64,000 nt of DNA from an uncultured delta proteobacterium (lineage in GTDB: Bacteria > Desulfobacterota > Desulfovibrionia > Desulfovibrionales > Desulfovibrionaceae), in the NCBI GenBank assembly GCA_900079685.1, contig LT599018.1:826478-890477 (forward strand). The letters are read 5' to 3'. Each line of letters begins with the position of its first letter. The stretch's first letter is position 1. The translations under genes and the position numbers were made by a program. This document shows, piece after piece, positions 1-64,000 of the stretch. The notes under the pieces were generated by a model that was not told the origin of the DNA, searched no databases, and saw nothing but the letters and a program-made list of their open reading frames with translations.

Positions 1-14
1 AGGAGATTTTGAAC

Positions 15-1163
15 ATGAGCCATCATAATACACTCTTTTCTCAAATGCTATCATTGATTCCCAGACATGTTTTTCAGAAACTGGAAGCCCGGCATAAAAC
101 AGGTCGTTCTTCTCGACAATTCGGCTTTAAGGAACAGTTTACGGTCATGGCTTTTATCCAGCTTGCAGCAAGGCGCTCCATGCGTGACGGATTGCGCTGT
201 TTGGCCGCCTGCGGCAAGAGGCTGTATCATTTTGGCCTTTTTCCCGTTGCACGTTCCACTTTCTCCGATGCCAACAACTCCCGGCCTGTGGGCTTTTTCA
301 AAGATCTATTTGCCGACATGTACAGCCTGTGTGTTCCCAAGGCCTCCAAACACAAATTTCATTTCAAATGCAAACTTTACAGCATGGACGCCACCACCAT
401 CAGCCTGTGTTTGTCGCTGTTTCCCTGGGCCACGTTCCGCCAAAACAAGGGCGGCGTCAAAATGAACACAGTGCTTGACCACGATGGTCATATCCCGGCA
501 TTTGTCACCGTTGATGTGGCCAAAACGCACGAAAGCCGTATGGCGAAAAGTCTTTCTCTGCCCAAAGGCTCCATCGTGACCTTCGACAAAGGCTATGTCA
601 GTTACCCCTGGTTTCAGACCCTGCTCGAAAATGGCATCTTTTTCGTCACCCGCCTGAAGGACAACGCTGTTTACAAACTGCTGGAGCGCCGCCCGGTGAA
701 CCGCACAAGCGGGGTTACTTCCGACCACATTATCGAAGTGAAGCACAGCCGGGGAAAAGTCTTGCGCCTGCGTCGCATCGGCTACCGGGACGCCGAAACA
801 GGCAAGCGTTACGAATTTCTGACAAATCACTTTCGCCTGTCCGCCCGCACCATCGCCGATATTTACAAAGAACGCTGGAAAATCGAACTCTTTTTTCGCG
901 AAATCAAACAGAATCTACGCATCAAAAGCTTTGTCGGGAACACGGAAAATGCTGTATTGATTCAGATTTATACCGCGCTGACCGTCTACCTGCTCCTGGC
1001 CTACCAGAAATTCCTGAGTAAAACAGGGCTGTCCGTGCAGCAACTTTTCCAAATCGCCTCACTGAACATCCTCGGAACAGACTCGCTGGAAGAACTCCTG
1101 AAGCCCCGACGACGAAAAAATGAAAACCTCTATAACCTCAGTCTGTTATCCTTGGCAGCTTAA
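15..1163 (+). mobile_element. IS4-family transposase (DDE type)
   Basis: This gene encodes a 382-residue DDE transposase that would cut and paste its insertion sequence. The N-terminal ~75 residues look like the DUF4372-type domain that precedes the catalytic domain in one IS4 subgroup. The likely catalytic triad is D125 (in SMDATTIS), D191 (in VTFDKGY) and E291 (in ERWKIELFFREIKQ), the last being the Y(2)R(3)E(6)K-like signature of IS4. I chose ATG 15 because AGGAG at 1-5 precedes it by 9 bases; an in-frame TTG lies at 9. The reading frame is full length and looks intact. The left end of the element lies outside the window. The right inverted repeat should lie just past 1163 but cannot be fixed without the left one. 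Confidence 0.9.
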
Positions 1164-1847
1164 CCGGACAGCATTGACTCAAAATGAATGAAACAATGCA
1201 TAGTCAAAAAAGCAGTCCGCGCATATTCAAGAAAACTTTCAGCAACAAAAACAATGTGTTACTATAAAAATAGGGATTCCCTCAAAACAAACCATACCCT
1301 GTATGCTTTTCCCGCAAAAGCGCGAACACCTTTCGCCTCAGCGCAACACTGTACGTTTTACGTGCCATAATCAATAAAAAAATACAATATAATTTGCCCT
1401 AAAAAATTAAAATTCTTTAATATGAGAGGCAAAAATGCCTCATTATTCGATAAAATCTTCCTGTATCTTCTTTTGATTGGTAACAAGTTCTAAAAATATG
1501 CGGCAAGTTATGAGTATTACTCCGTATAATTTTAATTGTCACAGATATCTATCGATATTTGGCATGTCAGTACTGATTGTCGTACAGCGAAAAAGGCGCG
1601 TGTTTCTTGAAAATATGAAAATTGGCAATAGGAGAACAAGTTATCCGCCATTTTTTTATAAAAAACGCGGCAAGATAGTATTGCGCCGCAAAACACTGTC
1701 TCTTTTCCCTTACGTAAGGACAATAAAAACCATGCAACCTCTGCATCATCGTCTTCCTGCACAGGTTATTCTTGGAATTAATCCGATTTTGCGCTATGCA
1801 ATGACAGATGTCGCCATGCCTTCCCGGAATAGAACATAAGGAACATT
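1164..1847. other. AT-rich gap next to the IS, no convincing gene
   Basis: These 684 bases are clearly more AT-rich than the rest of the window. The longest open frame (about 120 codons, 1477-1839) has no ribosome site, no recognisable protein features and basic, low-complexity composition, so I do not call it. A small hairpin, GAGGCA-AAAA-TGCCTC, sits at 1426-1441. The base composition suggests transferred DNA or a decayed gene, perhaps linked to the adjacent insertion sequence. Confidence 0.6.
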
Positions 1848-2615
1848 ATGCGCCGATTCTTTCATAGTCTCCGCCTGCTCCTCGCGGCCTGTATCCTCAC
1901 CGCCTGCACCCCCGCGCGGACCGGCGTCATCGGCAATACACTGACGACAAACGTCAAGCCGGAAATCAGCATCACCGGGCAAGCGCCTTTGACCATTCAG
2001 GCCAGCGGCAGGCTGCGGCCCAACTCCGGCATGGCCACCATTTCCGACTCCGCGGATTTTACCTTTGACTACGCTTTTTTTATGGCGAACACCGCTGAGC
2101 AACGGTTCGCATACGCCGCCATAGTCCGCATCGACAATGAAGGCCGGTGGCTTTTCCAGCCGCCGGCGCGTTTTGACGGAGCGTTTGCCGTCAATGACCG
2201 CATCATTGGCGGCTTCCAATGGTCGATACAACTGCTGCGCGTTTCCAGTGACAAAGACTGGGGGAGCGCTGTCTGGAGCGATGTGAACGGCGGCGCGCCC
2301 GCGTCCGGAATGCCGGAATTCTGGCTTGCAAAACGGTGGATAACGCACCTGAACAGCACCACCCGGGCCGTCATGGAATACCGGGAACCCTGGCCCGGCA
2401 ACCTGGCCGTGCTGGGCGCGGACACGGTGATTGTGTCGGACAGCACTGCCGCGATCCTGCAACAGTTTGATGCCAGGGCCGACGCCGCCTTTCTGGTGGA
2501 AAAGAAACGCGGGGAGTTCGACACGAACACGCCGCAGCCGCAAACGTCAAAACCCCGAGTTCCCGTCAATATGGCAAAACTGGTTGGAACGGTCATAGAC
2601 CGTGGCGGCAGTTGA
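1848..2615 (+). CDS. Putative lipoprotein of unknown function
   Basis: A 255-residue secreted lipoprotein. The N-terminus has two arginines, a hydrophobic stretch and the lipobox LTAC with the modified cysteine at about C20, so it is probably anchored in a membrane facing the periplasm. The rest is a soluble beta-rich domain with no catalytic motif I recognise. The overall pattern recalls the DUF4851 lipoproteins of Desulfovibrio, but that is from memory and unverified. AAGGAAC lies five bases before the ATG. It stands alone between an AT-rich gap and a perfect 20-bp hairpin, so it is probably a single-gene transcript. Confidence 0.8.
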   Translation: MRRFFHSLRLLLAACILTACTPARTGVIGNTLTTNVKPEISITGQAPLTIQASGRLRPNSGMATISDSADFTFDYAFFMANTAEQRFAYAAIVRIDNEGRWLFQPPARFDGAFAVNDRIIGGFQWSIQLLRVSSDKDWGSAVWSDVNGGAPASGMPEFWLAKRWITHLNSTTRAVMEYREPWPGNLAVLGADTVIVSDSTAAILQQFDARADAAFLVEKKRGEFDTNTPQPQTSKPRVPVNMAKLVGTVIDRGGS

Positions 2616-2630
2616 GCGATTGCCCGCCGC

Positions 2631-2674
2631 AGAAGATGAAAACCCCCGGCGAGTGCCGGGGGTTTTCATCTTCT
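2631..2674. terminator. Perfect 20-bp hairpin between convergent genes
   Basis: The arms 2631-2650 and 2655-2674 are perfectly complementary around a 4-base loop (GAGT). A C5GGC/GCCG5 core is flanked by AAAA and TTTT, so the hairpin can end transcripts from either side: the lipoprotein gene (+) and the thi operon (-). Confidence 0.8.
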
Positions 2675-2699
2675 GGAATGCGTGCGCGCCAGCGCCGTT

Positions 2700-3530
2700 C
2701 TATTCAAAGCATTTCAAGGCGGCGGCGCCGGCCGGGAAGTTCGGCGGGCCGCAGCCCACGCCCGGCGTGTACGAGGCGGCAAGACCGGCCACGAGATATT
2801 TCTGCGCCAGCACAACGGCTTCCTCAAGCGGTTTTCCCTGCCCGAGAAACGTTGCCATGGCGGCGGAGAGCGTGCAACCCGTCCCGTGGTTGTTCTTCGT
2901 CTCGATCAATTTGTGCGGCAGGGCTTTGGGCGCCTTGCCCGGAAGGCAGAGCCAGTCGGTCATGATCCCGTCGGAGGGCATGTCCTCGGGCGCGAAGTGC
3001 CCGCCCTTGAGCAGAACGGCCTTCGCTCCCTTGGCCATCAGATCTTCCGCCAGGACGGCGATATCAGCGGCATACCGCAGCCGTTTCCCCGTGAGGGCCT
3101 CCGCCTCGGGGGCATTGGGCGTTATGACGTCGGCGAGGGGGATAATGGTGCGGATGAGCGCCTCCACGGCGTCGTCCCGCAGCAGTTTGTGCCCGGACTG
3201 GCTGACCGCCACCGGGTCCACAACAAGAGGAAAGGTCTTGCCCGCCAGGCATGCGGCAACGACCTCCATAAGCGGGGCGGAAAACAGCATGCCGGTCTTG
3301 GCCGCCGCGATGGGGAACCCGTCCAGCAGCGTTTCCAATTGCGTCCGCATAAAATCTGGGTCAGGCGCATGGATGCCGCGCACACCTTCCCCGTTTTGCG
3401 CCGTCAGTGCGGTAATGGCGGAGATGCCGAACGCGCCGAGCACCGTCATGGTCTTCAGGTCAGCCTGGATACCCGCGCCCCCGCCGGAGTCCGACCCGGC
3501 GATGGTCATGATAACTGCCGGATTTGCCAT
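2700..3530 (-). CDS. thiD: Hydroxymethylpyrimidine/phosphomethylpyrimidine kinase
   Basis: A 276-residue ribokinase-fold enzyme that phosphorylates HMP and HMP-P to give HMP pyrophosphate, the pyrimidine half of thiamine. The N-terminus has the family motif TIAGSDSGGGAGIQADLK and, near the C-terminus, the anion-hole segment NNHGTGCTLSAAMATFL. The open frame runs further upstream, but I chose the ATG at 3530 because it matches the family start and overlaps the thiE stop by one base (TGATG), indicating translational coupling. It is the last gene of the thiS-G-H-F-E-D operon. No thiC, the usual source of HMP-P, is in the window. Confidence 0.93.
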   Translation of the reverse strand: MANPAVIMTIAGSDSGGGAGIQADLKTMTVLGAFGISAITALTAQNGEGVRGIHAPDPDFMRTQLETLLDGFPIAAAKTGMLFSAPLMEVVAACLAGKTFPLVVDPVAVSQSGHKLLRDDAVEALIRTIIPLADVITPNAPEAEALTGKRLRYAADIAVLAEDLMAKGAKAVLLKGGHFAPEDMPSDGIMTDWLCLPGKAPKALPHKLIETKNNHGTGCTLSAAMATFLGQGKPLEEAVVLAQKYLVAGLAASYTPGVGCGPPNFPAGAAALKCFE

Positions 3531-4168
3531 CACGCGCCCTGCCCTTTCATTATTGCGCGGACTTCCGCCACCCGCGCCGCGATCTCCGGCGCGCCGACAA
3601 GCTCGGAGACCAGGCAGCAGCAACGCCCGCCGTGGCGGACGACTTCCGCGATGTTGTGCCGCTTGATGCCGCCGATCACCACAAAGGGAATCGCTTGCGA
3701 CGCCGCGACATAATCAAGATATTCCAGCCCCACGGGATTGCAGACATCTTCCTTGGTCTGTGTCGCGTACAAGGGGCCGACGCCGATATAATCCGCGCCG
3801 ACGCGCACGGCCTCGGCAACCTGTTCCGGCGAGTGGGTGGAAAAACCGATGCAGCAATCGTCGCCGACCAGTTCCCGCACCCTGCCGACCGGCAGATCTT
3901 CCTGCCCCACATGCACCCCGTCCGCTTTGACGAGCATGGCGATATCAATATGGTCGTTCACGATAAAAAAAGCGCCGGCGTCCCGGGTCATTGTGCGGAG
4001 AATTTCGCACTCGCGCAGCATTTCCCCGGCTTTTTTCTTTTTCTCTCGGTATTGGATTATTTTGACGCCCGCGCCGAGCAGCGCGCCGACCACTTCCTCG
4101 ACAGGCCTGCCCAGGGAAAGGGTGCTGTCGGTGATGGCGTAAATATCAGTTTTCGGTAATGCCCGCAT
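3530..4168 (-). CDS. thiE: Thiamine phosphate synthase
   Basis: A 212-residue TIM-barrel enzyme that joins HMP-PP and thiazole phosphate to thiamine monophosphate. Family motifs seen are IQYREK near residue 38, the metal-binding FIVNDHID, GVHVGQEDLP, GFSTHS and DYIGVGPLYAT, followed by the phosphate-binding VVIGGI. Its start lies 23 bases inside the end of thiF and its stop overlaps the thiD start, so the gene is embedded in a tightly coupled operon. Length is normal for the family. Confidence 0.94.
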   Translation of the reverse strand: MRALPKTDIYAITDSTLSLGRPVEEVVGALLGAGVKIIQYREKKKKAGEMLRECEILRTMTRDAGAFFIVNDHIDIAMLVKADGVHVGQEDLPVGRVRELVGDDCCIGFSTHSPEQVAEAVRVGADYIGVGPLYATQTKEDVCNPVGLEYLDYVAASQAIPFVVIGGIKRHNIAEVVRHGGRCCCLVSELVGAPEIAARVAEVRAIMKGQGA

Positions 4169-4796
4169 GGACTCCTCCCAACTCGGTTACAAGGGCCAGA
4201 ATATGCGCCAGCACGGCATCCGCCTGCATGGCCGCCGCCTGCATCACGCGCGGCGCAAGGGGCGGATTGGCGCAATCAACAGGGTTCACAAAGTCGCCTA
4301 CCGCCGTGACGTTCGGGCGCGGCCTGCGGCAAACCATGACGGCGTCGCGGCCAAAGCCCCCCATGCCGGAAGCGGTCACATACAGTTCCTTCTCGGGCGC
4401 GAAAAGCTCGTACAGCATAACTTTTGTCTCGGCAAGATCCACGGCTTCCACAAGCAACGGGCAGGCGGCGAACAGGGCCGCCGCGTTGCTTCGCGTCACC
4501 CCCAGCTCGTGCACGGTGAGCTTCATGGCGGGCTCAAGCGCCGTCAAATGCCGCGAGAGGGCCTGCACCTTCGGAGAGCCGACATCGTCGGGAAAATAGG
4601 CCTGGCGGTTCAGATTGGACGCATCCACGATGTCGGGATCCGCGATCGTCATATGCCGGATACCGCTGCGCGCCAGCATCATGGCGACGTTCGACCCCAG
4701 CCCTCCCGCGCCGATAATGCCCACGTGCGCCGCGCGGAGCGCCCCCAGCGCCGCGATGGAAAAATACCGCCCCAGCCCTCTTTCAAGCATACCCAT
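4146..4796 (-). CDS. thiF: ThiF-family sulfur-carrier adenylyltransferase
   Basis: A 216-residue E1-like enzyme expected to adenylate the C-terminal glycine of ThiS so that it can accept sulfur for thiazole synthesis. The nucleotide-binding motif VGIIGAGGLGSNVAMMLARSG is near residue 24, followed by DPDIVDASNLNRQ, which carries the conserved Asp, Asn and Arg of E1 enzymes. It is shorter than ThiF/MoeB of E. coli and shows no CxxC zinc pairs, as in the short ThiF type of anaerobes. I chose the ATG at 4796 because it overlaps the thiH stop (TGATG). Neighbours thiH and thiE confirm the pathway. Confidence 0.88.
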   Translation of the reverse strand: MGMLERGLGRYFSIAALGALRAAHVGIIGAGGLGSNVAMMLARSGIRHMTIADPDIVDASNLNRQAYFPDDVGSPKVQALSRHLTALEPAMKLTVHELGVTRSNAAALFAACPLLVEAVDLAETKVMLYELFAPEKELYVTASGMGGFGRDAVMVCRRPRPNVTAVGDFVNPVDCANPPLAPRVMQAAAMQADAVLAHILALVTELGGVHAGITEN

Positions 4797-6061
4797 CAGA
4801 TACCCGCCCCGTTGCAATCGATACCGGCCGAACCGGCCTTGCCAAGCGTTTGGCCCAGAGCGTGGCCGATCCCCGCCGTGAGAGCGGCCTCGCCTTTTCC
4901 GGAAAGCACCCAGTCCGTGAACACCGGTTGATACCCCATGGCTTCCAGCACGGCCACCATCTCGTCCACGGAACGCGGGTCTGAAATATCAAACTGCGGC
5001 TCGCGCTCTGCCGCGTCGTCCGCCGCGACGTGGCCCCCGACGGCCGTGCAGACTCCGGCGGAAATGCGCGTGACCCCGAGAGGAATGAGCTTGTCCCGCA
5101 AAAATGCGGGTTCGCGGGTGGACAACGTGATGCCCGCCTGGGGCATGAAGCAGCGAAACGCAAGCAACGCCTGCACAAAATGCGTATCCGAAACCGGCGT
5201 GGCCGCAAAATCCCGCTCTTCCCTGGTCGTGGGCTTCTCCCCGCAGGGCCGCATGCGCGGCAGCGAAACGCTGACCTCCTGCTCGGGATACCGCTCCTGC
5301 AAAAAGGCCGCGTGCAGGCCGGTGTAAAACATATCGCGGCGCCAGTGGTCCAGCCCGAGAAGCGCGCCCAAGTTCACGCTGCGCATGCCGCCCATGACGG
5401 CCCGCTGCGGCGCGTCCAGCCGGAAGCCGAAGTCGCGTTTGGGACCGGCGGGGTGCAGTTTTTCATACAGCACTTCATTGTATGTTTCCTGAAACATGGT
5501 CATGCTGTCGGCCCCGGCGGCCACGACAAGGGCATACTCTTCCACCGTCATGGACGGCACCTCGATGCCCACGGAAGGAAAGTAGCGGGCCAGGACCTCG
5601 ATGCAGGACGCAAGGTATCGCGCGCCCGTTTTGGCCGGGGCGTCCCCGGTCAGGGCCAGAATTTTGCGCAACCCCGTGGCGGCGATGGCCTTGGCCTCGG
5701 CCTCGACTTCTTCCAAGGTAAGCATCTGCCGGGGGATGCTCCGGTTCGTGTTGAACCCGCAATACACGCACCGGTTGGTGCAGAAATTCGCAAGATACAA
5801 CGGCGTGAAGAGTTGGATGGTTTTCCCGAAATGCCGGATCGTTTCGTCCCGGGCGCGGCGGGCCATGGGTTCGAGATACCCTTCCGCCGCCGGGGAGAGC
5901 AAAACGAGAAAGTCACGTTCCGTGATGCGGCCCGCCCCAAGGCTTTTACGCACGTCATCCTCGGTCACGCGGTCCGGGTCAAGCGCTTCCATAACGGCCG
6001 CGCCGCGCGCAAGTTCCGGATAAAATCCGTCGGCCATCGGCGTATACTGCTGTTTTGTCAT
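4796..6061 (-). CDS. thiH: 2-iminoacetate synthase (radical SAM)
   Basis: A 421-residue radical SAM enzyme that cleaves tyrosine to p-cresol and dehydroglycine, the glycine-derived part of the thiazole ring. This is the route of anaerobes, in place of the aerobic ThiO oxidase. The [4Fe-4S] cluster motif is C94-x3-C98-x2-C101 in NFCTNRCVYCGF. GGAGG lies six bases before the ATG. It follows thiG by 20 bases and overlaps thiF by one base. Confidence 0.95.
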   Translation of the reverse strand: MTKQQYTPMADGFYPELARGAAVMEALDPDRVTEDDVRKSLGAGRITERDFLVLLSPAAEGYLEPMARRARDETIRHFGKTIQLFTPLYLANFCTNRCVYCGFNTNRSIPRQMLTLEEVEAEAKAIAATGLRKILALTGDAPAKTGARYLASCIEVLARYFPSVGIEVPSMTVEEYALVVAAGADSMTMFQETYNEVLYEKLHPAGPKRDFGFRLDAPQRAVMGGMRSVNLGALLGLDHWRRDMFYTGLHAAFLQERYPEQEVSVSLPRMRPCGEKPTTREERDFAATPVSDTHFVQALLAFRCFMPQAGITLSTREPAFLRDKLIPLGVTRISAGVCTAVGGHVAADDAAEREPQFDISDPRSVDEMVAVLEAMGYQPVFTDWVLSGKGEAALTAGIGHALGQTLGKAGSAGIDCNGAGI

Positions 6062-6081
6062 ACCAAACCTCCGGGCCCCGA

Positions 6082-6876
6082 CTATGCTAAAAAGCCGGTC
6101 AGGTGAGCGTCGTCGGGAGACGAGGCCGCGGCGCCGTTTTCCAGCACCCTGCCGAGCCCGGCACGAAAGGCGGCGCGCCCGGCGGCAACGGCTTCGCCAA
6201 AGGCTTTTGCCATGAGCGCAGGATTATCCGCCGTTGCAATGGCGGTGTTGACGAGGCAGGAGGCGGCGCCCATTTCCATGGCGTCACAGGCTTGCGACGG
6301 CTTGCCGATGCCCGCGTCCACAATAACCGGCAGAGGGATTTCCTCGATCAGGATGCGTATCATCTCGCGCGTGGCAAGCCCCCTGTTCGTCCCGATGGGC
6401 GCGCCGAGCGGCATGACCGCCGCGGCCCCGGCGGCGACGAGGCTCCGCCCTACGTAGAGGTCCGGGTTCATGTAGGGAAGTACGACAAACCCTTCCTTCG
6501 CCAGAATTTCCGTGGCCTTCGCCGTTTCGTACCCGTCGGGCAGGAGGTGCCGGGTATCGCTGATTACTTCAATTTTGATCCAGTCCCCGCAGCCCGCCGC
6601 GCGCGCCAAGCGCGCGATGCGCACGGCCTCCTCGGCGTTGCGCGCGCCCGAAGTGTTGGGCAAAAGCTGCATGTGCTTCGGGATGTGGGCCATGACGTTT
6701 CCCTTGGGATTGCCCAAATCCACCCGGCGCAACGCAACGGTAATGACCTCGGCCCCGGATGCCGCGGCGACCGCCGGGATCAGCGAATCCGCGCCGTACT
6801 TGCCCGTGCCTATGAAAAGGCGGCTTTTCAGATTTTTGCCGCCAATGGTAAAAATATCGTCAGCCTGTACGGTCAT
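6082..6876 (-). CDS. thiG: Thiazole synthase
   Basis: A 264-residue TIM-barrel enzyme that condenses deoxyxylulose 5-phosphate, dehydroglycine and the ThiS thiocarboxylate to form thiazole phosphate. The Schiff-base lysine is about K101 in GDWIKIEVI. Other signatures are FIGTGKY, ALRRVDL and [14 protein letters not shown]. The start is three bases after the thiS stop, with GGAGGG just upstream, so thiS and thiG are surely co-translated. Confidence 0.95.
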
Positions 6877-6879
6877 GGT

Positions 6880-7092
6880 TCACCCTCCGCCCACAAAATG
6901 GACAATTTCAATCCTGTCGCCGGCATTCAGGAGCGTTTCGCCAAACCGCCCGCGCGGAATGATGACGGCGTTCACCTCCACCACCACGTTCCCGGATACG
7001 CCCGGCAGAGCGGACAACAACGAGGTGACCGTCATACCCTCCATGTGGGGATGCTCTTTGCCGTTGACCAGTACCGTCTGTGTATCCCGCAT
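6880..7092 (-). CDS. thiS: Sulfur carrier protein ThiS
   Basis: A 70-residue ubiquitin-fold protein ending in the HFVGGG tail whose last glycine becomes a thiocarboxylate and delivers sulfur to ThiG. It is the first gene of the thiamine operon. GGAGG lies five bases before the ATG, directly after the T-tract of the riboswitch-controlled terminator. Length and C-terminus are typical. Confidence 0.94.
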   Translation of the reverse strand: MRDTQTVLVNGKEHPHMEGMTVTSLLSALPGVSGNVVVEVNAVIIPRGRFGETLLNAGDRIEIVHFVGGG

Positions 7093-7103
7093 GCCGCCTC
7101 CAC

Positions 7104-7128
7104 AAAAAAACCCGCCTCGCGGCGGGTT
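7104..7128 (-). terminator. Attenuator between TPP riboswitch and thiS
   Basis: On the minus strand AACCCGCC-GCGA-GGCGGGTT forms an 8-bp hairpin running into seven Ts (7110-7104). It lies between the TPP aptamer and the thiS ribosome site. This is the expected expression platform: with TPP bound the terminator forms; without it the operon is read. Confidence 0.85.
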
Positions 7129-7151
7129 ATGCAGTACAACTCATACCATAC

Positions 7152-7232
7152 GAGCTTTCCTGCGTCAGCATTACCTGCCTCAGGTTCAAGGGGTCTGGAA
7201 TTTCCACTCTCAGCCGGCGCACCCGCCAGCTC
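7152..7232 (-). promoter_or_regulatory. TPP riboswitch (THI box)
   Basis: Read on the minus strand, this segment has the conserved TPP-aptamer blocks in order: GGGTGC, GCTGAGAG, ACCC-CTTGAACCTGA, GTAATGCTGACGCAGGAA. The closing P1 helix can form between GAGCT at 7232-7228 and AGCTC at 7156-7152. It sits about 60 bases upstream of thiS and before an intrinsic terminator, so it should repress the thiamine operon when TPP is plentiful. Confidence 0.95.
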
Positions 7233-7251
7233 CCCCAGCATTGATGTCCAG

Positions 7252-7280
7252 AAGCTATGCCGCATAGAAAATTTCGTCAA
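7252..7280 (-). promoter_or_regulatory. Candidate sigma-70 promoter of the thi operon
   Basis: On the minus strand TTGACG (7280-7275) and TAGCTT (7257-7252) are separated by 17 bases. Transcription would start about 15 bases before the aptamer. The -35 is strong and the -10 weak, so this is a prediction from position and match only. Confidence 0.5.
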
Positions 7281-7484
7281 GAAAAAACCGCCGACGCGAG
7301 CGCAGCCCGCCGCGGCATGATACTGCCGGGGGCAGCCGGCGGACCATTCTCGTCCGGCGCGCAACAAATTCGTTATCGCACACGAGACACAATAGACTTT
7401 TTATCATATAGAATTGGATTAAACCCCTTGCCTCCGCACCCTGTTTCCCGTGTATGCTGCGGGCAAGAAAACGGAAGGTGCCCC

Positions 7485-7775
7485 ATGTACGAACTGTTAC
7501 ATAACTCCCTGTCGGTGACGGAACCCGGCTTTTTTGCCTTTGTCGCCGCAATGCTTGCGATAAGCCTGTTCGCGGCGCGGATAGCGAAAAAAAAGGGATA
7601 TTCAGGCAGAGTGCTTCTCTGGGCCTGGATTCCTCTTATCAACATTTACGGCCTGGTCATGTTCACGAATCTTCCCGACCTCCATGTCCGGGCCAAAGCG
7701 GACGCTCTGGCGGCGCGGCTGGCGCCCCCATCGCGAACGGAAACCATTTCCAGCTATCAGGAGGGTGTTGAATGA
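7485..7775 (+). CDS. Small two-helix membrane protein, unknown function
   Basis: A 96-residue protein with two predicted membrane segments, about residues 12-32 (FFAFVAAMLAISLFAARIA) and 45-63 (VLLWAWIPLINIYGLVMFT), and a polar C-terminal tail. GGAAGG lies just upstream of the chosen ATG; the frame is open further upstream but without a ribosome site. Its stop overlaps the next small gene (ATGA), so the two form a unit. I do not recognise a family. Confidence 0.7.
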   Translation: MYELLHNSLSVTEPGFFAFVAAMLAISLFAARIAKKKGYSGRVLLWAWIPLINIYGLVMFTNLPDLHVRAKADALAARLAPPSRTETISSYQEGVE

Positions 7776-8080
7776 GTTTCAAAAGATTACGCACATACAC
7801 GTACGGTGTGGCATTCGTGCTGTTCTTGTCCCTGACCCTTTCACTGAGCGCTTTCGGCGCGGAGGCGCCCAGCATTCCGCCGGGCGAGAGGCAACAGCTT
7901 GACTCCAGCACCCGGGAATCCGGCGAGCGGATAACGGACAGCCGTACCCGCAACGAAACGCTCAATGAGATCCGCGCAACCCCGACAACGCCCCCGCCGG
8001 CGGTTGCCGCACCCTCAGCTCCCCCTTCGGCCCCATCGTCCGGGCCGCTGCCGCCCCTGTCCACCGGCGGCAAGTTCTAA
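7772..8080 (+). CDS. Small exported Pro/Ser/Ala-rich protein
   Basis: A 102-residue protein with a signal peptide (hydrophobic core FVLFLSLTLSLSAF, probable cleavage near FGA-EA). A polar charged stretch follows, and then a C-terminal run rich in Pro, Ala and Ser. Such sequence is usually unstructured in the periplasm. It overlaps the preceding membrane-protein gene by four bases, suggesting that the two products act together. A strong hairpin follows six bases after the stop. Function unknown. Confidence 0.65.
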   Translation: MSFKRLRTYTYGVAFVLFLSLTLSLSAFGAEAPSIPPGERQQLDSSTRESGERITDSRTRNETLNEIRATPTTPPPAVAAPSAPPSAPSSGPLPPLSTGGKF

Positions 8081-8085
8081 CTGAC

Positions 8086-8115
8086 CAAAACGGCCCGCGA
8101 AAGCGGGCCGTTTTG
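8086..8115. terminator. Bidirectional intrinsic terminator
   Basis: CAAAACGGCCCGC (8086-8098) pairs with GCGGGCCGTTTTG (8103-8115) around a GAAA tetraloop. It separates the plus-strand small genes from the end of argH on the minus strand and has A and T runs on the correct sides for both. Confidence 0.85.
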
Positions 8116-8137
8116 ATAAACATATGTCCAAACCGGG

Positions 8138-9523
8138 TCAGACGGCGTCCAGCCAGGCGCGCACGGCCGTTATCTGCCGGGCGACGGAATCCGGCCCGGT
8201 GCCGCCGGGGGTATTGCGCCGGGCAACGGCGTTTTTCATATCCAGAACCGCGAACACAGCCGCGTCGATGGATGCGCTGATACCGCGAAGCTGGTCGAGG
8301 CTCAACTCTTCCAGGCCCTTGCCTTCCTTTTCCGCTAGGGCGACGGCCGCGCCCGTCAGATGATGGGCCTCACGGAAAGGAATGCCCTTGCCCACGAGGT
8401 AGTCGGCAAGCTCCGTGGCGTTCAGGAACCCGCGGGCCAGCGCCGCCGCCATTCTCTCGCGGGAAAAGCCCAGTTCGCCGATCATGCCCGCCATGGCCTC
8501 CAGGGACATGCTGACCGTTTTGTCCTGGTCGATGAACGGTTCCTTGTCTTCCTGCAAGTCGCGGTTATAGGTCATGGGCAGCCCCTTGATGGTCGTGAGC
8601 AGCCCGAAAAGCGCCCCGTACGCCCTGCCCGTCTTGCCGCGCATGAGTTCCGCCACGTCCGGATTCTTCTTCTGCGGCATGATGCTCGAGCCGGTGGCGT
8701 AGCCGTCCGGCAGCAGCACGAAACCGAAAGCGGGGTTCGCCCAGATGATGATGTCCTCGCACAACCGGGAAAGGTGCGCCATGATGAGGGAACCGCAGAA
8801 CATGGCTTCCGCCGCGAAATCCCGGTCGGAAACGGCGTCCATGCTGTTCTGGAAAATGCCGTGCATGCCGAGTTCCTTGGCCACAAAGGCTGGGTCCAGG
8901 GCATACGTCGTCCCGGCGAGCGCCGCGGCGCCCAGGGGGCAGACCCGTATGCGCGTATCCGCGTCCCGGAGCCGCGCGACGTCGCGCTGGAACATGGCCG
9001 CATACGCCAGAAGGTGCTGGGCAAGGCTCACGGGCTGGGCGGGCTGCATATGGGTGCAGCCGGGGAGCAGCACATCCTTATGTTTTTCCGCCTGCGCGAG
9101 CAGCGCGGCCACCAGCGAACGGGCGAGTTCCTGCCAGACCCGGGTCCTGTCCGAGACGAACAGGCGGAAATCCAGGGCCACCTGGTCGTTGCGGCTCCTG
9201 CCCGTGTGCAGCTTTTTGCCCACGTCGCCAACAATCTCCGTCAGACGGCTTTCGATGTTCATGTGCACGTCTTCCAGATCCCGCCGCCAGGCGAAGGCGC
9301 CGCGCTCGATTTCACTTTTGACCGTTTCCAGCCCGGCAACCAGGGCTTCGGCCTCCGCCGCCGTCAGAACGCCCTGCTTGGCCAGCATCCGCGCGTGGGC
9401 CTGGGAACCGGCGATATCCTGAGCGTACAGCGCCCTGTCGTAGGAAACCGATTCCGTGTATTCCTGCACCAATTCCGCCGGGCCGCGGGAAAACCGGCCG
9501 CCCCATGTCTGTTGTTTGCTCAT
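8138..9523 (-). CDS. argH: Argininosuccinate lyase
   Basis: A 461-residue enzyme that splits argininosuccinate into arginine and fumarate, the last step of arginine synthesis. It belongs to the fumarase/aspartase superfamily, whose signature [12 protein letters not shown] is present; [13 protein letters not shown] and the [10 protein letters not shown] segment are also typical. I chose ATG 9523 because the N-terminus [10 protein letters not shown] matches the family; an upstream in-frame TTG at 9550 is less likely. It lies about 235 bases after argG with a strong hairpin between, so it may be expressed separately or by read-through. Confidence 0.95.
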
Positions 9524-9702
9524 AGTAGTGTCACAGGTAAATGGTTGCAAGCGTTCAGCCCGGAAACAAAAATCAGGCGTTCCGGAAGCGCCTCTTCCGT
9601 CGCCTGAGCCGCTGCCCCTGCCGCGTGAAAATCCCGGAAATGTATTCTGTTCTCTTCACCGGCACGGGCCCCCCCTATTGAAGTTTTTTGAAGGGGTGGG
9701 GT

Positions 9703-9747
9703 CCGGGGCGGGGAAACTTTTTTACAAAAAAGTTTCCCCGCCCCGGG
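9703..9747. repeat. G/C-tract inverted repeat between argG and argH
   Basis: Perfect 21-base arms, 9703-9723 and 9727-9747, with a 3-base loop. Each arm is a CCGGGGCGGGG-type block followed by AAACTTTTTT. A related sequence (TTTTTTGAAGGGGTGGGGTCC) flanks the left arm. It may terminate argG transcripts on the minus strand. Its composition also resembles intergenic repeats I associate with Desulfovibrio-type genomes, but copy number cannot be judged from one window. Confidence 0.6.
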
Positions 9748-9758
9748 CGTCATGTCAG

Positions 9759-10958
<1,200 letters not shown>

Positions 10959-10974
10959 GGTACGTTTCCTTTAT

Positions 10975-11877
10975 TTATGCAGTAAAGACCCACTCCAGAA
11001 CAGCTTTCTGGATATGGAGCCGGTTTTCAGCCTGATCGAACACAACGGAATTGGGGCTTTCAAGGACGTCTTCGGTCACTTCCTCGCCCCGGTGGGCCGG
11101 GAGGCAATGCATGAACTTGGCGCCGGGCGCGGCCAGGGCCATGAGCCCGGCATCGACGCAGAACCCGCGGAAGGCTTCCTCGCGCAGAAGCTGTTCCTGT
11201 TCCTGCCCCATGGAGGCCCAGACGTCCGTATTGACGTAATGCGCGCCGGCAACGGCCTTTTGGGGGTCGTTGTCCAGCGTGACCTTGGCGCCCTGCTGTT
11301 TGGCAAAGGCGAAGAGCGCCATGTCCGGCTCGTACCCTTGCGGCACGGCGAGGGCCAACTCAAAGGGGAAGTGGATGGCGGCCTCAATCCAGGAGTTGGC
11401 CATGTTGTTGCCGTCGCCCACCCAGGCGACGCGCAACTTGGAAAAATCCGGCGTGCGCTCGTAGATGGTCAAAACGTCGCCCATGACCTGGCAGGGGTGG
11501 CCCTGGTCCGTCAGCGCGTTGACCACGGGAACGGAACCGTATTGCATCAGGGCGTCAAGTTTTTCCTGGCCGAAGGTCCGCACGACCATGCCGTCATTAT
11601 AGCGGGATATGACCCGGGCGGTATCCGAAAGCGGTTCGGACCGCCCCAGCTGGCTTTCCGCCGGGGTCATGAAAATGGTCGTGCCGCCGAGCTGGCGCAC
11701 AGCGACCTCAAAGGAAAGCCGGGTCCTGGTGGAAGCTTTTTCGAAAATAAGGACAACCGTCTTGCCGTCGAGCAGCGTGCTGCGGAACTTGGTATCCTTC
11801 ATTTCCTTGGCGCGTTTTATCAACCGGTGCGCCGCGTCCCTGCCCAGTTCCCGGATACTGGAAAAATGTCTGGTCAT
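10975..11877 (-). CDS. argF: Ornithine carbamoyltransferase
   Basis: A 300-residue transferase that makes citrulline from ornithine and carbamoyl phosphate. The carbamoyl-phosphate loop STRTR is at about residue 48, and the ornithine-site HCLPAHRGEEV is near the C-terminus. First gene of argF-argG-argH, preceded by a GAGAGGAC ribosome site. Together with the next two genes it covers ornithine to arginine. Confidence 0.95.
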   Translation of the reverse strand: MTRHFSSIRELGRDAAHRLIKRAKEMKDTKFRSTLLDGKTVVLIFEKASTRTRLSFEVAVRQLGGTTIFMTPAESQLGRSEPLSDTARVISRYNDGMVVRTFGQEKLDALMQYGSVPVVNALTDQGHPCQVMGDVLTIYERTPDFSKLRVAWVGDGNNMANSWIEAAIHFPFELALAVPQGYEPDMALFAFAKQQGAKVTLDNDPQKAVAGAHYVNTDVWASMGQEQEQLLREEAFRGFCVDAGLMALAAPGAKFMHCLPAHRGEEVTEDVLESPNSVVFDQAENRLHIQKAVLEWVFTA

Positions 11878-12065
11878 TGGCCCTGTCCTCTCTGGCTCTT
11901 ACGCCGGATAAAACTCCCGTGGTTGGGGAAAAGAATATACATAGAGCCAAACGCTACTCGTTGTAAAGCGGGGAAGGCCCAAAAACAATGAAAGAATAGT
12001 GTCCCCGCCAAATTTTCCGTGCTATGTAAAGCGGAGATATACCACGAGAAGAAACGGGAAACACC

Positions 12066-13535
12066 ATGGCACTATCAACCATCCCCCAACCGGCGGTAAC
12101 CGTTGCCGCCGATAGTACAGAGCCGCCCCCTCCGGCCGTGTCGCCCATGCTGCGCTGGATCGTGGCCGTGGCCTTTTTCATGCAGATGCTGGACGGCACG
12201 ATCCTGAACACGGCGCTGCCGGGCATCGCGCGGGATCTCATGGTCTCGCCGCTGCGCATGCAGTCCGCGGTCATCGCCTACATGTTGACGACCGCCCTTT
12301 TTATCCCGGCCTCGGGCTGGATTGCCGACCGCTTCGGCACGAAGCGGGTCTTTATTCTCGCTATTTTCCTGTTCTCCTTGGGATCGCTGTTATGCGCGCT
12401 CTCACAGACCCTTGAGTTCCTGGTTATTTCCCGCGTGGTGCAAGGGCTGGGCGGCGCGCTGATGGTGCCCGTGGGACGGCTCGCCGTTCTCCGCGCCTAT
12501 CCCCGCAGGGAGCTTGTGCGCGTTCTCAGCTTCATCACCATCCCCGGGCTTGTCGGCCCACTGGTGGGCCCGATGGCGGGCGGCTTTTTAGTGGAATACG
12601 CCTCCTGGCACTGGATATTCCTTATCAACATCCCGGTCGGGGTTCTCGGCATCATTCTCGCGGCGTTCTGCATGCCCGACATAGCGCCCGGCACGGGCTG
12701 GAAGTTCGATACCTCCGGATTTCTGTTGTTCGGCGCCTCCATGGTCCTGGTCACCTTCTCCATGGAAGGGCTCGGGGAACTGCATCTGCCGAAGGTCCAG
12801 GTCACTCTTTTGTGCGCGCTCGGCCTGATGTTCCTCGGGATATACTGGCTGCGCGCCCTGCGGACGGAGCACCCGCTTTTTGACCCGCGCATTTTCCGCA
12901 CCCGGAGTTTTGCCGTGGGCATCTGCGGCAACTTGTTCGCGCGGCTCGGCTCCGGCGGCGTTCCGTTCCTGATGCCGCTCTTCCTCCAACTGGGGTTGGG
13001 ATTTTCGCCGTTTTTCGCCGGGGCGACCATGATCCCGACGGCGCTCGCGGGCATAGCGGGCAAAAGCCTTATCACGCGGCTTGTGGAACGGATCGGCTTC
13101 CGGAAATTTCTGACGGCGAATACGGCGATTGTCGGCCTCTTGATAGCCAGTTTCGCCTGGGTGGACGCGGCCACGCCCTACCCGGTGCTGCTGCTGCACC
13201 TAGCCGTTTTCGGCACGTTCAACTCCATGCAGTTCACGGCCATGAACTCCGTAACCCTGGTGGATCTGGAAAACGAACACGCGGGCAGCGGCAACAGTCT
13301 GCTCTCCGTGACCATGCAGGTTTCCGTCACCTGCGGGGTCGCCATGGCGGCGGCCCTTTTGAACGGGTTCAGCGGCGCGGAAACCCTCGCGACGGACAGC
13401 CCCATCCCCATTACCATCTTCACCCGGACGTTTTTGTGCGTGGGCGTCTTCACGTCCGTCACGGCCCTGATATTCGCCCAGGTGCCGCGCGACGCGGGAA
13501 GAGAAGCCCGGAGCGAGTACAAAAAAGACGCGTAA
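12066..13535 (+). CDS. MFS multidrug-type exporter, DHA2 family (MdtD-like)
   Basis: A 489-residue inner-membrane transporter of the 14-helix DHA2 drug:proton antiporter family. After a Pro-rich cytoplasmic N-terminus (~28 residues) come FFMQMLDGTILNTALP, ASGWIADRFGTKRVF (motif A) and VGRLAV/PGLVGPLVGPMAGG (motif C-like). These resemble E. coli MdtD closely, including VEYASWHWIFLINIPVG. The substrate cannot be deduced. It is a lone gene with no adjacent regulator or membrane-fusion protein. Confidence 0.88.
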   Translation: MALSTIPQPAVTVAADSTEPPPPAVSPMLRWIVAVAFFMQMLDGTILNTALPGIARDLMVSPLRMQSAVIAYMLTTALFIPASGWIADRFGTKRVFILAIFLFSLGSLLCALSQTLEFLVISRVVQGLGGALMVPVGRLAVLRAYPRRELVRVLSFITIPGLVGPLVGPMAGGFLVEYASWHWIFLINIPVGVLGIILAAFCMPDIAPGTGWKFDTSGFLLFGASMVLVTFSMEGLGELHLPKVQVTLLCALGLMFLGIYWLRALRTEHPLFDPRIFRTRSFAVGICGNLFARLGSGGVPFLMPLFLQLGLGFSPFFAGATMIPTALAGIAGKSLITRLVERIGFRKFLTANTAIVGLLIASFAWVDAATPYPVLLLHLAVFGTFNSMQFTAMNSVTLVDLENEHAGSGNSLLSVTMQVSVTCGVAMAAALLNGFSGAETLATDSPIPITIFTRTFLCVGVFTSVTALIFAQVPRDAGREARSEYKKDA

Positions 13536-13568
13536 ACCAAAGTGCCGGAGAACGAAGAGAGGAATCTC

Positions 13569-13597
13569 TTGTCAAGCGGGAGACCAGGAATTATATG
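13569..13597 (+). promoter_or_regulatory. Candidate sigma-70 promoter of the large dehydrogenase
   Basis: TTGTCA (13569-13574) and TATATG (13592-13597) are separated by 17 bases. A start near 13605 would give a leader of about 120 bases that contains the inverted repeat at 13625-13724. Prediction from consensus match only. Confidence 0.45.
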
Positions 13598-13624
13598 TAT
13601 AAGTTCGCATGCGTCTCCATGACT

Positions 13625-13724
13625 TGTGCTTGTCCGTAAAAGTGTGAAGCGTGCGGCAAGGACAAGGGAAAAAAGTATTTTGACGCAGTAATCGCCACGA
13701 TACACGCTTTTACGGACAAGCACA
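13625..13724. repeat. 18-bp inverted repeat ending on a start codon
   Basis: TGTGCTTGTCCGTAAAAG at 13625-13642 is perfectly complementary to 13707-13724, 64 bases apart. The second arm ends on the A of the start codon used for the downstream dehydrogenase. In RNA this would be a long stem closing over the region where the ribosome must bind; in DNA the two arms could be operator sites. Confidence 0.75.
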
Positions 13725-16700
13725 TGCCGCAAAAAGGCCCGCACATATCGATCGACACGGAATCTCTCGTCAACCGCATTTTACGCATCAACGCCGAGGA
13801 ATTCGCCGAATGGCCGGAAGGGGTCCGCAACCTGACCCTGGAGCTGGCGGGCGAGTTGTTCCTTGTCTGCTACAACCCCTTCATCAACGTTTCCATCGTG
13901 CGCGAAAGCGTGAACGCGCGGTTCGAGCAATCCCGCCGGGCGCTGGCGCACCATTACGCCAATACGCTCGCCGACGGCCTGACCATGTTCTGGAGCGCCT
14001 TTGACAACGAACTGGCGTTCCGCACCGAACTGATCTCCCGGCTTGAGGCCGTTCTGCCGAAAGACCGTATCGACGCGCGGCCCCATTCGCGCGTGGAAAG
14101 TGCCACGGACGCGACGGACCTGCGCATGGAGCTTCCCCTTTTGGTGGTGGCTCCGGCCAGCGCCGAGGAAGTCAGCGCCGTGGTCAAGCTGGCGAACGAA
14201 ATGCAGTTCGCCCTCGTGCCGCGCGGCGGCGCATCCGGCCTGACGGGCGGCGCCATTCCCGCGAGGAAACGGACCGTCGTCCTCTCCCTGACCCGCATGA
14301 ACACCATTTCGACCGTTGACGCGGAAACCATGACCATCACGGCCGAGGCCGGCGCCATCACCAACGACGTACGCATGGCCGCCCTGGACCAAGGGTTTCT
14401 TTTCAGCATAGATCCTGCCTCCAAAACCGCTTCCACCATCGGCGGCAACATCGCGGAAAACTCCGGCGGGCCCCTGTGCTTCGAGTACGGCACGACCATC
14501 GACAACGTGCTCTCCTACACCATGGTCACGCCGACAGGGGAAATCATCCTCATCGAGCGCATGAACCACCCGCGCCACAAAATTTACGAGGACGAGACCG
14601 CCGTGTTCGAAGTGCGCGACGTTTCCGGCGGCGTGCGAACCGTGGTACGCCTGAACGGGAACGAGCTGCGCTCGGCGGGGCTGGGCAAGGACGTGACCAA
14701 CAAGGCGCTCGGCGGGCTGCCCGGCATGCAGAAGGAAGGCGTTGACGGCATCATCGTCGCGGCCACCTTCGTGGTGCACCGCATTCTGCCCCATTCCCGG
14801 GTGCTGGTGTTGGAATTTTACGGCCGCAGCATGACGAAAGCCATGGAAGTCATCAAGTCCATCGTGTCCATGCGCAACGAGGAACGGAAACAGGGCGACA
14901 CGGTCAAGATCACAGCCCTGGAAGAATTCGGCTCCAAGTACGTGGATGCCATCGAGTACAAGAAAAAATCGACGAAGCACGAGGGCGACCCCATTTCCGT
15001 GCTCATCCTCCAGCTTGAAAGTGATGACGAGACCGCCCTGGATTCCATGGTCTCGCGCATCCGCGAGATATGCGGCCCCAACGAAGCCGTGGACTACTTC
15101 GTGGCCAGGGACGGGAAGGAGGCGGAACTCTTCTGGGAAGACCGCCACCGTCTTTCGGCCATCGCCAAGCGGACCTCGGGCTTCAAAATCAACGAAGACG
15201 TGGTCATCCCCATCGATGAAGTGCCGCGCTTCGCCAAGTTTATCGAACAGATCAACCTTGAGGGCATGGCCCGCTCGTTCCGCCGCGCGCTCCAGGAAGT
15301 GGGCCGTCTGCCGGGCTTCCCGGAGGAAGACAAGGAGATGAACCGCGAGTTCTCCTACGCTTCCAAGGTCATCAAGGGAGAAGTCCCGTCCTCCGAAGTT
15401 TCGGACCAGGAAATGGAACTGCGCGCCGTGTTGTATCTTAAAGCTTTGCGGGAACAGCACCCCGCCCTGGCGAAAAAAATCGACGCCATCGAGCAGCGCA
15501 TGCACGCGACCCGCATCATCGTGGCCAACCACATGCATGCCGGGGACGGCAACTGCCACGTGAACATCCCGGTCAACTCCAACGACCAGCAGATGCTGCA
15601 CGACGCGGAAAAAACCGCCCAGCGCGTCATGGCCCGCGCCCAGGAGATCGGGGGCGAGGTCTCCGGCGAGCACGGCATCGGCATTACCAAAATAGCCTTC
15701 CTTTCCCAGGAAAAGATCGATGCCATCAAGGAAGTCAAGCGCCTGACCGACCCGCGCAACATCATGAACCCGGCGAAACTGACGCAGCGGGAACTGCCCG
15801 TCGCGCCCTTCACCTTTTCCTTCAACAGCCTGATCCAGGATATCCGGGAAAGCGGCATCGAGGATAAAGAACGCCTCATCAGCCTGCTCGCCAACGTGCA
15901 GATCTGCACCCGCTGCGGCAAATGCAAGCAGGTCTGCCCCATGCATTTCCCCTCGGCGTCGCTCCTGTACCAGCCGCGCAACAAAAACCTCGTGCTCGGC
16001 GCGCTGATCGAGGCCATCTACTACACCCAGATCAACAAGGGCTCCACGGACCCGGCCCTTCTCGCGGAGTTGCGGGGCCTCATGGAGCATTGCACGGGCT
16101 GCGGCAAGTGCATGGCCGTCTGCCCGGTGAAAATCGATTCCGCGAGCGTTGCCCTGACCTCCCGCGCCATCCTTGAGCGGGAAAAACAGGGCGGCCACCC
16201 GATCAAAACGCGCGTTCTCGAGTACATGGCAAAAGACATCACCACGCGTGTGCCCAAAATGGCCCGTCTCGCTTCCACCGGCCAGCGGATGCAGAACAAA
16301 GCCATGGGCATCCTGCCCGCCGCCTGGCGCAAACGGTTCGAGAACCCGCTCTTCGCGGCCAAAGGGCCGCTTGTGGGGTACCGCCACCTCAGCGAAGTCA
16401 TCCGTCTGGACAAGGGCACCATCTTCATGCCCGCCGGGACCGTGAAGGGGACTGTCTTATACTTCCCCGGCTGCGCGGCCAGCCTCTTTTTCCGGTCCGT
16501 GGGGCTGGCGGGAATCATGCTGTGCCTCAGAGCCGGGTTTGCCGTCATCCTGCCGGAAAAACACCTCTGCTGCGGCTACCCGCTGCTCGCATCCGGCATG
16601 GACGAGCAGTACCAGGCCGTGGGCAAGGACGCCATGGCGCACCTGAAACGGTTGTGCGCGAAAGCCGCCGGGCTGGGCCTCGCTCCGGGGCATCTTTTGA

Positions 16701-17329
16701 CCGCCTGCGGCACCTGCCGCGAAAGCATGCACAAGCTGGCGGAGGAATTCGCCTCCCCCTCGGACGCCATCATCCAGCAGGACGTGGTGCAGTTCCTTAC
16801 CGCGCACTTAGCTCCCCAGGCTGTCCTGCAAGGCCAGAAACTCTTGTACCACGCGCCGTGCCATGCCGAATGGTCGGGCGTGCGCGCGACCAAGGCGGCG
16901 GATCTCTACGCCGGAGCGCTGGAAAACATGACCGGCGCGTCCGTTGCGGTCAGCCCCCTGTGCTGCGGCGAATCGGGCATGGGCGCCATGACCAGCCCCG
17001 CCATCTTCAACAAGATACGCGACCGCAAAGCAAGCCAGTTGGCGACGGATTTCACGAAAGTGCCGGAAAACGCGCCGATCCTGGTCGGCTGCCCTTCCTG
17101 CAAGCAGGGGATCAGCCGCACGCTCATCGGCATGCAGGAAGACCGCCCGGTCCTGCACACCCTGGAGTTTCTTGCCAACACCCTGATGGGTGAAGGCTGG
17201 CGCGGGCAGTTCCCCAAACTGCTGCGGACCATCAAGCCCGACGAAAACGGCATCCGCCGGGTGGATCTTGCCGCCCTCGGCGCCGTCGAGCTGACGGACG
17301 CCGACAACATGGGCGACGACGACCACTAG
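13724..17329 (+). CDS. FAD/Fe-S/CCG-domain dehydrogenase, D-lactate type
   Basis: A 1201-residue single-chain oxidoreductase that fuses what GlcD/LldEF-type systems split among subunits. Residues ~125-310 form the FAD_binding_4 (PCMH) domain with PRGGASGLTGGAIP and IGGNIAENSGG. An FAD-oxidase C-terminal domain follows, ending near GEVSGEHGIGITK. Two 4Fe-4S motifs, CTRCGKCKQVCP (~728) and CTGCGKCMAVCP (~791), come next. Two CCG domains then carry YFPGCA/HLCCGYP and HAPCHAEW/PLCCGESG (~912-1083). It probably oxidises D-lactate or another 2-hydroxyacid and passes electrons to quinone or a partner. It resembles the large D-lactate dehydrogenase of Desulfovibrio, but the substrate is inferred. No clear ribosome site precedes the ATG, which lies in the inverted repeat. 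Confidence 0.85.
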   Translation: MPQKGPHISIDTESLVNRILRINAEEFAEWPEGVRNLTLELAGELFLVCYNPFINVSIVRESVNARFEQSRRALAHHYANTLADGLTMFWSAFDNELAFRTELISRLEAVLPKDRIDARPHSRVESATDATDLRMELPLLVVAPASAEEVSAVVKLANEMQFALVPRGGASGLTGGAIPARKRTVVLSLTRMNTISTVDAETMTITAEAGAITNDVRMAALDQGFLFSIDPASKTASTIGGNIAENSGGPLCFEYGTTIDNVLSYTMVTPTGEIILIERMNHPRHKIYEDETAVFEVRDVSGGVRTVVRLNGNELRSAGLGKDVTNKALGGLPGMQKEGVDGIIVAATFVVHRILPHSRVLVLEFYGRSMTKAMEVIKSIVSMRNEERKQGDTVKITALEEFGSKYVDAIEYKKKSTKHEGDPISVLILQLESDDETALDSMVSRIREICGPNEAVDYFVARDGKEAELFWEDRHRLSAIAKRTSGFKINEDVVIPIDEVPRFAKFIEQINLEGMARSFRRALQEVGRLPGFPEEDKEMNREFSYASKVIKGEVPSSEVSDQEMELRAVLYLKALREQHPALAKKIDAIEQRMHATRIIVANHMHAGDGNCHVNIPVNSNDQQMLHDAEKTAQRVMARAQEIGGEVSGEHGIGITKIAFLSQEKIDAIKEVKRLTDPRNIMNPAKLTQRELPVAPFTFSFNSLIQDIRESGIEDKERLISLLANVQICTRCGKCKQVCPMHFPSASLLYQPRNKNLVLGALIEAIYYTQINKGSTDPALLAELRGLMEHCTGCGKCMAVCPVKIDSASVALTSRAILEREKQGGHPIKTRVLEYMAKDITTRVPKMARLASTGQRMQNKAMGILPAAWRKRFENPLFAAKGPLVGYRHLSEVIRLDKGTIFMPAGTVKGTVLYFPGCAASLFFRSVGLAGIMLCLRAGFAVILPEKHLCCGYPLLASGMDEQYQAVGKDAMAHLKRLCAKAAGLGLAPGHLLTACGTCRESMHKLAEEFASPSDAIIQQDVVQFLTAHLAPQAVLQGQKLLYHAPCHAEWSGVRATKAADLYAGALENMTGASVAVSPLCCGESGMGAMTSPAIFNKIRDRKASQLATDFTKVPENAPILVGCPSCKQGISRTLIGMQEDRPVLHTLEFLANTLMGEGWRGQFPKLLRTIKPDENGIRRVDLAALGAVELTDADNMGDDDH

Positions 17330-17420
17330 CAGGGTATGATCCCCTGCACCCCATCAGGGAAGCATGGCGCGGGTTGCGTGCATGAAACGGTTGCCGCTCG
17401 CAAGGCTCTCGGATAACGGT

Positions 17421-17837
17421 ATGAAGTATCTGGCCATTGATTACGGAGAAAAACGGACCGGCATCGCGGTAAGCGATTCCGGCGGGTCCATGGCTTTTGC
17501 CCGCACGACAATCCATAAAGTCACCAGGGACGGTTTCTGGAAAGACCTTCTCGGCGTGATAGAAGCGGAAGCCGCCGAAGCCCTGGTCGTGGGCATGCCG
17601 AAAACGGCGGACGGCCAGGACACCGAGATCATCCGGCAGATCCGCAACTTTATCGCGTCGCTCCACCGCCGCTGCGACCTGCCCGTGTATGTCATGGAAG
17701 AAACCTTAAGCTCCTTTGACGCGGAACTGAAACTGCGCGACACGAAAAAAAACCGCTCCGGCCTGGATGGCGCGGCGGCGGCGGGCATACTCGAATCCTT
17801 CCTCAACCTGCCGGAAGATAAACGGACGGCCGCATGA
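17421..17837 (+). CDS. ruvX: Holliday junction resolvase-like nuclease RuvX/YqgF
   Basis: A 138-residue RNase H-fold protein implicated in pre-16S rRNA 5'-end processing and possibly Holliday junction cleavage. The start MKYLAIDYGEKRTGIAVSD carries the first catalytic Asp (D7); VVGMPK, EETLSSFDAE and the late Asp in RSGLDGAAAAGIL match the family. I took the ATG at 17421 rather than the upstream one at 17364 because family members begin here. It overlaps mltG by four bases (ATGA). Confidence 0.9.
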   Translation: MKYLAIDYGEKRTGIAVSDSGGSMAFARTTIHKVTRDGFWKDLLGVIEAEAAEALVVGMPKTADGQDTEIIRQIRNFIASLHRRCDLPVYVMEETLSSFDAELKLRDTKKNRSGLDGAAAAGILESFLNLPEDKRTAA

Positions 17838-19165
17838 CCGACAACGCCACCCCCGACTCCCAAACGCCCGAACCCCAAATTTCCGAGCAACCCCCCGCGC
17901 CCAAACGCACGGGCGGGTTCTTGAAAAAATTCCTCCTCTTCCTGCTGTTGCTGACGGCCGGAGCGGGCGGTTACTGCGCCTATGACGCCTATACCTTTGT
18001 GAACACGCCCGCCTCGGCGGACCCCAAGGACATCACCATCGACATCCTGCCCGGCGCGACCTTTGACCGTGTGGCCTGGGATCTTTACAAAGCCGGGGCC
18101 CTCAAGGACGTTTTCCGCTTCCGCGTCATGGCGAAACTACAAAAAAAACTCGGCGCGATCCAGGCCGGGGAGTTTACGGTCAATACCGGCTGGACGCCGA
18201 GGCAGCTCCTTACCCACCTGACGTCCGGCAAGGCCAACCTGTACCGCCTGGCATTACGCGAAGGCCTTCCCTGGTGGGAGGTGGCGAAGCTGGTGGAAGA
18301 AGGCGGGTTTGCCACGGCCGCCGATTTCGAAGCCGTGATCCACGACCCCGAATTCCTGCGCCAGTATGGCATCCCCTTTGCCAACGCCGAAGGGTTCCTG
18401 TACCCGGAAACCTATCTTTTACGGAAACCCAAGGATATCGGCGGCCGGGCCCAGGCGGAAACAGTGGCCCGTATTCTGGTGGAAATGTTCTGGAAGCGGA
18501 CCTGGCCGGAACTGACCCAATTCGCGGCAGCCAATACCAGCGCCAAGGGTACGGCCATATACCTGCCCGACTTCACGCTGAAAAACGGCGTGCCCGTGCG
18601 CGTGACGCCGCAGGCCGCCCCTGCCCAACCGGCCTCGCCTGCCGACGGCGCGCCGCAAACGCCCCCTGCCCAATCAAACACGCCATCAGGTAGCGCCACG
18701 CAAACAACCCCGCCAGCTCCGGCGCCGCCGCTGCTGGTTCCGGTTTCCGCCGAAAACCTGCGCTACCTTGTCATTCTTGCATCCCTGGTGGAACGGGAAA
18801 CGGGCGTTACCGAGGAACGCGCCCGCGTAGCCGGGGTTTACGCCAACCGGATGCGGATCGGCATGCTGCTCCAGTGCGACCCGACCATCATCTACGGACT
18901 GGGCAAAAACCAGAGCGGCCCCATCCGCAAATCCCAGCTGGAAGATGAAAAGAATCCCTACAACACTTACAAGCATCCGGGGTTGACGCCCGGCCCCATC
19001 TGCTCGCCCGGCGCGGCGTCCATCCTGGCCGCCGTGGCCCCGGAAGACCACAAGTACCTGTATTTCGTGGCCACGGGCAAACCCGACGGCACCCACACCT
19101 TCAGCACAAATTTACGCGACCACGAAAAGGCCGTCTCAGTCTACCGCGCGGCGCAAAGACGATAA
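17834..19165 (+). CDS. mltG: Endolytic murein transglycosylase MltG
   Basis: A 443-residue inner-membrane enzyme that cuts nascent glycan strands and sets peptidoglycan chain length. A cytoplasmic Pro-rich N-terminus (~30 residues) precedes one membrane helix (~32-52), then a LysM-like region and the YceG catalytic domain. The catalytic Glu is in LASLVERETGV; GLTPGPICSPG and YLYFVATG are conserved. An unusual insertion of about 60 residues, rich in Pro, Ala, Gln and Thr (~240-300), separates EGFLYPETYLL from the catalytic segment. Coupled to ruvX by ATGA and convergent with priA, ten bases away. Confidence 0.92.
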   Translation: MTDNATPDSQTPEPQISEQPPAPKRTGGFLKKFLLFLLLLTAGAGGYCAYDAYTFVNTPASADPKDITIDILPGATFDRVAWDLYKAGALKDVFRFRVMAKLQKKLGAIQAGEFTVNTGWTPRQLLTHLTSGKANLYRLALREGLPWWEVAKLVEEGGFATAADFEAVIHDPEFLRQYGIPFANAEGFLYPETYLLRKPKDIGGRAQAETVARILVEMFWKRTWPELTQFAAANTSAKGTAIYLPDFTLKNGVPVRVTPQAAPAQPASPADGAPQTPPAQSNTPSGSATQTTPPAPAPPLLVPVSAENLRYLVILASLVERETGVTEERARVAGVYANRMRIGMLLQCDPTIIYGLGKNQSGPIRKSQLEDEKNPYNTYKHPGLTPGPICSPGAASILAAVAPEDHKYLYFVATGKPDGTHTFSTNLRDHEKAVSVYRAAQRR

Positions 19166-19175
19166 CCCTTTCGCA

Positions 19176-21575
19176 TCACAACATATTCACCGGATCAAGG
19201 TCGAGCGCGAGCCGCAACGTGCCGGACCGGCCGGCTTTTTGTTGCGCGAGGAGGTAGAGATCCCGCACCGGCCCCCAGGATTCCGCCTTTATCAGGCAAT
19301 GGAACCGCCGCATGCCCCGCAACATCGCGATCGGGGCGGGAGCCGGACCCAAAACCGTCAAACCCGCCTCGCGCGCCTTGGTCCGGACAGCCTGGGCCAC
19401 CTCCTGCATCAGGAGTTCCCCCTTGGGGGAATCCTTGGCGAAGCTCATACGCAAGAGCGCCAGCCGCACGAAGGGCGGGTATTTCCGCTTCTCGCGCCGG
19501 GCGATTTCCTGGGCGTAAAACCCGGCGTAGTCCCCGGTTTTGACGAATTCCCAGCAATAATGGCCGGGATCGCGCGTCTGGATGACGACCTCCCCGGCCT
19601 TTTCGCCCCTGCCGGACCGGCCGGAAGCCTGCACCAGGAGCTGGAACGTCCGTTCCGCCGCCCGGTAATCGGGCAGGTTGAGGCCGAGGTCGGCGTCCGC
19701 AGCAATCACCAACGTCACGTCCGGGAAATGATGCCCCTTGGAAAGCATCTGCGTGCCGACCAGCACCTGGGCTTCCTTGCGGGCAAAGGCGTTTAAAATG
19801 GATTCCACCATGCCGGGCCGCCGCGTGCTGTCGCGATCCAGCCGCAGGATGCGCGTGCCGGATTTCAGGAGGGGGGCCAGGCTTTCCTCAAGCTTTTCCG
19901 TACCTTCGCCCATGGGCAGAAAATGCATGCCGTTGCAGGACGGGCAGGGAGCCGGATACGGCTGGGAATGGCCGCAGTAATGACAGACGGCCCGCTCGCG
20001 CCCCTTGTGGTACGTCAGGCTGATGGAGCACTCCGGGCATTGCAGCACCTTGCCGCAGTCCAGGCAGTACATGAGCGGCGCATATCCCCGCCGGTTCAAT
20101 AAAATGACCGCCTGATCGCCCCGCTCCACGCAGGCGGCAAGCGCGGCGACGCTTTCCGGGGCAAGCACGCCGTCCGCCGACGCGCCGAGGCCCTTTGCCA
20201 CGGAAACCAGCCGGACGGAAGGCAAGGTGCCGCCGCCGACGCGGTCGGGCAAGGTATGCAGGGGAAAAAGCCCCTCCTGGGCGGCGTGAAATGTTTTCAC
20301 GTCCGGCGTGGCGGAACCGAGAACAAGCAGCGCCTTTTCCGTGGCCGCCCTGTACCAGGCGACTTCCTTGGCCTGGTACGGCAACCCCTCATCCTGCTTG
20401 AAAGAAGTGTCGTGCTCCTCGTCCATGACGATGGCGCCCAGGTTGGCGACGGGCAAAAACAACGCCGAGCGCGTGCCCACAACCAGGCAGGCGGCATCGC
20501 GGGCCGCGACGGACCGGAAGGTATGGTCGCGCAAAACGGCGGTCTGGTACCCGTGGTAGAGATAGACCGGCGCGTCCGGCAGGTGTTCTTTGGCGTCGGC
20601 AAAGAGTTTGTGGGCGAGCGCCACTTCCGGGGCCAGCAGCATCACGGAACGGCCCCGCGCAAGGCAGGCGGCGGCCAGCGCCATATAGACGACGCTCTTC
20701 CCGCTGCCCGTGACCCCGTGCAGGAGGTGCGTCGCGGCCTCCCCCCTTTCCAGACAGGCGCGAAACGCCTCAAGGGCGGCGTCCTGCTCCGCCGTCAGAT
20801 CAAAGGCAACCGCCAGGGAAACGGCCTCGGAAGAAAGCGCGGCATGGGCCGGGGGTGGCGTTTCCGCCGCCGCTATGCAAACAAGCCCGCGTTCCGCCAA
20901 GAGAGCCAGGGCGGCGGCGCCCTGCGCGCCGAGGTCGTCCGCCAGCTTGCGGCGGCTGACCGCCCCGTGGCTGTACAGATACTCGAGAACCTCCATTTGC
21001 CGCGCCGCCCGTGGGCGTACCGGCCAGGGCGGGTCCTGGCCCAGGGAACAGATCTCGTTTTCCAGGGGGTCGTCAACCGCGCCAAGGCACACGGCATCCC
21101 CGCGCATCCAGGCCCCGGCGCAGGAGGCCAGAGCGGCATCATCAAGACCGGCCATGGCGAGCGGCGCGACGTCCTTCCCCATGCCTTCGCCCAGGAAGCG
21201 GATGCGGGCCTTGCCCGTCCGCAGGGGGGAAGGCAGCACGGTCCCGAGAATGCGGCCCATGGGGACGGATTGCCTTAAGGCCAGCTGGCGGACCAGATCG
21301 AGGTATTCCGGGGAAAGAAGCGGGTGCCGCTCAAGGGGCCACAAAAGATTTTTCAGGCCGGGCGGGGGCGGGTCTCCCTCGCCTTCCCCGCGCAGGGCAA
21401 GGATGACGGCGGCCCTGCTCCCCCTGCCAAGGGGCGCGGCAACCCGCATCCCCGCGCTCCAGGCTTCGCGGGGAAGATACGGCGGCAGGCCGTAGGTCAG
21501 GACACTGAACGGCGGGCTCAGCAGCACGGCGTCGGCGAGAACGGTTCCCTGCCCCTTGTTTGCAAACCGCTGCAT
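19176..21575 (-). CDS. priA: Primosomal protein N' (replication restart helicase)
   Basis: A 799-residue superfamily 2 DNA helicase that reloads the replisome at collapsed forks. Visible features: Walker A GVTGSGKS (~287), DEEHD Walker B (~383), and the paired-cysteine zinc region with CLDCGKVLQCPECS and CHYCGH...CPSC (~500-540). Helicase motifs such as GTQMLSKGHHFPDVTLV and QASGRSGRG follow. The start at 21575 (MQRFANKG) leaves a normal-length protein; the frame is open for another 68 codons upstream without family similarity. It lies 83 bases after galU with a hairpin between. Confidence 0.94.
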   Translation of the reverse strand: MQRFANKGQGTVLADAVLLSPPFSVLTYGLPPYLPREAWSAGMRVAAPLGRGSRAAVILALRGEGEGDPPPPGLKNLLWPLERHPLLSPEYLDLVRQLALRQSVPMGRILGTVLPSPLRTGKARIRFLGEGMGKDVAPLAMAGLDDAALASCAGAWMRGDAVCLGAVDDPLENEICSLGQDPPWPVRPRAARQMEVLEYLYSHGAVSRRKLADDLGAQGAAALALLAERGLVCIAAAETPPPAHAALSSEAVSLAVAFDLTAEQDAALEAFRACLERGEAATHLLHGVTGSGKSVVYMALAAACLARGRSVMLLAPEVALAHKLFADAKEHLPDAPVYLYHGYQTAVLRDHTFRSVAARDAACLVVGTRSALFLPVANLGAIVMDEEHDTSFKQDEGLPYQAKEVAWYRAATEKALLVLGSATPDVKTFHAAQEGLFPLHTLPDRVGGGTLPSVRLVSVAKGLGASADGVLAPESVAALAACVERGDQAVILLNRRGYAPLMYCLDCGKVLQCPECSISLTYHKGRERAVCHYCGHSQPYPAPCPSCNGMHFLPMGEGTEKLEESLAPLLKSGTRILRLDRDSTRRPGMVESILNAFARKEAQVLVGTQMLSKGHHFPDVTLVIAADADLGLNLPDYRAAERTFQLLVQASGRSGRGEKAGEVVIQTRDPGHYCWEFVKTGDYAGFYAQEIARREKRKYPPFVRLALLRMSFAKDSPKGELLMQEVAQAVRTKAREAGLTVLGPAPAPIAMLRGMRRFHCLIKAESWGPVRDLYLLAQQKAGRSGTLRLALDLDPVNML

Positions 21576-21616
21576 CGGAATTGGTCTCGTATGCTGTTTC
21601 GGGATATAAAGCGAAA

Positions 21617-21647
21617 GAGCCGCGGGACGACCGGCGTCCCGCGGCTC
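21617..21647 (-). terminator. Hairpin between galU and priA
   Basis: GAGCCGCGGGAC (21617-21628) pairs with GTCCCGCGGCTC (21636-21647). On the minus strand it follows the galU stop by 11 bases and is followed by TTTCGCTTT, so it is a moderate terminator that may let some transcripts continue into priA. Confidence 0.65.
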
Positions 21648-21658
21648 CGGATTGCCGT

Positions 21659-22549
21659 TTAGCCTTTTCGCTGCGCGGCGGCGTATTCCATAACAATTTC
21701 GAGCCTGGCGAGCAGACTGTCGCGGATTTCCTCGTCGTGCAGCCCGAAATAGATGTTGGCGGTGAGATAATCCACCCAATCGCCCGCGTCGAACCGGCTG
21801 CCCTTCATTTTGACGGCCAGCATGCCCTTGTCCGCCGCGAGGTGGGCAAGGGAGTCGGTCAGCTGGATTTCCCCGCCGTGGCCGGGTTCCGCTTTTTCAA
21901 GGTAGTCAAAAATATCCGGGGTCAGGATGTAACGGCCCACGATGGCGAGGTTGGACGGCGCTTTCTCCACCGGGGGCTTTTCCACCATCTCGGTGATGCG
22001 CCAGATGCCGGGCTCTACCCTGTCGCCCGCCACGATGCCGTAACGGTTGACCTTGTTCTTCGGCACTTCCATGACCCCGATGCAGGGCATGCCGGTTTTG
22101 TTGACCACTTCCAGGAGCTGGGAAAGGCCCGTATGGTCGCCGAACATGAGGTCGTCCCCCACGCAGATGCCGAATGCCTCGTCGGAACGGACGACGTCCT
22201 TGGCGCACAGAACCGCGTGCCCGAGGCCGAGCTGCTTTTTCTGGCGGATGGAAATGACGTTCACCATCTCGGCAACGGCCCGCACCGTGGCAAGGAGTTC
22301 CTTTTTGCCCCCGCGCTCGAGCACGGCCTCCAGTTGCAGGTTGTAGTCGAAGTGGTCCTCGATGGCGTGTTTGTCCTTGTTGGTGATGAACACCACGTCC
22401 TTTACCCCGGCCTGGATAGCCTCTTCAACGACATATTGCACCACGGGCTTGTTGTAGATGGGCAACATCTCCTTGGGGATATTCTTCGATGCGGGAAGCG
22501 AACGCGTTCCCCACCCGGCCACGGGAATGACTACTTTCCGAATATTCAT
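21659..22549 (-). CDS. galU: UTP-glucose-1-phosphate uridylyltransferase
   Basis: A 296-residue nucleotidyltransferase making UDP-glucose for surface polysaccharides. The N-terminal VIPVAGWGTRSLPASKNIPKEML is the substrate-binding motif (the usual GxGTRxLP is kept), followed by KPVVQYVVEEA; GDDLMFGD holds the metal-binding Asp. AAGGAG precedes the ATG. It is monocistronic or read through into priA. Normal length. Confidence 0.95.
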   Translation of the reverse strand: MNIRKVVIPVAGWGTRSLPASKNIPKEMLPIYNKPVVQYVVEEAIQAGVKDVVFITNKDKHAIEDHFDYNLQLEAVLERGGKKELLATVRAVAEMVNVISIRQKKQLGLGHAVLCAKDVVRSDEAFGICVGDDLMFGDHTGLSQLLEVVNKTGMPCIGVMEVPKNKVNRYGIVAGDRVEPGIWRITEMVEKPPVEKAPSNLAIVGRYILTPDIFDYLEKAEPGHGGEIQLTDSLAHLAADKGMLAVKMKGSRFDAGDWVDYLTANIYFGLHDEEIRDSLLARLEIVMEYAAAQRKG

Positions 22550-22944
22550 ACCAACTCCTTCTTCGCGTCAGTGCAAATCCTTGGGCAAATCCGTTCTCTA
22601 TCGTCAGATGTATCAGAACTTGCGGGAAAAGTCGCAGCCGGCACGCGCGTTCTGATAATTTTTTCCGGTCTCGCGCATAAAGTTCCTTATCATACATGAC
22701 TGTCACGAGCCCGTAAAGGAGCCTTATTCAAGAGCGGCAACCTGTTTTGCCGCCCGTGCCGGGTCTTCCCGCTCAAAATGCCAATGTGTCCTGCATACAT
22801 ACCACCGCGCCCTTGCGTTATCGCCTCTACAACACATTGTAAGATAATACTTTTTTGATCTTTGCGATTTACAAAATATTCCGGTATATTTGATAACCTT
22901 AGCAGCATGCCGCATCATTTCATGAGTGAATGACGGGGGGACGC
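22550..22944. promoter_or_regulatory. Divergent intergenic region galU / mltB-like
   Basis: No gene is supported in these 395 bases. A small hairpin GCGGCAA-CCTGTT-TTGCCGC lies at 22734-22753. Toward the plus-strand gene, TTGCGA (22862-22867) and TATATT (22885-22890) are spaced by 17 bases and could be its promoter, with a start near 22897. The AT-rich stretch 22840-22905 is consistent with that. Confidence 0.45.
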
Positions 22945-24303
22945 ATGAACACGCCGCAGACCAGCCTGGCGCTTTCCAGGACCCGCAGGACGACGCTGGC
23001 CTTGAGCCTCGTTATTTTTTTCGCGGGCCTGTGCGCATTCGGTTTATGGGACAACCCCTATTTGCCGCAAATATCACGGGCGGCGGCTCCCGCCGAACCG
23101 TCCGAGGAAGAACTGCCGCAGCCAAAGCCCCTGCAAACGGAACGGGAATACGTGCCCGCGGAAACGGTGACCATTACCCCGCCGCCTGCGTCCGATGACG
23201 GCGCGGCCCAGGAAAGCCCGGCCCCGAGCGCCGAAGCACAGCAGGCGCAAGAAAAAAGGCCGGAACCGGCAGTGGAAGGGAAGACAGCGGCCCAACCCGT
23301 GGCGCAGCCCCCCGCCACACCCGCTCCCGGCGCCCTCTCCTGGGCTCCGCTCATCGCGCGCCTTGCGGCTGACGGGTTTGACGCCCGGCAGATGGAAGAT
23401 CTTTTCGCGTCCCTCAAAAGCCCTCCCCTGCCGGAGTTCATGGCGCAAAAGGCCATTGAGCTCTATGGGCGCTACGGCAAAGCCATCCTCAATGTTACCG
23501 ACGAGGATCGGGTCAAATTCGCCCCGCCCGACTACACCCGCATTGCGGGCGGCATGACAGTGGCCTCGGGCCGCCGGACCATGGAAGCGAACAAAAGTTT
23601 TTACGAAGGGCTGTATAAACGGTACGGCGTGCCCGCCCCGTTTATCATAGCCATCATGATGGTGGAAACCGGGCTCGGCGCGGAAGTGGGGAAACAAAGC
23701 GCCCTCCTGGCGCTGGGCAGCATGTCCGTTACCAGTTCCCTCGACGAGGTTCTGCCCGTCATCACGGGGCTTAACTCGAACAGAGACGAAATCCGGGAAC
23801 TGCTCAAAGCCCGTTCCGACTGGGCCTACGGCGAGCTTAAGGCCCTTATCGAATACGCGCGGGCCGTGGGCAAGGATGCCGCGACCGTTCCCGGCTCCAT
23901 CTACGGGGCCATAGGCATTTGCCAGTTCATGCCGAGCAATATCCCGAATTATGCTGTCTCCACCAACAAAGCCAGGCCGACTCCGGACCTGTTCGTTCTG
24001 TCGGACGCGGCGGCCAGCGTGGCCTGCTACCTCTCCGCCCACGGCTGGAAAAAGGCGCAGACGCCCTCGGCCCAAATAGCCGTGCTGCGGTCTTACAACC
24101 ACTCCGATGTCTATGCGTCCACGGTCTACGGAGTGGCGACGGCGCTCATAGCCCCCTCCACTCACCGGGGAGCGGAAAGCGCGCGCAAGGGCGGGAACGC
24201 CGTGAGCGCCGCGCGGGAAAGCGCGCGGGCCAGCATCCCGGCAAACGCCAAAAAAGCCAAACCCATGGACGATCTGCCGAATTACAAAGACCTTCTCAAA
24301 TGA
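22945..24303 (+). CDS. Lytic murein transglycosylase, MltB family
   Basis: A 452-residue envelope protein with an N-terminal membrane anchor (about residues 17-35, LALSLVIFFAGLCAFGLW), a Pro/Ala/Glu-rich linker to ~130, and an SLT_2 (MltB-like) domain. The catalytic Glu is in IMMVETGLGAEVGKQSALLALGSM; the substrate-groove motif IGICQFMPSNIPNYA is also present. It should cleave glycan strands to 1,6-anhydro ends. Unlike MltB of E. coli it has a helix anchor, not a lipobox. The ATG at 22945 follows GGGGGGA closely; an in-frame ATG at 22930 is possible. Confidence 0.85.
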   Translation: MNTPQTSLALSRTRRTTLALSLVIFFAGLCAFGLWDNPYLPQISRAAAPAEPSEEELPQPKPLQTEREYVPAETVTITPPPASDDGAAQESPAPSAEAQQAQEKRPEPAVEGKTAAQPVAQPPATPAPGALSWAPLIARLAADGFDARQMEDLFASLKSPPLPEFMAQKAIELYGRYGKAILNVTDEDRVKFAPPDYTRIAGGMTVASGRRTMEANKSFYEGLYKRYGVPAPFIIAIMMVETGLGAEVGKQSALLALGSMSVTSSLDEVLPVITGLNSNRDEIRELLKARSDWAYGELKALIEYARAVGKDAATVPGSIYGAIGICQFMPSNIPNYAVSTNKARPTPDLFVLSDAAASVACYLSAHGWKKAQTPSAQIAVLRSYNHSDVYASTVYGVATALIAPSTHRGAESARKGGNAVSAARESARASIPANAKKAKPMDDLPNYKDLLK

Positions 24304-24334
24304 CAAAAAGCCGGGATCACCCGGCTTTTTGTCA
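24301..24334. terminator. Intrinsic terminator including a stop codon
   Basis: TGACAAAAAGCCGGG (24301-24315) pairs with CCCGGCTTTTTGTCA (24320-24334) around ATCA. The TGA stop of the transglycosylase gene is part of the stem. The T5 run follows the GC core on the plus strand. Confidence 0.85.
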
Positions 24335-24637
24335 TTCCGCCTTTTTCACCCGCAGCATCGTCACCGTGCAATGCGTGCTCAAGGTTTACCCCGCCAGGCA
24401 ACAACCCGCCAAAACACAAAGCCACGGGAAACGCTGTCAGCCTGCGCCCCTCGGCGGTTGCGGGTGTTTTCCCAAAGAGTTCAGCGCCTTCTGAGTGGCT
24501 GAGCGTTTTTTATAGGCATTTTCCTCTGAAAAGTGTACTACTTGGGAGAAGGAAAGTCTTCACTGGCGCTGTCTGGCGGTGTTTGGTACAACGCGTATTC
24601 GCGCGGCAGTCCCGTTTAGCTTGGAAGGAGAGAGCCC
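24335..24637. other. Intergenic region before ald
   Basis: These 303 bases hold no supported gene. The first half is GC-rich; the second contains GCGTTTTTTATAGG near 24505 and the GGAAGGAGAG ribosome site of ald at the end. I could not identify a convincing promoter or riboswitch. Confidence 0.4.
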
Positions 24638-25756
24638 ATGAAAATCGGATGCCCCAAAGAAGTCAAGGATAACGAAAATCGGATCGGGTTAACCCCCAAC
24701 GCCGTCCATGCTTATGTGGCCGCGGGGCATACGGTGTATATCGAAAAAGGCGCCGGCGCGGGGTCCGCTGTTCCGGATGAAGAATATGCCGCGGCCGGAG
24801 CCGTTATACTGCCCGATGCCGACGCCGTCTGGTCCTCCTCGGACATGATCGTCAAGGTCAAGGAGCCTATGCCTGAAGAATACGGCAGGATGCGGGAAAA
24901 CCAGATCATTTACACATACTTCCACTTCGCCGCGAATGAAACGCTCACCCGCGCCTGCATGGAAAAGAAGATTATCGCGCTTGCGTATGAGACGGTCGAG
25001 GAAAACAACAATCTGCCCCTCCTCAAACCCATGAGCGAAGTGGCCGGGCGCATGGCCGCCCTCATGGGCGCTTTTTATCTTGCCAAACCGCACGGCGGGC
25101 GCGGCACCCTGCCCATGGGCGTAACCGGCCTGGCTCCGGCGGACGTGCTCATCATCGGCGGCGGGGTCGTGGGCATCAACGCCGCCCGAGTTGCCGCCGG
25201 GTACGGCGCGAACGTGACCATTCTCGACGTCAACCTGAACCGCCTGGAATATCTCGGCCAGGTCCTGCCCCGCAACGTCGACCCGATTTTCAGCGACGAG
25301 GTCAACCTCAAACACTTCCTGGGAACGGCGGACATCGTCGTGGGCGCTGTGCTCATCCCCGGCGCCGTGGCGCCCAAACTCATCAAAAGGGAGTATCTCA
25401 AACTGATGAAACCCGGCTCCGTCCTGGTGGACGTGGCCATTGACCAGGGCGGCTGCAGTGAGACATCCCGCCCGACAACCCACAGCGATCCCATCTACGT
25501 CATAGATAACGTTGTCCACTACTGTGTGGCGAACATGCCCGGTGCGTACGCCCGCACCGCCACTTTCGCATTGAACAACGCCACCATCCGCTACGGCCTG
25601 ATGCTCGCGAATAAAGGAGCGGAAAAAGCCTGCCGGGAAAATCAGGCGCTGAAACTGGGCCTCAATATGTACAAGGGAAGCATCACCTTCAGGGCCGTGG
25701 CCGAAGCATTCGGCCTGATGCACGAATACAGGGACGTCGACACGGTCATTGCCTAA
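24638..25756 (+). CDS. ald: Alanine dehydrogenase
   Basis: A 372-residue NAD-dependent enzyme interconverting alanine with pyruvate and ammonia. MKIGCPKEVKDNENRIGLTP holds the conserved substrate-binding Arg. KVKEPMPEEY, the Rossmann motif IIGGGVVGINAA (~170), and the DVAIDQGGCSETSRPTTHSDP and NMPGAYARTATFALNNAT blocks are near-invariant in Ald. A strong ribosome site and a strong terminator bound the gene. In anaerobes with lactate and pyruvate metabolism it can run in either direction; the following brnQ suggests an amino-acid-use locus. Confidence 0.96.
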   Translation: MKIGCPKEVKDNENRIGLTPNAVHAYVAAGHTVYIEKGAGAGSAVPDEEYAAAGAVILPDADAVWSSSDMIVKVKEPMPEEYGRMRENQIIYTYFHFAANETLTRACMEKKIIALAYETVEENNNLPLLKPMSEVAGRMAALMGAFYLAKPHGGRGTLPMGVTGLAPADVLIIGGGVVGINAARVAAGYGANVTILDVNLNRLEYLGQVLPRNVDPIFSDEVNLKHFLGTADIVVGAVLIPGAVAPKLIKREYLKLMKPGSVLVDVAIDQGGCSETSRPTTHSDPIYVIDNVVHYCVANMPGAYARTATFALNNATIRYGLMLANKGAEKACRENQALKLGLNMYKGSITFRAVAEAFGLMHEYRDVDTVIA

Positions 25757-25775
25757 CAGGATGTTAAACCAATAC

Positions 25776-25806
25776 CCTGCGGGCCGCTCGAGCCCGCAGG
25801 TTTTTT
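25776..25806 (+). terminator. Intrinsic terminator of ald
   Basis: CCTGCGGGC (25776-25784) pairs with GCCCGCAGG (25792-25800) and runs straight into six Ts. It ends only ten bases before the brnQ start codon. Confidence 0.9.
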
Positions 25807-25816
25807 AAATTACTGC

Positions 25817-27127
25817 ATGAAACAACTCAGCATCAATTCCATTATCGTTGGTTTCGCTCTTTTTTCCATGTTCTTCGGCGCGGGCAACATCATATTCCCG
25901 CCGTATGTCGGCCTTGCCGCCGGCCCCGAATGGTTCACGGGTTTTCTCTGTTACTACATGGCGGACGTCGGCCTTGCCCTGGTCGCGGTTTTCGCCATGC
26001 TGCGCACCGAAAGCATCGACAAGGTGGAGAGCATCATGGTCCGGCTGGGGGATATTCCCGCCAAAACCATGATGGTTGTCATCCTCGTCTGCATCGGCCC
26101 CCTCCTCGCCATGCCGCGCACCTGCGCCACGACCTTTTCCATGGCCATCGTGCCGCTGACGGGAACGGACGCTCTCTGGGCGTCGCTTCTCTTCACCGTT
26201 GTTTTCTTCGGCCTTACCCTGGCGTTTTCCATCAGGGAGTCCGCCCTTGTGGATCTTGTGGGCCGGTATCTTACGCCGCTCCTGGTTTCCGGCCTGCTCC
26301 TGATGATCGTCATGGGCACGGTCACCCCCATCGGCCCGATCAGCGAGATGCCGAAAATCGACAACGTTCCCTTGATGGGGATAAACGCCGGTTACCAGAC
26401 CCTGGACGTTCTGGCGATCATCGTTTTCGGCCTGCTCATCGTCAACGCCATGAAGGCCAGGGGCTACTCCACGCCCCGCATGAAATTCATTTCCGTGGGG
26501 CTGGCGAGCCTCATTGCCGGGCTGTTTCTTTTCATCGTCTACGGGGGCCTGTGCTATCTTGGGGCGACCATTTCCACCATGTACCCGGAAAACGTGGACA
26601 AGGGCATACTGGTAATGGCCATATCCACCCGGATTTTCGGCTCCGTGGGCGCGGGTATTCTGAGCATCCTCATCGGCCTGGCCTGTCTTACGACGGCCAT
26701 CGCGCTGGCAGGCTCCATGGGAACGTTTTTCAGCACCCTGACAAACGGCAAACTGCCCTACAAGGCCGGCGTCATAATCGCCTGCCTTTTCAGCGCGGCA
26801 GTCGCCAACTTCGGGCTGAACAACATTATCGCCCTGGCCGCGCCCATCCTGACCATCGTGTATCCCGGCGTGCTCGCGGTCATCCTTCTCTCGCTGTTTG
26901 ACACCAGGATCAAAAACGACAACGTGTTCCGGTTTGCCGCCGGCGGCGCCATGGCCGTCAGCTTTTGCGAAGTCATGGGCTGGTACTGGCCGGAGACCTT
27001 CGCCTTTATCAAGGCCCTTCCCTTCCAGGGGCCGGGGCTCGGCTGGCTGCTCCCTTCCGCCGTCTGCGCCTTGGCCGGAGCGTTCGTCAAACCATCCACC
27101 CCAAAGAACGCCTATTCCAGCCGGTAG
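25817..27127 (+). CDS. brnQ: Branched-chain amino acid carrier BrnQ
   Basis: A 436-residue inner-membrane permease of the LIVCS family, which takes up leucine, isoleucine and valine with Na+ or H+. The start matches the family: IIVGFALFSMFFGAGNIIFPPYVG. About twelve hydrophobic segments follow, with GPLLAMPRTCATTF and the LTTAIALAGSMGTFFS segment. No Shine-Dalgarno is visible; the ATG is ten bases after the T-run of the ald terminator, so it depends on read-through of ald transcripts or on a promoter hidden in ald. Leu/Ile/Val preference is from the family, not the sequence. Confidence 0.92.
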   Translation: MKQLSINSIIVGFALFSMFFGAGNIIFPPYVGLAAGPEWFTGFLCYYMADVGLALVAVFAMLRTESIDKVESIMVRLGDIPAKTMMVVILVCIGPLLAMPRTCATTFSMAIVPLTGTDALWASLLFTVVFFGLTLAFSIRESALVDLVGRYLTPLLVSGLLLMIVMGTVTPIGPISEMPKIDNVPLMGINAGYQTLDVLAIIVFGLLIVNAMKARGYSTPRMKFISVGLASLIAGLFLFIVYGGLCYLGATISTMYPENVDKGILVMAISTRIFGSVGAGILSILIGLACLTTAIALAGSMGTFFSTLTNGKLPYKAGVIIACLFSAAVANFGLNNIIALAAPILTIVYPGVLAVILLSLFDTRIKNDNVFRFAAGGAMAVSFCEVMGWYWPETFAFIKALPFQGPGLGWLLPSAVCALAGAFVKPSTPKNAYSSR

Positions 27128-27163
27128 CGGCCTGGTTTGTGCGCCCGGGTGCACATTAGCCCC

Positions 27164-27227
27164 AAAAAAGGCCCATCCCGTGCGGCGTTCGGTGTCTCAA
27201 TGTACCGAACGCCGCACGGGATGGGCC
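27164..27227. terminator. Perfect 24-bp hairpin after brnQ
   Basis: Arms 27170-27193 and 27204-27227 are perfectly complementary around a 10-base loop. Six As at 27164-27169 make a T-run on the minus strand, so it would be strongest as a minus-strand terminator, though brnQ (+) ends 43 bases upstream. The arms are longer than usual for a terminator. Confidence 0.65.
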
Positions 27228-27335
27228 TGGCGCGGTATTACGCCGCAATGGGCCGCGCCCTCCGGGCCGGACGCTTGCTTTTCACCGCCGTTTGCTCCAG
27301 AGTGCGGGAAATCTGCTGTATCCGGAGGCTCGCCA

Positions 27336-27704
27336 ATGTCCAGAGAGACCCACGTAGACGAAAAAATTCTTGAAGCGTTCCATCTCATGTATGACCATTT
27401 CCCGGAATCGGTAACCCTGGTGCACAAGACGAAACAGATCGTGGCCGTCAATGCCGCCGGCAAAGCGGCCGGGCGGGAGCCCGGCATGTTCTGCATCAAA
27501 CAGGGCCGGCCGGAGGACCATGCAATCTGCAGGGCGGCAAAGGCTGTCGCCAAACACCGGGCCCAGTGGGTGAAGGCCTCGCCGTCCCAGGATCCGGATA
27601 AAAGCTTCGTCGCGTTCTGGCTCCCGGTCGACGGGCACCCCGATTTTTATGTTCATTTTTCAATCGGGTACCGGGTTGACTATTCCCAGCCTCCGGCGGA
27701 GTGA
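27336..27704 (+). CDS. Small PAS-like protein with two cysteines
   Basis: A 122-residue cytoplasmic protein with a PAS-like pattern: a helix (EKILEAFHLMYDHFPESV), then VTLVHKTKQIVAVNAAGKAAG and GMFCIKQGRPEDHAICRAA, and C-terminal strands FVAFWLPVDG and FYVHFSIGY. The Cys pair spaced by 11 residues recalls the Cys-containing loop of some sensor PAS domains, so redox or metal sensing is possible but only inferred. GGAGG is placed seven bases before the ATG. It has no output domain and sits alone between two strong hairpins. Confidence 0.7.
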   Translation: MSRETHVDEKILEAFHLMYDHFPESVTLVHKTKQIVAVNAAGKAAGREPGMFCIKQGRPEDHAICRAAKAVAKHRAQWVKASPSQDPDKSFVAFWLPVDGHPDFYVHFSIGYRVDYSQPPAE

Positions 27705-27734
27705 CCGCGGAGACTGTCTGGCGCGACCGCTGCC

Positions 27735-27770
27735 ATGAAAAAGGCTGCCCTGACGGGCAGCCTTTTTCAT
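27735..27770. terminator. Bidirectional intrinsic terminator
   Basis: ATGAAAAAGGCTGCCC (27735-27750) pairs with GGGCAGCCTTTTTCAT (27755-27770) around TGAC. It separates the PAS-like gene (+) from the end of the threonine ammonia-lyase gene (-). Confidence 0.88.
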
Positions 27771-27789
27771 GCGCGTTCACGGTCCGGCG

Positions 27790-29007
27790 CTACCAGACGG
27801 GTTTCGGCGCGCAGGTTGTCGGCACGAGCCCGGCCCTGGACAAGCCGTTCAGGATCTCTTCCTTGTGCTCGTGGCCGAAGGCTTCGAGCGTCACCTCCAC
27901 CTCCACGGCCGCGTTCCTGTTGATGTAGGCGAACTGGTTGTGCTCCACGCGGATGATGTTCCCGCGCAATTCGCTGATAATCTTCAGGGCGGTGGCCAGC
28001 TGGCCGGGTTTGTCCGGCAGGGTCAGGGTAAAGGAAAATACCCGTCCCCTGCTGATAAGCCCGTGGTGCACCAGGGTTGCCATGCCCAAGACGTCCATGT
28101 TGCCGCCGCTCAGGACGGAAACGACCTTTTTCCCCGTCACGCCGAGATGCTTGAGCGCCGCGACGGTAAGCAGGCCCGCGGTCTCGATAATCATTTTATG
28201 GTTTTCAGCCATGTCGAGGAAAGCGTCCGGGATTTCCCGGTCGTCCACGAGGATGATGTCCGCCACGTTGGCCTGAATGTAGGGAAAAACTTTATCGCCC
28301 GGCGTTTTGACGGCAACGCCGTCCGCGATGGTATCCAGCGTGGGAAGCGTGGTTACGGCGCCCTTTTTCAGGGATGCGTGCATGGACGCCGCGCCTACGG
28401 GTTCCACCCCGATAATCCGCACGGCCGGGTTGAGCATCTTGGCGTATGTGGACACCCCGGCGGCAAGCCCCCCGCCGCCGATGGGCACAAGAATGATATC
28501 CGCGCCCGGCAGCCCCCGGTAAATCTCGGCGGCGATGGTGCCCTGGCCCGTGGCGACTTCCAGATCGTTAAAGGGGTGGACGAAGGTATAGCCCTTTTCC
28601 TCCGCCAGTTTCGCCGCATGCACATACGCTTCGTCGTAGGCGTCACCGTGCAGGATGACGGTCGCGCCGTATTTCTTGGTGTTGTTCACCTTGACCAGGG
28701 GCGTCGTGGACGGCATGACGATCACCGCTTCGGCTCCCATGACCTTGGCGGCGTAGGCCACGCCCTGCGCGTGGTTGCCCGCGGAACTGGTGATGATGCC
28801 GCGCGCTCTCGCCGCCTCCGGCATCTGGGAAATTTTGCAGTACGCGCCGCGAATCTTATACGCGCCGGTTACCTGCAAGTTTTCCGCCTTGAAAAAAACT
28901 TCATTGCCCGTAACGGAAGAAAAATACCCGCTGCGGGTAAGCGGCGTCCGCGCGATGACCGGCTCCAGCAACTCTTCCGCCCGGCGAAAACTCTCAATAC
29001 TGTCCAT
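27790..29007 (-). CDS. ilvA: Threonine ammonia-lyase
   Basis: A 405-residue PLP enzyme deaminating threonine to 2-oxobutyrate. The PLP lysine is K51 in TGAYKIRGA; SSAGNHAQGVAYAA and the phosphate-cup VPIGGGGLAAGVS are present. A single ACT-like domain follows (~325-400, FTLTLPDKPGQLATALKIIS). One ACT domain and this length fit the TdcB/biodegradative-like or short biosynthetic type, not the 514-residue E. coli IlvA. So isoleucine synthesis and threonine catabolism are both possible. ATG 29007 follows GGGAG; 20 more codons are open upstream. Confidence 0.9.
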   Translation of the reverse strand: MDSIESFRRAEELLEPVIARTPLTRSGYFSSVTGNEVFFKAENLQVTGAYKIRGAYCKISQMPEAARARGIITSSAGNHAQGVAYAAKVMGAEAVIVMPSTTPLVKVNNTKKYGATVILHGDAYDEAYVHAAKLAEEKGYTFVHPFNDLEVATGQGTIAAEIYRGLPGADIILVPIGGGGLAAGVSTYAKMLNPAVRIIGVEPVGAASMHASLKKGAVTTLPTLDTIADGVAVKTPGDKVFPYIQANVADIILVDDREIPDAFLDMAENHKMIIETAGLLTVAALKHLGVTGKKVVSVLSGGNMDVLGMATLVHHGLISRGRVFSFTLTLPDKPGQLATALKIISELRGNIIRVEHNQFAYINRNAAVEVEVTLEAFGHEHKEEILNGLSRAGLVPTTCAPKPVW

Positions 29008-29270
29008 ATGCTCTCCCAGCCTTGTCGGATGCCCGCACGCGCGGCAAACACACGCGCGGCGTCCCATGCTCTAATATAATACCCGCCTTCCCGCAATATT
29101 ACCGCGAAAAAACACCGTGCCCGCGCCCAGGCAAAATAAAACGGCACGCGACGGGGATCACATTCCCGAGCGCTTAGCGGAAGGGTTTTTGATAAAAAAT
29201 AGTGGCTATAATCGGAAAAAACGTGATACTTATACTACCCTTTATCATGTCCCTGAACCGGAGGTGTTCC

Positions 29271-29999
29271 ATGTTTCGGCGCGTCACTGTTTTACCCGTC
29301 GTTGTCCTCATGCTTCTTTCTCTTGCCGCTTGCGGGAAAGGAAACTTTCCGCTCGGTCCATCCGGCTCCATGACCAAAATAGACGCGGAATCCGTTTTTA
29401 ACGGGCAGAAGAGTCTTGTGGTCACACGCTTTTCCACCCCCTGGGGAACCCCGACTGAAACCCGCTGGATGCAGGTAGAGACCGGGCAACTCTATACTGT
29501 TACATCGCAATTCGCCGCGAGCACCCAGGAAGTGGCCAAGGAATACGACATGGTCACCCTCCCCGCCGGAACGTACGTGCTGATGTATGTCCTGTATTCC
29601 AGCGGAACGGGCGCTGTCTGGCCCGCGTCGCCGTTTGACATAGACCCGAGCCTCTCCAAGGTAAGCGAGCTGGGGCAGGTGCAAACCAAGGAAAGCAGCG
29701 GCGTAACCACCTCCATGCTCCGCAGCAAGGGCCTGGCGTCAAACGGCAAAACGCCGCTCATCGCCAGCTTTGCGCTGAAGCCGGGCCAGGCCCTGTACCT
29801 CGGCGACATCACGGTTTCCTTCGACATCGAAGGCCCTGTCCAACTGCCGGGCTATTATCCGGCCGGGAAGTTCCACTACACGGATAAAAAGGATCTGCAA
29901 CGCGCCAAGTTCGCCCTCGGCAAGGAAGATACGGCTCTTGCCGCCGCCCTGGAGCAAGGGCACATAACCTGGGGCAAGCTCGCGCGGAAACGCCCGTAA
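29271..29999 (+). CDS. Putative lipoprotein of unknown function
   Basis: A 242-residue lipoprotein with the lipobox LSLAAC (modified cysteine ~C21) after a hydrophobic signal. The mature part begins with a Gly/Ser-rich spacer and is beta-rich, with PAGTYVLMYVLYSSG and GQALYLGDITVSFDIEG. It has no catalytic motif that I recognise. GGAGG lies six bases before the ATG, and a TATAAT hexamer at 29207-29212 may be its -10, though no good -35 pairs with it. It is divergent from ilvA. Confidence 0.78.
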   Translation: MFRRVTVLPVVVLMLLSLAACGKGNFPLGPSGSMTKIDAESVFNGQKSLVVTRFSTPWGTPTETRWMQVETGQLYTVTSQFAASTQEVAKEYDMVTLPAGTYVLMYVLYSSGTGAVWPASPFDIDPSLSKVSELGQVQTKESSGVTTSMLRSKGLASNGKTPLIASFALKPGQALYLGDITVSFDIEGPVQLPGYYPAGKFHYTDKKDLQRAKFALGKEDTALAAALEQGHITWGKLARKRP

Positions 30000-30034
30000 G
30001 CGTTTAGCGCCTGTTCACGCCACGGACTGTTTGC

Positions 30035-30081
30035 AAAAAAACGGCCGGCTTTTCCCGTGAAGTACAGGGGAAAGCCGGCCG
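30035..30081 (-). terminator. Intrinsic terminator of metG
   Basis: On the minus strand CGGCCGGCTTT (30081-30071) pairs with AAAGCCGGCCG (30052-30042) around an 18-base loop, followed by seven Ts (30041-30035). It lies 31 bases after the metG stop. Confidence 0.82.
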
Positions 30082-30111
30082 ATTCCGTTGCGTCCGCGGA
30101 ACGGAAAGGCG

Positions 30112-32091
30112 TTACGACACCGTGCTCCCGCCGGGAATCTTGTTGTTCACGGTAAGCAGCTCCAGGCCGCTGCCGGTGTCCGCCGTCAGGATCATGCCCT
30201 GGGACTCGAGGCCGCGCAGTTTGCGGGGCGCAAGGTTCGCGACCACGGTCACCTGGGCGCCGACCAGGGCCTTGGGATCATAATGGGCCGCGATGCCGCT
30301 GACGATCTGGCGCGGTTTTTCCTCGCCCAGGTCGATCTCGAGCCGGAGGAGCTTATCCGCGTTGGGATGCTGCTCGGCTGCCACAACGGTCCCGACGCGG
30401 ATATCCAGCTTCTGGAAATCGTCATACTCAATGAGCGCTTTGGAGCCGGGAGCCGTTGCCGTCGCGGGGGTTTTCGGTTCCCCGGCGGGCTTGGGTTCTT
30501 TGACGGCCTTGGCCTCTTTGGGGGCCGGAGCCGTTTTTTCCTTTTCCACGCGCGGGAAAAGGTTGGAGGCGGCGGCCACTTTCAGGCCGGGTTGCAACGC
30601 GCCGAAGGAACCGAGTTCCTCGGGCAGCAACACGCTCTCCGGGGCAACGTTCTGACCAAGTTGCTCCAGAAGAGTCTGCGCCGTCTTCGGCATGACCGGC
30701 AAGAGGTGCAACGCTATTTTCCGCAAAAATTCCAGCAGGGTATACATGACCATCTGGAGTTCCCCGGTCTTGCCCTCTTTCGCCAGGGTCCAGGGCGCGG
30801 CGGAGTCCACATATTTGTTCAAGGCCCGGACGAGTTCCCAGAGCGATTCGAGCGCGTTGGAAAACCGGACGTTCCCGAACAGGTCCTGGAAGTTGCGAAA
30901 GCTGTTTTCCGCCAGCGCGAGAAGATCTTTTTCGCGTTCTCCCGGAACGCCCATGGGCGGCACGACGCTGTCGAAATACTTGGCCGTCATGCCCAGGACG
31001 CGGGAGTAGAGGTTGCCGAGGTCGTTGGCGAGGTCCGCGTTAAAGCGGGCGACCAGCGCTTCCTCGGTAAAGTCCGCGTCGCTCCCGAAGTGCATTTCGC
31101 GCAGCAGGAAATAGCGGAAAGCGTCATAGCCGTATTTTTCCGCCTGTTCCAGGGGGTTGACCACGTTGCCCAGCGATTTTGACATCTTGGTGTTGCGCGT
31201 GAGCCAGTACCCGTGGACATTGAGATTTTGGTACGGCTCGATTCCCGCGGCCTTCAGCATGGTGGGCCAGAAGATCGCATGGGGCTTGAGGATATCCTTG
31301 GCCACCAGGTGCTGCGCTCCGGGCCAGAAGGTGGCGAATTCCTTGCCGTCCGGCCAGTTGATGGCGGATATGTAGCTGATAAGCGCGTCAAACCAGACGT
31401 AGCAGACATAGTCCGCGTCAAAGGGCAGTTCTATGCCCCAGGTCAGGCGCGATTTGGGGCGCGAAATGCACAGATCTTCCAGCGCGCCGGAATCCAGAAG
31501 GCTCAGAGCCTCGGTGCGGTAACGCTCAGGCCTGATGAAATCCGGGTTGGCGAGAATATACTCGCGCAGCCAATCCTGATATTTGGACATCTTGAAGAAA
31601 TAGTTCTTCTCGCTGATGTATTGCGGTTTTACCAGGTGCTGCGGGCAAAGCCCCTCTTCCGTCAGTTCCTTTTCCGTATAGAACCGCTCGCAGCCAAGGC
31701 AGTAATGCCCGCCGTATTCGCCGAAATAAATATCGCCGGAATCGTAGACCTTTTGCAGAATCTTCTGCACAGCGGCCTTGTGGTGCGGTTCCGTGGTGCG
31801 GATGAACCGCCCGACCTGGATATCCAGCTTTTCCCACATCGCCTTGAATTCCGCGCTGATGGCATCCGTAAACACCTGGGGAGATTCCCCTGCTTTTTCA
31901 GCCGCCTGCACGATCTTGTCGCCGTGCTCGTCGGTACCCGTCACCAGAAAGGCCTCACGCCCCATCATCCGCTGAAAACGGACCAGACTGTCCGCGATCA
32001 GCGTGGTATAGGCATGGCCTATGTGCGGTTTGGCGTTCACATAGTAGATCGGGGTGGTCAAAAAATAAGGCTGCACGAAATTCTCCAACAT
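30112..32091 (-). CDS. metG: Methionine-tRNA ligase
   Basis: A 659-residue class I aminoacyl-tRNA synthetase. HIGH is at residues 23-26 (PHIGHAYTT), a zinc-binding region has CLGCERFYTEKELTEEGLCP (~125-145), and KMSKS occurs in NTKMSKSLGNV (~300). An Ala/Pro/Lys-rich linker (~520-550) leads to a C-terminal EMAP-II-like tRNA-binding domain (YDDFQKLDIRVGTVVAAEQH). The frame is open to 32283, but the family start is MLENFVQPYFLTTPIYY; no good ribosome site is visible before it. It follows the ricT-like gene by 34 bases. Confidence 0.95.
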   Translation of the reverse strand: MLENFVQPYFLTTPIYYVNAKPHIGHAYTTLIADSLVRFQRMMGREAFLVTGTDEHGDKIVQAAEKAGESPQVFTDAISAEFKAMWEKLDIQVGRFIRTTEPHHKAAVQKILQKVYDSGDIYFGEYGGHYCLGCERFYTEKELTEEGLCPQHLVKPQYISEKNYFFKMSKYQDWLREYILANPDFIRPERYRTEALSLLDSGALEDLCISRPKSRLTWGIELPFDADYVCYVWFDALISYISAINWPDGKEFATFWPGAQHLVAKDILKPHAIFWPTMLKAAGIEPYQNLNVHGYWLTRNTKMSKSLGNVVNPLEQAEKYGYDAFRYFLLREMHFGSDADFTEEALVARFNADLANDLGNLYSRVLGMTAKYFDSVVPPMGVPGEREKDLLALAENSFRNFQDLFGNVRFSNALESLWELVRALNKYVDSAAPWTLAKEGKTGELQMVMYTLLEFLRKIALHLLPVMPKTAQTLLEQLGQNVAPESVLLPEELGSFGALQPGLKVAAASNLFPRVEKEKTAPAPKEAKAVKEPKPAGEPKTPATATAPGSKALIEYDDFQKLDIRVGTVVAAEQHPNADKLLRLEIDLGEEKPRQIVSGIAAHYDPKALVGAQVTVVANLAPRKLRGLESQGMILTADTGSGLELLTVNNKIPGGSTVS

Positions 32092-32125
32092 TTCTGAGTG
32101 ATATAAATACTTACAGTAGAGGTAT

Positions 32126-33847
32126 CTATGCTCCGGAACGCGGCTTGCGGCGGCGCGGCCTTCTACGCCTGGCGCCGCCTTCCCGCTGGCCGGGTTTTTC
32201 GGCGCCGTCGCCGGGGGCGGCAGCGCTCCGGCCGGGAGAAAGGCCGAAAATGGAGCCGCCGTCATCCTCGTCGTCGCCGTCATCGTCTAAGTCTTCCGCT
32301 TCGGGTGTCACAAGGGCCGCCGCTCTGGCGTTCCGCTCCACGGCCACGGCGGTGTCGCGTTCCGTGACGGCGGTCCGCTCTTCCATGGCGAAAGACACGG
32401 AGGATTCGGCCTCGTCCTCCGCCGTATCAGCGGCGTCAGCCACCAGAACATCGCCATCATCGGCAAAAAGTGCTTTCCCCTCCTGCGGGCCGCGATGCGG
32501 ACGAGCGCCGTTTTTCCGCTGCCTGCCCTCGCTCACGGGCGCATCTTGCTTGCGGGAACCCTGGCTCTGTTGCTGCGCGTTGGGACGGAAGGGATTCAGC
32601 GTATTCCATTCCGCGAGGGGGTATTCGACTTCCTCACCAGCCTCGGAGAGGACCGTGACGCTTTCCCGGAAAAGGCTCGCCCGGAGCACCCGCACGACCC
32701 CGGAATCCGTATGGTACTTTTTGCCGAGCTTCGGGCAGGAGCGGTAAAATTCGTCGTAGTGCTCCTGCTCATAGGCAAGGCAGCACAGCAGCCGCCCGCA
32801 GATGCCGGAAATTTTGACGGGATTCAGAAAAACGTTCTGTTCCTTTGCCATCTTGATGGCAACGGGTGCGAATTTACGCAGATAGCGGCGGCAGCAGCAG
32901 ACCATGCCGCAGTTGCCCAGCGCGCCGACCATCTGGGTTTCGTGGCGCACCCCGATCTGGCGCAGTTCTATGCGGGTGCGGTACCGGCGCACGAGATCCT
33001 TCACCAGCTCGCGGAAATCGATGCGGGCCGGAGCGGTGAAATAAAACACCATTTTGCTGCGGTCATGAAGGATGAGCACATCCACCAGCTTCATGTCGAG
33101 ATCGCGTTCCCTGATGCAGCCCCGGCAGTACTCGAGAGCCTCCGTCGCGAGAATCCGGTTGTTTTCCGCCGAAGAGACGTCCTTTTCCGTGGCTTTGCGC
33201 ACCACTGGCCGGATTTTGCCGTCATCCCCGGACGCGCCGTCCAGATGGTCCGGGTTCACGCGCATGACGCTGGCAACGTCGCCAAAAGCCTGCCCTTCTT
33301 CCATGGACACGATAACCGTGTCACCGGCCTCGCAGTCCACGCCGTTGGCCGTGAAGAACAACGCCGGGCCAAGGCCGCCCAGACGCACGGCGGCGACCGC
33401 GACCAGATCATCATACCGGGGAATATCCTCACGCGGCCTTACCGGCGCTTCGGGATACTCCGGCCCATCCTGGGACGCCGCCTGCTGTTCGGCCCGGAAG
33501 GATTCGCTTTCACAGGGAGGAATCTGGTCGTATGCCATGTCCGTGGGTTCGGCCACGGCCACCAGGATGGTGCCCGCCGTGTGGGGCTCCACAATATGAA
33601 GGGCCACGCCGTCTTCCACAATATCTGTCACAGGCACAATATCTGTCACAGGCACACTATCGGTCACGGGCTCGGTATAGCCCGGAACCGCATCGGCGTT
33701 GTGTGTAACGATCGTCTCGGGAACAGGAACGGAACGGCTCTTGTCCTGAAAACCGGCGCCAGCGCCGGTACCGGCCTCTTCATGCGAAGAAGCGGGCGCG
33801 GGAGCAGGTTCGGTATCCGGAGCGCTGTCTGGCGTAATCTCAGTCAT
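32126..33847 (-). CDS. ricT: PSP1-domain protein, RicT/YaaT-like
   Basis: A 573-residue protein whose middle (~150-430) is a PSP1 domain like B. subtilis RicT (YaaT), part of an Fe-S-binding complex affecting RNA processing and development. The Cys-rich signature is present: GNCGMVCCCRRYL followed by ISGICGRLLCCLAYEQ. The N-terminal ~150 residues are acidic and low-complexity with a tandem PVTDIV repeat. The C-terminal ~140 are charged, ending in an Arg-rich tail. These tails are much longer than in RicT of Firmicutes (~275 residues). Pairing with metG is common for PSP1 genes in this group. Start uncertain; ATG 33847 chosen. Confidence 0.82.
   Translation of the reverse strand: MTEITPDSAPDTEPAPAPASSHEEAGTGAGAGFQDKSRSVPVPETIVTHNADAVPGYTEPVTDSVPVTDIVPVTDIVEDGVALHIVEPHTAGTILVAVAEPTDMAYDQIPPCESESFRAEQQAASQDGPEYPEAPVRPREDIPRYDDLVAVAAVRLGGLGPALFFTANGVDCEAGDTVIVSMEEGQAFGDVASVMRVNPDHLDGASGDDGKIRPVVRKATEKDVSSAENNRILATEALEYCRGCIRERDLDMKLVDVLILHDRSKMVFYFTAPARIDFRELVKDLVRRYRTRIELRQIGVRHETQMVGALGNCGMVCCCRRYLRKFAPVAIKMAKEQNVFLNPVKISGICGRLLCCLAYEQEHYDEFYRSCPKLGKKYHTDSGVVRVLRASLFRESVTVLSEAGEEVEYPLAEWNTLNPFRPNAQQQSQGSRKQDAPVSEGRQRKNGARPHRGPQEGKALFADDGDVLVADAADTAEDEAESSVSFAMEERTAVTERDTAVAVERNARAAALVTPEAEDLDDDGDDEDDGGSIFGLSPGRSAAAPGDGAEKPGQREGGARRRRPRRRKPRSGA
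33617..33670. repeat. Three in-frame 18-bp tandem repeats
   Basis: Two identical units (33617-33634 and 33635-33652) and one diverged unit (33653-33670) encode PVTDIV, PVTDIV and PVTDSV in the disordered N-terminal part of the PSP1 protein. Copy number can change without breaking the frame. Confidence 0.85.
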
Positions 33848-33964
33848 GTAAACCCGGTTCCGGGACGCAAGCGCTTTCGTGCCGCCCGGTAAGTTATAAT
33901 GTAAACCAATATCTTCCGCTTTTCCCGGCTGCCTGTCAATCAAACCGCTTCAAAGCGAAACACT

Positions 33965-35398
33965 CTAGCCCAGATGTTTTTTGAGCAACTCGTTCACCAG
34001 GGCCGGATTGGCCTTGCCCCCGGTTCGGCGCATAACCTGGCCGACAAAGAACGACATGAGCTTGACGTTCCCCGCCTTGTATTTGGCCGCCTCGTCGGGG
34101 TTGGCCGCCACCGCGTCGGCAACGGCGGCTTCCAGCGCGCCGGTGTCGGATATCTGGGCAAGGCCCCGTTCACGGACCAGCGCTTCCGGGCTGCCGCCGC
34201 TTGTGAACAGATCCGGGAAAATATCCTGGGCTATCTTGACGCTGATAAGCCCTTCCTCGATTATTCTGGCAAGCTCCGCCAGACCTTCGGGGGTAAGGGC
34301 CATGGTGCGCAGCGTTAATTCCCCGGCGTTCAATTCCCGCAACAGCTCGCTCTGCATGAGGTTGGCGATCCGTTTGGGCTTGGCGTACACGCCCACGGTT
34401 TTTTCAAAGAAATCCGCCAGATCCTTTTCGGACGTCAAGATGTCGGCGTCCTGTTCCGACAGCTCGTATTCCTTCATGAAACGGACTTTACGGGCGTCCG
34501 GCAGTTCCGGCAGCTCGCTTTTCCAGCGGGCGAGATCCTCGCGGGAAACCACGACGGGCGGCAAATCCGGGTTGGGGAAATACCGGTAATCGTGGGCCTC
34601 TTCCTTGCTCCGCATGGATTGGGTCACGCCTTTTTCCGTATCAAAGAGGCGCGTTTCCTGGGTAAAGGTCTCGCCGTCCTCATAGCAGTTCCGCTGCCGG
34701 GCGATCTCATACTCAATGGCTTTCTGCACGTTGCGGAACGAGTTCAGGTTCTTGATTTCCACGCGGGTATTCAACACGTCCGAACCTTCCGGGCGGATGG
34801 ACACGTTGGCGTCGCACCGCAGGCTCCCCTCCTCCATGTTGCCGTCGCACACCCCGAGGTACAGGAGGATGGCCCGCAACCGCCGCACGAATTCAGCGGC
34901 TTCCGTGGCCGAACGCAAATCCGGCTCGGTCACGATCTCGATCAGGGGCGTTCCTCCCCGGTTGAGGTCCACCAAACTGACGTTCGCTCCATTGGGATGG
35001 ATGCACTTGCCCGCGTCGTTCTCCATGTGGATGCGGGTTATCCGCACCCGGCGCGTGCTCCCGTTTTCCAGGGGAATGTCCAGGTGACCGCCGACGCAGA
35101 TGGGAGGATCGAACTGGGAGGTCTGGAACCCGTCCGGGAGGTCGGGATAAAAGTAATTTTTACGGGCGAAGACCGAGTATTCGTTTATGGCGCAGTTGAT
35201 GGCCATGCCCATTTTGGCGGCGAATTCCACGGCCTTCTTGTTCAGGACCGGCAACGCGCCCGGCATGCCGGCGCATATCGCGCACACGTTCTCGTTGGGG
35301 GAATCCCCGAAGTGGTTGGCGCAGGAACAAAACAGTTTCGATTCCGTCGCAAGCTGGGCATGCACTTCCAGGCCGATGACGGCTTCATATGCGGGCAT
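33965..35398 (-). CDS. gatB: Asp-tRNA(Asn)/Glu-tRNA(Gln) amidotransferase subunit B
   Basis: A 477-residue subunit of the GatCAB complex that amidates mischarged Glu-tRNA(Gln) and Asp-tRNA(Asn). [18 protein letters not shown] with CAICAGMPG gives the zinc-binding cysteines. [28 protein letters not shown] and [10 protein letters not shown] are family hallmarks, and the YqeY-like tail domain ends the protein. GGGAG precedes the ATG. gatA and gatC are not nearby, as is common in this group. It follows the DUF4254 gene by 11 bases. Confidence 0.96.
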
Positions 35399-35409
35399 GG
35401 GTCAACTCC

Positions 35410-36051
35410 CTATTTCTTTCCGTACAACTGCGGGTTCAGCGCGGGATCGTTGTACATTTTAAACTGGTAATACGCTTTCGGCCGTTTGATTCCGGCGCAA
35501 AAGTCATCCACAAGCTCGAGCAGCGCCCGGACAAGATCCCCGTGCTGCTCTTCCAGCACGGCGAGTTTCGCCGCGCACGTTTTTCTGTGGTTTTCATCCG
35601 CGTCACCGCGCCGCGCCTGCTCCGCCATATGGTATATCTTCAGGGCCAGAATGGACAACCTGTCTATGACCATACCGAGGGATTCCGTGTTATGGCGCGG
35701 CTTCTCCCCTTCGGGCAGCGGCGGGATGAACTGCCTGAGCCGGCGCACAAGATGCTCGTCAACCGCTTCGAACGCGTCCGTCCGCTTCTGGTTGGACACG
35801 TCGATGTCGTACTTGCACCGCGCGATGGCCGCGGCGTCGATATCCTTGCGCCGGGCGACATCTTCGATATGCCACTGGCGGAAGTTTATCACATGCTGCG
35901 CAAGCACGAGGTTCCGCAAGGTCTTGGCGGCATCGTCGCAAACCTCGACCGTAATGTCCACCGGTTCGGTTTCGTGCCACTCGGCCACGGCCCGCAACTG
36001 GGCTTGTATGCTTTCCGCAATGTCGCGCTTGATCGCGTCGCAGGAATCCAT
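35410..36051 (-). CDS. DUF4254-type helical protein
   Basis: A 213-residue, mostly helical, soluble protein resembling the DUF4254 family. Conserved-looking blocks are NLVLAQHVINFRQWHIEDVARRKD, IARCKYDIDVSNQKRTDAFEAVDEHLV and NTESLGMVIDRLSILALKIYHM, with several His, Asp and Arg residues that could form a site. No biochemical role is established to my knowledge. It is tightly packed, 12 bases after the DUF89-like gene and 11 bases before gatB, which suggests a common transcript. AAGGA precedes the ATG. Confidence 0.75.
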   Translation of the reverse strand: MDSCDAIKRDIAESIQAQLRAVAEWHETEPVDITVEVCDDAAKTLRNLVLAQHVINFRQWHIEDVARRKDIDAAAIARCKYDIDVSNQKRTDAFEAVDEHLVRRLRQFIPPLPEGEKPRHNTESLGMVIDRLSILALKIYHMAEQARRGDADENHRKTCAAKLAVLEEQHGDLVRALLELVDDFCAGIKRPKAYYQFKMYNDPALNPQLYGKK

Positions 36052-36063
36052 GATAGTCCTTGG

Positions 36064-37800
36064 TTAGTGTTTTATCCGCGCGTCAAAATATTTACCGACG
36101 CCATACTCGCGCCTGCGGAAAAACTTCTCCGCCGCCGGGCCGATAATTTGCATTTCCGGATGCTTGCGCTGCACATCCATGGCAATAATCATTTCCTTGG
36201 TACACCCGGTGGAAAAGGTCGAATCCTTGCCCATCCAGGCCGAGGGGACTTTTTTCCCGAGCAGGTCGAAGCTGACTTCGATATCATCAACGGTCTGGAA
36301 ACGCCAGACGTCAAGATACCCGCTGCGCTGCACCCGCTCCCACATGAACATGAGGTCGTCGCCGTCCAGGCCGTTCTCAAAGTGCTCCGCCGGGTTGATG
36401 ATGAAGGTGTTCTCCAGTCTGTTGCGCAGGTATTTGACGAAAACGCTCACCACTTTTATGGCGAGCCTGGTCTGGCCGGGAATGGACCCGATGACCGCGC
36501 TGTAAAACATGACGGATTTGCCGCTCTCGCGGGCCTCGCGCATTTGCTCGATGATCCCGTCCGCCATATGGATCAGATCGGATTCGGTAAACGTGCGGAT
36601 TTTTTTACTCTTGGGCTTGCACCGCATCGTGAACACGCCCTCGTTGTCGCGCCAGAAGCAGAGAACGTCCCTGGTGAACTCGTGGCTCGTGCCGAGGAAA
36701 ACCCCGGCGTTGCGGCGGCCTTTGGCGATAATGAGGTCGCACTCCTTCCACGCCCGCGCGAAGGTTACGCTGACCCGATAGAGATTCATTTGTTCGGACG
36801 TTCCGTCGCTGACAATGACCAGGCGATGCTCCCTGAGGTATTGCAGCAGCTGGTTTTTGCTGACCGCGTCATCGTCTATGACAAAGATGCCGTCCGTGGC
36901 TTTTTCCAGCACGGGGTCCGCCTCAAGGTCCCACAAGACCGGGGATTGGAAATAAAAGGCGTCCTTCAAGGCCAGCACGACCTGGTGCCCCTGGCGGACA
37001 AGGGCTTTTACCAGCTTCAGATCCACCATGAACCCGCCGGCCACGTCCGGGATGTACAGAATTTTCTTCCGGGGTTTGGTTTCCGACCCCAGGAGATCGT
37101 GCAGGCAGGCGGCTTCCGCGCACGGTTCCTCCAGATCGGCCGCCATGTTTTTGGAGGAAAGCTTGCCGGACCAGAGGGAGCGGAGCGTGGCCACCCGGAA
37201 AAGCCGTTCAAGCTCGACATAATCGAGCTGCCAGCGCAGGTCCGCGAGCGTCAGCCCGCAGGCGACGTCGGGACAGGCCTCAATGTGGGCCATATATTCC
37301 GGGTCTTCCAGAATCTGGGCCATGTGCGCGTTGGCGAGCTGCTTTTTCTCCCGGAAGGGGTCCGGGTCGCTGAGTTCCTGCAGCACGATGCCGACCAGGC
37401 GTTTGACCAGCCGGGAGGGCAATATCATGCGCGAGCCGACGTAGAGATCGAACCTATAACGACAGAGACGCAAAATTCTCTGGCGGCCAGTAGGGGGAAG
37501 GTCCGACCCCTCGACCAGCGTCTCTATGAACTGCCAGGCGTCGTCATATTCCTTCTGCAGGGCGGAGGAGACTTTTCCGTTATAGAACTGGAGAAAAAGC
37601 GAATCCGCGCAGGGGACATACACCTGGTCGTCATCAAGCACGACCATGAACCGGAGCTGTTCAGGCGTTGCCACAAGGCCGGGGCTCAGTTGCGAATCGA
37701 TGTTGTTCTCGATCAAAAAGTGCTGGATCCAGGCTTCCTGGCCGGCGTCCCTGCCAAGGTGGATGTCCGTGACGGTCGTTATTTCAGGCAGTTCAGGCAT
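36064..37800 (-). CDS. DUF89/ARMT1-like protein
   Basis: A 578-residue soluble protein. Its second half has the pattern of DUF89 metal-dependent damage-control phosphatases: KKILYIPDVAGGFMVDLKLV (~270), VIVSDGTSEQMNLYRVS and CDLIIAKGRRNAG. The Asp, Asn/Ser and Lys of these blocks would bind metal and phosphate. The first half (~1-250) is helical and unfamiliar. Known DUF89 proteins remove damaged sugar phosphates or related metabolites; the substrate here is unknown. The adjacent nadK raises the possibility of damaged nucleotide or sugar-phosphate repair. ATG 37800 has GGAG five bases upstream; another ATG lies at 37821. Confidence 0.72.
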   Translation of the reverse strand: MPELPEITTVTDIHLGRDAGQEAWIQHFLIENNIDSQLSPGLVATPEQLRFMVVLDDDQVYVPCADSLFLQFYNGKVSSALQKEYDDAWQFIETLVEGSDLPPTGRQRILRLCRYRFDLYVGSRMILPSRLVKRLVGIVLQELSDPDPFREKKQLANAHMAQILEDPEYMAHIEACPDVACGLTLADLRWQLDYVELERLFRVATLRSLWSGKLSSKNMAADLEEPCAEAACLHDLLGSETKPRKKILYIPDVAGGFMVDLKLVKALVRQGHQVVLALKDAFYFQSPVLWDLEADPVLEKATDGIFVIDDDAVSKNQLLQYLREHRLVIVSDGTSEQMNLYRVSVTFARAWKECDLIIAKGRRNAGVFLGTSHEFTRDVLCFWRDNEGVFTMRCKPKSKKIRTFTESDLIHMADGIIEQMREARESGKSVMFYSAVIGSIPGQTRLAIKVVSVFVKYLRNRLENTFIINPAEHFENGLDGDDLMFMWERVQRSGYLDVWRFQTVDDIEVSFDLLGKKVPSAWMGKDSTFSTGCTKEMIIAMDVQRKHPEMQIIGPAAEKFFRRREYGVGKYFDARIKH

Positions 37801-37836
37801 GGCTGCTCCACTATGAGGCAATGCTCCATACAGACG

Positions 37837-38694
37837 CTATTCGGCGAAGTCGCGCACGAAACCGGCGGACCGGAGTTTCGCGAAATAGCTTTCGTCGTCT
37901 ATCCGGGCAAAACAGATGCCGTCCTTGTGGCCGGTTGTTTTCAGGGTATCCCCCTGTTGCAGTTCCAGCGATTCCTGCCCGTCGACGGTCAGGTAAATGC
38001 CCGGCCCGCCCGCGTCGACCGCGATGGATATCCGCGTTTCGCCCGCAACGACCATGGGGGAAAAATTGCTCATGAAAGGACTGATGGGGGTCACCGCGTA
38101 GGCGTTGATGCCGGGGTGCAGCAGCGGCCCCCTGGCGGAACTGGTGTAGCCCGTGGAACCGGTCGGGGTCGCCACGATAAGCCCGTCGGCGCGGAGCCGC
38201 GCCAGGCGGATACCGTCCACGGTCAACGCCAGCGAGACAAGCCGCGCGGGCCCGCCGCGGGAAACCACAAGATCGTTGACCGCGAGCCCTTCCCAAACGG
38301 TCTTGCCGTTCCGCAGCAGGGAATACTGTAACGCCATGCCGCTTTCCAGCCGCACGCCGGAATCGATCATACGGGAAAAAGCGCCTTTCCAGGAATCCGG
38401 CGCGACTTCGGCCAGGAACCCCACCCTGCCGAGGTTCACCCCGAGAATGGGGCGGGGCGTCACGGCAAGCTTGCGCGCAACGCCGACAAAGGTGCCGTCG
38501 CCGCCGAGCACAATGACGATATCCGCGTTGCCGAGCCTGGCCTGAAAATCGGACGCGGCATGGTCAAAGACGAACGCCGCGCAGGTCACGCCCTGCCCGC
38601 CGAACCATTGTTCCATGGCGTGGCTCAGGGTCTGGACCAAGGGGCTCGCGTCCCTGGCGACAAGGGCGACGTTTCGTACGGGATGCCGGTTCAT
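37837..38694 (-). CDS. nadK: NAD kinase
   Basis: A 285-residue enzyme that phosphorylates NAD to NADP. The diagnostic GGDGTF is at residues 64-69, followed by GVNLGRVGFLAEV and ATPTGSTGYTSSARGP, which binds NAD. Length is typical. It lies 36 bases before the DUF89-like gene on the same strand and 42 bases after a small membrane-protein gene. Confidence 0.95.
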   Translation of the reverse strand: MNRHPVRNVALVARDASPLVQTLSHAMEQWFGGQGVTCAAFVFDHAASDFQARLGNADIVIVLGGDGTFVGVARKLAVTPRPILGVNLGRVGFLAEVAPDSWKGAFSRMIDSGVRLESGMALQYSLLRNGKTVWEGLAVNDLVVSRGGPARLVSLALTVDGIRLARLRADGLIVATPTGSTGYTSSARGPLLHPGINAYAVTPISPFMSNFSPMVVAGETRISIAVDAGGPGIYLTVDGQESLELQQGDTLKTTGHKDGICFARIDDESYFAKLRSAGFVRDFAE

Positions 38695-38736
38695 ACGCGT
38701 TTTCCGGGGTTGTGGTGCATGGAGCCGCGCATTGCC

Positions 38737-39213
38737 TCAGGAAGCGGGCCCTTTTTCCGGGCCGGTTCCGAAACGGCGGAGGAAATCCTCTTCATCCTTG
38801 TCGATAAAAGCCGCTTTCTCGGCAAAGGCCGTCCGGGAGCCGGGGGCGAAATCGTACGCCGGTTTGCCGCCGCCGAGCGAGGGGTTATCCACAAGATTGG
38901 GAAGCCCCTTCTCCAGGAGCGCCCCCAGGCAGTCGTCCGCCGGGTCCCGCGTGACGGTGCTCTGCGCGTCTTGGGATGCTTCCCGGGATGCCGCCCGGGA
39001 TGCCGTAACCCCGCGCAATTCGCCGGCCAGATTCGCAAGCTCGCGGTTTTGCTGGGCCACATCCACCGCATAATACTGAAGGCTTTCACGGATATCGCCG
39101 AGCGTGCGGCGCAAGGCGTCAAGCTCGCGCCAAATACGGAAAAAGATGGCGAGTGTCCCGATAAAAGCCAACAAAATCAACGCCATAACAGCTGAAAAAG
39201 GATCTGCAAACAT
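38737..39213 (-). CDS. Single-helix membrane protein with coiled coil
   Basis: A 158-residue protein with one N-terminal membrane helix (~8-25, AVMALILLAFIGTLAIFF). A heptad-rich coiled coil follows to ~80 (RIWRELDALRRTLGDIRESLQYY...QNRELANLAGELR), then a polar C-terminal tail. I recognise no family. ATG 39213 follows GGAG at good spacing; the frame is open 23 codons further. It is first in the minus-strand series leading to nadK. Confidence 0.65.
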   Translation of the reverse strand: MFADPFSAVMALILLAFIGTLAIFFRIWRELDALRRTLGDIRESLQYYAVDVAQQNRELANLAGELRGVTASRAASREASQDAQSTVTRDPADDCLGALLEKGLPNLVDNPSLGGGKPAYDFAPGSRTAFAEKAAFIDKDEEDFLRRFGTGPEKGPAS

Positions 39214-39367
39214 GCGCAACTCCACATGGTATTCGTATCCGCCCCGGACCCGGTTCACGGAACCGTTGCATGGCGCGGCCAAAAAAAGCTATACCACGCC
39301 GAGGACACTTTACGCATACACGGCTTATCACGCCACAAAAATATGAAAGTTCAGGGATGCAAACCAT

Positions 39368-40690
39368 ATGGCATCGTCATCACTTCGTCCAGCCCTTGTC
39401 ATGGCGGACAGCAACGGCAACATATTCGACCATCCCGATCTTTTCATGGTCTGCCGGCAAGGTGAGGCATTCACCCTGCCCCGCCCGAACGAACTCATGC
39501 CCCTGCCGGACGAAAGCGAGCTGTTTCTCCTGCCCGGCCGCAACGCCGTGGGCCTGAACGGGGAAACCGGCGAACTTGAAGTGGTGGAAGACGCGGTCGC
39601 GGTCGCGGCCTTCGTGTCCCCGGCCCACACCATAACCGCCCACCCGGCCTACGAAACGCAGGAAACCGCGCCGGTTCTCCCGTTATTCGCCTATGGCGCC
39701 CTGGGGTTTGCCAACGACCGGTTCTACGTCTGCGCCAAAAAGGTCGATGACGACCCGCGCCAGGTGTTCCGCGACATCCCCCGGAAGACCATCGAGAAAA
39801 AAGCCCACGCCCTGATGCGCGCCTATCCGGAAAACCGCCTCATGCAGCACCTGATGGCGAAATGCGCCCTTACCTACGCCTGCCCGGCGGCGCGCAACCT
39901 CTGCCTGGGCCGGTACGAGGCGCCCCTGCCCGTTTCCCGCGTCTGCAACGCGCGCTGCGTCGGCTGCATATCCCAGCAGGAAGAAGGCTCAAAAATCTGC
40001 GCAACCCCGCAGAACCGCATGACCTTTACTCCCACTCCCAAGGAAATCGTCGAGGTCATGCTCCACCACGCCGCCAATGAAAAGGACAGGCCGATCTACT
40101 CCTTCGGCCAGGGGTGCGAGGGCGAACCGCTGACGGAGGCGGACCGCATTACCGAGGCCATTGCCCTGTTCCGCGCGGCCGGGGGCAAGGGCACGGTCAA
40201 CATCAACTCCAACGCCTCCATGCCGGAGGCCCTCGTCCGCATGGCCGAGGCCGGTCTTTCCTCCTTGCGCGTCAGCTGCAACAGCGCCCGCGAGGAGACT
40301 TACAACCGGTATTACCGGCCACGCGGGTATGCGTTCCGGGACGTTACGGACAGCATCCGCGAGGCCAGGGCCAGGGGCGTGTTCGTCTCCCTGAATCTTC
40401 TCTATTTCCCCGGCGTCACGGACACGGAACTGGAAACGGACGCGCTCGTCGAGCTTGTCCGGACCCTGGACGTCAACTGCATCCAGTTGCGGAACCTGAA
40501 CATCGACCCGGAACTGTATCTCGAGTTGCTGGGCGGCATCCCCATGGGGCCGCATATCGGGTTCGCCAACTTCCGCAAACGGATCAAAAAGGCCAGCCCC
40601 ACGCTCCAGTTCGGGTATTTCAACCCCTTTGTGGACGAAACGGGACCGGAAGCAACACCGCACCTTGCCCCGCAAGGACAAAATACGTAA
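39368..40690 (+). CDS. Radical SAM protein of unknown substrate
   Basis: A 440-residue radical SAM enzyme. The cluster motif is CNARCVGC (C-x3-C-x2-C, about residues 195-202). It is preceded by a ~190-residue N-terminal region containing several cysteines (CALTYACPAARNLCLG). After the motif come SFGQGCEGEPL and VNINSNASMPEAL, as in MoaA/SPASM-like relatives, and RVSCNSAREETYNRYYRPRGY. No C-terminal SPASM cysteines are evident. The start at 39368 has AGGGA nine bases upstream. It is followed 27 bases later by pyrR. Function not identifiable from sequence alone. Confidence 0.82.
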   Translation: MASSSLRPALVMADSNGNIFDHPDLFMVCRQGEAFTLPRPNELMPLPDESELFLLPGRNAVGLNGETGELEVVEDAVAVAAFVSPAHTITAHPAYETQETAPVLPLFAYGALGFANDRFYVCAKKVDDDPRQVFRDIPRKTIEKKAHALMRAYPENRLMQHLMAKCALTYACPAARNLCLGRYEAPLPVSRVCNARCVGCISQQEEGSKICATPQNRMTFTPTPKEIVEVMLHHAANEKDRPIYSFGQGCEGEPLTEADRITEAIALFRAAGGKGTVNINSNASMPEALVRMAEAGLSSLRVSCNSAREETYNRYYRPRGYAFRDVTDSIREARARGVFVSLNLLYFPGVTDTELETDALVELVRTLDVNCIQLRNLNIDPELYLELLGGIPMGPHIGFANFRKRIKKASPTLQFGYFNPFVDETGPEATPHLAPQGQNT

Positions 40691-40717
40691 GATACAAGAA
40701 TACCCACCGGAGGACCC

Positions 40718-41254
40718 ATGGAACGCCCGACCGTGCTGATGAACGCCGAAGAGATGGCCCGCACTCTTGACCGCCTCGCCTACCAGGTTCTGGAAAAACG
40801 CGGCGACAGCCTTGACCTCGCCCTTGTCGGTATCCAGCGGCGCGGGGCGGACCTTGCCGCGCGCATCGCGGATATCCTGAAAGAGCGCTTGAAACGCGAC
40901 ATTCCCTGCGGCGCGCTGGACATAACCCTGTACCGCGACGACTGGACCAGCGTCGGCGTGCGGCCCACCGTGGGCCCCACCAATATTTCCTTTTCCATCC
41001 AGGGCCGCGATCTGGTCCTTGTTGACGACGTTCTGTTCACCACCCGGACCGTGCGCGCCGCCATGGAAGCCCTGCTCGACTACGGCAGGCCGCGCCGCGT
41101 GGAACTGCTCGTCCTTGTCGACCGGGGGCACCACGAGCTGCCCATCCATGCCGACTACATCGGGCGCAGCGTCAACACCGCCCGCGACGAACACGTGGAC
41201 GTGCTGCTCACGGAACGCGACGGCCATGACGAAGTCCGTCTGACAACCCGCTGA
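40718..41254 (+). CDS. pyrR: PyrR: uracil phosphoribosyltransferase / pyrimidine regulator
   Basis: A 178-residue type I phosphoribosyltransferase. The PRPP loop is LVLVDDVLFTTRTVRAAM (~102-120); VGIQRRGADLA and LDITLYRDD are PyrR hallmarks. In Gram-positives PyrR binds pyr mRNA as an attenuator; elsewhere it may act mainly as a UMP-forming salvage enzyme. No pyr gene or PyrR-binding leader was seen in this window, so the enzyme role is the safer inference. CCGGAGGA precedes the ATG. Confidence 0.92.
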   Translation: MERPTVLMNAEEMARTLDRLAYQVLEKRGDSLDLALVGIQRRGADLAARIADILKERLKRDIPCGALDITLYRDDWTSVGVRPTVGPTNISFSIQGRDLVLVDDVLFTTRTVRAAMEALLDYGRPRRVELLVLVDRGHHELPIHADYIGRSVNTARDEHVDVLLTERDGHDEVRLTTR

Positions 41255-41286
41255 CCGCGTCCTGTTTTCCCGAAAAGGCTTTCCTG

Positions 41287-41325
41287 TGCAAAAGGCTCCC
41301 GCGCGTCGCGCGGGAGCCTTTTGCA
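41287..41325. terminator. Bidirectional intrinsic terminator
   Basis: TGCAAAAGGCTCCCGCG (41287-41303) pairs with CGCGGGAGCCTTTTGCA (41309-41325) around a 5-base loop, between pyrR (+) and the cyclophilin gene (-). Confidence 0.88.
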
Positions 41326-41340
41326 TACGGCGTTATTGTG

Positions 41341-41925
41341 TCAGCGCAGGGTGAACACGTACGCCTTTTTAATAATGACCGGGTCGCGCGGCACGTTCTG
41401 GTGCCCACCCTTATTGCCGGTGGGCACGCCCTTGATGGCGTCCACAACGCGCATGCCGTCCACCACCTTGCCGAACACGGCGTAGCCCCAGCCTTGGGAG
41501 GTCTTGGAGGTGTAATTCAAAAAGTCGTTGTTCGCCACGTTGATGAAAAACTGGTTCGAGGCCGAGTGCGGGTCGTTGGTCCTGGCCATGGCCAGGGTGT
41601 ACCGTTCGTTTTTCAAGCCGTTGTCAGCCTCGTTGCGGATAGGCGCCGTTGTCGGGCGCGGCCGCATGTCGGGCTCAAAGCCGCCGCCCTGGATCATGAA
41701 GCCGTCCATGACGCGGTGGAAAATCGTGCCGTCATAAGCCCCGGCCTTCACATAGGCCAGAAAATTCGCCACGGTTTTGGGAGCCTTGTCCGGGAAAAGC
41801 TCGATAACGATATCGCCCTTGGACGTTTCCATCTTGACCAAAGAGCGTTCCGCACCCGCAGCCACACCGGCGCCCATGGCGAAAACCAGAACCGCCAGCG
41901 CGGCGCAAACAAGCAATTTACGCAT
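41341..41925 (-). CDS. Exported cyclophilin-type peptidyl-prolyl isomerase
   Basis: A 194-residue periplasmic PpiA-like foldase. A signal peptide (~1-25, cleavage near AAGA-ER) precedes a compact cyclophilin domain. Active-site segments are seen: [15 protein letters not shown] with the catalytic Arg, [20 protein letters not shown] and [17 protein letters not shown] lies seven bases before the ATG and belongs to the last copy of a tandem duplication. Confidence 0.93.
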
Positions 41926-41934
41926 TGTGTCCTC

Positions 41935-41977
41935 CTAAAAAAATGACCGTGACCGGCTAAAAAATGACTGTGACCGG
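41935..41977. repeat. Tandem 22/21-bp duplication in a 5' leader
   Basis: Units 41935-41956 and 41957-41977 read, on the minus strand, CCGGTCAC(G/A)GTCAT followed by a T-run and AG. They differ by one base plus one T. The copy nearer the gene abuts the AGGAGG ribosome site of the cyclophilin gene. Confidence 0.8.
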
Positions 41978-42044
41978 GGAACAATAGCCAAAATGCGGCG
42001 GCCCGGCAATGCCGGAGGAAGGGCGTCCGCCGTAATACCCCTGC

Positions 42045-42090
42045 AAAAAAGGAAAAACGACGGGGAGCCGCGCGTGCCGCTCCCCGTCGT
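42045..42090 (-). terminator. Intrinsic terminator of the 54-residue protein gene
   Basis: On the minus strand ACGACGGGGAGC (42090-42079) pairs with GCTCCCCGTCGT (42068-42057), followed by TTTTTCCTTTTTT. A smaller hairpin, CCGGGCA-CA-TGCCCGG, precedes it at 42114-42099. A terminator here supports the small gene upstream being transcribed. Confidence 0.85.
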
Positions 42091-42123
42091 TCGACAATCC
42101 GGGCATGTGCCCGGGGCTATCCG

Positions 42124-42288
42124 TTATTTACTTTTATCGGCACAGTGGCAGCCGTCTTCTTTTTTGCCCGGTCCTTTACGGCCTTCCGGGCCGGACATAC
42201 TCATGGCTTCTTTTTTACCGTCTTTTTTCGGCATTCCCGAGCAGTGTTTGCCCGTATACTGATTGCAGCCTTTGGGATTGTTATTCAT
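42124..42288 (-). CDS. 54-residue Cys/Lys-rich small protein
   Basis: A very small basic protein starting MNNNPKGCNQYTGKHCSG, with a Gly/Lys/Met-rich middle and ending GCHCADKSK. Four cysteines and two histidines in two clusters could bind a metal. AGGAGT lies seven bases before the ATG at 42288 and a strong terminator follows the stop, so I regard it as a real gene. No signal peptide and no family recognised. Confidence 0.65.
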   Translation of the reverse strand: MNNNPKGCNQYTGKHCSGMPKKDGKKEAMSMSGPEGRKGPGKKEDGCHCADKSK

Positions 42289-42452
42289 GCCGTTACTCCT
42301 TTTCCCGGGAACAAACCGTTCCCGCTTCATGGTGTTCTCTCTACAGGTGTAGAGGTATTTTCAGGAGTAACGGCGTGCCGTTTAGCTCTCAATGATTACG
42401 ATACTGTGTAATTACAGCGTGTTGCTAAACACAAAATAGCCACTGTCTCATC

Positions 42453-43688
42453 CTACAGATACAAACGCTCGTTTTCGCCGAGGACACCCATGGCCTGGCA
42501 GATCAACGTCCACAAATGCACGGTTTTATAGTGCCCTTCATAGAATTCAGACAGATCATGGATCTGCGAATGGCAGTTGTGGCAGGGCGTGATGCAGTAA
42601 TCGGCCCCGGTCGCCAGAATCTGGTTGAACTTGCGTTTGCCGTATTGCCGCCGTTCCGCCGTGTACCCGGTGGCCTGGAGAAACCCGCCCCCGCCCCCGC
42701 AGCAATAGTTGAAGGAGCGGTTGGGATGCATTTCCACAAAATTTTCCTCGCCGACCACCTTTTTGATGACGAAGCGCAAATCTTCGGCAACGGGGTCGCC
42801 AAGGGTTTTGCGCACAATCTGGCAGGGGTCCTGGACCGTAAACTTCAGGTTGTCCGTGTTCCAGTCGCTGCTCACCGGGAGTTTCCCTTCCCGTATCCAG
42901 CGCGCATACCAGGAGATGAGCGTTTCCAGACGGAAGGTGTGCGGGATATTGAATTTCTCCAACCCCGCCTTGACCGCGTAATAGGAATGCCCGCATTCCG
43001 TGTTGAGCCAGACCTTGCAGCCGAGTTCCTCGATAAACGCGACCTTTTCCTCCAGGACCTTGCGCCAGGCCTCCTCGTTGCCCGAGAATATGCAGAAGTT
43101 CTCGGCGGCCCAGCCCTTGGTGCCGTAAGTCCAGTCCACTCCGGCCATGTGCAGGATTTTCCATAAGGGGGCCATTTCCTCCGGCTCGTGGACCGGCTCG
43201 CGCGAGTTCTGGTTCATGAAGAAATACGCGCCCTTTTTATCAAACGGCACTTCCATGTCCTCGAATTGCGGGAATTCTTCCTTGACCTCCGCCAGGATGT
43301 CCTCCGCCACTTCCCGGACATCCTCGGTCCTCGCGCCCATGGCGCTGTGCCCTTCGTTGGTCAGGGCAAGCTGGCAGGACCGGACGATGCCGGAAGGCTT
43401 TTCCGATTCCGGACGGCTCTTGCGGGAAAGGTACACAAGCTGGGGAATGTCGATATGCATGGGGCAGACGTGCGTGCAACGGCGGCACATGGTGCACATC
43501 CAGGCCCAGGGCGTTGTGGAAAGCGCCTCGTCCATGCCCAGCATGGCCATGCGCACGAACTTGCGCGGGTCCATATCTTCCAGCCCGGCGGCCGGGCAGG
43601 CCTGCGAACAGAGCCCGCAGGCCAGGCAGGTATTGAAGGAATGCCCTTTGGGCAAAAGCTCCAGAGCGGCATCACGGAACGAAATCAT
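42453..43688 (-). CDS. glpC: GlpC-like Fe-S/CCG electron-transfer subunit
   Basis: A 411-residue Fe-S protein expected to take electrons from GlpAB. Two ferredoxin-type motifs are CLACGLCSQACP (~21-32) and CTMCRRCTHVCP (~65-76). A C-terminal CCG domain is complete: DPCQIVRKTL, NYCCGGGGG and ITPCHNCHSQ, the ligand set for the non-cubane 4Fe-4S cluster of HdrB/HdrD. The first CCG half (~205-260) seems degenerate, keeping only NTECGHS. This looks closer to the HdrD/TmcB/DsrK type than to E. coli GlpC, so the acceptor may differ. It overlaps glpB by four bases (ATGA). Confidence 0.82.
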   Translation of the reverse strand: MISFRDAALELLPKGHSFNTCLACGLCSQACPAAGLEDMDPRKFVRMAMLGMDEALSTTPWAWMCTMCRRCTHVCPMHIDIPQLVYLSRKSRPESEKPSGIVRSCQLALTNEGHSAMGARTEDVREVAEDILAEVKEEFPQFEDMEVPFDKKGAYFFMNQNSREPVHEPEEMAPLWKILHMAGVDWTYGTKGWAAENFCIFSGNEEAWRKVLEEKVAFIEELGCKVWLNTECGHSYYAVKAGLEKFNIPHTFRLETLISWYARWIREGKLPVSSDWNTDNLKFTVQDPCQIVRKTLGDPVAEDLRFVIKKVVGEENFVEMHPNRSFNYCCGGGGGFLQATGYTAERRQYGKRKFNQILATGADYCITPCHNCHSQIHDLSEFYEGHYKTVHLWTLICQAMGVLGENERLYL

Positions 43689-44995
43689 ACAGCCTCCTTT
43701 GCGGCGCGCGCAATGGCGGCAACAGCGGTGTACGCGCTGGCCAGGGCGATCCCGGCCCCGGATTTCTCGCGTACCCAGTCCTGGCCCGCGAGCACGGATC
43801 CTATTGCGTACAGGTTGGGGTCAACAATGGCGCCGCCGGGGCCCAGGGGACGGAAATCCGTATTCACCTGTACGCCCGCCCTGTTGACCGGATGCCCGGC
43901 GGGATCGAAAAAGTCTTCCCGGTGCCAGTCGTCGCGGTTTGCCGGGGCCTCGACCGGAAGATGCAGAAGCGGCTCCCGGATGCCCTCCACCCTATCCGCC
44001 ACAAGCCCTCCGCTTAAAAACCGGCCCGTGGCCAGAATGAGCGCTTTGGCGCGCACCGTGAACTCCGGCGCGGATTCTCCGGCCTCTATGCAAAAAAGGC
44101 CGTCTTCCGTGTACACGCGGTAAGCATACCGCTGGGAGAACAGATTCACGCCCTTGGCGCGCAAAACGTCGTCCAGGTTTTCCCGGAGCCGGATGCCCGG
44201 AACGCCGGGCGGCAAGGTGGGTATTTCGAAAACAGGCACGCCGAGGAGCGATGCGAGATGCTCCTGCACCAATGCGCTGCCGGTGATGCCCAAAATGGCG
44301 GGCAATCCCACGCAGCTCGCCGCGCCCAGGTGCGGGCGGATCAGGTCCGCCAGCGCCACCCGGATCGAAGGCACTTCCAGGGCCCGCGCCATGGCTTCGG
44401 GATACAGTTCGCCGAACCACTGGTCCGGGAACGGCAGCGTCACGGGCGTGATGGCCGGCCAGACTTCGCGCAATGCGGCGGCAATGCCCTTGGCGGAAAA
44501 CGCCTTGAGGCCGGTGAAATCCACCAGCAGACAGGAAGACCGTTTCGCCAGGGCGTCCACTCCGGCCAGCATGGTGGCCGGCACGGCATAGGTCGTCTTG
44601 GCGGTCCCCATCGGGGAAAAGGCCGTCATATTCCGCCCGCGGGACACATAGGGCAACCCCGCCTCCCCGAGAAAGGCCGTGAATTCCGCCATGGCGGCCT
44701 CCACGCTCTCCCACGCGACCTTTCCATAGGGATGGTCCGGATTTCCCGCCAAAAGCGCGGCCAGCCCGTCGCGCGGATCCGCTGCAGGATCGCAGCCGCC
44801 GACGGGGATACCGAGAAGATCCAGATACCCCGTGGTGTAGGCTATATCCCCGGTGCTGCCCAGCCGCGCCGCGGCAAGGCCCCGGTTCACGGCGAACACG
44901 CTGGCCGCGAGACCGGCCATGCCGGACCCGATGACGGCCACATCCATATCCTTTTCCAGCAACGCGGGGGGAACGGGAAACGTTGCATCAGGCAT
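43685..44995 (-). CDS. glpB: Anaerobic glycerol-3-phosphate dehydrogenase subunit B
   Basis: A 436-residue flavoprotein subunit. The N-terminal dinucleotide fold is VAVIGSGMAGLAASVFAVNRG (~19-39); GYLDLLGIPVGG and LGLPAILG-like CVGLPAILGITG match GlpB. It should form the soluble catalytic pair with GlpA. ATG 44995 follows AAGGAGAG and overlaps the end of glpA by eight bases. Confidence 0.88.
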   Translation of the reverse strand: MPDATFPVPPALLEKDMDVAVIGSGMAGLAASVFAVNRGLAAARLGSTGDIAYTTGYLDLLGIPVGGCDPAADPRDGLAALLAGNPDHPYGKVAWESVEAAMAEFTAFLGEAGLPYVSRGRNMTAFSPMGTAKTTYAVPATMLAGVDALAKRSSCLLVDFTGLKAFSAKGIAAALREVWPAITPVTLPFPDQWFGELYPEAMARALEVPSIRVALADLIRPHLGAASCVGLPAILGITGSALVQEHLASLLGVPVFEIPTLPPGVPGIRLRENLDDVLRAKGVNLFSQRYAYRVYTEDGLFCIEAGESAPEFTVRAKALILATGRFLSGGLVADRVEGIREPLLHLPVEAPANRDDWHREDFFDPAGHPVNRAGVQVNTDFRPLGPGGAIVDPNLYAIGSVLAGQDWVREKSGAGIALASAYTAVAAIARAAKEAV

Positions 44996-46619
44996 TGCTC
45001 TCTCCTTTTTCCCGGCCAAGGCCTTTGCAGGCAAGCCGCTCAAAACTGAACAGACCGCAGTGCAGCGCTTCGGAAAGCTCGGCCTGCGCCATCTGCGTGC
45101 CCCAGAGAATGGGCTTCTGCCCCTTGAACCGGGACCGTAAAAAGGCGATCAGTTGGTCGAGCCCTTCCGTGCCGTCAACAATGCCGTCGTCGTAAAAAGC
45201 CGAGGTTATCCTGGCCGAACAAAACGCGCCCTGGCACGGCCCTTTTCCCACGCGGCTGCGCAGGCCGATGGCGTTCAGAAGCAAGGCGTCCCTGTCCGGA
45301 AGCGAGGCCAGGATTTCCATAACGGCCTTTTTCTGGACCATTTCACATTCGCAGAGCACGGGATCATCCGGCCCGTGGCTGCTCAGCCAGGCTTTGGCCG
45401 CCCGTCCCGGCTCGGTCCAGCTCGAGGCGGCAACCGAGGGCAGAAGCGTGTCACGGGTGCGGCACAGCGCGGCTATGCCGAGTTTTTCGCTGACGAGGTT
45501 GCTGGTTTTCTCGGCCATCAGCCGGAAGGTGGTCAGTTTCCCGCCGGTGATGGTCACCATGTTTTGAATGCCGCCCCATTCCGGTCTGGCATGGTCAATG
45601 ACGGAAAAGTTGCGGCTGACGGCGCGGTCCGCGTCCCCGCTTCCCGCCAGCGGCCGCACCCCGGCGTAACAGCGGATATACCGCGTGGTCGCCAGCGCGG
45701 GCACCATGGGCGCGCCTTCACGGATATTGGTCTCGACCTCTTCCACGGTCGGCACGATGGCATCCAGGGTTTTCAGGCGGATGGAGGTTGTGCCCAGGAC
45801 CGACACCGTGCCGCCGGGCACCAGGATATCCCCGTCGCCCGAGGGGCGCAGGCGGTTGATGGCCCGCTTCGCCAGCCGGTCGTGGGTCACCAGGAGCGTT
45901 CCCTTGGAATAGACCAGGGGAACGTCCGCCCCGGCCATGGCGGCGATTCCCGCGCTCCAGGCCCCGGCCGCGTTGACGAATTCCTTCGCTTCTATGCGGA
46001 AGGCGCCGTGAACCGGGTGCTCGGCCTTGGCCGCCACGATCCGGTTATTTTTTATTTCCAGACCCAGGATACGGGTATTGGGCAGAAATTCGCTGCCGAC
46101 AAGGCTTTCCGCATGCGCCATCAGATCCAGGCACAACCGGAAGGGGTCCAGGGAACCGTCCGGCACCTGAAAGGCCCGGACCAGCTTTTTCGAGAGCGCG
46201 GGCTCCATTTCCAGGGCGTCCTTGACGTCCACGGGAAGGGCCGGTATCCCGGCCGCCGCGCATAAGGACGGGAAGGCCTCGGCGTAGGAAAGGTCGTCGC
46301 CGTCGACCGCCACGAACAGCCCCCCGGTATCCTCGATGCAGTGCCCGGCGGTCCGCCGGAGAATTTTCCCTTCCTCAAGGCATTCGGCGGCCGCTTCCCT
46401 ATCGGATTTCACATACCGGGCCCCGCTGTGCAAAAGCCCGTGGTTGGCGCCGGACGCGCCGCCGGCAACGTCGCGCCATTCCGCCACGATGCAGCGGACG
46501 CCGCGCAGCGCCATGTCTCTCGCGATCCCCATGCCCGTGGCGCCGCCGCCGATAATAAGCACGTCCGTTTGGCGGACGGCGGGAAACGATGCGTGTGATG
46601 CCGTGTTTTTTCCGGCCAT
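44988..46619 (-). CDS. glpA: Anaerobic glycerol-3-phosphate dehydrogenase subunit A
   Basis: A 543-residue FAD enzyme oxidising sn-glycerol 3-phosphate to dihydroxyacetone phosphate. The FAD fold is DVLIIGGGATGMGIARDMALRG (~18-39), then GASGANHGLLHSGARYV; a GGKLTTFRLMAE segment is typical of G3P oxidases. The C-terminus carries a BFD-like [2Fe-2S] domain: CECEMVQKKAVMEIL and GKGPCQGAFC. ATG 46619 is preceded by AAAGGAGA. First gene of glpABC; glpF, glpK and a regulator are not in the window. Confidence 0.92.
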   Translation of the reverse strand: MAGKNTASHASFPAVRQTDVLIIGGGATGMGIARDMALRGVRCIVAEWRDVAGGASGANHGLLHSGARYVKSDREAAAECLEEGKILRRTAGHCIEDTGGLFVAVDGDDLSYAEAFPSLCAAAGIPALPVDVKDALEMEPALSKKLVRAFQVPDGSLDPFRLCLDLMAHAESLVGSEFLPNTRILGLEIKNNRIVAAKAEHPVHGAFRIEAKEFVNAAGAWSAGIAAMAGADVPLVYSKGTLLVTHDRLAKRAINRLRPSGDGDILVPGGTVSVLGTTSIRLKTLDAIVPTVEEVETNIREGAPMVPALATTRYIRCYAGVRPLAGSGDADRAVSRNFSVIDHARPEWGGIQNMVTITGGKLTTFRLMAEKTSNLVSEKLGIAALCRTRDTLLPSVAASSWTEPGRAAKAWLSSHGPDDPVLCECEMVQKKAVMEILASLPDRDALLLNAIGLRSRVGKGPCQGAFCSARITSAFYDDGIVDGTEGLDQLIAFLRSRFKGQKPILWGTQMAQAELSEALHCGLFSFERLACKGLGREKGESNA

Positions 46620-46698
46620 ATGCTCTCCTTTCATGCTCTGAAGCGACGATACGCCACCTTGTACCACAAACGCGTTTTTCCGCAATAATATCAACCTG

Positions 46699-46726
46699 TT
46701 TATAATCGTGAAACACTCCGGCACAA
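46699..46726 (-). promoter_or_regulatory. Candidate sigma-70 promoter of glpABC
   Basis: On the minus strand TTGTGC (46726-46721) and TATAAA (46704-46699) are 16 bases apart. A start near 46692 would leave a leader of about 73 bases before glpA. Confidence 0.5.
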
Positions 46727-46806
46727 GGGAATATTCGTTTTATACGCCGCCGGGGCGCCGTCCCGTATCCGCTCTCCGAACGCTATTTTGTTTTTTTTCA
46801 TGCGCT

Positions 46807-46841
46807 TGCCATATCAAGATGAATATGGCATGATTTTGGCA
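46807..46841 (+). promoter_or_regulatory. Putative sigma-54 promoter with palindrome upstream of rpoN
   Basis: TGGCATGATTTTGGCA at 46826-46841 matches the -24/-12 consensus TGGCAC-N5-TTGCA with the required GG-N10-GC spacing and two mismatches. An 8-bp palindrome, TGCCATAT (46807-46814) and ATATGGCA (46823-46830), overlaps its -24 part. An overlapping sigma-70 reading, TTGCCA-N17-CATGAT, is also possible. Either would place the start of transcription about 50 bases before rpoN. Confidence 0.5.
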
Positions 46842-46902
46842 ACAGCGGTCTTCCATCTCATTTTCCGCTTGCAACGCTGTAACTTTTACTGGTGCAGTTA
46901 CT

Positions 46903-48330
46903 ATGGCGCTTGAGCTACGACAACAACTGAAACTCTCACAGCAGCTTGTCATGACCCCGCAATTGCAGCAGGCCATCAAGCTGCTGCAATTGTCACGTCT
47001 CGAACTTCTGGAAACGGTCCAGCAGGAATTGCTGGAAAATCCGTTCCTGGAAGAAGCGCATACGGATGAGGGGCCCGCGCAGGCGGAGGAAACCCGCCCC
47101 GCCTCCGACGACGACACCGAAGGGTACACGTCCGAAGTCGCCCGCAACGCAGACTGGGAAGACTACCTGGGCGAATTTGCCAGCACCTCCCGCCAGGCCT
47201 CCGCTCGGGAAACGGAACTGCCCGAGGAAATGACGTCCTATGAGGCCCGTTTCTCCATCAAACCATCCCTTGAAGGGCACCTTACCTGGCAGCTGCGCCT
47301 CTCCCGCCTGACGGAAGAGCAGATGGACATCGGCGAAATCATCATCGGCAACCTGACGTCCGCCGGCTACCTGCATACGGATGTGGATGAACTCGCTGAA
47401 ATGTGCTGCGCTACCCCCGAAGCGGTGGCGGAAGTCCTTAATGTCATACAGCGGTTTGACCCCGTGGGCGTAGCCGCGCGCAGTCCACAAGAATGTTTGA
47501 TGATCCAGCTCGAGGTGCTCCGCTACGACCGGGACCCCATCCTGGTGGGGCTGGTCCGCGACCATCTCGAGGACCTGGAAGCCAAGCGCTACAAGCCTCT
47601 TCTGCGAAAGTTTCAACTAACACTTGAAGATTTGCGGGAATACCTCGACATCATCCAGACGCTGGACCCGATGCCCGGCGCCAGCTACGGCGAGAGCGAA
47701 CCCACCTATGTTTCGCCCGACGTGTTCGTGTACCATTTCGACAATGATTTCGTGGTGGTACAGAACGAGGAAGGCCTGCCCCAGCTGCAGCTCTCCTCCC
47801 TCTACAACGACAGCCTGACCGCCAGAACCGACGCGGAAAAAGACTATTTCCAGGAAAAACTGCGTTCCGCCTCCTGGCTGATAAAAAGCCTCTACCAGCG
47901 GCAACGCACGCTCTACAAGGTCGTGGAGAGTATCGTCAAATATCAGCGGGCCTTCTTCGAGGAAGGGGTCTCAAAGCTCAAGCCCCTTATTCTCAAAGAT
48001 ATTGCCGACGATATTGGCATGCACGAATCCACGGTCAGCCGCATCACCTCGAACAAGTATGTGGCCACCCCGCACGGCGTGTTCGAACTTAAATTTTTCT
48101 TCAACAGCGCGCTCTCCCTTGACGACGGCTCGGAAGTCGGCTCGGAAAGCGTGAAAGCCCTCATCAAAAAACTCATCGGCGAGGAAGATCCCAAATCTCC
48201 CGTCAGCGACGAGCGGCTGGGAGAAATCCTGAAAGACACCCTGAAGGTCAACATCGCGCGGCGAACTGTCGCCAAATACAGAACCGCGTTGAACATTCCC
48301 TCTTCGTCCAAACGCAGGAACATCTTCTGA
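46903..48330 (+). CDS. rpoN: RNA polymerase sigma-54 factor
   Basis: A 475-residue sigma factor for activator-dependent -24/-12 promoters. The Gln/Leu-rich region I is intact (LRQQLKLSQQLVMTPQLQQAIKLLQLSRLEL), an acidic region II follows (~50-90), then the core-binding domain. The DNA-binding C-terminus ends with the RpoN box ARRTVAKYR at 452-460. Gene order rpoN-hpf-ptsN-rapZ is the classic cluster, though the usual upstream lptB is absent here. No strong Shine-Dalgarno precedes the ATG. Confidence 0.97.
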   Translation: MALELRQQLKLSQQLVMTPQLQQAIKLLQLSRLELLETVQQELLENPFLEEAHTDEGPAQAEETRPASDDDTEGYTSEVARNADWEDYLGEFASTSRQASARETELPEEMTSYEARFSIKPSLEGHLTWQLRLSRLTEEQMDIGEIIIGNLTSAGYLHTDVDELAEMCCATPEAVAEVLNVIQRFDPVGVAARSPQECLMIQLEVLRYDRDPILVGLVRDHLEDLEAKRYKPLLRKFQLTLEDLREYLDIIQTLDPMPGASYGESEPTYVSPDVFVYHFDNDFVVVQNEEGLPQLQLSSLYNDSLTARTDAEKDYFQEKLRSASWLIKSLYQRQRTLYKVVESIVKYQRAFFEEGVSKLKPLILKDIADDIGMHESTVSRITSNKYVATPHGVFELKFFFNSALSLDDGSEVGSESVKALIKKLIGEEDPKSPVSDERLGEILKDTLKVNIARRTVAKYRTALNIPSSSKRRNIF

Positions 48331-48363
48331 TGTCCTGCGACAACGGTTAACTGGAGGTAATAT

Positions 48364-48888
48364 ATGAATATCGCCTTTGCATTCAAAAACTTCGAACCTT
48401 CCGACCATCTGAAAAAGTATGCCAGCCGCCGGTTTGAAAAACTCGGTCGGTTTATCAATAAAGCGGAAAACGTGGAGATGAGCGTCAACCTTGCCGTGGA
48501 CAAATTCCGCCATAAAGCGGAGGTCCAGATCGCCGGAGACAATTTTAATCTGAGCGCCGCCGAACAGTCCGAGGACATGTACGCCACCGTCGACATGATC
48601 CTGGACAAACTCGAAGCGCAGATAAAAAAACACGCGGAAAAGCAGAAGGAAAAGCGGCGGAGCTCCGGGCAGTCCCCGGATCTGCCCTCCTCCGAGACCA
48701 CGGAACGGAGCATTATCGGCGAGGACAAGTTCATTCCCAAACCCATGTTCCTGGATGAAGCCGCGATGCAGCTGGAACAACTTACCGATGAAGCGTTCCT
48801 CGTCTACCTTGATGCGGAGACGAACCGGGTCAACGTGCTTTATCGCCGCAAAGACGGCGACTTCGGCCTTATTGACGCCGGCCAGTAG
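48364..48888 (+). CDS. hpf: Ribosome hibernation promoting factor, long form
   Basis: A 174-residue protein that inactivates and pairs ribosomes in stationary phase. The N-terminal ~95 residues are the S30AE domain (MNIAFAFKNFEPSDHLKKYA, DMYATVDMILDKLEAQIKKH). A charged linker leads to the C-terminal dimerisation domain (FIPKPMFLDEAAMQLEQL...AFLVYLDAETNRVNVLYRRKDGD), which makes it the long form able to form 100S ribosomes alone. GGAGG precedes the ATG; it is 33 bases after rpoN. Confidence 0.94.
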   Translation: MNIAFAFKNFEPSDHLKKYASRRFEKLGRFINKAENVEMSVNLAVDKFRHKAEVQIAGDNFNLSAAEQSEDMYATVDMILDKLEAQIKKHAEKQKEKRRSSGQSPDLPSSETTERSIIGEDKFIPKPMFLDEAAMQLEQLTDEAFLVYLDAETNRVNVLYRRKDGDFGLIDAGQ

Positions 48889-48893
48889 CACCC

Positions 48894-49337
48894 ATGCGTC
48901 TTTCGGAGTATCTGTGCCCCGCCTGCATCGTCGCGGAACTGAAGGCCACGGACAAGGAGCAGGTTCTTCTGGAACTCGCCGCCGCGGCAGCGGGGGCGCA
49001 CCTGGATAAAAATGCCGTGCACGCCGTGCTTCTTGAGCGCGAGCGCCATGGAACGACCGCCGTGGGGAATGGGTACGCCATTCCCCACGGCAAACTGCCG
49101 GGCCTGGACAGAATGGTCCTGACCTTTGCCAGAAGCGTCGCGGGCGTGGACTTTGCGGCTCCGGACACCGTCCCCTGCCGGTTCTTTTTCACGGTCATCG
49201 CTCCGGCGGGGGCCGCCGGCCAGCATCTGGGGCTTTTGGGCAGCATCGCAAGGCTGGCGAAAGACGCCACCTTTACGAACCGGCTGACGCAGGCAAAAAC
49301 GGCTGAAGACTTACTGGACTTTCTTGCGGGAGCATGA
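48894..49337 (+). CDS. ptsN: Nitrogen-type PTS EIIA (PtsN)
   Basis: A 147-residue regulatory phosphocarrier of the mannitol/fructose EIIA fold. The phosphorylated His is H65 in GNGYAIPHGK. In other bacteria EIIA-Ntr has no sugar permease and controls K+ transport, sigma factors or other enzymes according to its phosphorylation state. It begins five bases after hpf. No EI or HPr gene is in the window. Confidence 0.9.
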   Translation: MRLSEYLCPACIVAELKATDKEQVLLELAAAAAGAHLDKNAVHAVLLERERHGTTAVGNGYAIPHGKLPGLDRMVLTFARSVAGVDFAAPDTVPCRFFFTVIAPAGAAGQHLGLLGSIARLAKDATFTNRLTQAKTAEDLLDFLAGA

Positions 49338-49520
49338 GGCCGGGCTGGTAAAGACCACGCGCCCATGGCCCGGGGCACGGCAACACCGTGGATTTCCACT
49401 CTCCGCCACGGAAAAGATTTTTTATACAAAGAGTGCACGTATCCAACCGGAATAAAAAGTTTCTGACGCGGGCAGCGCGCAACAAGGCCAGCGTGCCCGC
49501 ATGCCCGGCGCGAGAACCGT

Positions 49521-50429
49521 ATGAATACCACAGACCTTCATGATTCTGCCCAACAGTCTGAGTTTCCCATCATTTTCGTCACCGGTCTTTCCGGAGCCGG
49601 GAAAACGACGATCCTCAACGTCTTTGAAGATATGCGTTTTTTCACGATGGACGGTCTGCCCTCCACCGTCATCAGCGGCATCACCAAAGTCTTAAACAAA
49701 GACAACCTCAGGGATTTCAAGGGGCTCGTCATCGGCGTCAACCTGCTGCATCCCGACGCGCTCGCCCTGTACGACGAAGCCATGGACAAGCTGCACAAGC
49801 GGGGGATGTCTCCCGGCCTTTTGTACGTGGAGGCCAAACCCTCGGTCCTGATGCAGCGGTACGCCACCACGCGCAGGCCGCACCCGCTGGAAAACGAGGG
49901 CCTCGGCCTTGAGCAGGCCCTGGAAGAGGAGCACAAACGCCTTGCCCTGGTCCGGGAAAAAGCGGACCTTATCATTGACTCCTCCAGCTATTCCATCCAC
50001 GATTTGCGCCGGGTGATCCAGAAGAAGTGGGAAACCCTCCGGGCGCGCTCCCATTCCATGAAGATCCACCTTATATCCTTCGGCTTCAAGTACGGCACGC
50101 CGTCGGAAGCGGATATGGTATATGACCTGCGCTTTTTGCCGAATCCGTATTTTGTCCCGGAACTCAGGCCCATGTCCGGGCTTGACGCGCCCGTGGCCGA
50201 TTTTCTGCTGGGGCAGGACCCGGGCCGGGCTTTTGTCGCGAAATTGGCCGAATTCCTGCTCTACCTTCTGCCCCAGTTCGAAAGCGAGGGACGTTACCGC
50301 GTCACCATCGCCATCGGCTGTACCGGCGGCCGCCACCGCTCGGTCGCCGTCACGCATGCGTTGTGCACATTGTTGACCGAAAACGGCTTTCTTGTAACCA
50401 CCGAGCACAGGCACTTGGAATTGGGCTGA
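49521..50429 (+). CDS. rapZ: RapZ-type nucleotide-binding protein
   Basis: A 302-residue P-loop protein. Walker A is GLSGAGKT at residues 22-29; FEDMRFFTMDGLP and the C-terminal GCTGGRHRSVAVTHALC are family signatures. In E. coli RapZ guides RNase E to the GlmZ RNA and senses glucosamine-6-phosphate; in other lineages the role differs (YvcJ). That role is not evident here because no GlmZ-like RNA was found. The conserved position after ptsN supports the call. Confidence 0.94.
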   Translation: MNTTDLHDSAQQSEFPIIFVTGLSGAGKTTILNVFEDMRFFTMDGLPSTVISGITKVLNKDNLRDFKGLVIGVNLLHPDALALYDEAMDKLHKRGMSPGLLYVEAKPSVLMQRYATTRRPHPLENEGLGLEQALEEEHKRLALVREKADLIIDSSSYSIHDLRRVIQKKWETLRARSHSMKIHLISFGFKYGTPSEADMVYDLRFLPNPYFVPELRPMSGLDAPVADFLLGQDPGRAFVAKLAEFLLYLLPQFESEGRYRVTIAIGCTGGRHRSVAVTHALCTLLTENGFLVTTEHRHLELG

Positions 50430-50468
50430 TTTTGCCCTATATATTCCGCACAGTCTTTTTGCTTTTTT

Positions 50469-50587
50469 GAGCATTTTCACATTGAAATTTCTCTTTATGA
50501 AAAATGCTCCGGGCTTGAGAAGCCTTGCGTAACAAGGCCCGCGAGATTGACGCAGGCGGGGTTTCCCCGCCGTTAAGCGGCAATCTC
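50469..50587 (+). promoter_or_regulatory. Two hairpins between rapZ and the PTS genes
   Basis: GAGCATTTT (50469-50477) pairs with AAAATGCTC (50501-50509). A second, longer stem is GAGATTG (50543-50549) with CAATCTC (50581-50587), enclosing CGC/GCG and GGCGGGG/CCCCGCC. The second ends 32 bases before the EIIA start. They may end rapZ transcripts or act as a structured leader for the PTS genes. Confidence 0.55.
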
Positions 50588-50619
50588 AAAGCGAATATGC
50601 TCTAATGAGGTGCTCCGGC

Positions 50620-51078
50620 ATGTCCAAAACAATCGCCCCCAAAAACCCCGCGGCCGGGGTCATCCTGGTAACCCACGTCGATTACGGCGCGGGCCTCCTC
50701 CGCGCGGCGGAAACCATTCTCGGCCCTCTGGCGGACTGCTCCTCCATCCAGGTTGACGCCGGTCTTGACGTAGGCGGAACCGTTACCCGCTTAAAGGAAG
50801 CCGTCAGCCTCCTGGACAAGGGAAACGGCGTTATCGTGCTGACGGATATGTTCGGCGGAACGCCCACCAACCTGAGCCTTTCCCTCCTCGGCTCAGGCGC
50901 CATAGAGGTCGTCACGGGCGTCAATCTGCCGATGCTGCTGAAAGTTTTCGAGGCCCGGCACCTGGAACTCCCGGCCCTGGCGGACGTCGCCATGGAAGCC
51001 GGGGGCAAGGGAATCGTCTCGGCCAGCAGGCTTTTGCGCAGTAAAACAAAGGCCGAGAAGACCGAAAAGGCTGAGTGA
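50620..51078 (+). CDS. Mannose-family PTS EIIA
   Basis: A 152-residue EIIA of the mannose/fructose/sorbose family. The phosphorylated His is H19 in LVTHVDYG; LTDMFGGTPTNLSLSLL is the second family signature, as in ManX. It would pass phosphate from HPr to the following EIIB. I chose the ATG at 50620 (GAGGTG eight bases upstream) over one at 50605. The Lys/Glu-rich tail is unremarkable. EIIB follows directly. Confidence 0.9.
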   Translation: MSKTIAPKNPAAGVILVTHVDYGAGLLRAAETILGPLADCSSIQVDAGLDVGGTVTRLKEAVSLLDKGNGVIVLTDMFGGTPTNLSLSLLGSGAIEVVTGVNLPMLLKVFEARHLELPALADVAMEAGGKGIVSASRLLRSKTKAEKTEKAE

Positions 51079-51080
51079 GC

Positions 51081-51542
51081 ATGATCTGGTTCAGGATAGA
51101 CAACCGGCTGATCCACGGCCAGATCATTGAAACATGGCTGCCCTACACGCGCGCCACCCGTCTGGTTGTCTGCAACGGGGAGCTCGCGCGGGACGACTTG
51201 CGGCAACAGATCATGATGCTGGCCGTTCCCTCGCGGATCACGGTGGATTTCACCGCGCCCGCGTCGCTGAACCAGCTGCTGCATGCGCGGCACGAGCAGG
51301 ACGAGCGCGTTCTTGTGATTTTCGCGGACTGCGCCGACGCCCAAGCCGCGCGAAACGCCGGGGTGCAGTTCACCATGCTCAATATCGGCAACATGCATTA
51401 TGCCCCGGGCAAACAGCAGGTTTGCGGGCACGCCGCTTTTTCCCAGGAAGATTCGGACTGTCTGCGCTCGTTTTCCGAGCTGGGCATTAATCTTGATTTC
51501 CGTTGCGTTCCCAACGATACAACAGAGGTGACGGAGTGGTGA
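51081..51542 (+). CDS. Mannose-family PTS EIIB
   Basis: A 153-residue EIIB; the phosphorylated His is H12 in FRIDNRLIHGQI, almost identical to family consensus. The start may also be GTG 51075, which overlaps the EIIA stop. Its own stop (TGA 51540-51542) overlaps the GTG of the EIIC gene, so the three are translationally coupled. Sugar specificity cannot be read from sequence. Confidence 0.9.
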   Translation: MIWFRIDNRLIHGQIIETWLPYTRATRLVVCNGELARDDLRQQIMMLAVPSRITVDFTAPASLNQLLHARHEQDERVLVIFADCADAQAARNAGVQFTMLNIGNMHYAPGKQQVCGHAAFSQEDSDCLRSFSELGINLDFRCVPNDTTEVTEW

Positions 51543-52242
51543 GCACCGATATTCTGGCCGCCGCGGGCCACAGCATCGCGCCCGCTTTTTTTTTGCCCTG
51601 TTGAGTCTGGGCCGGTTCGGCGCCAACCTCGGCTTCATCGAGCGCCCTCTCTTCGCGGGGTTCGTCTGGGGAGCGGTCACCGGTGACATGAGTCTGGCGC
51701 TTTCACTGGCTGTTTTTTACGAGCTCTTCTGGCTCGACCTTTTCCCCGCCGGCACGTACATGCCCCCGAATCCGCTGTTCCCGATGCTGTGCGTTCTCAC
51801 CCTTTCGGAAAGTCTTGCCGCCCCCGACATCGTAACGCTCTTTTTGCCGGTCATTTTAACGCTGCCTCTGGCGGCTCTCGGCTCATTCATCGAAAAACGC
51901 CAGCGCGAATGGCAGGTTGCGGGCTATAACCGGGTCATACTCTGCCTCCGGGCGGACGGCGATATCGGCAAGGCCGCCGGTCGCGCGGTATCCGCGTCGC
52001 TCGCGCAGCTGTTCACCGTCAACGCCTTCGTCTTTTTCGCCGCCACAACCCTGGTCGCGTTTGGGGCGTCCGCCCTGACGGCCTGGCAGGGCCAGCCGCT
52101 CACGTTCCAGTACGCCTCCTGGCCCCTGCTCTGGGTTATCGGCGCTGTCGGCGGCATGCTTTCGCTGCGCATACGGCGCAACTATATCCTTTTTACCGCC
52201 GGCGGCACGGCCATAGGGTTGTTCCTGCTGCTGCCGCTTTGA
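51539..52242 (+). pseudogene. Mannose-family PTS EIIC, frameshifted at a T9 tract
   Basis: A membrane EIIC protein split between two frames. GTG 51539, overlapping the EIIB stop, opens VSTDILAAAGHSIAPAFF and then hits TGA 51602 just after nine Ts (51586-51594). The remaining ~213 residues are open in the -1 frame: LLSLGRFGANLGFIERPLFAG, SLAVFYELFWLDLFPAGTYMP and several membrane helices to the stop at 52242. That frame has no ATG or GTG before the homology. Adding one base at the T-run restores a normal ~234-residue EIIC. It is either a pseudogene, a homopolymer sequencing error, or a gene read by slippage at T9. No EIID gene follows. Confidence 0.75.
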
Positions 52243-52252
52243 CCGGCGCCGC

Positions 52253-52304
52253 AAAATGACCTGATGCCGCGGTTCCGGAAGGAGCCGCGGCATCAGGTCA
52301 TTTT
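52253..52304. terminator. Bidirectional terminator, 20-bp stem
   Basis: Arms 52253-52272 and 52285-52304 are perfectly complementary, flanked by AAAA and TTTT. It lies between convergent EIIC (+) and ychF (-). Confidence 0.88.
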
Positions 52305-52326
52305 CCAGGGCGTTCCGACGCCGTGT

Positions 52327-53433
52327 TCAGACGTTGAACAGGAAGTGGACCACGTCGCCGTCCTTCACGGTATATTCCTTGCCTTCGGTGCGCAAAACCC
52401 CGGCGGAACGCGCCGCGGCCTCGGAGCCGAGCGTGACGTAGTCGTCATAGGCAATGACTTCCGCCCGGATAAAACCGCGCTCAAAATCCGTATGGATAAC
52501 GCCGGCCGCCTGCGGGGCTTTGTCCCCCTTGTTAATCGTCCAGGCCTTGACCTCTTTCTCCCCGGCGGTGAAATAGCTGATAAGCCCCAACGTGGCGTAG
52601 CCGGAACGGATAACCGTCGCCAGGCCGCTTTCGGCAATGCCGTAGGAGGAGAGCATTTCGGAAAGGTCTTCCCCCTCCAGCCCGAGAAGTTCTTCTTCGA
52701 TCTTGGCGCAAATGGTCACAAACCCGGCGCCGCGCCGGGCGGCGAGCGCTTGCAGCGCTTCGGAGTGCGGATTTTTTCCGCCTCGGGACAAGGTCGCCTC
52801 GTCAATATTGGCGCAATAGAGAATTTTTTTGGCGGTAATGAGCCCCATTTCCCGGAAGTGCTGCCGGAAAAGGTCCGTATCCGGCGCGTCAAACCGCGCC
52901 GCCGGGTTGCCCTCGTTCATGAAGGCGAGCAACGACGAAACTTCCGCGTGCAGCGCCTGCACGGCCTTGTCGCCCTTGGCCATCCGCCCGATGCGCTCCA
53001 ACCGTTTTTCAACGGACTGGATATCCGCGAGCAGCAGCTCGGTCTCCACGATCTCCACGTCGCGCAAGGGGTCGGTGCCGCCTTCAACGTGGGTGACGTT
53101 TTCATCCTCAAAGCACCGCACCACATGCACGATGGCGGCGCATTCCCGGATATTGGCCAGAAACTGGTTGCCCAGCCCCTCTCCCTTGCTCGCGCCGCGC
53201 ACAAGCCCCGCGATATCGATAAAATCGACCGTCGCGTGCACCACCTTCTGGGGTTTGACCAGGGCTGCAAGCTTGGCCAGGCGGTAATCGGGCACTGGGA
53301 CAGTGGCTTTGTTCGGCTCAATGGTGCAGAAAGGATAGTTGGCCGCTTCCGCATTCTGGGCGGAGGTCAGCGCATTGAAAAGCGTTGATTTGCCCACGTT
53401 GGGCAACCCCACGATACCGATGCTCAAGCTCAT
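52327..53433 (-). CDS. ychF: Ribosome-binding ATPase YchF
   Basis: A 368-residue Obg-family P-loop protein that prefers ATP. G1 is GLPNVGKST (~7-15), G3 is [17 protein letters not shown], and a C-terminal TGS-like domain follows ([25 protein letters not shown] and YDDYV). ATG 53433 follows GGGAG; nine more codons are open upstream. It is implicated in translation and stress control. Lone minus-strand gene. Confidence 0.96.
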
Positions 53434-53727
53434 GACAATACTCCCGGGAAAAGACATCAATGCAGCGGCGCTGTGTACCGTTTTTTAGACAAAAAGCCAA
53501 TGCCTTTCACACCCCCTGACGGAACGGCGCGCGGGGCGACGTTACAAATTTTATAAATGCGGTCTCAGGGGTCGAAAAAAGCGCATATTCTCCTTGCCCA
53601 GGCAAAGCACACGCGGTACACACAGAAAAGAGGCCGCCGGACTTGTGTCTCACGGCGGATTATGGCAACTACCAAGCTGACAGCTGCGCTGTAATACGAA
53701 GCTATAAATAATCCAGGAGCATCCTTT

Positions 53728-54111
53728 ATGAACAACCCCGAAGATCTTTTGTACGCCGCCACCCACGAATGGGTTCGTATCGAGGGTGAAGAAGCTGTGA
53801 TCGGCATCACGGACTTCGCCCAGGAGCAACTGGGGGATATCACGTTCGTCGATTTGCCCTCGGTCGGCACCATTCTGGAAGCCGGGCAGGAAATGGGGTC
53901 CGTCGAATCGGTCAAAGCCGCCAGCGAAATTTACGCTCCCGTATCCGGGGAAGTCGTTGAATGCAATACCGACCTTGACGCCAGCCCCGAGGTTATCAAC
54001 GAATCTCCTTACGACGGCGGCTGGATGATCCGGGTCAAACTTGCCACGCCTCCTTCCGGCCTCATGAGCGCGGAAGAATACGAAGAACACGCGCAAAACG
54101 AAGCGCACTGA
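53728..54111 (+). CDS. gcvH: Glycine cleavage system H protein
   Basis: A 127-residue lipoyl carrier that shuttles the aminomethyl group between P and T proteins. The lipoylated lysine is K63 in [16 protein letters not shown] and [15 protein letters not shown] are typical. It is followed by gcvPA and gcvPB; gcvT and lpd are not in the window. I looked for a glycine riboswitch in the 294-base region upstream and saw none. Confidence 0.95.
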
Positions 54112-54145
54112 CCTGTCTGTTTTTTCGTGCCACTGCCAGACCGTT

Positions 54146-54174
54146 ACCGGGAAGAGACCTGCTCGCTTCCCGGT
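54146..54174 (+). other. Hairpin between gcvH and gcvPA
   Basis: ACCGGGAAG (54146-54154) pairs with CTTCCCGGT (54166-54174). No T-run follows, so it is more likely an RNA-stability or processing hairpin, or a weak attenuator, separating the levels of H and P proteins. Confidence 0.5.
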
Positions 54175-54232
54175 CTGAATATGTTATCCCTGCCGGGCCA
54201 TTTACCGCTCTGACTCTTTTGATGGAGGAAGC

Positions 54233-55564
54233 ATGCCCTTTATCCCCCATACTCCGGAAGATTGCAGCGCCATGTTGCAAACCATAGGAGTCGCAACGCT
54301 TGACGATCTTTTTGCCGATATCCCCGCCGCGATGCGGCCCCAAAGCTTCAACCTGCCGGGCGGCCTCAGCGAAACGGCCACCTGCGAGCGGATGGAGGGG
54401 ATGGCGGCCCGTAACCAATATGCCACCCCAAGTTTTGTGGGCGGCGGCTTCTACAACCACTCCATCCCCAAGGCCGTGGACGCCCTGACCGGGCGCGGCG
54501 AATTTTATACCGCGTACACCCCGTACCAGCCGGAAGCCTCGCAGGGCACGCTGCAAGCCATTTTTGAATACCAAACGGCCATCTGCCGCCTCCTGGAGAT
54601 GGACGTCGCCAACGCCTCCGTCTACGACGGCGGCAGCGCCCTCTTTGAAGCCGTCATGATGGCGGCCCGCGCGACCAAGCGGGGCCGGATCGTCATCGAC
54701 GCCTCCGTGAACCCCCTGTACCGGACCATGCTCGCCACCCTGACGGCCAACCTCGGCTTTGAGTTGGTGACCATCCCCCACGCGGCCGGAGCTCCGGACA
54801 TGGAAGCCCTGCACAAGGCGCTGACGGATACCACCGCCGGCATTGTGGTGCAGAACCCCAACTTCTTCGGCGTTATCAGCGATTTTTCCGGCCTGTTCGC
54901 CACAGCCAAGGAAAAAGGCGCTCTCTCGGTGCTCTCCGTATACCCGGTCATGCAGTCCGTGCTGAAAACCCCCGGCGAAATGGGCGCGGACATCGCCGTG
55001 GCGGACGGGCAGTCCGTCGGCCAGCCGCTCGGCTTCGGCGGCCCGTACCTCGGCATCATGGCCTGCACCAAAGCGCTCGTCCGCCAGCTGCCCGGCAGAA
55101 TCGTCGGCAGAACGGTCGACTCGGAAGGCAAAACCGGCTACGTGCTCACGCTGCAAGCCAGAGAGCAACACATCCGCCGGGCCAAAGCCACGTCCAACAT
55201 CTGCTCAAACCAGGCTCTCTGCGCCCTGCGCACCCTGGTCCACCTCTGCCTGCTCGGCCCGGAAGGCCTCGCCCGGACGGCGGAAATAAGCATGCTCCGC
55301 GCGCGCGAGGCGGAAAAGGCCCTGACCTCGATTTCCGGCGTCAAACGGTTGAACGCCCTTCCTTTCGGAAACGAATTCGCCGTGGTCCTGCCCAAACCTG
55401 CGGCGGACGTGGTGGCCGCCATGCTGCGGGAAAAAATCATACCGGGCCTGCCCGTCAGTCTGTGGTATAAAGGCATGGACAACGTCCTTCTCGTCGCCTG
55501 CACCGAACAGACCCGGCACTCGCATATAGAACAGCTGGCTGCTTTCCTGGGAGGCAATTTATGA
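54233..55564 (+). CDS. gcvPA: Glycine dehydrogenase (decarboxylating) subunit 1
   Basis: A 443-residue N-terminal half of the P protein, which decarboxylates glycine and loads the aminomethyl group on lipoyl-GcvH. FIPHTPEDCSAMLQTIG starts the protein; FVGGGFYNHSIPKAVD, AYTPYQPEASQGTLQ and NASVYDGGSA are P-protein motifs. This half lacks the PLP lysine, which is in subunit 2. GGAGGAAG precedes the ATG, and its stop overlaps the gcvPB start (ATGA). Confidence 0.96.
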   Translation: MPFIPHTPEDCSAMLQTIGVATLDDLFADIPAAMRPQSFNLPGGLSETATCERMEGMAARNQYATPSFVGGGFYNHSIPKAVDALTGRGEFYTAYTPYQPEASQGTLQAIFEYQTAICRLLEMDVANASVYDGGSALFEAVMMAARATKRGRIVIDASVNPLYRTMLATLTANLGFELVTIPHAAGAPDMEALHKALTDTTAGIVVQNPNFFGVISDFSGLFATAKEKGALSVLSVYPVMQSVLKTPGEMGADIAVADGQSVGQPLGFGGPYLGIMACTKALVRQLPGRIVGRTVDSEGKTGYVLTLQAREQHIRRAKATSNICSNQALCALRTLVHLCLLGPEGLARTAEISMLRAREAEKALTSISGVKRLNALPFGNEFAVVLPKPAADVVAAMLREKIIPGLPVSLWYKGMDNVLLVACTEQTRHSHIEQLAAFLGGNL

Positions 55565-57006
55565 AAACCGTCTTTCGCCAATCCGTTCCCGGCCGCACCG
55601 GCGTTGTTCCCGCGGCTCCCGATAAAAAAGCGGCGGACATGCTTCCCAGAAACCTTCTGCGCAAAACAGCGCCCAGACTGCCGGAAATGTCCGAGTTGGA
55701 CGTCGTCCGCCACTTCACCAGACTGTCCCGCCTGAACTACTGCGTTGACGGCAATTTTTATCCCCTGGGTTCCTGCACCATGAAATATAACCCGAAATTC
55801 ATTGAGCACGTGGCGTCCCTCCCCGGCTTTACCCAGCTGCACCCGCTGCATGCGCAGCTGCCGCAAGGGGAAACGCTGACCCAAGGCGCGCTGGAAGCCA
55901 TGTACCTTGCCGAGGAACTGCTCTGCGAAGTTACGGGCATGCGGGCCTTCACCCTGAACCCCATGGCGGGCGCGCAGGGCGAACTGACCGGCGCGCTTCT
56001 CATCGCCGCGTATCACAGGGCCAAAGGCAACAAAAAATCAAAAGTCATCTGCCCGGATTCCGCTCACGGCACCAACCCGGCAACCGCCGCTCTCGCCGGT
56101 TATGAGGTCGTCAATATCGCCTCCAAAGACGGTATCGTGGACCCCGCCGCCCTGCGCGACGTGCTTGACGACTCCGTGGCCGCCGTCATGATGACCTGCC
56201 CGAACACACTGGGCCTGTTTGAAAAAAATCTGCCGGAAATCGTCAGCCTGCTCCGTTCCGTGGACGCGCTGCTGTATTATGACGGGGCCAACTTCAACGC
56301 CATCATGGGACGCATGCGCGTCGGCGATGTCGGGTTTGACGTGGTCCACCTCAATCTGCATAAAACCATGGGCACCCCCCATGGCGGCGGCGGCCCGGGC
56401 GCGGGCCCCGTCGGGGTTTCGGAACGTCTCGTCCCGTTCCTGCCTTCTCCCCGCGTCAAAAAGAAAGAAGACGGCTCCTATACGCTGCATCGCGACACGC
56501 CCCAGACCATCGGCAATGTCGCGCCGTTCCAGGGCAACTTCTGCGTGACGCTAAGAGCCCTCGGGTACATGCTCCGTCTGGGCAAGGCAGGCCTTGCGCG
56601 GGCTTCGGACTACGCCGTCCTCAACGCCAACTATATGCGAAAACTGTTGGAAAAACACCTGGAGATCCCGTACAACCGTATTTGCATGCACGAGTTCGTC
56701 GCTTCCGCCTCCAATCTCGCGCCGCACCACGTGCGGGCGCTTGATTTAGCCAAAGCCTTGCTTGATAAAGGATATCACGCGCCCACGGTGTATTTTCCTC
56801 TTATCGTCAAGGAATGCCTGATGTTCGAACCGACGGAGACGGAAAGCAAGGAAACGCTGGACCAGTTCTGCAACGATCTTATCAGCATTATAGAACAAGC
56901 TGAAAGTGACCCCGAATCCGTTATAGCCTGCCCCGTGACGCTGCCGGTAAAGCGGCTTGACGAGACGAAAGCGGCGAAGGACATGGTTCTTACCGACGAC
57001 GACTAA
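55561..57006 (+). CDS. gcvPB: Glycine dehydrogenase (decarboxylating) subunit 2
   Basis: A 481-residue C-terminal half of the P protein. The PLP lysine is in HLNLHKTMGTPHGGGGPGAG; LGSCTMKYNPK and AHGTNPATAALAGY are typical. Split P proteins are common in anaerobes and many Gram-positives. Together with gcvPA and gcvH it should cleave glycine to CO2, NH3 and a methylene group, or run in reverse. Coupled to gcvPA by a four-base overlap. Confidence 0.96.
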   Translation: MKTVFRQSVPGRTGVVPAAPDKKAADMLPRNLLRKTAPRLPEMSELDVVRHFTRLSRLNYCVDGNFYPLGSCTMKYNPKFIEHVASLPGFTQLHPLHAQLPQGETLTQGALEAMYLAEELLCEVTGMRAFTLNPMAGAQGELTGALLIAAYHRAKGNKKSKVICPDSAHGTNPATAALAGYEVVNIASKDGIVDPAALRDVLDDSVAAVMMTCPNTLGLFEKNLPEIVSLLRSVDALLYYDGANFNAIMGRMRVGDVGFDVVHLNLHKTMGTPHGGGGPGAGPVGVSERLVPFLPSPRVKKKEDGSYTLHRDTPQTIGNVAPFQGNFCVTLRALGYMLRLGKAGLARASDYAVLNANYMRKLLEKHLEIPYNRICMHEFVASASNLAPHHVRALDLAKALLDKGYHAPTVYFPLIVKECLMFEPTETESKETLDQFCNDLISIIEQAESDPESVIACPVTLPVKRLDETKAAKDMVLTDDD

Positions 57007-57101
57007 CCGAAAATAGCTGTTTTTTTACGCTTCGAAAAATTGAAAAAATACGCTTAGACAAAAGTTGCCCGGGAAAATGGTTATTTTTGTTGTGCCAGCT
57101 C

Positions 57102-57129
57102 TTGACGCGTTTACGGAATCGGCTATGCT
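57102..57129 (+). promoter_or_regulatory. Sigma-70-type promoter of the VWA-OmpA gene
   Basis: TTGACG (57102-57107) and TATGCT (57124-57129) are 16 bases apart. Transcription from about 57136 gives a leader near 127 bases that starts with a stable stem (57146-57200). Confidence 0.65.
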
Positions 57130-57145
57130 CTACAAGTGAGTTGTG

Positions 57146-57200
57146 TGCGCAGAGAAAAGACGTTAAAAAAATATATGTTTTTTAATTTTGTCTCTGCGCA
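57146..57200 (+). promoter_or_regulatory. 5' leader stem-loop, possible mRNA stabiliser
   Basis: TGCGCAGAGA (57146-57155) pairs with TCTCTGCGCA (57191-57200); the A/T-rich interior can pair further. A stem this close to the predicted 5' end resembles the stabilising leaders of abundant outer-membrane mRNAs such as ompA of E. coli. The loop and flank are AT-rich. Confidence 0.6.
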
Positions 57201-57262
57201 TATACGAAATATGTGGTACGTAATCCTCAACGCGAACCCGATTTTAATTCTGGAGGAAGAAA

Positions 57263-58276
57263 ATGAAATTTTTTAAGTCCTTTGCTCTGCTCGCGGCCAT
57301 GACCCTCATGTTCGCGGTGAGCGCTACCGCGGCCCCGGTCGGTAACCTGATCCCCAAAATCAACAGCTTTGATTTCCTGGTGGACCAGTCCGGCTCCATG
57401 ATGATGTCCAACAACTCCGCCGGTCTGCTGACCCGGACCACCACCAAGGCGGCCATTGCCAAAGAAGCCCTCTTCCGCGTCAATGACGAAATCCCCGCTC
57501 TCGGTTACTCCGGCGGCATGCACACCTTTGCTCCCCTGAGCGAAGTTCTGCCCCAGAGCACCTATAACCAGGCTTCCATGAAGAAAGCCATCGAAAGCCT
57601 GAAGACCGACCTGCCGATTTACGGCCGTCTGACCCCCTGGGGCGACAGCATCGGCTCCCTGGCCGGCGACTACAACCGCATGAGCCGTAAGGCCGGCGTC
57701 ATTATGGTTACCGACGGCAACTCCAACCTCGGCTCCGACCCGGTTGCCCAGGTGACCGCGCTGTACAACGCCAACCCCGACATCTGCGTGCACGTGATCT
57801 CCGTTGCGGACAAGCCCGAAGGCAAGGCCGCCATCCAGAAGATCGCCTCCATGCGCAGCTGCTCCGTGGTTGTTGAAGCCGCTGAACTGGTCCGCAGCGA
57901 CGCCGCTGTCCAGAAGTTCGTGGCCGACGTGTTCTATGATGTCGCCGGTGGCCGCATCGACCTGCGCAGCGTGCAGTTCGGCTTCGACTCCGCCGTCATC
58001 ACCGACGAATCCGCCGCCATCCTTGACGAAGTTGCCAAGATGCTCCAGGGCTCCCCGCGCAACCTCGAAATCGGCGGGCACACCTGCTCCATCGGTTCCG
58101 ACGAATACAACATGGGCCTGTCCCAGCGCCGCGCCAATGCGGTTAAGAACTACCTCGCGAAGAAGGGCATCCCCGCCGCCTCCATGACCGCCGTTGGTTA
58201 TGGCGAAAGCCAGCCCAAGTTTGACAACCGTACGGAAGAAGGCCGCCGCCTGAACCGCCGCGCGGAAATCAACTAA
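57263..58276 (+). CDS. VWA domain fused to an OmpA peptidoglycan-binding domain
   Basis: A 337-residue periplasmic protein. The signal peptide probably ends at ATA-AP (~23). Residues ~35-215 form a von Willebrand A fold with a MIDAS-like FLVDQSGSM (D41, S43, S45) and VIMVTDGNSN. Residues ~225-337 are an OmpA C-terminal domain (VQFGFDSAVITDESAAILDE, GHTCSIGSDEYNMGLSQRRANAV) that binds peptidoglycan. There is no beta-barrel. Strongly biased codon use, a good promoter, a leader stem and GGAGGAAG before the ATG suggest abundant expression. Function unknown; it may hold a protein partner near the cell wall. Confidence 0.9.
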   Translation: MKFFKSFALLAAMTLMFAVSATAAPVGNLIPKINSFDFLVDQSGSMMMSNNSAGLLTRTTTKAAIAKEALFRVNDEIPALGYSGGMHTFAPLSEVLPQSTYNQASMKKAIESLKTDLPIYGRLTPWGDSIGSLAGDYNRMSRKAGVIMVTDGNSNLGSDPVAQVTALYNANPDICVHVISVADKPEGKAAIQKIASMRSCSVVVEAAELVRSDAAVQKFVADVFYDVAGGRIDLRSVQFGFDSAVITDESAAILDEVAKMLQGSPRNLEIGGHTCSIGSDEYNMGLSQRRANAVKNYLAKKGIPAASMTAVGYGESQPKFDNRTEEGRRLNRRAEIN

Positions 58277-58290
58277 CAAATAGTGGTTTA

Positions 58291-58325
58291 AAGACCCGGC
58301 GGATACTTCCGCCGGGTCTTTTTTT
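58291..58325 (+). terminator. Intrinsic terminator of the VWA-OmpA gene
   Basis: AAGACCCGGCGGA (58291-58303) pairs with TCCGCCGGGTCTT (58308-58320) around TACT and runs into seven Ts. Confidence 0.92.
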
Positions 58326-58342
58326 ATGCTAAAGACACGCCC

Positions 58343-58996
58343 ATGAAGACCAACACCACCCTCCCTTATGCCCTTTCTTTTCTTTTCCTCCTTGTTTGCC
58401 TGACGGTTACGCCAGGCACAGGCGTCTGCCCGGCCCATGCCGCCGACGCCGCTCCGGCGGCGAAAAAGACGCCTGAAGCGAAAAAGCCCCCCGTGGCAAA
58501 AGCGCAACCCAAAGCCAAACCCAAAGTTGCGCCGCGGCAAACCCCCGCAGCCCTGACCAATATTGAAGCATCCGCTCCCAAAAAAGTGGCCCCGGCCGCG
58601 CCGACGAAAAGCCAGACAGCGGCCGCCCCGGCGCAACAGCAAACGGCTGTGGACGACAAGCTGAAAAATTCGCTGGACGTTTTTGCCAAGGACTGCATTA
58701 CCCGCATGAACAAGCAACGCAGGCCCGGCATCACGGATAAGGAAGTAAAACGGCAACCGGACGGGTCCTTTATGGCCCGCTACATGGCCGTTGACCCGGA
58801 CTCCCTTGTAACGTCCTACAACCCGACCGATAATAACAAGACCATAAAATATATCGGCCGGATGAATTACCACGAAGTTGAATACGTCTGCACGGGCAAG
58901 GACCAGAAACAAGCCCTGGCGGGACCGTTCAACGAAAGCAACCGCACGCCCATTACCGAACTTATCAAGTACAAAGGCGGCAAGTGGACGTATTGA
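58343..58996 (+). CDS. Exported Lys/Pro/Ala-rich protein, unknown function
   Basis: A 217-residue secreted protein. A signal peptide (~1-33, cleavage near AHA-AD) is followed by ~75 residues rich in Ala, Lys and Pro, likely extended, and then a small C-terminal domain (~105-217). That domain has two cysteines (AKDCITRM and EYVCTGKD) that could form a disulfide. No family recognised. It starts 18 bases after the T-run of the preceding terminator, so it needs read-through or its own promoter. Confidence 0.72.
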   Translation: MKTNTTLPYALSFLFLLVCLTVTPGTGVCPAHAADAAPAAKKTPEAKKPPVAKAQPKAKPKVAPRQTPAALTNIEASAPKKVAPAAPTKSQTAAAPAQQQTAVDDKLKNSLDVFAKDCITRMNKQRRPGITDKEVKRQPDGSFMARYMAVDPDSLVTSYNPTDNNKTIKYIGRMNYHEVEYVCTGKDQKQALAGPFNESNRTPITELIKYKGGKWTY

Positions 58997-59069
58997 GCGG
59001 CGGCGGAACGGCGTTGCCGTTTTCCGCTGACCTGCCGTAACACCTTACGCAGTCCCGTATAGAAGGACC

Positions 59070-59107
59070 GCACGTACCGGGAGTTTCCCTGGTACGTGCT
59101 TTTGTTT
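59070..59107 (+). terminator. Intrinsic terminator
   Basis: GCACGTACC (59070-59078) pairs with GGTACGTGC (59091-59099), with GGGA/TCCC inside, followed by TTTTGTTTT. It lies 74 bases after the stop of the exported protein gene. Confidence 0.82.
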
Positions 59108-59140
59108 TGGGCTTCCACACGCAACTCTTTCCAAAGATCA

Positions 59141-59332
59141 GGTAGTGGCTCAGTTTGTTCTCAGACAAGGAAGGCTCGCTTTTGCCGCAGGGAAGCCGAC
59201 CCGAAGGGCTTGTGCCCGTTGGGCGAGTCCGCGAGCCCTTACGGGCATCGAGAGCAACGATGGGCTCTTTGGCCCATGACCGAGGACAAAAGCGGAGCCT
59301 GACGCAGTATCAGGGCAAACTGAGCCACTACC
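59141..59332. mobile_element. 192-bp element with 17-bp perfect terminal inverted repeats
   Basis: GGTAGTGGCTCAGTTTG (59141-59157) and its exact complement (59316-59332) bound a segment with no supported gene. Similarity continues inward: GGCTCGCTTTTG on the left matches CAAAAGCGGAGCC on the right with one extra base. The centre is GC-rich and has small hairpins, such as CATCG-AGAGCAA-CGATG and ATGGGC-TCTTT-GGCCCAT. This could be a MITE-like non-autonomous transposon or a long structured RNA. I see no target-site duplication and no matching transposase in the window. With the terminator before it, it fills most of the 447-base gap before argS. Confidence 0.6.
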
Positions 59333-59443
59333 GGGGATTAAAAACTCTAGGCAAACACCCCCGGAAACGATATAAATGGCACCTTCCGATCCGGCCCATG
59401 GCCGGAGATTTTGTGAAACCGCGCCGCGGTAAAGGATTTGACA

Positions 59444-61096
59444 ATGCGCGCTAAGATATTGCTTTCCACCCTGCTGCAAAACTACGTTGCTTCCGTCGGC
59501 CTGCCCTGGCCCGACAAGGCTGTCATAGAACCGCCGCGCGACAAGCAGTTCGGCGACATTGCAAGCAACATTGCCCTCCTGCTGGCCAAGGACATGGGAA
59601 AATCCCCGCGTGACCTGGCCGAGGAGATTGCAAAAAATATCAAAACGAAATCAACCGCCATCGAATCAGTTTCCGTGGCCGGCCCCGGGTTTGTCAACGT
59701 CACGCTGACCCCCGGGTTTTGGCAGGACACGGTCCGCATGGTGGAAAAAGAACAGAACGCTTTCGGCGCATCGCAGATCGGCGCGAATAAAAAAATCCAG
59801 GTCGAGTATGTTTCCGCAAACCCCACGGGTCCGTTGCATATCGGGCACGGGCGCGGCGCGGCCATCGGCGACTCCCTGGCGAGAGTTCTGCGGTTTGCCG
59901 GGTATGATGTGCATACGGAATATTATATCAACGACGCGGGACGGCAGATGCGCCTGCTCGGCCTCTCCGTCTGGCTGCGCGTGCAGGAGTTGGCCGGCAA
60001 CCCCGTGACCTGGCCGGAAGACTGGTACAAAGGCGACTATATCATCGATATCGCGAAGGAAATGCTCGCGCAAACGCCCGATCTTGCGGCTATGCCGGAA
60101 GAAAAAGGCGTGGACGCCTGCTTTGAATACGCAATGCAGTCAATCCTTGACGGCATCAAAGAGGACCTCAGGATATTCAGCGTCGGCCACGACGTCTGGT
60201 ATTCCGAACGCAGCCTCGTTGCCAAGGGCGCGGTTGAAAAAGCGTTCGAACGGTTGAAAAATGCCGGATACACGTATGAAAAAGACGGCGCGCTCTGGTT
60301 CCGCACAACAAACCTCGGCGACGACAAAGACAGGGTCTTACGCAAATCCGACGGCAGCCTGACCTATTTCGCCTCTGACATCGCCTACCATGATGATAAA
60401 TATAACAGGGGCTTTGAGCAGGTTGTGGATATCTGGGGCGCCGACCATCATGGGTATGTGCCGCGCATGCGCGCCGCCGTTGCCGCGCTGGGCAGAGAAA
60501 AGGACCAGTTTGACGTCATTCTGGTGCAGCTCGTGAACCTGTTGCGCAACGGCGAGCAAATCGCCATGTCCACACGGGCCGGGGAGTTCGAAACCCTGGC
60601 GGACGTCATGAAGGAAGTCGGCGTCGACGCGTCCCGGTTTATGTTCCTTTCCCGCAAAAGCGACAGCCACCTTGATTTTGACCTTGAACTCGTCAAGCAG
60701 CGCAGCATGGACAACCCCGTCTATTATGTGCAGTACGCGCATGCCAGGATTGCCGCCGTTCTGCGCAAGGCGGCGGAAAGAGGCTTAACGCTGCCGGAAC
60801 ACGGCGGCGCCAACCTCGCCCTTCTGACGGAAAAAGCGGAAGTGGAACTTTTGCGGCGCATGGACGGGTTTGCGGATGTCGTTGCAAACGCGGCCGGCAA
60901 CCTCGCGCCGCACCACATAAGCCATTATCTTATGGAGCTTGCCGGGGACCTGCACAGCTACTATGCCGCGCACCAGGTTCTCGGTTCCGGGGATGACGCG
61001 TTGGCCCTTGCCCGGCTTGCGCTTCTGCGGGCGGTTGGCCGCGTTGTCGCGAACGGCCTGGAACTTCTCGGCGTTTCGGCTCCCGACAGTATGTAA
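59444..61096 (+). CDS. argS: Arginine-tRNA ligase
   Basis: A 550-residue class I synthetase. The N-terminal Add-1 domain is followed by [15 protein letters not shown] with the HIGH motif (~127-140), and the [22 protein letters not shown] region. [16 protein letters not shown] stands in the KMSKS-equivalent position, and the DALR anticodon domain is C-terminal. ATG 59444 follows AAAGGA at seven bases. Its TAA stop shares a base with an ATG of the next gene. Confidence 0.95.
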
Positions 61097-61167
61097 TGAA
61101 CCAGTCCGCCCCGGAGGCTCAAGCCCGAGGGTCGCGGCCAAGGGAAACGGGCTTAGCGGGGGGAACC

Positions 61168-61935
61168 ATGTCACAATCGCCACAGAACAGGGATGACCGC
61201 GCGGCGGGGACGCCGCCCAAAACGAACGCCCCCCAGGCAAGGCGCGCCTCTTTCCGCGACAAAAAAATCACCGTGACGCTCAGCCTGCCCAAGGCTGTTT
61301 TTGGCGTCTTCTTTTCACTGTTCGTTCTCATATGGGTCTTTATCTTCGGCGTGATGCTCGGGCGCGGCCATAACCCGGAAGACGTCGTGCCGGAACTGGC
61401 CAAGGTGATGCCCACGCCCGCCGCGCCGGCCGCTCCCGCGAACACTCCGGCTGATGCAACTATAAACGACGTTCTCACGTCGCAGGATCTTAAATACCAC
61501 GATACCCTTAAGAGCAAGGACCCGGTGGAAAAACCGCGGCCCCCGGCTCCGGTCCAGCAGGCGGCCCCGCCGCAACCGGCGGCTCCGGCAAAACCCCAGA
61601 CGCCGCCCCCCGTTGCCCCGAAACCGGCGCAGCAGACACCCGCCCCCAAACCGGCTCCGGCTTTGCAAAAAGAGGACCAGGACAAAACCGTCTATAATTA
61701 CGTCTACCAGGTGGCCGCATTTAATAATTCAGCCGCGGCCCAAGCCATGCAAAAAAAGTTACAGGATGGCGGGGTGGCCTCGCGGATAACGCAGACGGAA
61801 TCGGGCGGCACGGTCTGGTACAGGTTGCTGGTTTCGTTCAAGGGCAAGCCCGAGGAAACGCGTGAACTGAGAGCCAAACTGGCTCCATACGGTATCTCGA
61901 CCATCATTTTGCGCGGGAAAACCCCAGCAAAATAG
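61168..61935 (+). CDS. SPOR-domain membrane protein
   Basis: A 255-residue bitopic inner-membrane protein. A basic cytoplasmic N-terminus leads to one membrane helix (~43-65, AVFGVFFSLFVLIWVFIFGVMLG). A long periplasmic linker rich in Pro, Ala and Lys follows, and then a C-terminal SPOR domain (~175-250, VYQVAAFNNSAAAQAMQKKLQDGG...YRLLVSFKGKPEETRELRAKL) that should bind denuded glycan at the septum, as in FtsN/DedD. ATG 61168 has GGGGGGA five bases upstream. An ATG at 61096 that overlaps the argS stop is a possible alternative, giving 279 residues. Confidence 0.85.
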   Translation: MSQSPQNRDDRAAGTPPKTNAPQARRASFRDKKITVTLSLPKAVFGVFFSLFVLIWVFIFGVMLGRGHNPEDVVPELAKVMPTPAAPAAPANTPADATINDVLTSQDLKYHDTLKSKDPVEKPRPPAPVQQAAPPQPAAPAKPQTPPPVAPKPAQQTPAPKPAPALQKEDQDKTVYNYVYQVAAFNNSAAAQAMQKKLQDGGVASRITQTESGGTVWYRLLVSFKGKPEETRELRAKLAPYGISTIILRGKTPAK

Positions 61936-62004
61936 TCTATTGCTTGACGCAACCCCAAACGCGCGGCACAGTGTATATTTACGACGTTGCAAACAGAGCA
62001 TGCC

Positions 62005-62817
62005 ATGAACGATGCGACACAACACAAGACAATCACCGGTCCCGTCACCGCGCTGGGGGGGCTTGCCATTCGCTTTCTTTCCGAGCTTGGCGCCGTCTTT
62101 CTGTTCATGCTCGACGGGCTGCGGTACATTCTCCTCGGGACGAAACAGGCCGTCAAAATATTCCGCCAGACATATATTATCGGCGCCCGGTCGTTGTTTC
62201 TCATTGCCCTTATCGGCGGCTTCACCGGGATGGTCCTCGGCCTGCAAGGCTACTACACCCTGATAAAATTCGGCTCCGAGGGCATGCTCGGCGCGGTTGT
62301 GGCCCTGGCCCTCATCATGGAGCTCGGCCCCGTGCTGACAGCCATCATGATAACCGGGCGGGCGGGTTCCGCCATGGCCGCCGAAATCGGCGTCATGCGG
62401 ATAACCGACCAGGTGGACGCGTTGTCCGTCATGGATATCAACCCCATGGGGTATCTGGTTTCCCCGCGCATTGCGGCGGCGATCATTTCCTTCCCGCTCC
62501 TGACCGCCCTTTTTGACGTTATTGGCATCCTCGGCGGGTATGCGACCGGTGTCCTCATGCTGGGCATCAACCACGGGGTGTATTTCGACAAAATCGAACT
62601 GAGCGTAACCTGGCCCGACGTTTACGGCGGCTTTATCAAATCCCTTACGTTCGGTCTCCTGGTCGCGGTCATCAGCTGCTACCAAGGCTACTTCGCCCAT
62701 ACGCGCCGCGATGCCGTGGGGCCGGAAGCCGTGAGCAACGCCACGACGGACGCCGTTGTGTACTCCTGCGTGCTCATCCTGATCGCGGACTACGTGCTGA
62801 CATCTTTCCTGCTGTAG
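62005..62817 (+). CDS. mlaE: ABC permease MlaE
   Basis: A 270-residue inner-membrane permease of the Mla system that moves phospholipids between the membranes to keep outer-membrane asymmetry. ALIGGFTGMVLGLQGYYTL, ALIMELGPVLTAIMITGRAGSAMAAEIG and DALSVMDINPMGYLVSPR are hallmark segments. The frame opens from a TTG at 61987, but ATG 62005 fits the family. It is followed seven bases later by mlaF. Confidence 0.93.
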   Translation: MNDATQHKTITGPVTALGGLAIRFLSELGAVFLFMLDGLRYILLGTKQAVKIFRQTYIIGARSLFLIALIGGFTGMVLGLQGYYTLIKFGSEGMLGAVVALALIMELGPVLTAIMITGRAGSAMAAEIGVMRITDQVDALSVMDINPMGYLVSPRIAAAIISFPLLTALFDVIGILGGYATGVLMLGINHGVYFDKIELSVTWPDVYGGFIKSLTFGLLVAVISCYQGYFAHTRRDAVGPEAVSNATTDAVVYSCVLILIADYVLTSFLL

Positions 62818-62824
62818 GTGAATA

Positions 62825-63646
62825 ATGGGCGCTTGGGACATACAACTGCAAAACCTCCGCCTGGGCTACGGCAACACCGTGGTTCTGGACGATATCAACG
62901 CAACGCTCCCCGGCGGGCGCATCAGCGTTATCCTGGGCGGCTCGGGCGGCGGCAAATCCACCCTGCTGCGCCACATCATCGGCCTGGCCCGGCCCATGAG
63001 CGGCAAAATCCTGCTGGGCGGGAAAGATATTTTTGCGCTGTCCGATAAAGAATTCCGCCGCCTGCGCCGCCGGATGGGCGTCCTTTTTCAGGACGGCGCG
63101 CTGCTCGGCTCCCTGACGCTGGCGGAAAACGTCGGGCTTCCCCTGCGCGAGCATACGAACCTGACGGCATCCGATATCCGGGATCTTGTATTGCACAAGC
63201 TGTCCCTTGTCGGGCTGGAAAAATTCCCGGAATACCACCCCGGCCAGCTTTCCGGCGGCATGCGCAAACGCGCGGGCCTGGCCCGCGCCCTGGTCACCGA
63301 TCCGCCCATCCTTTTCTGCGACGAACCGACGTCGGGCCTGGACCCCATCAACGCGGCGCAAATGGACGCACTGCTCCTTTCGATGAAGAAGCAGTACCCG
63401 GAAATGACCATCGTGGTCGTCAGCCACGACCTTGCCAGTTTACACACCATTGCCGACCATGTGCTCGTGCTGCACAACGGCGGCGTGGCGTTCAACGGTT
63501 CCCCCGCGGATCTGACGGCGACGGCGGACCCGTATTTACGCAGGTTTCTTGACAGGAAACCCGAAGAAGACATAGAAACCGCACCGGCCGATCTGGCCCT
63601 GGCCCCGAAAGTCAGAGCCGCGCTTGATGCCTGGCTCGGGCGTTGA
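62825..63646 (+). CDS. mlaF: ABC ATPase MlaF
   Basis: A 273-residue ATPase that powers MlaE. Walker A GGSGGGKST (~39-47), signature LSGGMRKRAGLARAL (~140), Walker B ILFCDEPTSGLDP and the switch His in VVVSHDLASL are all present. Complete and normal length. Confidence 0.95.
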   Translation: MGAWDIQLQNLRLGYGNTVVLDDINATLPGGRISVILGGSGGGKSTLLRHIIGLARPMSGKILLGGKDIFALSDKEFRRLRRRMGVLFQDGALLGSLTLAENVGLPLREHTNLTASDIRDLVLHKLSLVGLEKFPEYHPGQLSGGMRKRAGLARALVTDPPILFCDEPTSGLDPINAAQMDALLLSMKKQYPEMTIVVVSHDLASLHTIADHVLVLHNGGVAFNGSPADLTATADPYLRRFLDRKPEEDIETAPADLALAPKVRAALDAWLGR

Positions 63647-63657
63647 AAGGATACGTC

Positions 63658-64000
63658 ATGTACGCAAAAAAATACTCCATGGAATTCCTCGTCGGCATTT
63701 TTGTGCTGCTCGGCCTTTTGTGCGTGGCCTATCTCACAATCCAGCTCGGCAAGATGGAGATTTTCTCCAACAACGGGTATACCCTGGCCGCCAAATTTTC
63801 TTCCACCACCGGGCTCAGATCCGGAGCGAACGTTGAAATCGCCGGGGTGACCGTCGGCCGGGTGGTAAAAATCGAACTTGATCCGGAGTACAATTCCGTG
63901 GTGCACCTGCGCATCCGCAACGGCGTGAAACTGTCGGAAGATTCCGGGGCGTCCATAAAGACCAGCGGGCTTATCGGCGACAGGTATGTCAGCCTGACGC
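63658..64000 (+). CDS. mlaD: MlaD/MCE-domain protein (cut by window end)
   Basis: The first ~114 residues of the substrate-binding subunit. An N-terminal membrane anchor (~9-30, EFLVGIFVLLGLLCVAYLTIQLG) precedes an MCE domain: LAAKFSSTTGLRSGANVEIAGVTVGRV is the family signature. GAAAGGA precedes the ATG, 11 bases after mlaF. The rest lies beyond base 64000. Confidence 0.92.
   Translation, partial: MYAKKYSMEFLVGIFVLLGLLCVAYLTIQLGKMEIFSNNGYTLAAKFSSTTGLRSGANVEIAGVTVGRVVKIELDPEYNSVVHLRIRNGVKLSEDSGASIKTSGLIGDRYVSLT

Follow-up and report, generated by a model that had tools for sequence, protein, structure and literature searches.

In the 64,000-nucleotide stretch of DNA analysed here (the window), the gene for a mannose/sorbose-family PTS permease, EIIC, is split between two reading frames that meet at a run of nine Ts (T9), and exactly nine Ts stand at the same place in 190 of the 202 EIIC loci read across the order Desulfovibrionales, which takes the frame break beyond chance. 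We propose, with a probability of roughly two in three, that a programmed frameshift is conserved here, most likely as transcriptional slippage that adds one U, perhaps together with -1 ribosomal slipping, and that it sets the dosage of EIIC. The components of this reading differ in strength: as judged from the compared sequences, a frameshift at T9 itself is very likely; we infer that the slip occurs in transcription rather than in translation; and dosage is a plausible purpose, the simplest use being to hold EIIC at a low level compared with EIIA and EIIB.

The source genome of the window (4.0 Mb, three contigs, 95.4% complete) carries EIIC at the end of a gene order that runs hpf-like, ptsN-like, rapZ-like, EIIA-Man, EIIB and EIIC and is followed by an inverted repeat, with the following features:

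48364-48888, plus strand: hpf-like ribosome-associated protein gene, neighbourhood (PF02482 and PF16321)
48894-49337, plus strand: EIIA-2 / ptsN-like gene, neighbourhood (PF00359)
49521-50429, plus strand: rapZ-like gene, neighbourhood (PF22740 and PF03668)
50605-51078, plus strand: PTS EIIA, mannose family (PF03610)
51075-51542, plus strand: PTS EIIB, sorbose/mannose family, immediately 5' of EIIC (PF03830)
51539-51604, plus strand: EIIC zero-frame ORF, with a GTG over the EIIB stop and 21 codons before a TGA
51586-51594, plus strand: T9 slippery run; zero-frame reading xxT TTT TTT TTG, body-frame reading TTT TTT TTT
51586-52242, plus strand: EIIC body in the -1 frame, mannose/sorbose-family PTS permease IIC
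52246-52311, strand undefined: inverted repeat with 31-nt arms, 87% complementary, directly 3' of the EIIC stop; possibly a candidate two-way terminator

The EIIC body matches PF03609 (EII-Sor; E 3.1e-09, 37.1 bits against a curated cut-off of 26.3), and this match, together with the EIIA, EIIB and EIID partners, identifies the gene as a mannose/sorbose-family PTS EIIC; EIID lies about 78 kb from EIIC in the window's own genome and is adjoined by an HPr-like ORF, on a by-eye reading. T9 lies between the EIIC start, GTG 51539, and the body, which is in the -1 frame and has its stop at 52240-52242. The start overlaps the EIIB stop at 51540-51542, with GTG 51536 as an alternative in the same frame, and the zero frame runs from it to the TGA at 51602-51604, with an unshifted product of about 21 residues. 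On its 5' side the body frame is closed by a stop 23 codons ahead of 51601, and no ATG, GTG or TTG is present in the window's body frame 5' of T9. An earlier note on this DNA had described both the split between start and body at the run and the lack of an upstream ATG or GTG in the downstream frame; coordinates and frames are confirmed, and the lack extends to TTG.

A search of 149 relatives with the EIIC body protein gave 122 matches in 121 genomes; loci were selected via the body protein alone, and the T run had no part in the selection. A PF03609 search found 102 of the 149 genomes, as against 121 with the window protein, and contributed no additional ones. From this first set 121 loci were read and 120 kept, those left out being in G129, where by its coordinates the contig begins 3' of the run, and in G014, where the match begins at residue 101. 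Exactly nine Ts are present in 110 of the 120 loci, each time starting 15 bases ahead of the first body codon, with a distribution by family of 57/65 in f1, 16/16 in f2, 8/9 in f3, 20/21 in f4, 8/8 in f5 and 1/1 in f6. A phylum search gave seven further genomes of the order, all with T9, and an order-wide search matched 252 of 348 genomes, of which 75 new ones were read from the better-scoring matches, with weaker matches under-sampled; these additions comprise 73 T9 loci, one T10 (G675) and one T8 (G688). The total thus comes to 202 EIIC loci in 201 genomes, two of the loci being in G126, and since the loci share descent the counts are not independent events. T9 is also present in all seven of the named public records, which include isolates and MAGs, were kept out of the 202-locus count and in part overlap counted loci. 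The named relatives matching the window's EIIC are Desulfovibrio and Solidesulfovibrio records, the latter genus being placed in the Desulfovibrionales by NCBI, and the order of the window was set by these named relatives.

Among the 190 T9 loci, a start codon is found solely in the zero frame in 179 and in both frames in nine, where the zero frame offers ATG and the body frame merely TTG or GTG; the zero-frame start lies 44-80 nt 5' of the body in 188 of the 190. The zero-frame stop comes before the first body codon, or no more than 30 nt from it, in 94 of the 110 T9 loci of the first set. The frame-broken set coincides with the T9 set except for one locus in G126 (L089), which is cut by the contig end, and that of G535, which is in frame owing to an extra base 5' of the run. 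All 12 loci without T9 are in frame, among them four with T8 (G140, G063, G034 and G688) and the single T10. EIIC is in frame in 13 of the 202 loci altogether, which indicates that the frameshift device is dispensable. Natural in-frame versions, useful as ready-made controls, are L275 (G535, base before T9), L258 (G675, T10), L246 (G688, T8) and L031 (G140, T8).

Every frame-broken locus retains all nine Ts, and in no frame-broken locus has a T been lost at the third positions within the run. The invariant columns of the T9 group are true by construction, and the argument rests on all frame-broken loci being T9. Elsewhere in the 110 T9 genes of the first set, Phe is encoded by TTT 858 times and by TTC 854 times; with loci taken as independent, the chance of TTT at all three Phe codons of the run is about 1e-138, a figure that serves only as a yardstick because the loci are related. 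In 74 of the 110 loci the first T fills the third position of a zero-frame Ala or Gly codon (the codon ending in it being GCT in 41, GGT in 33, AGT in 28 and TGT in 8), and in the bodies 333 of 2658 Ala codons (12.5%) and 219 of 1701 Gly codons (12.9%) end in T; the base 3' of the run is G in 107 loci and A in 3. Codons at the run columns vary among the ten first-set loci that lack T9, for example TTATTCTTT and CTCTTCGTC, so the protein has no need for FFF. On this comparative evidence selection acts on the T run itself, and two hallmarks of slippage genes are found here: a homopolymer of at least nine at the frame junction (190/202), and joint retention of run and frame break to a degree that the protein does not require. 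The earlier suggestion that full-length EIIC is made when the ribosome slips by -1 or one U is added at T9 thus gains strong support from the order-wide retention of run and frame break.

In the mechanism that we propose, zero-frame translation of EIIC would begin at the EIIB stop, and a literal mRNA would lead to a dead-end peptide. RNA polymerase would slip on the nine-base run so that a fraction of transcripts gains one U, and the added U would join the start to the body, giving full-length EIIC with its first membrane helix intact; ribosomes slipping by -1 on these Us might assist. The slip fraction would probably keep the level of EIIC lower than that of EIIA and EIIB, whose genes lie directly 5'. 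Nothing in the survey supports on/off switching of EIIC. A further idea, which we regard as decidedly doubtful, is that the slip rate at T9 acts as a sensor: polymerase pausing at the end of U9, ahead of a G in 107 of 110 loci, would slip to an extent that follows the nucleotide pool, and permease dosage would track the energy state of the cell; if true, this would be a metabolic control device fixed across most of a bacterial order.

Both routes suit the geometry of the site, an added U or a -1 slip on T TTT TTT or T TTT TTG, and programmed -1 ribosomal frameshifting on U9 could do the job with a faithful mRNA, an explanation that we consider unlikely but deserving of serious weight. A slippery heptamer is in zero-frame phase in the 110 T9 loci examined, and the two heptamers in tandem would also require, and so account for, all nine Ts. 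A single heptamer suffices for the ribosome, however, and leaves two or three positions free, yet none of these has been lost in frame-broken loci, which favours transcription. The same preference draws on the stimulators of ribosomal slipping, which are helpful rather than essential and are not conserved overall: no conserved downstream structure was found at the run (mean z +0.2 versus -0.21 and +0.08 in controls), and an SD-like motif within 20 nt 5' of it is missing in 93 of 109 loci and present in 16, versus 0 to 11 in seven control stretches, with 12 of the 20 T9 loci of family f4 carrying it. The length of nine likewise agrees with reported RNA polymerase slippage, in that Tn with n above 8 is given as the range of transcriptional slippage (PMC3711429) and nine as the size of run where selection shows clearly in many genomes (PMC1088944).

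With regard to purpose, the strongest rival is that slippage tolerates an old one-base loss and that the run persists as a neutral trap, since most changes would kill the gene. Slippage reportedly rescues broken genes in symbionts, and losses of T9 are always accompanied by an open frame here; yet a single step to T10 restores the frame and would be expected often, the 202 loci hold only the one T10, and an exit so easy should not, we would argue, leave the broken state in place order-wide, so that we find this explanation rather improbable. We give very little weight to translational coupling, in which ribosomes would re-initiate after the zero-frame stop and make the body as a product of its own, with no frameshift at all. 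The window would permit it, with a TTG (51601) overlapping the zero-frame TGA (51602-51604), but a start overlaps the zero-frame stop in 10 of the 110 loci, the window included, and lies within 25 nt in 29, and with overlapping or near starts in this minority we rejected the general route; moreover, in 73 of the 110 the first body-frame start 3' of the run comes only after the invariant Arg at codon 15, part of the first helix in the model of an in-frame homologue would be missing from the product, and T9 would be left unexplained. Two further options raised in the earlier note were rejected from the comparison between genomes. T9 runs can mutate, and the one T10 and four T8 loci, all in frame, might recall phase variation by replication slippage, but in a contingency tract many different ON lengths would be expected, and 190 of the 195 loci with 8 to 10 Ts have exactly nine; the frequent run-length differences between relatives that mark phase-variable genes are not found across the 202 loci, which makes this option highly improbable. 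A sequencing or assembly error in the window's genome, conceivable as homopolymers are error-prone, has a probability that is practically nil, given the identical run in 189 other loci of the order and in all seven named records.

Programmed slippage, our preferred reading, concerns a protein that, on the evidence below, is needed at full length. Its in-frame relatives have an N-terminal stretch of similar length 5' of the body. In an AlphaFold model of in-frame G045 (mean pLDDT 78.9, ten-row alignment) a helix spans residues 6-29, and the run equates to residues 17-19, counted from the start at -63; on this model, a product begun inside the body would be missing the beginning of this helix. 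Compared with mannose-PTS IIC chains, the G045 model gives 6k1h_B as its best match (Foldseek E 7.6e-04, TMq 0.54, rmsd 9.2), and the profile of in-frame homologues matches ManY 6k1h_Y weakly (E 0.0022), so that the likeness to ManY, the mannose-family PTS permease IIC of PDB 6k1h, consists of a weak profile match and a model resemblance. To our knowledge, the solved ManY-type genes are single ORFs. Across the 149 genomes, EIIC and EIID are both present in 118 and both absent in 22, with EIIC only in three (G051, G095 and G148) and EIID only in six; as the two are mostly retained or lost jointly, decay of the EIIC gene was rejected. One EIIC-only genome, G095, is 95% complete and has an in-frame EIIC (L010) with no EIID match.

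Beyond the order, profile A1, made from 40 EIIC bodies, matched 119 of 395 phylum genomes, 103 of them outside the family and order. We sampled 34 of the 103, and 31 loci were readable, L188, L198 and L214 being left out because the profile match was EIIB rather than EIIC. T9 was found in none of the 31 readable homologues, and a body-frame start is present in all 31; with outsiders in frame and lacking T9, the device appears to be as old as the order or to have originated inside it. In a tree of 120 bodies, made by a quick method with the run left out, a midpoint root for drawing and some long branches, the presence of T9 needs 8 changes, at least 6 of them forced by well-supported (starred) branches, and shuffled labels gave as few changes in 10 to 14 of 500, which points to T9 losses that are weakly clustered. 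Given the in-frame outgroups, a simple reading would be one gain of T9 and several losses, each with an open frame. The earlier note had counted relatives with an altered run and a normal frame as evidence against a frameshift, and such relatives do occur (12/202), but the first ten of them are scattered over separate places of the tree and resemble independent losses.

The EIIC site resembles known frameshifted genes in part, and some details of the comparison with prfB are general background. As described in the available parts of the sources, Shigella mxiE (PMC1088944) likewise has a U run at a frame break where an added nucleotide joins two ORFs into a longer product, but it is a plasmid-borne activator, whereas EIIC encodes a sugar permease and is retained throughout a bacterial order. 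In Thermus thermophilus dnaX a nine-base homopolymer, A9, sets a programmed product ratio (excerpts of PMC3711429 and PMC1088944), but slippage there adds a shorter product beside the full-length one, whereas the unshifted product of EIIC is merely about 21 residues. The prfB gene, as far as covered in the accessible text of PMC3711429, shares a near-start shift that is required for the full protein and is widely conserved yet absent in some lineages; it differs in using a +1 ribosomal shift with autoregulation, EIIC having a T9 run, the opposite direction and no conserved SD element. Some prfB genes escaped GeneTack when the shift was nearer than 50 nt to the start, according to the part of Antonov et al. 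available (PMC3711429). In EIIC the distance from start to shift has a median of 44 nt and is at most 50 nt in 99 of 109 loci, with starts chosen 44-75 nt 5' of the body, and the site may have been overlooked, like those prfB genes, because the shift is so near the start; further near-start frameshift sites may exist.

Among the hits listed in our literature search there was no report of the EIIC T9 site, of which supplementary lists may hold an entry. Comas et al. 2008 (PMC2405797) discuss, in the portion available, a putative mannose-class PTS in D. vulgaris, and the word frameshift is absent from the text of that paper; the available excerpts of Antonov 2013 (PMC3711429), Baranov 2005 (PMC1088944) and Atkins 2016 (PMC5009743) mention neither PTS nor Desulfovibrio. 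Many sulfate-reducer genomes probably list the EIIC permease as truncated or broken, and the EIIC T9 would be an old and well-preserved instance of a bacterial metabolic gene that relies on programmed slippage.

The window's own genome (4.0 Mb) holds 22 runs of nine or ten T/A (loci L140-L165), and around these the codon-usage frames gave a signal too weak to show other frameshifted genes. The sole match of an Rfam scan was a TPP riboswitch at window positions 7140-7246 on the minus strand (66.9 bits), away from EIIC. Finally, an intergenic repeat of about 150 bp lies between the rapZ-like gene and EIIA (50457-50613), with copies of 76-81% identity at three other places in the same genome and several in a genome of the same genus, G001.
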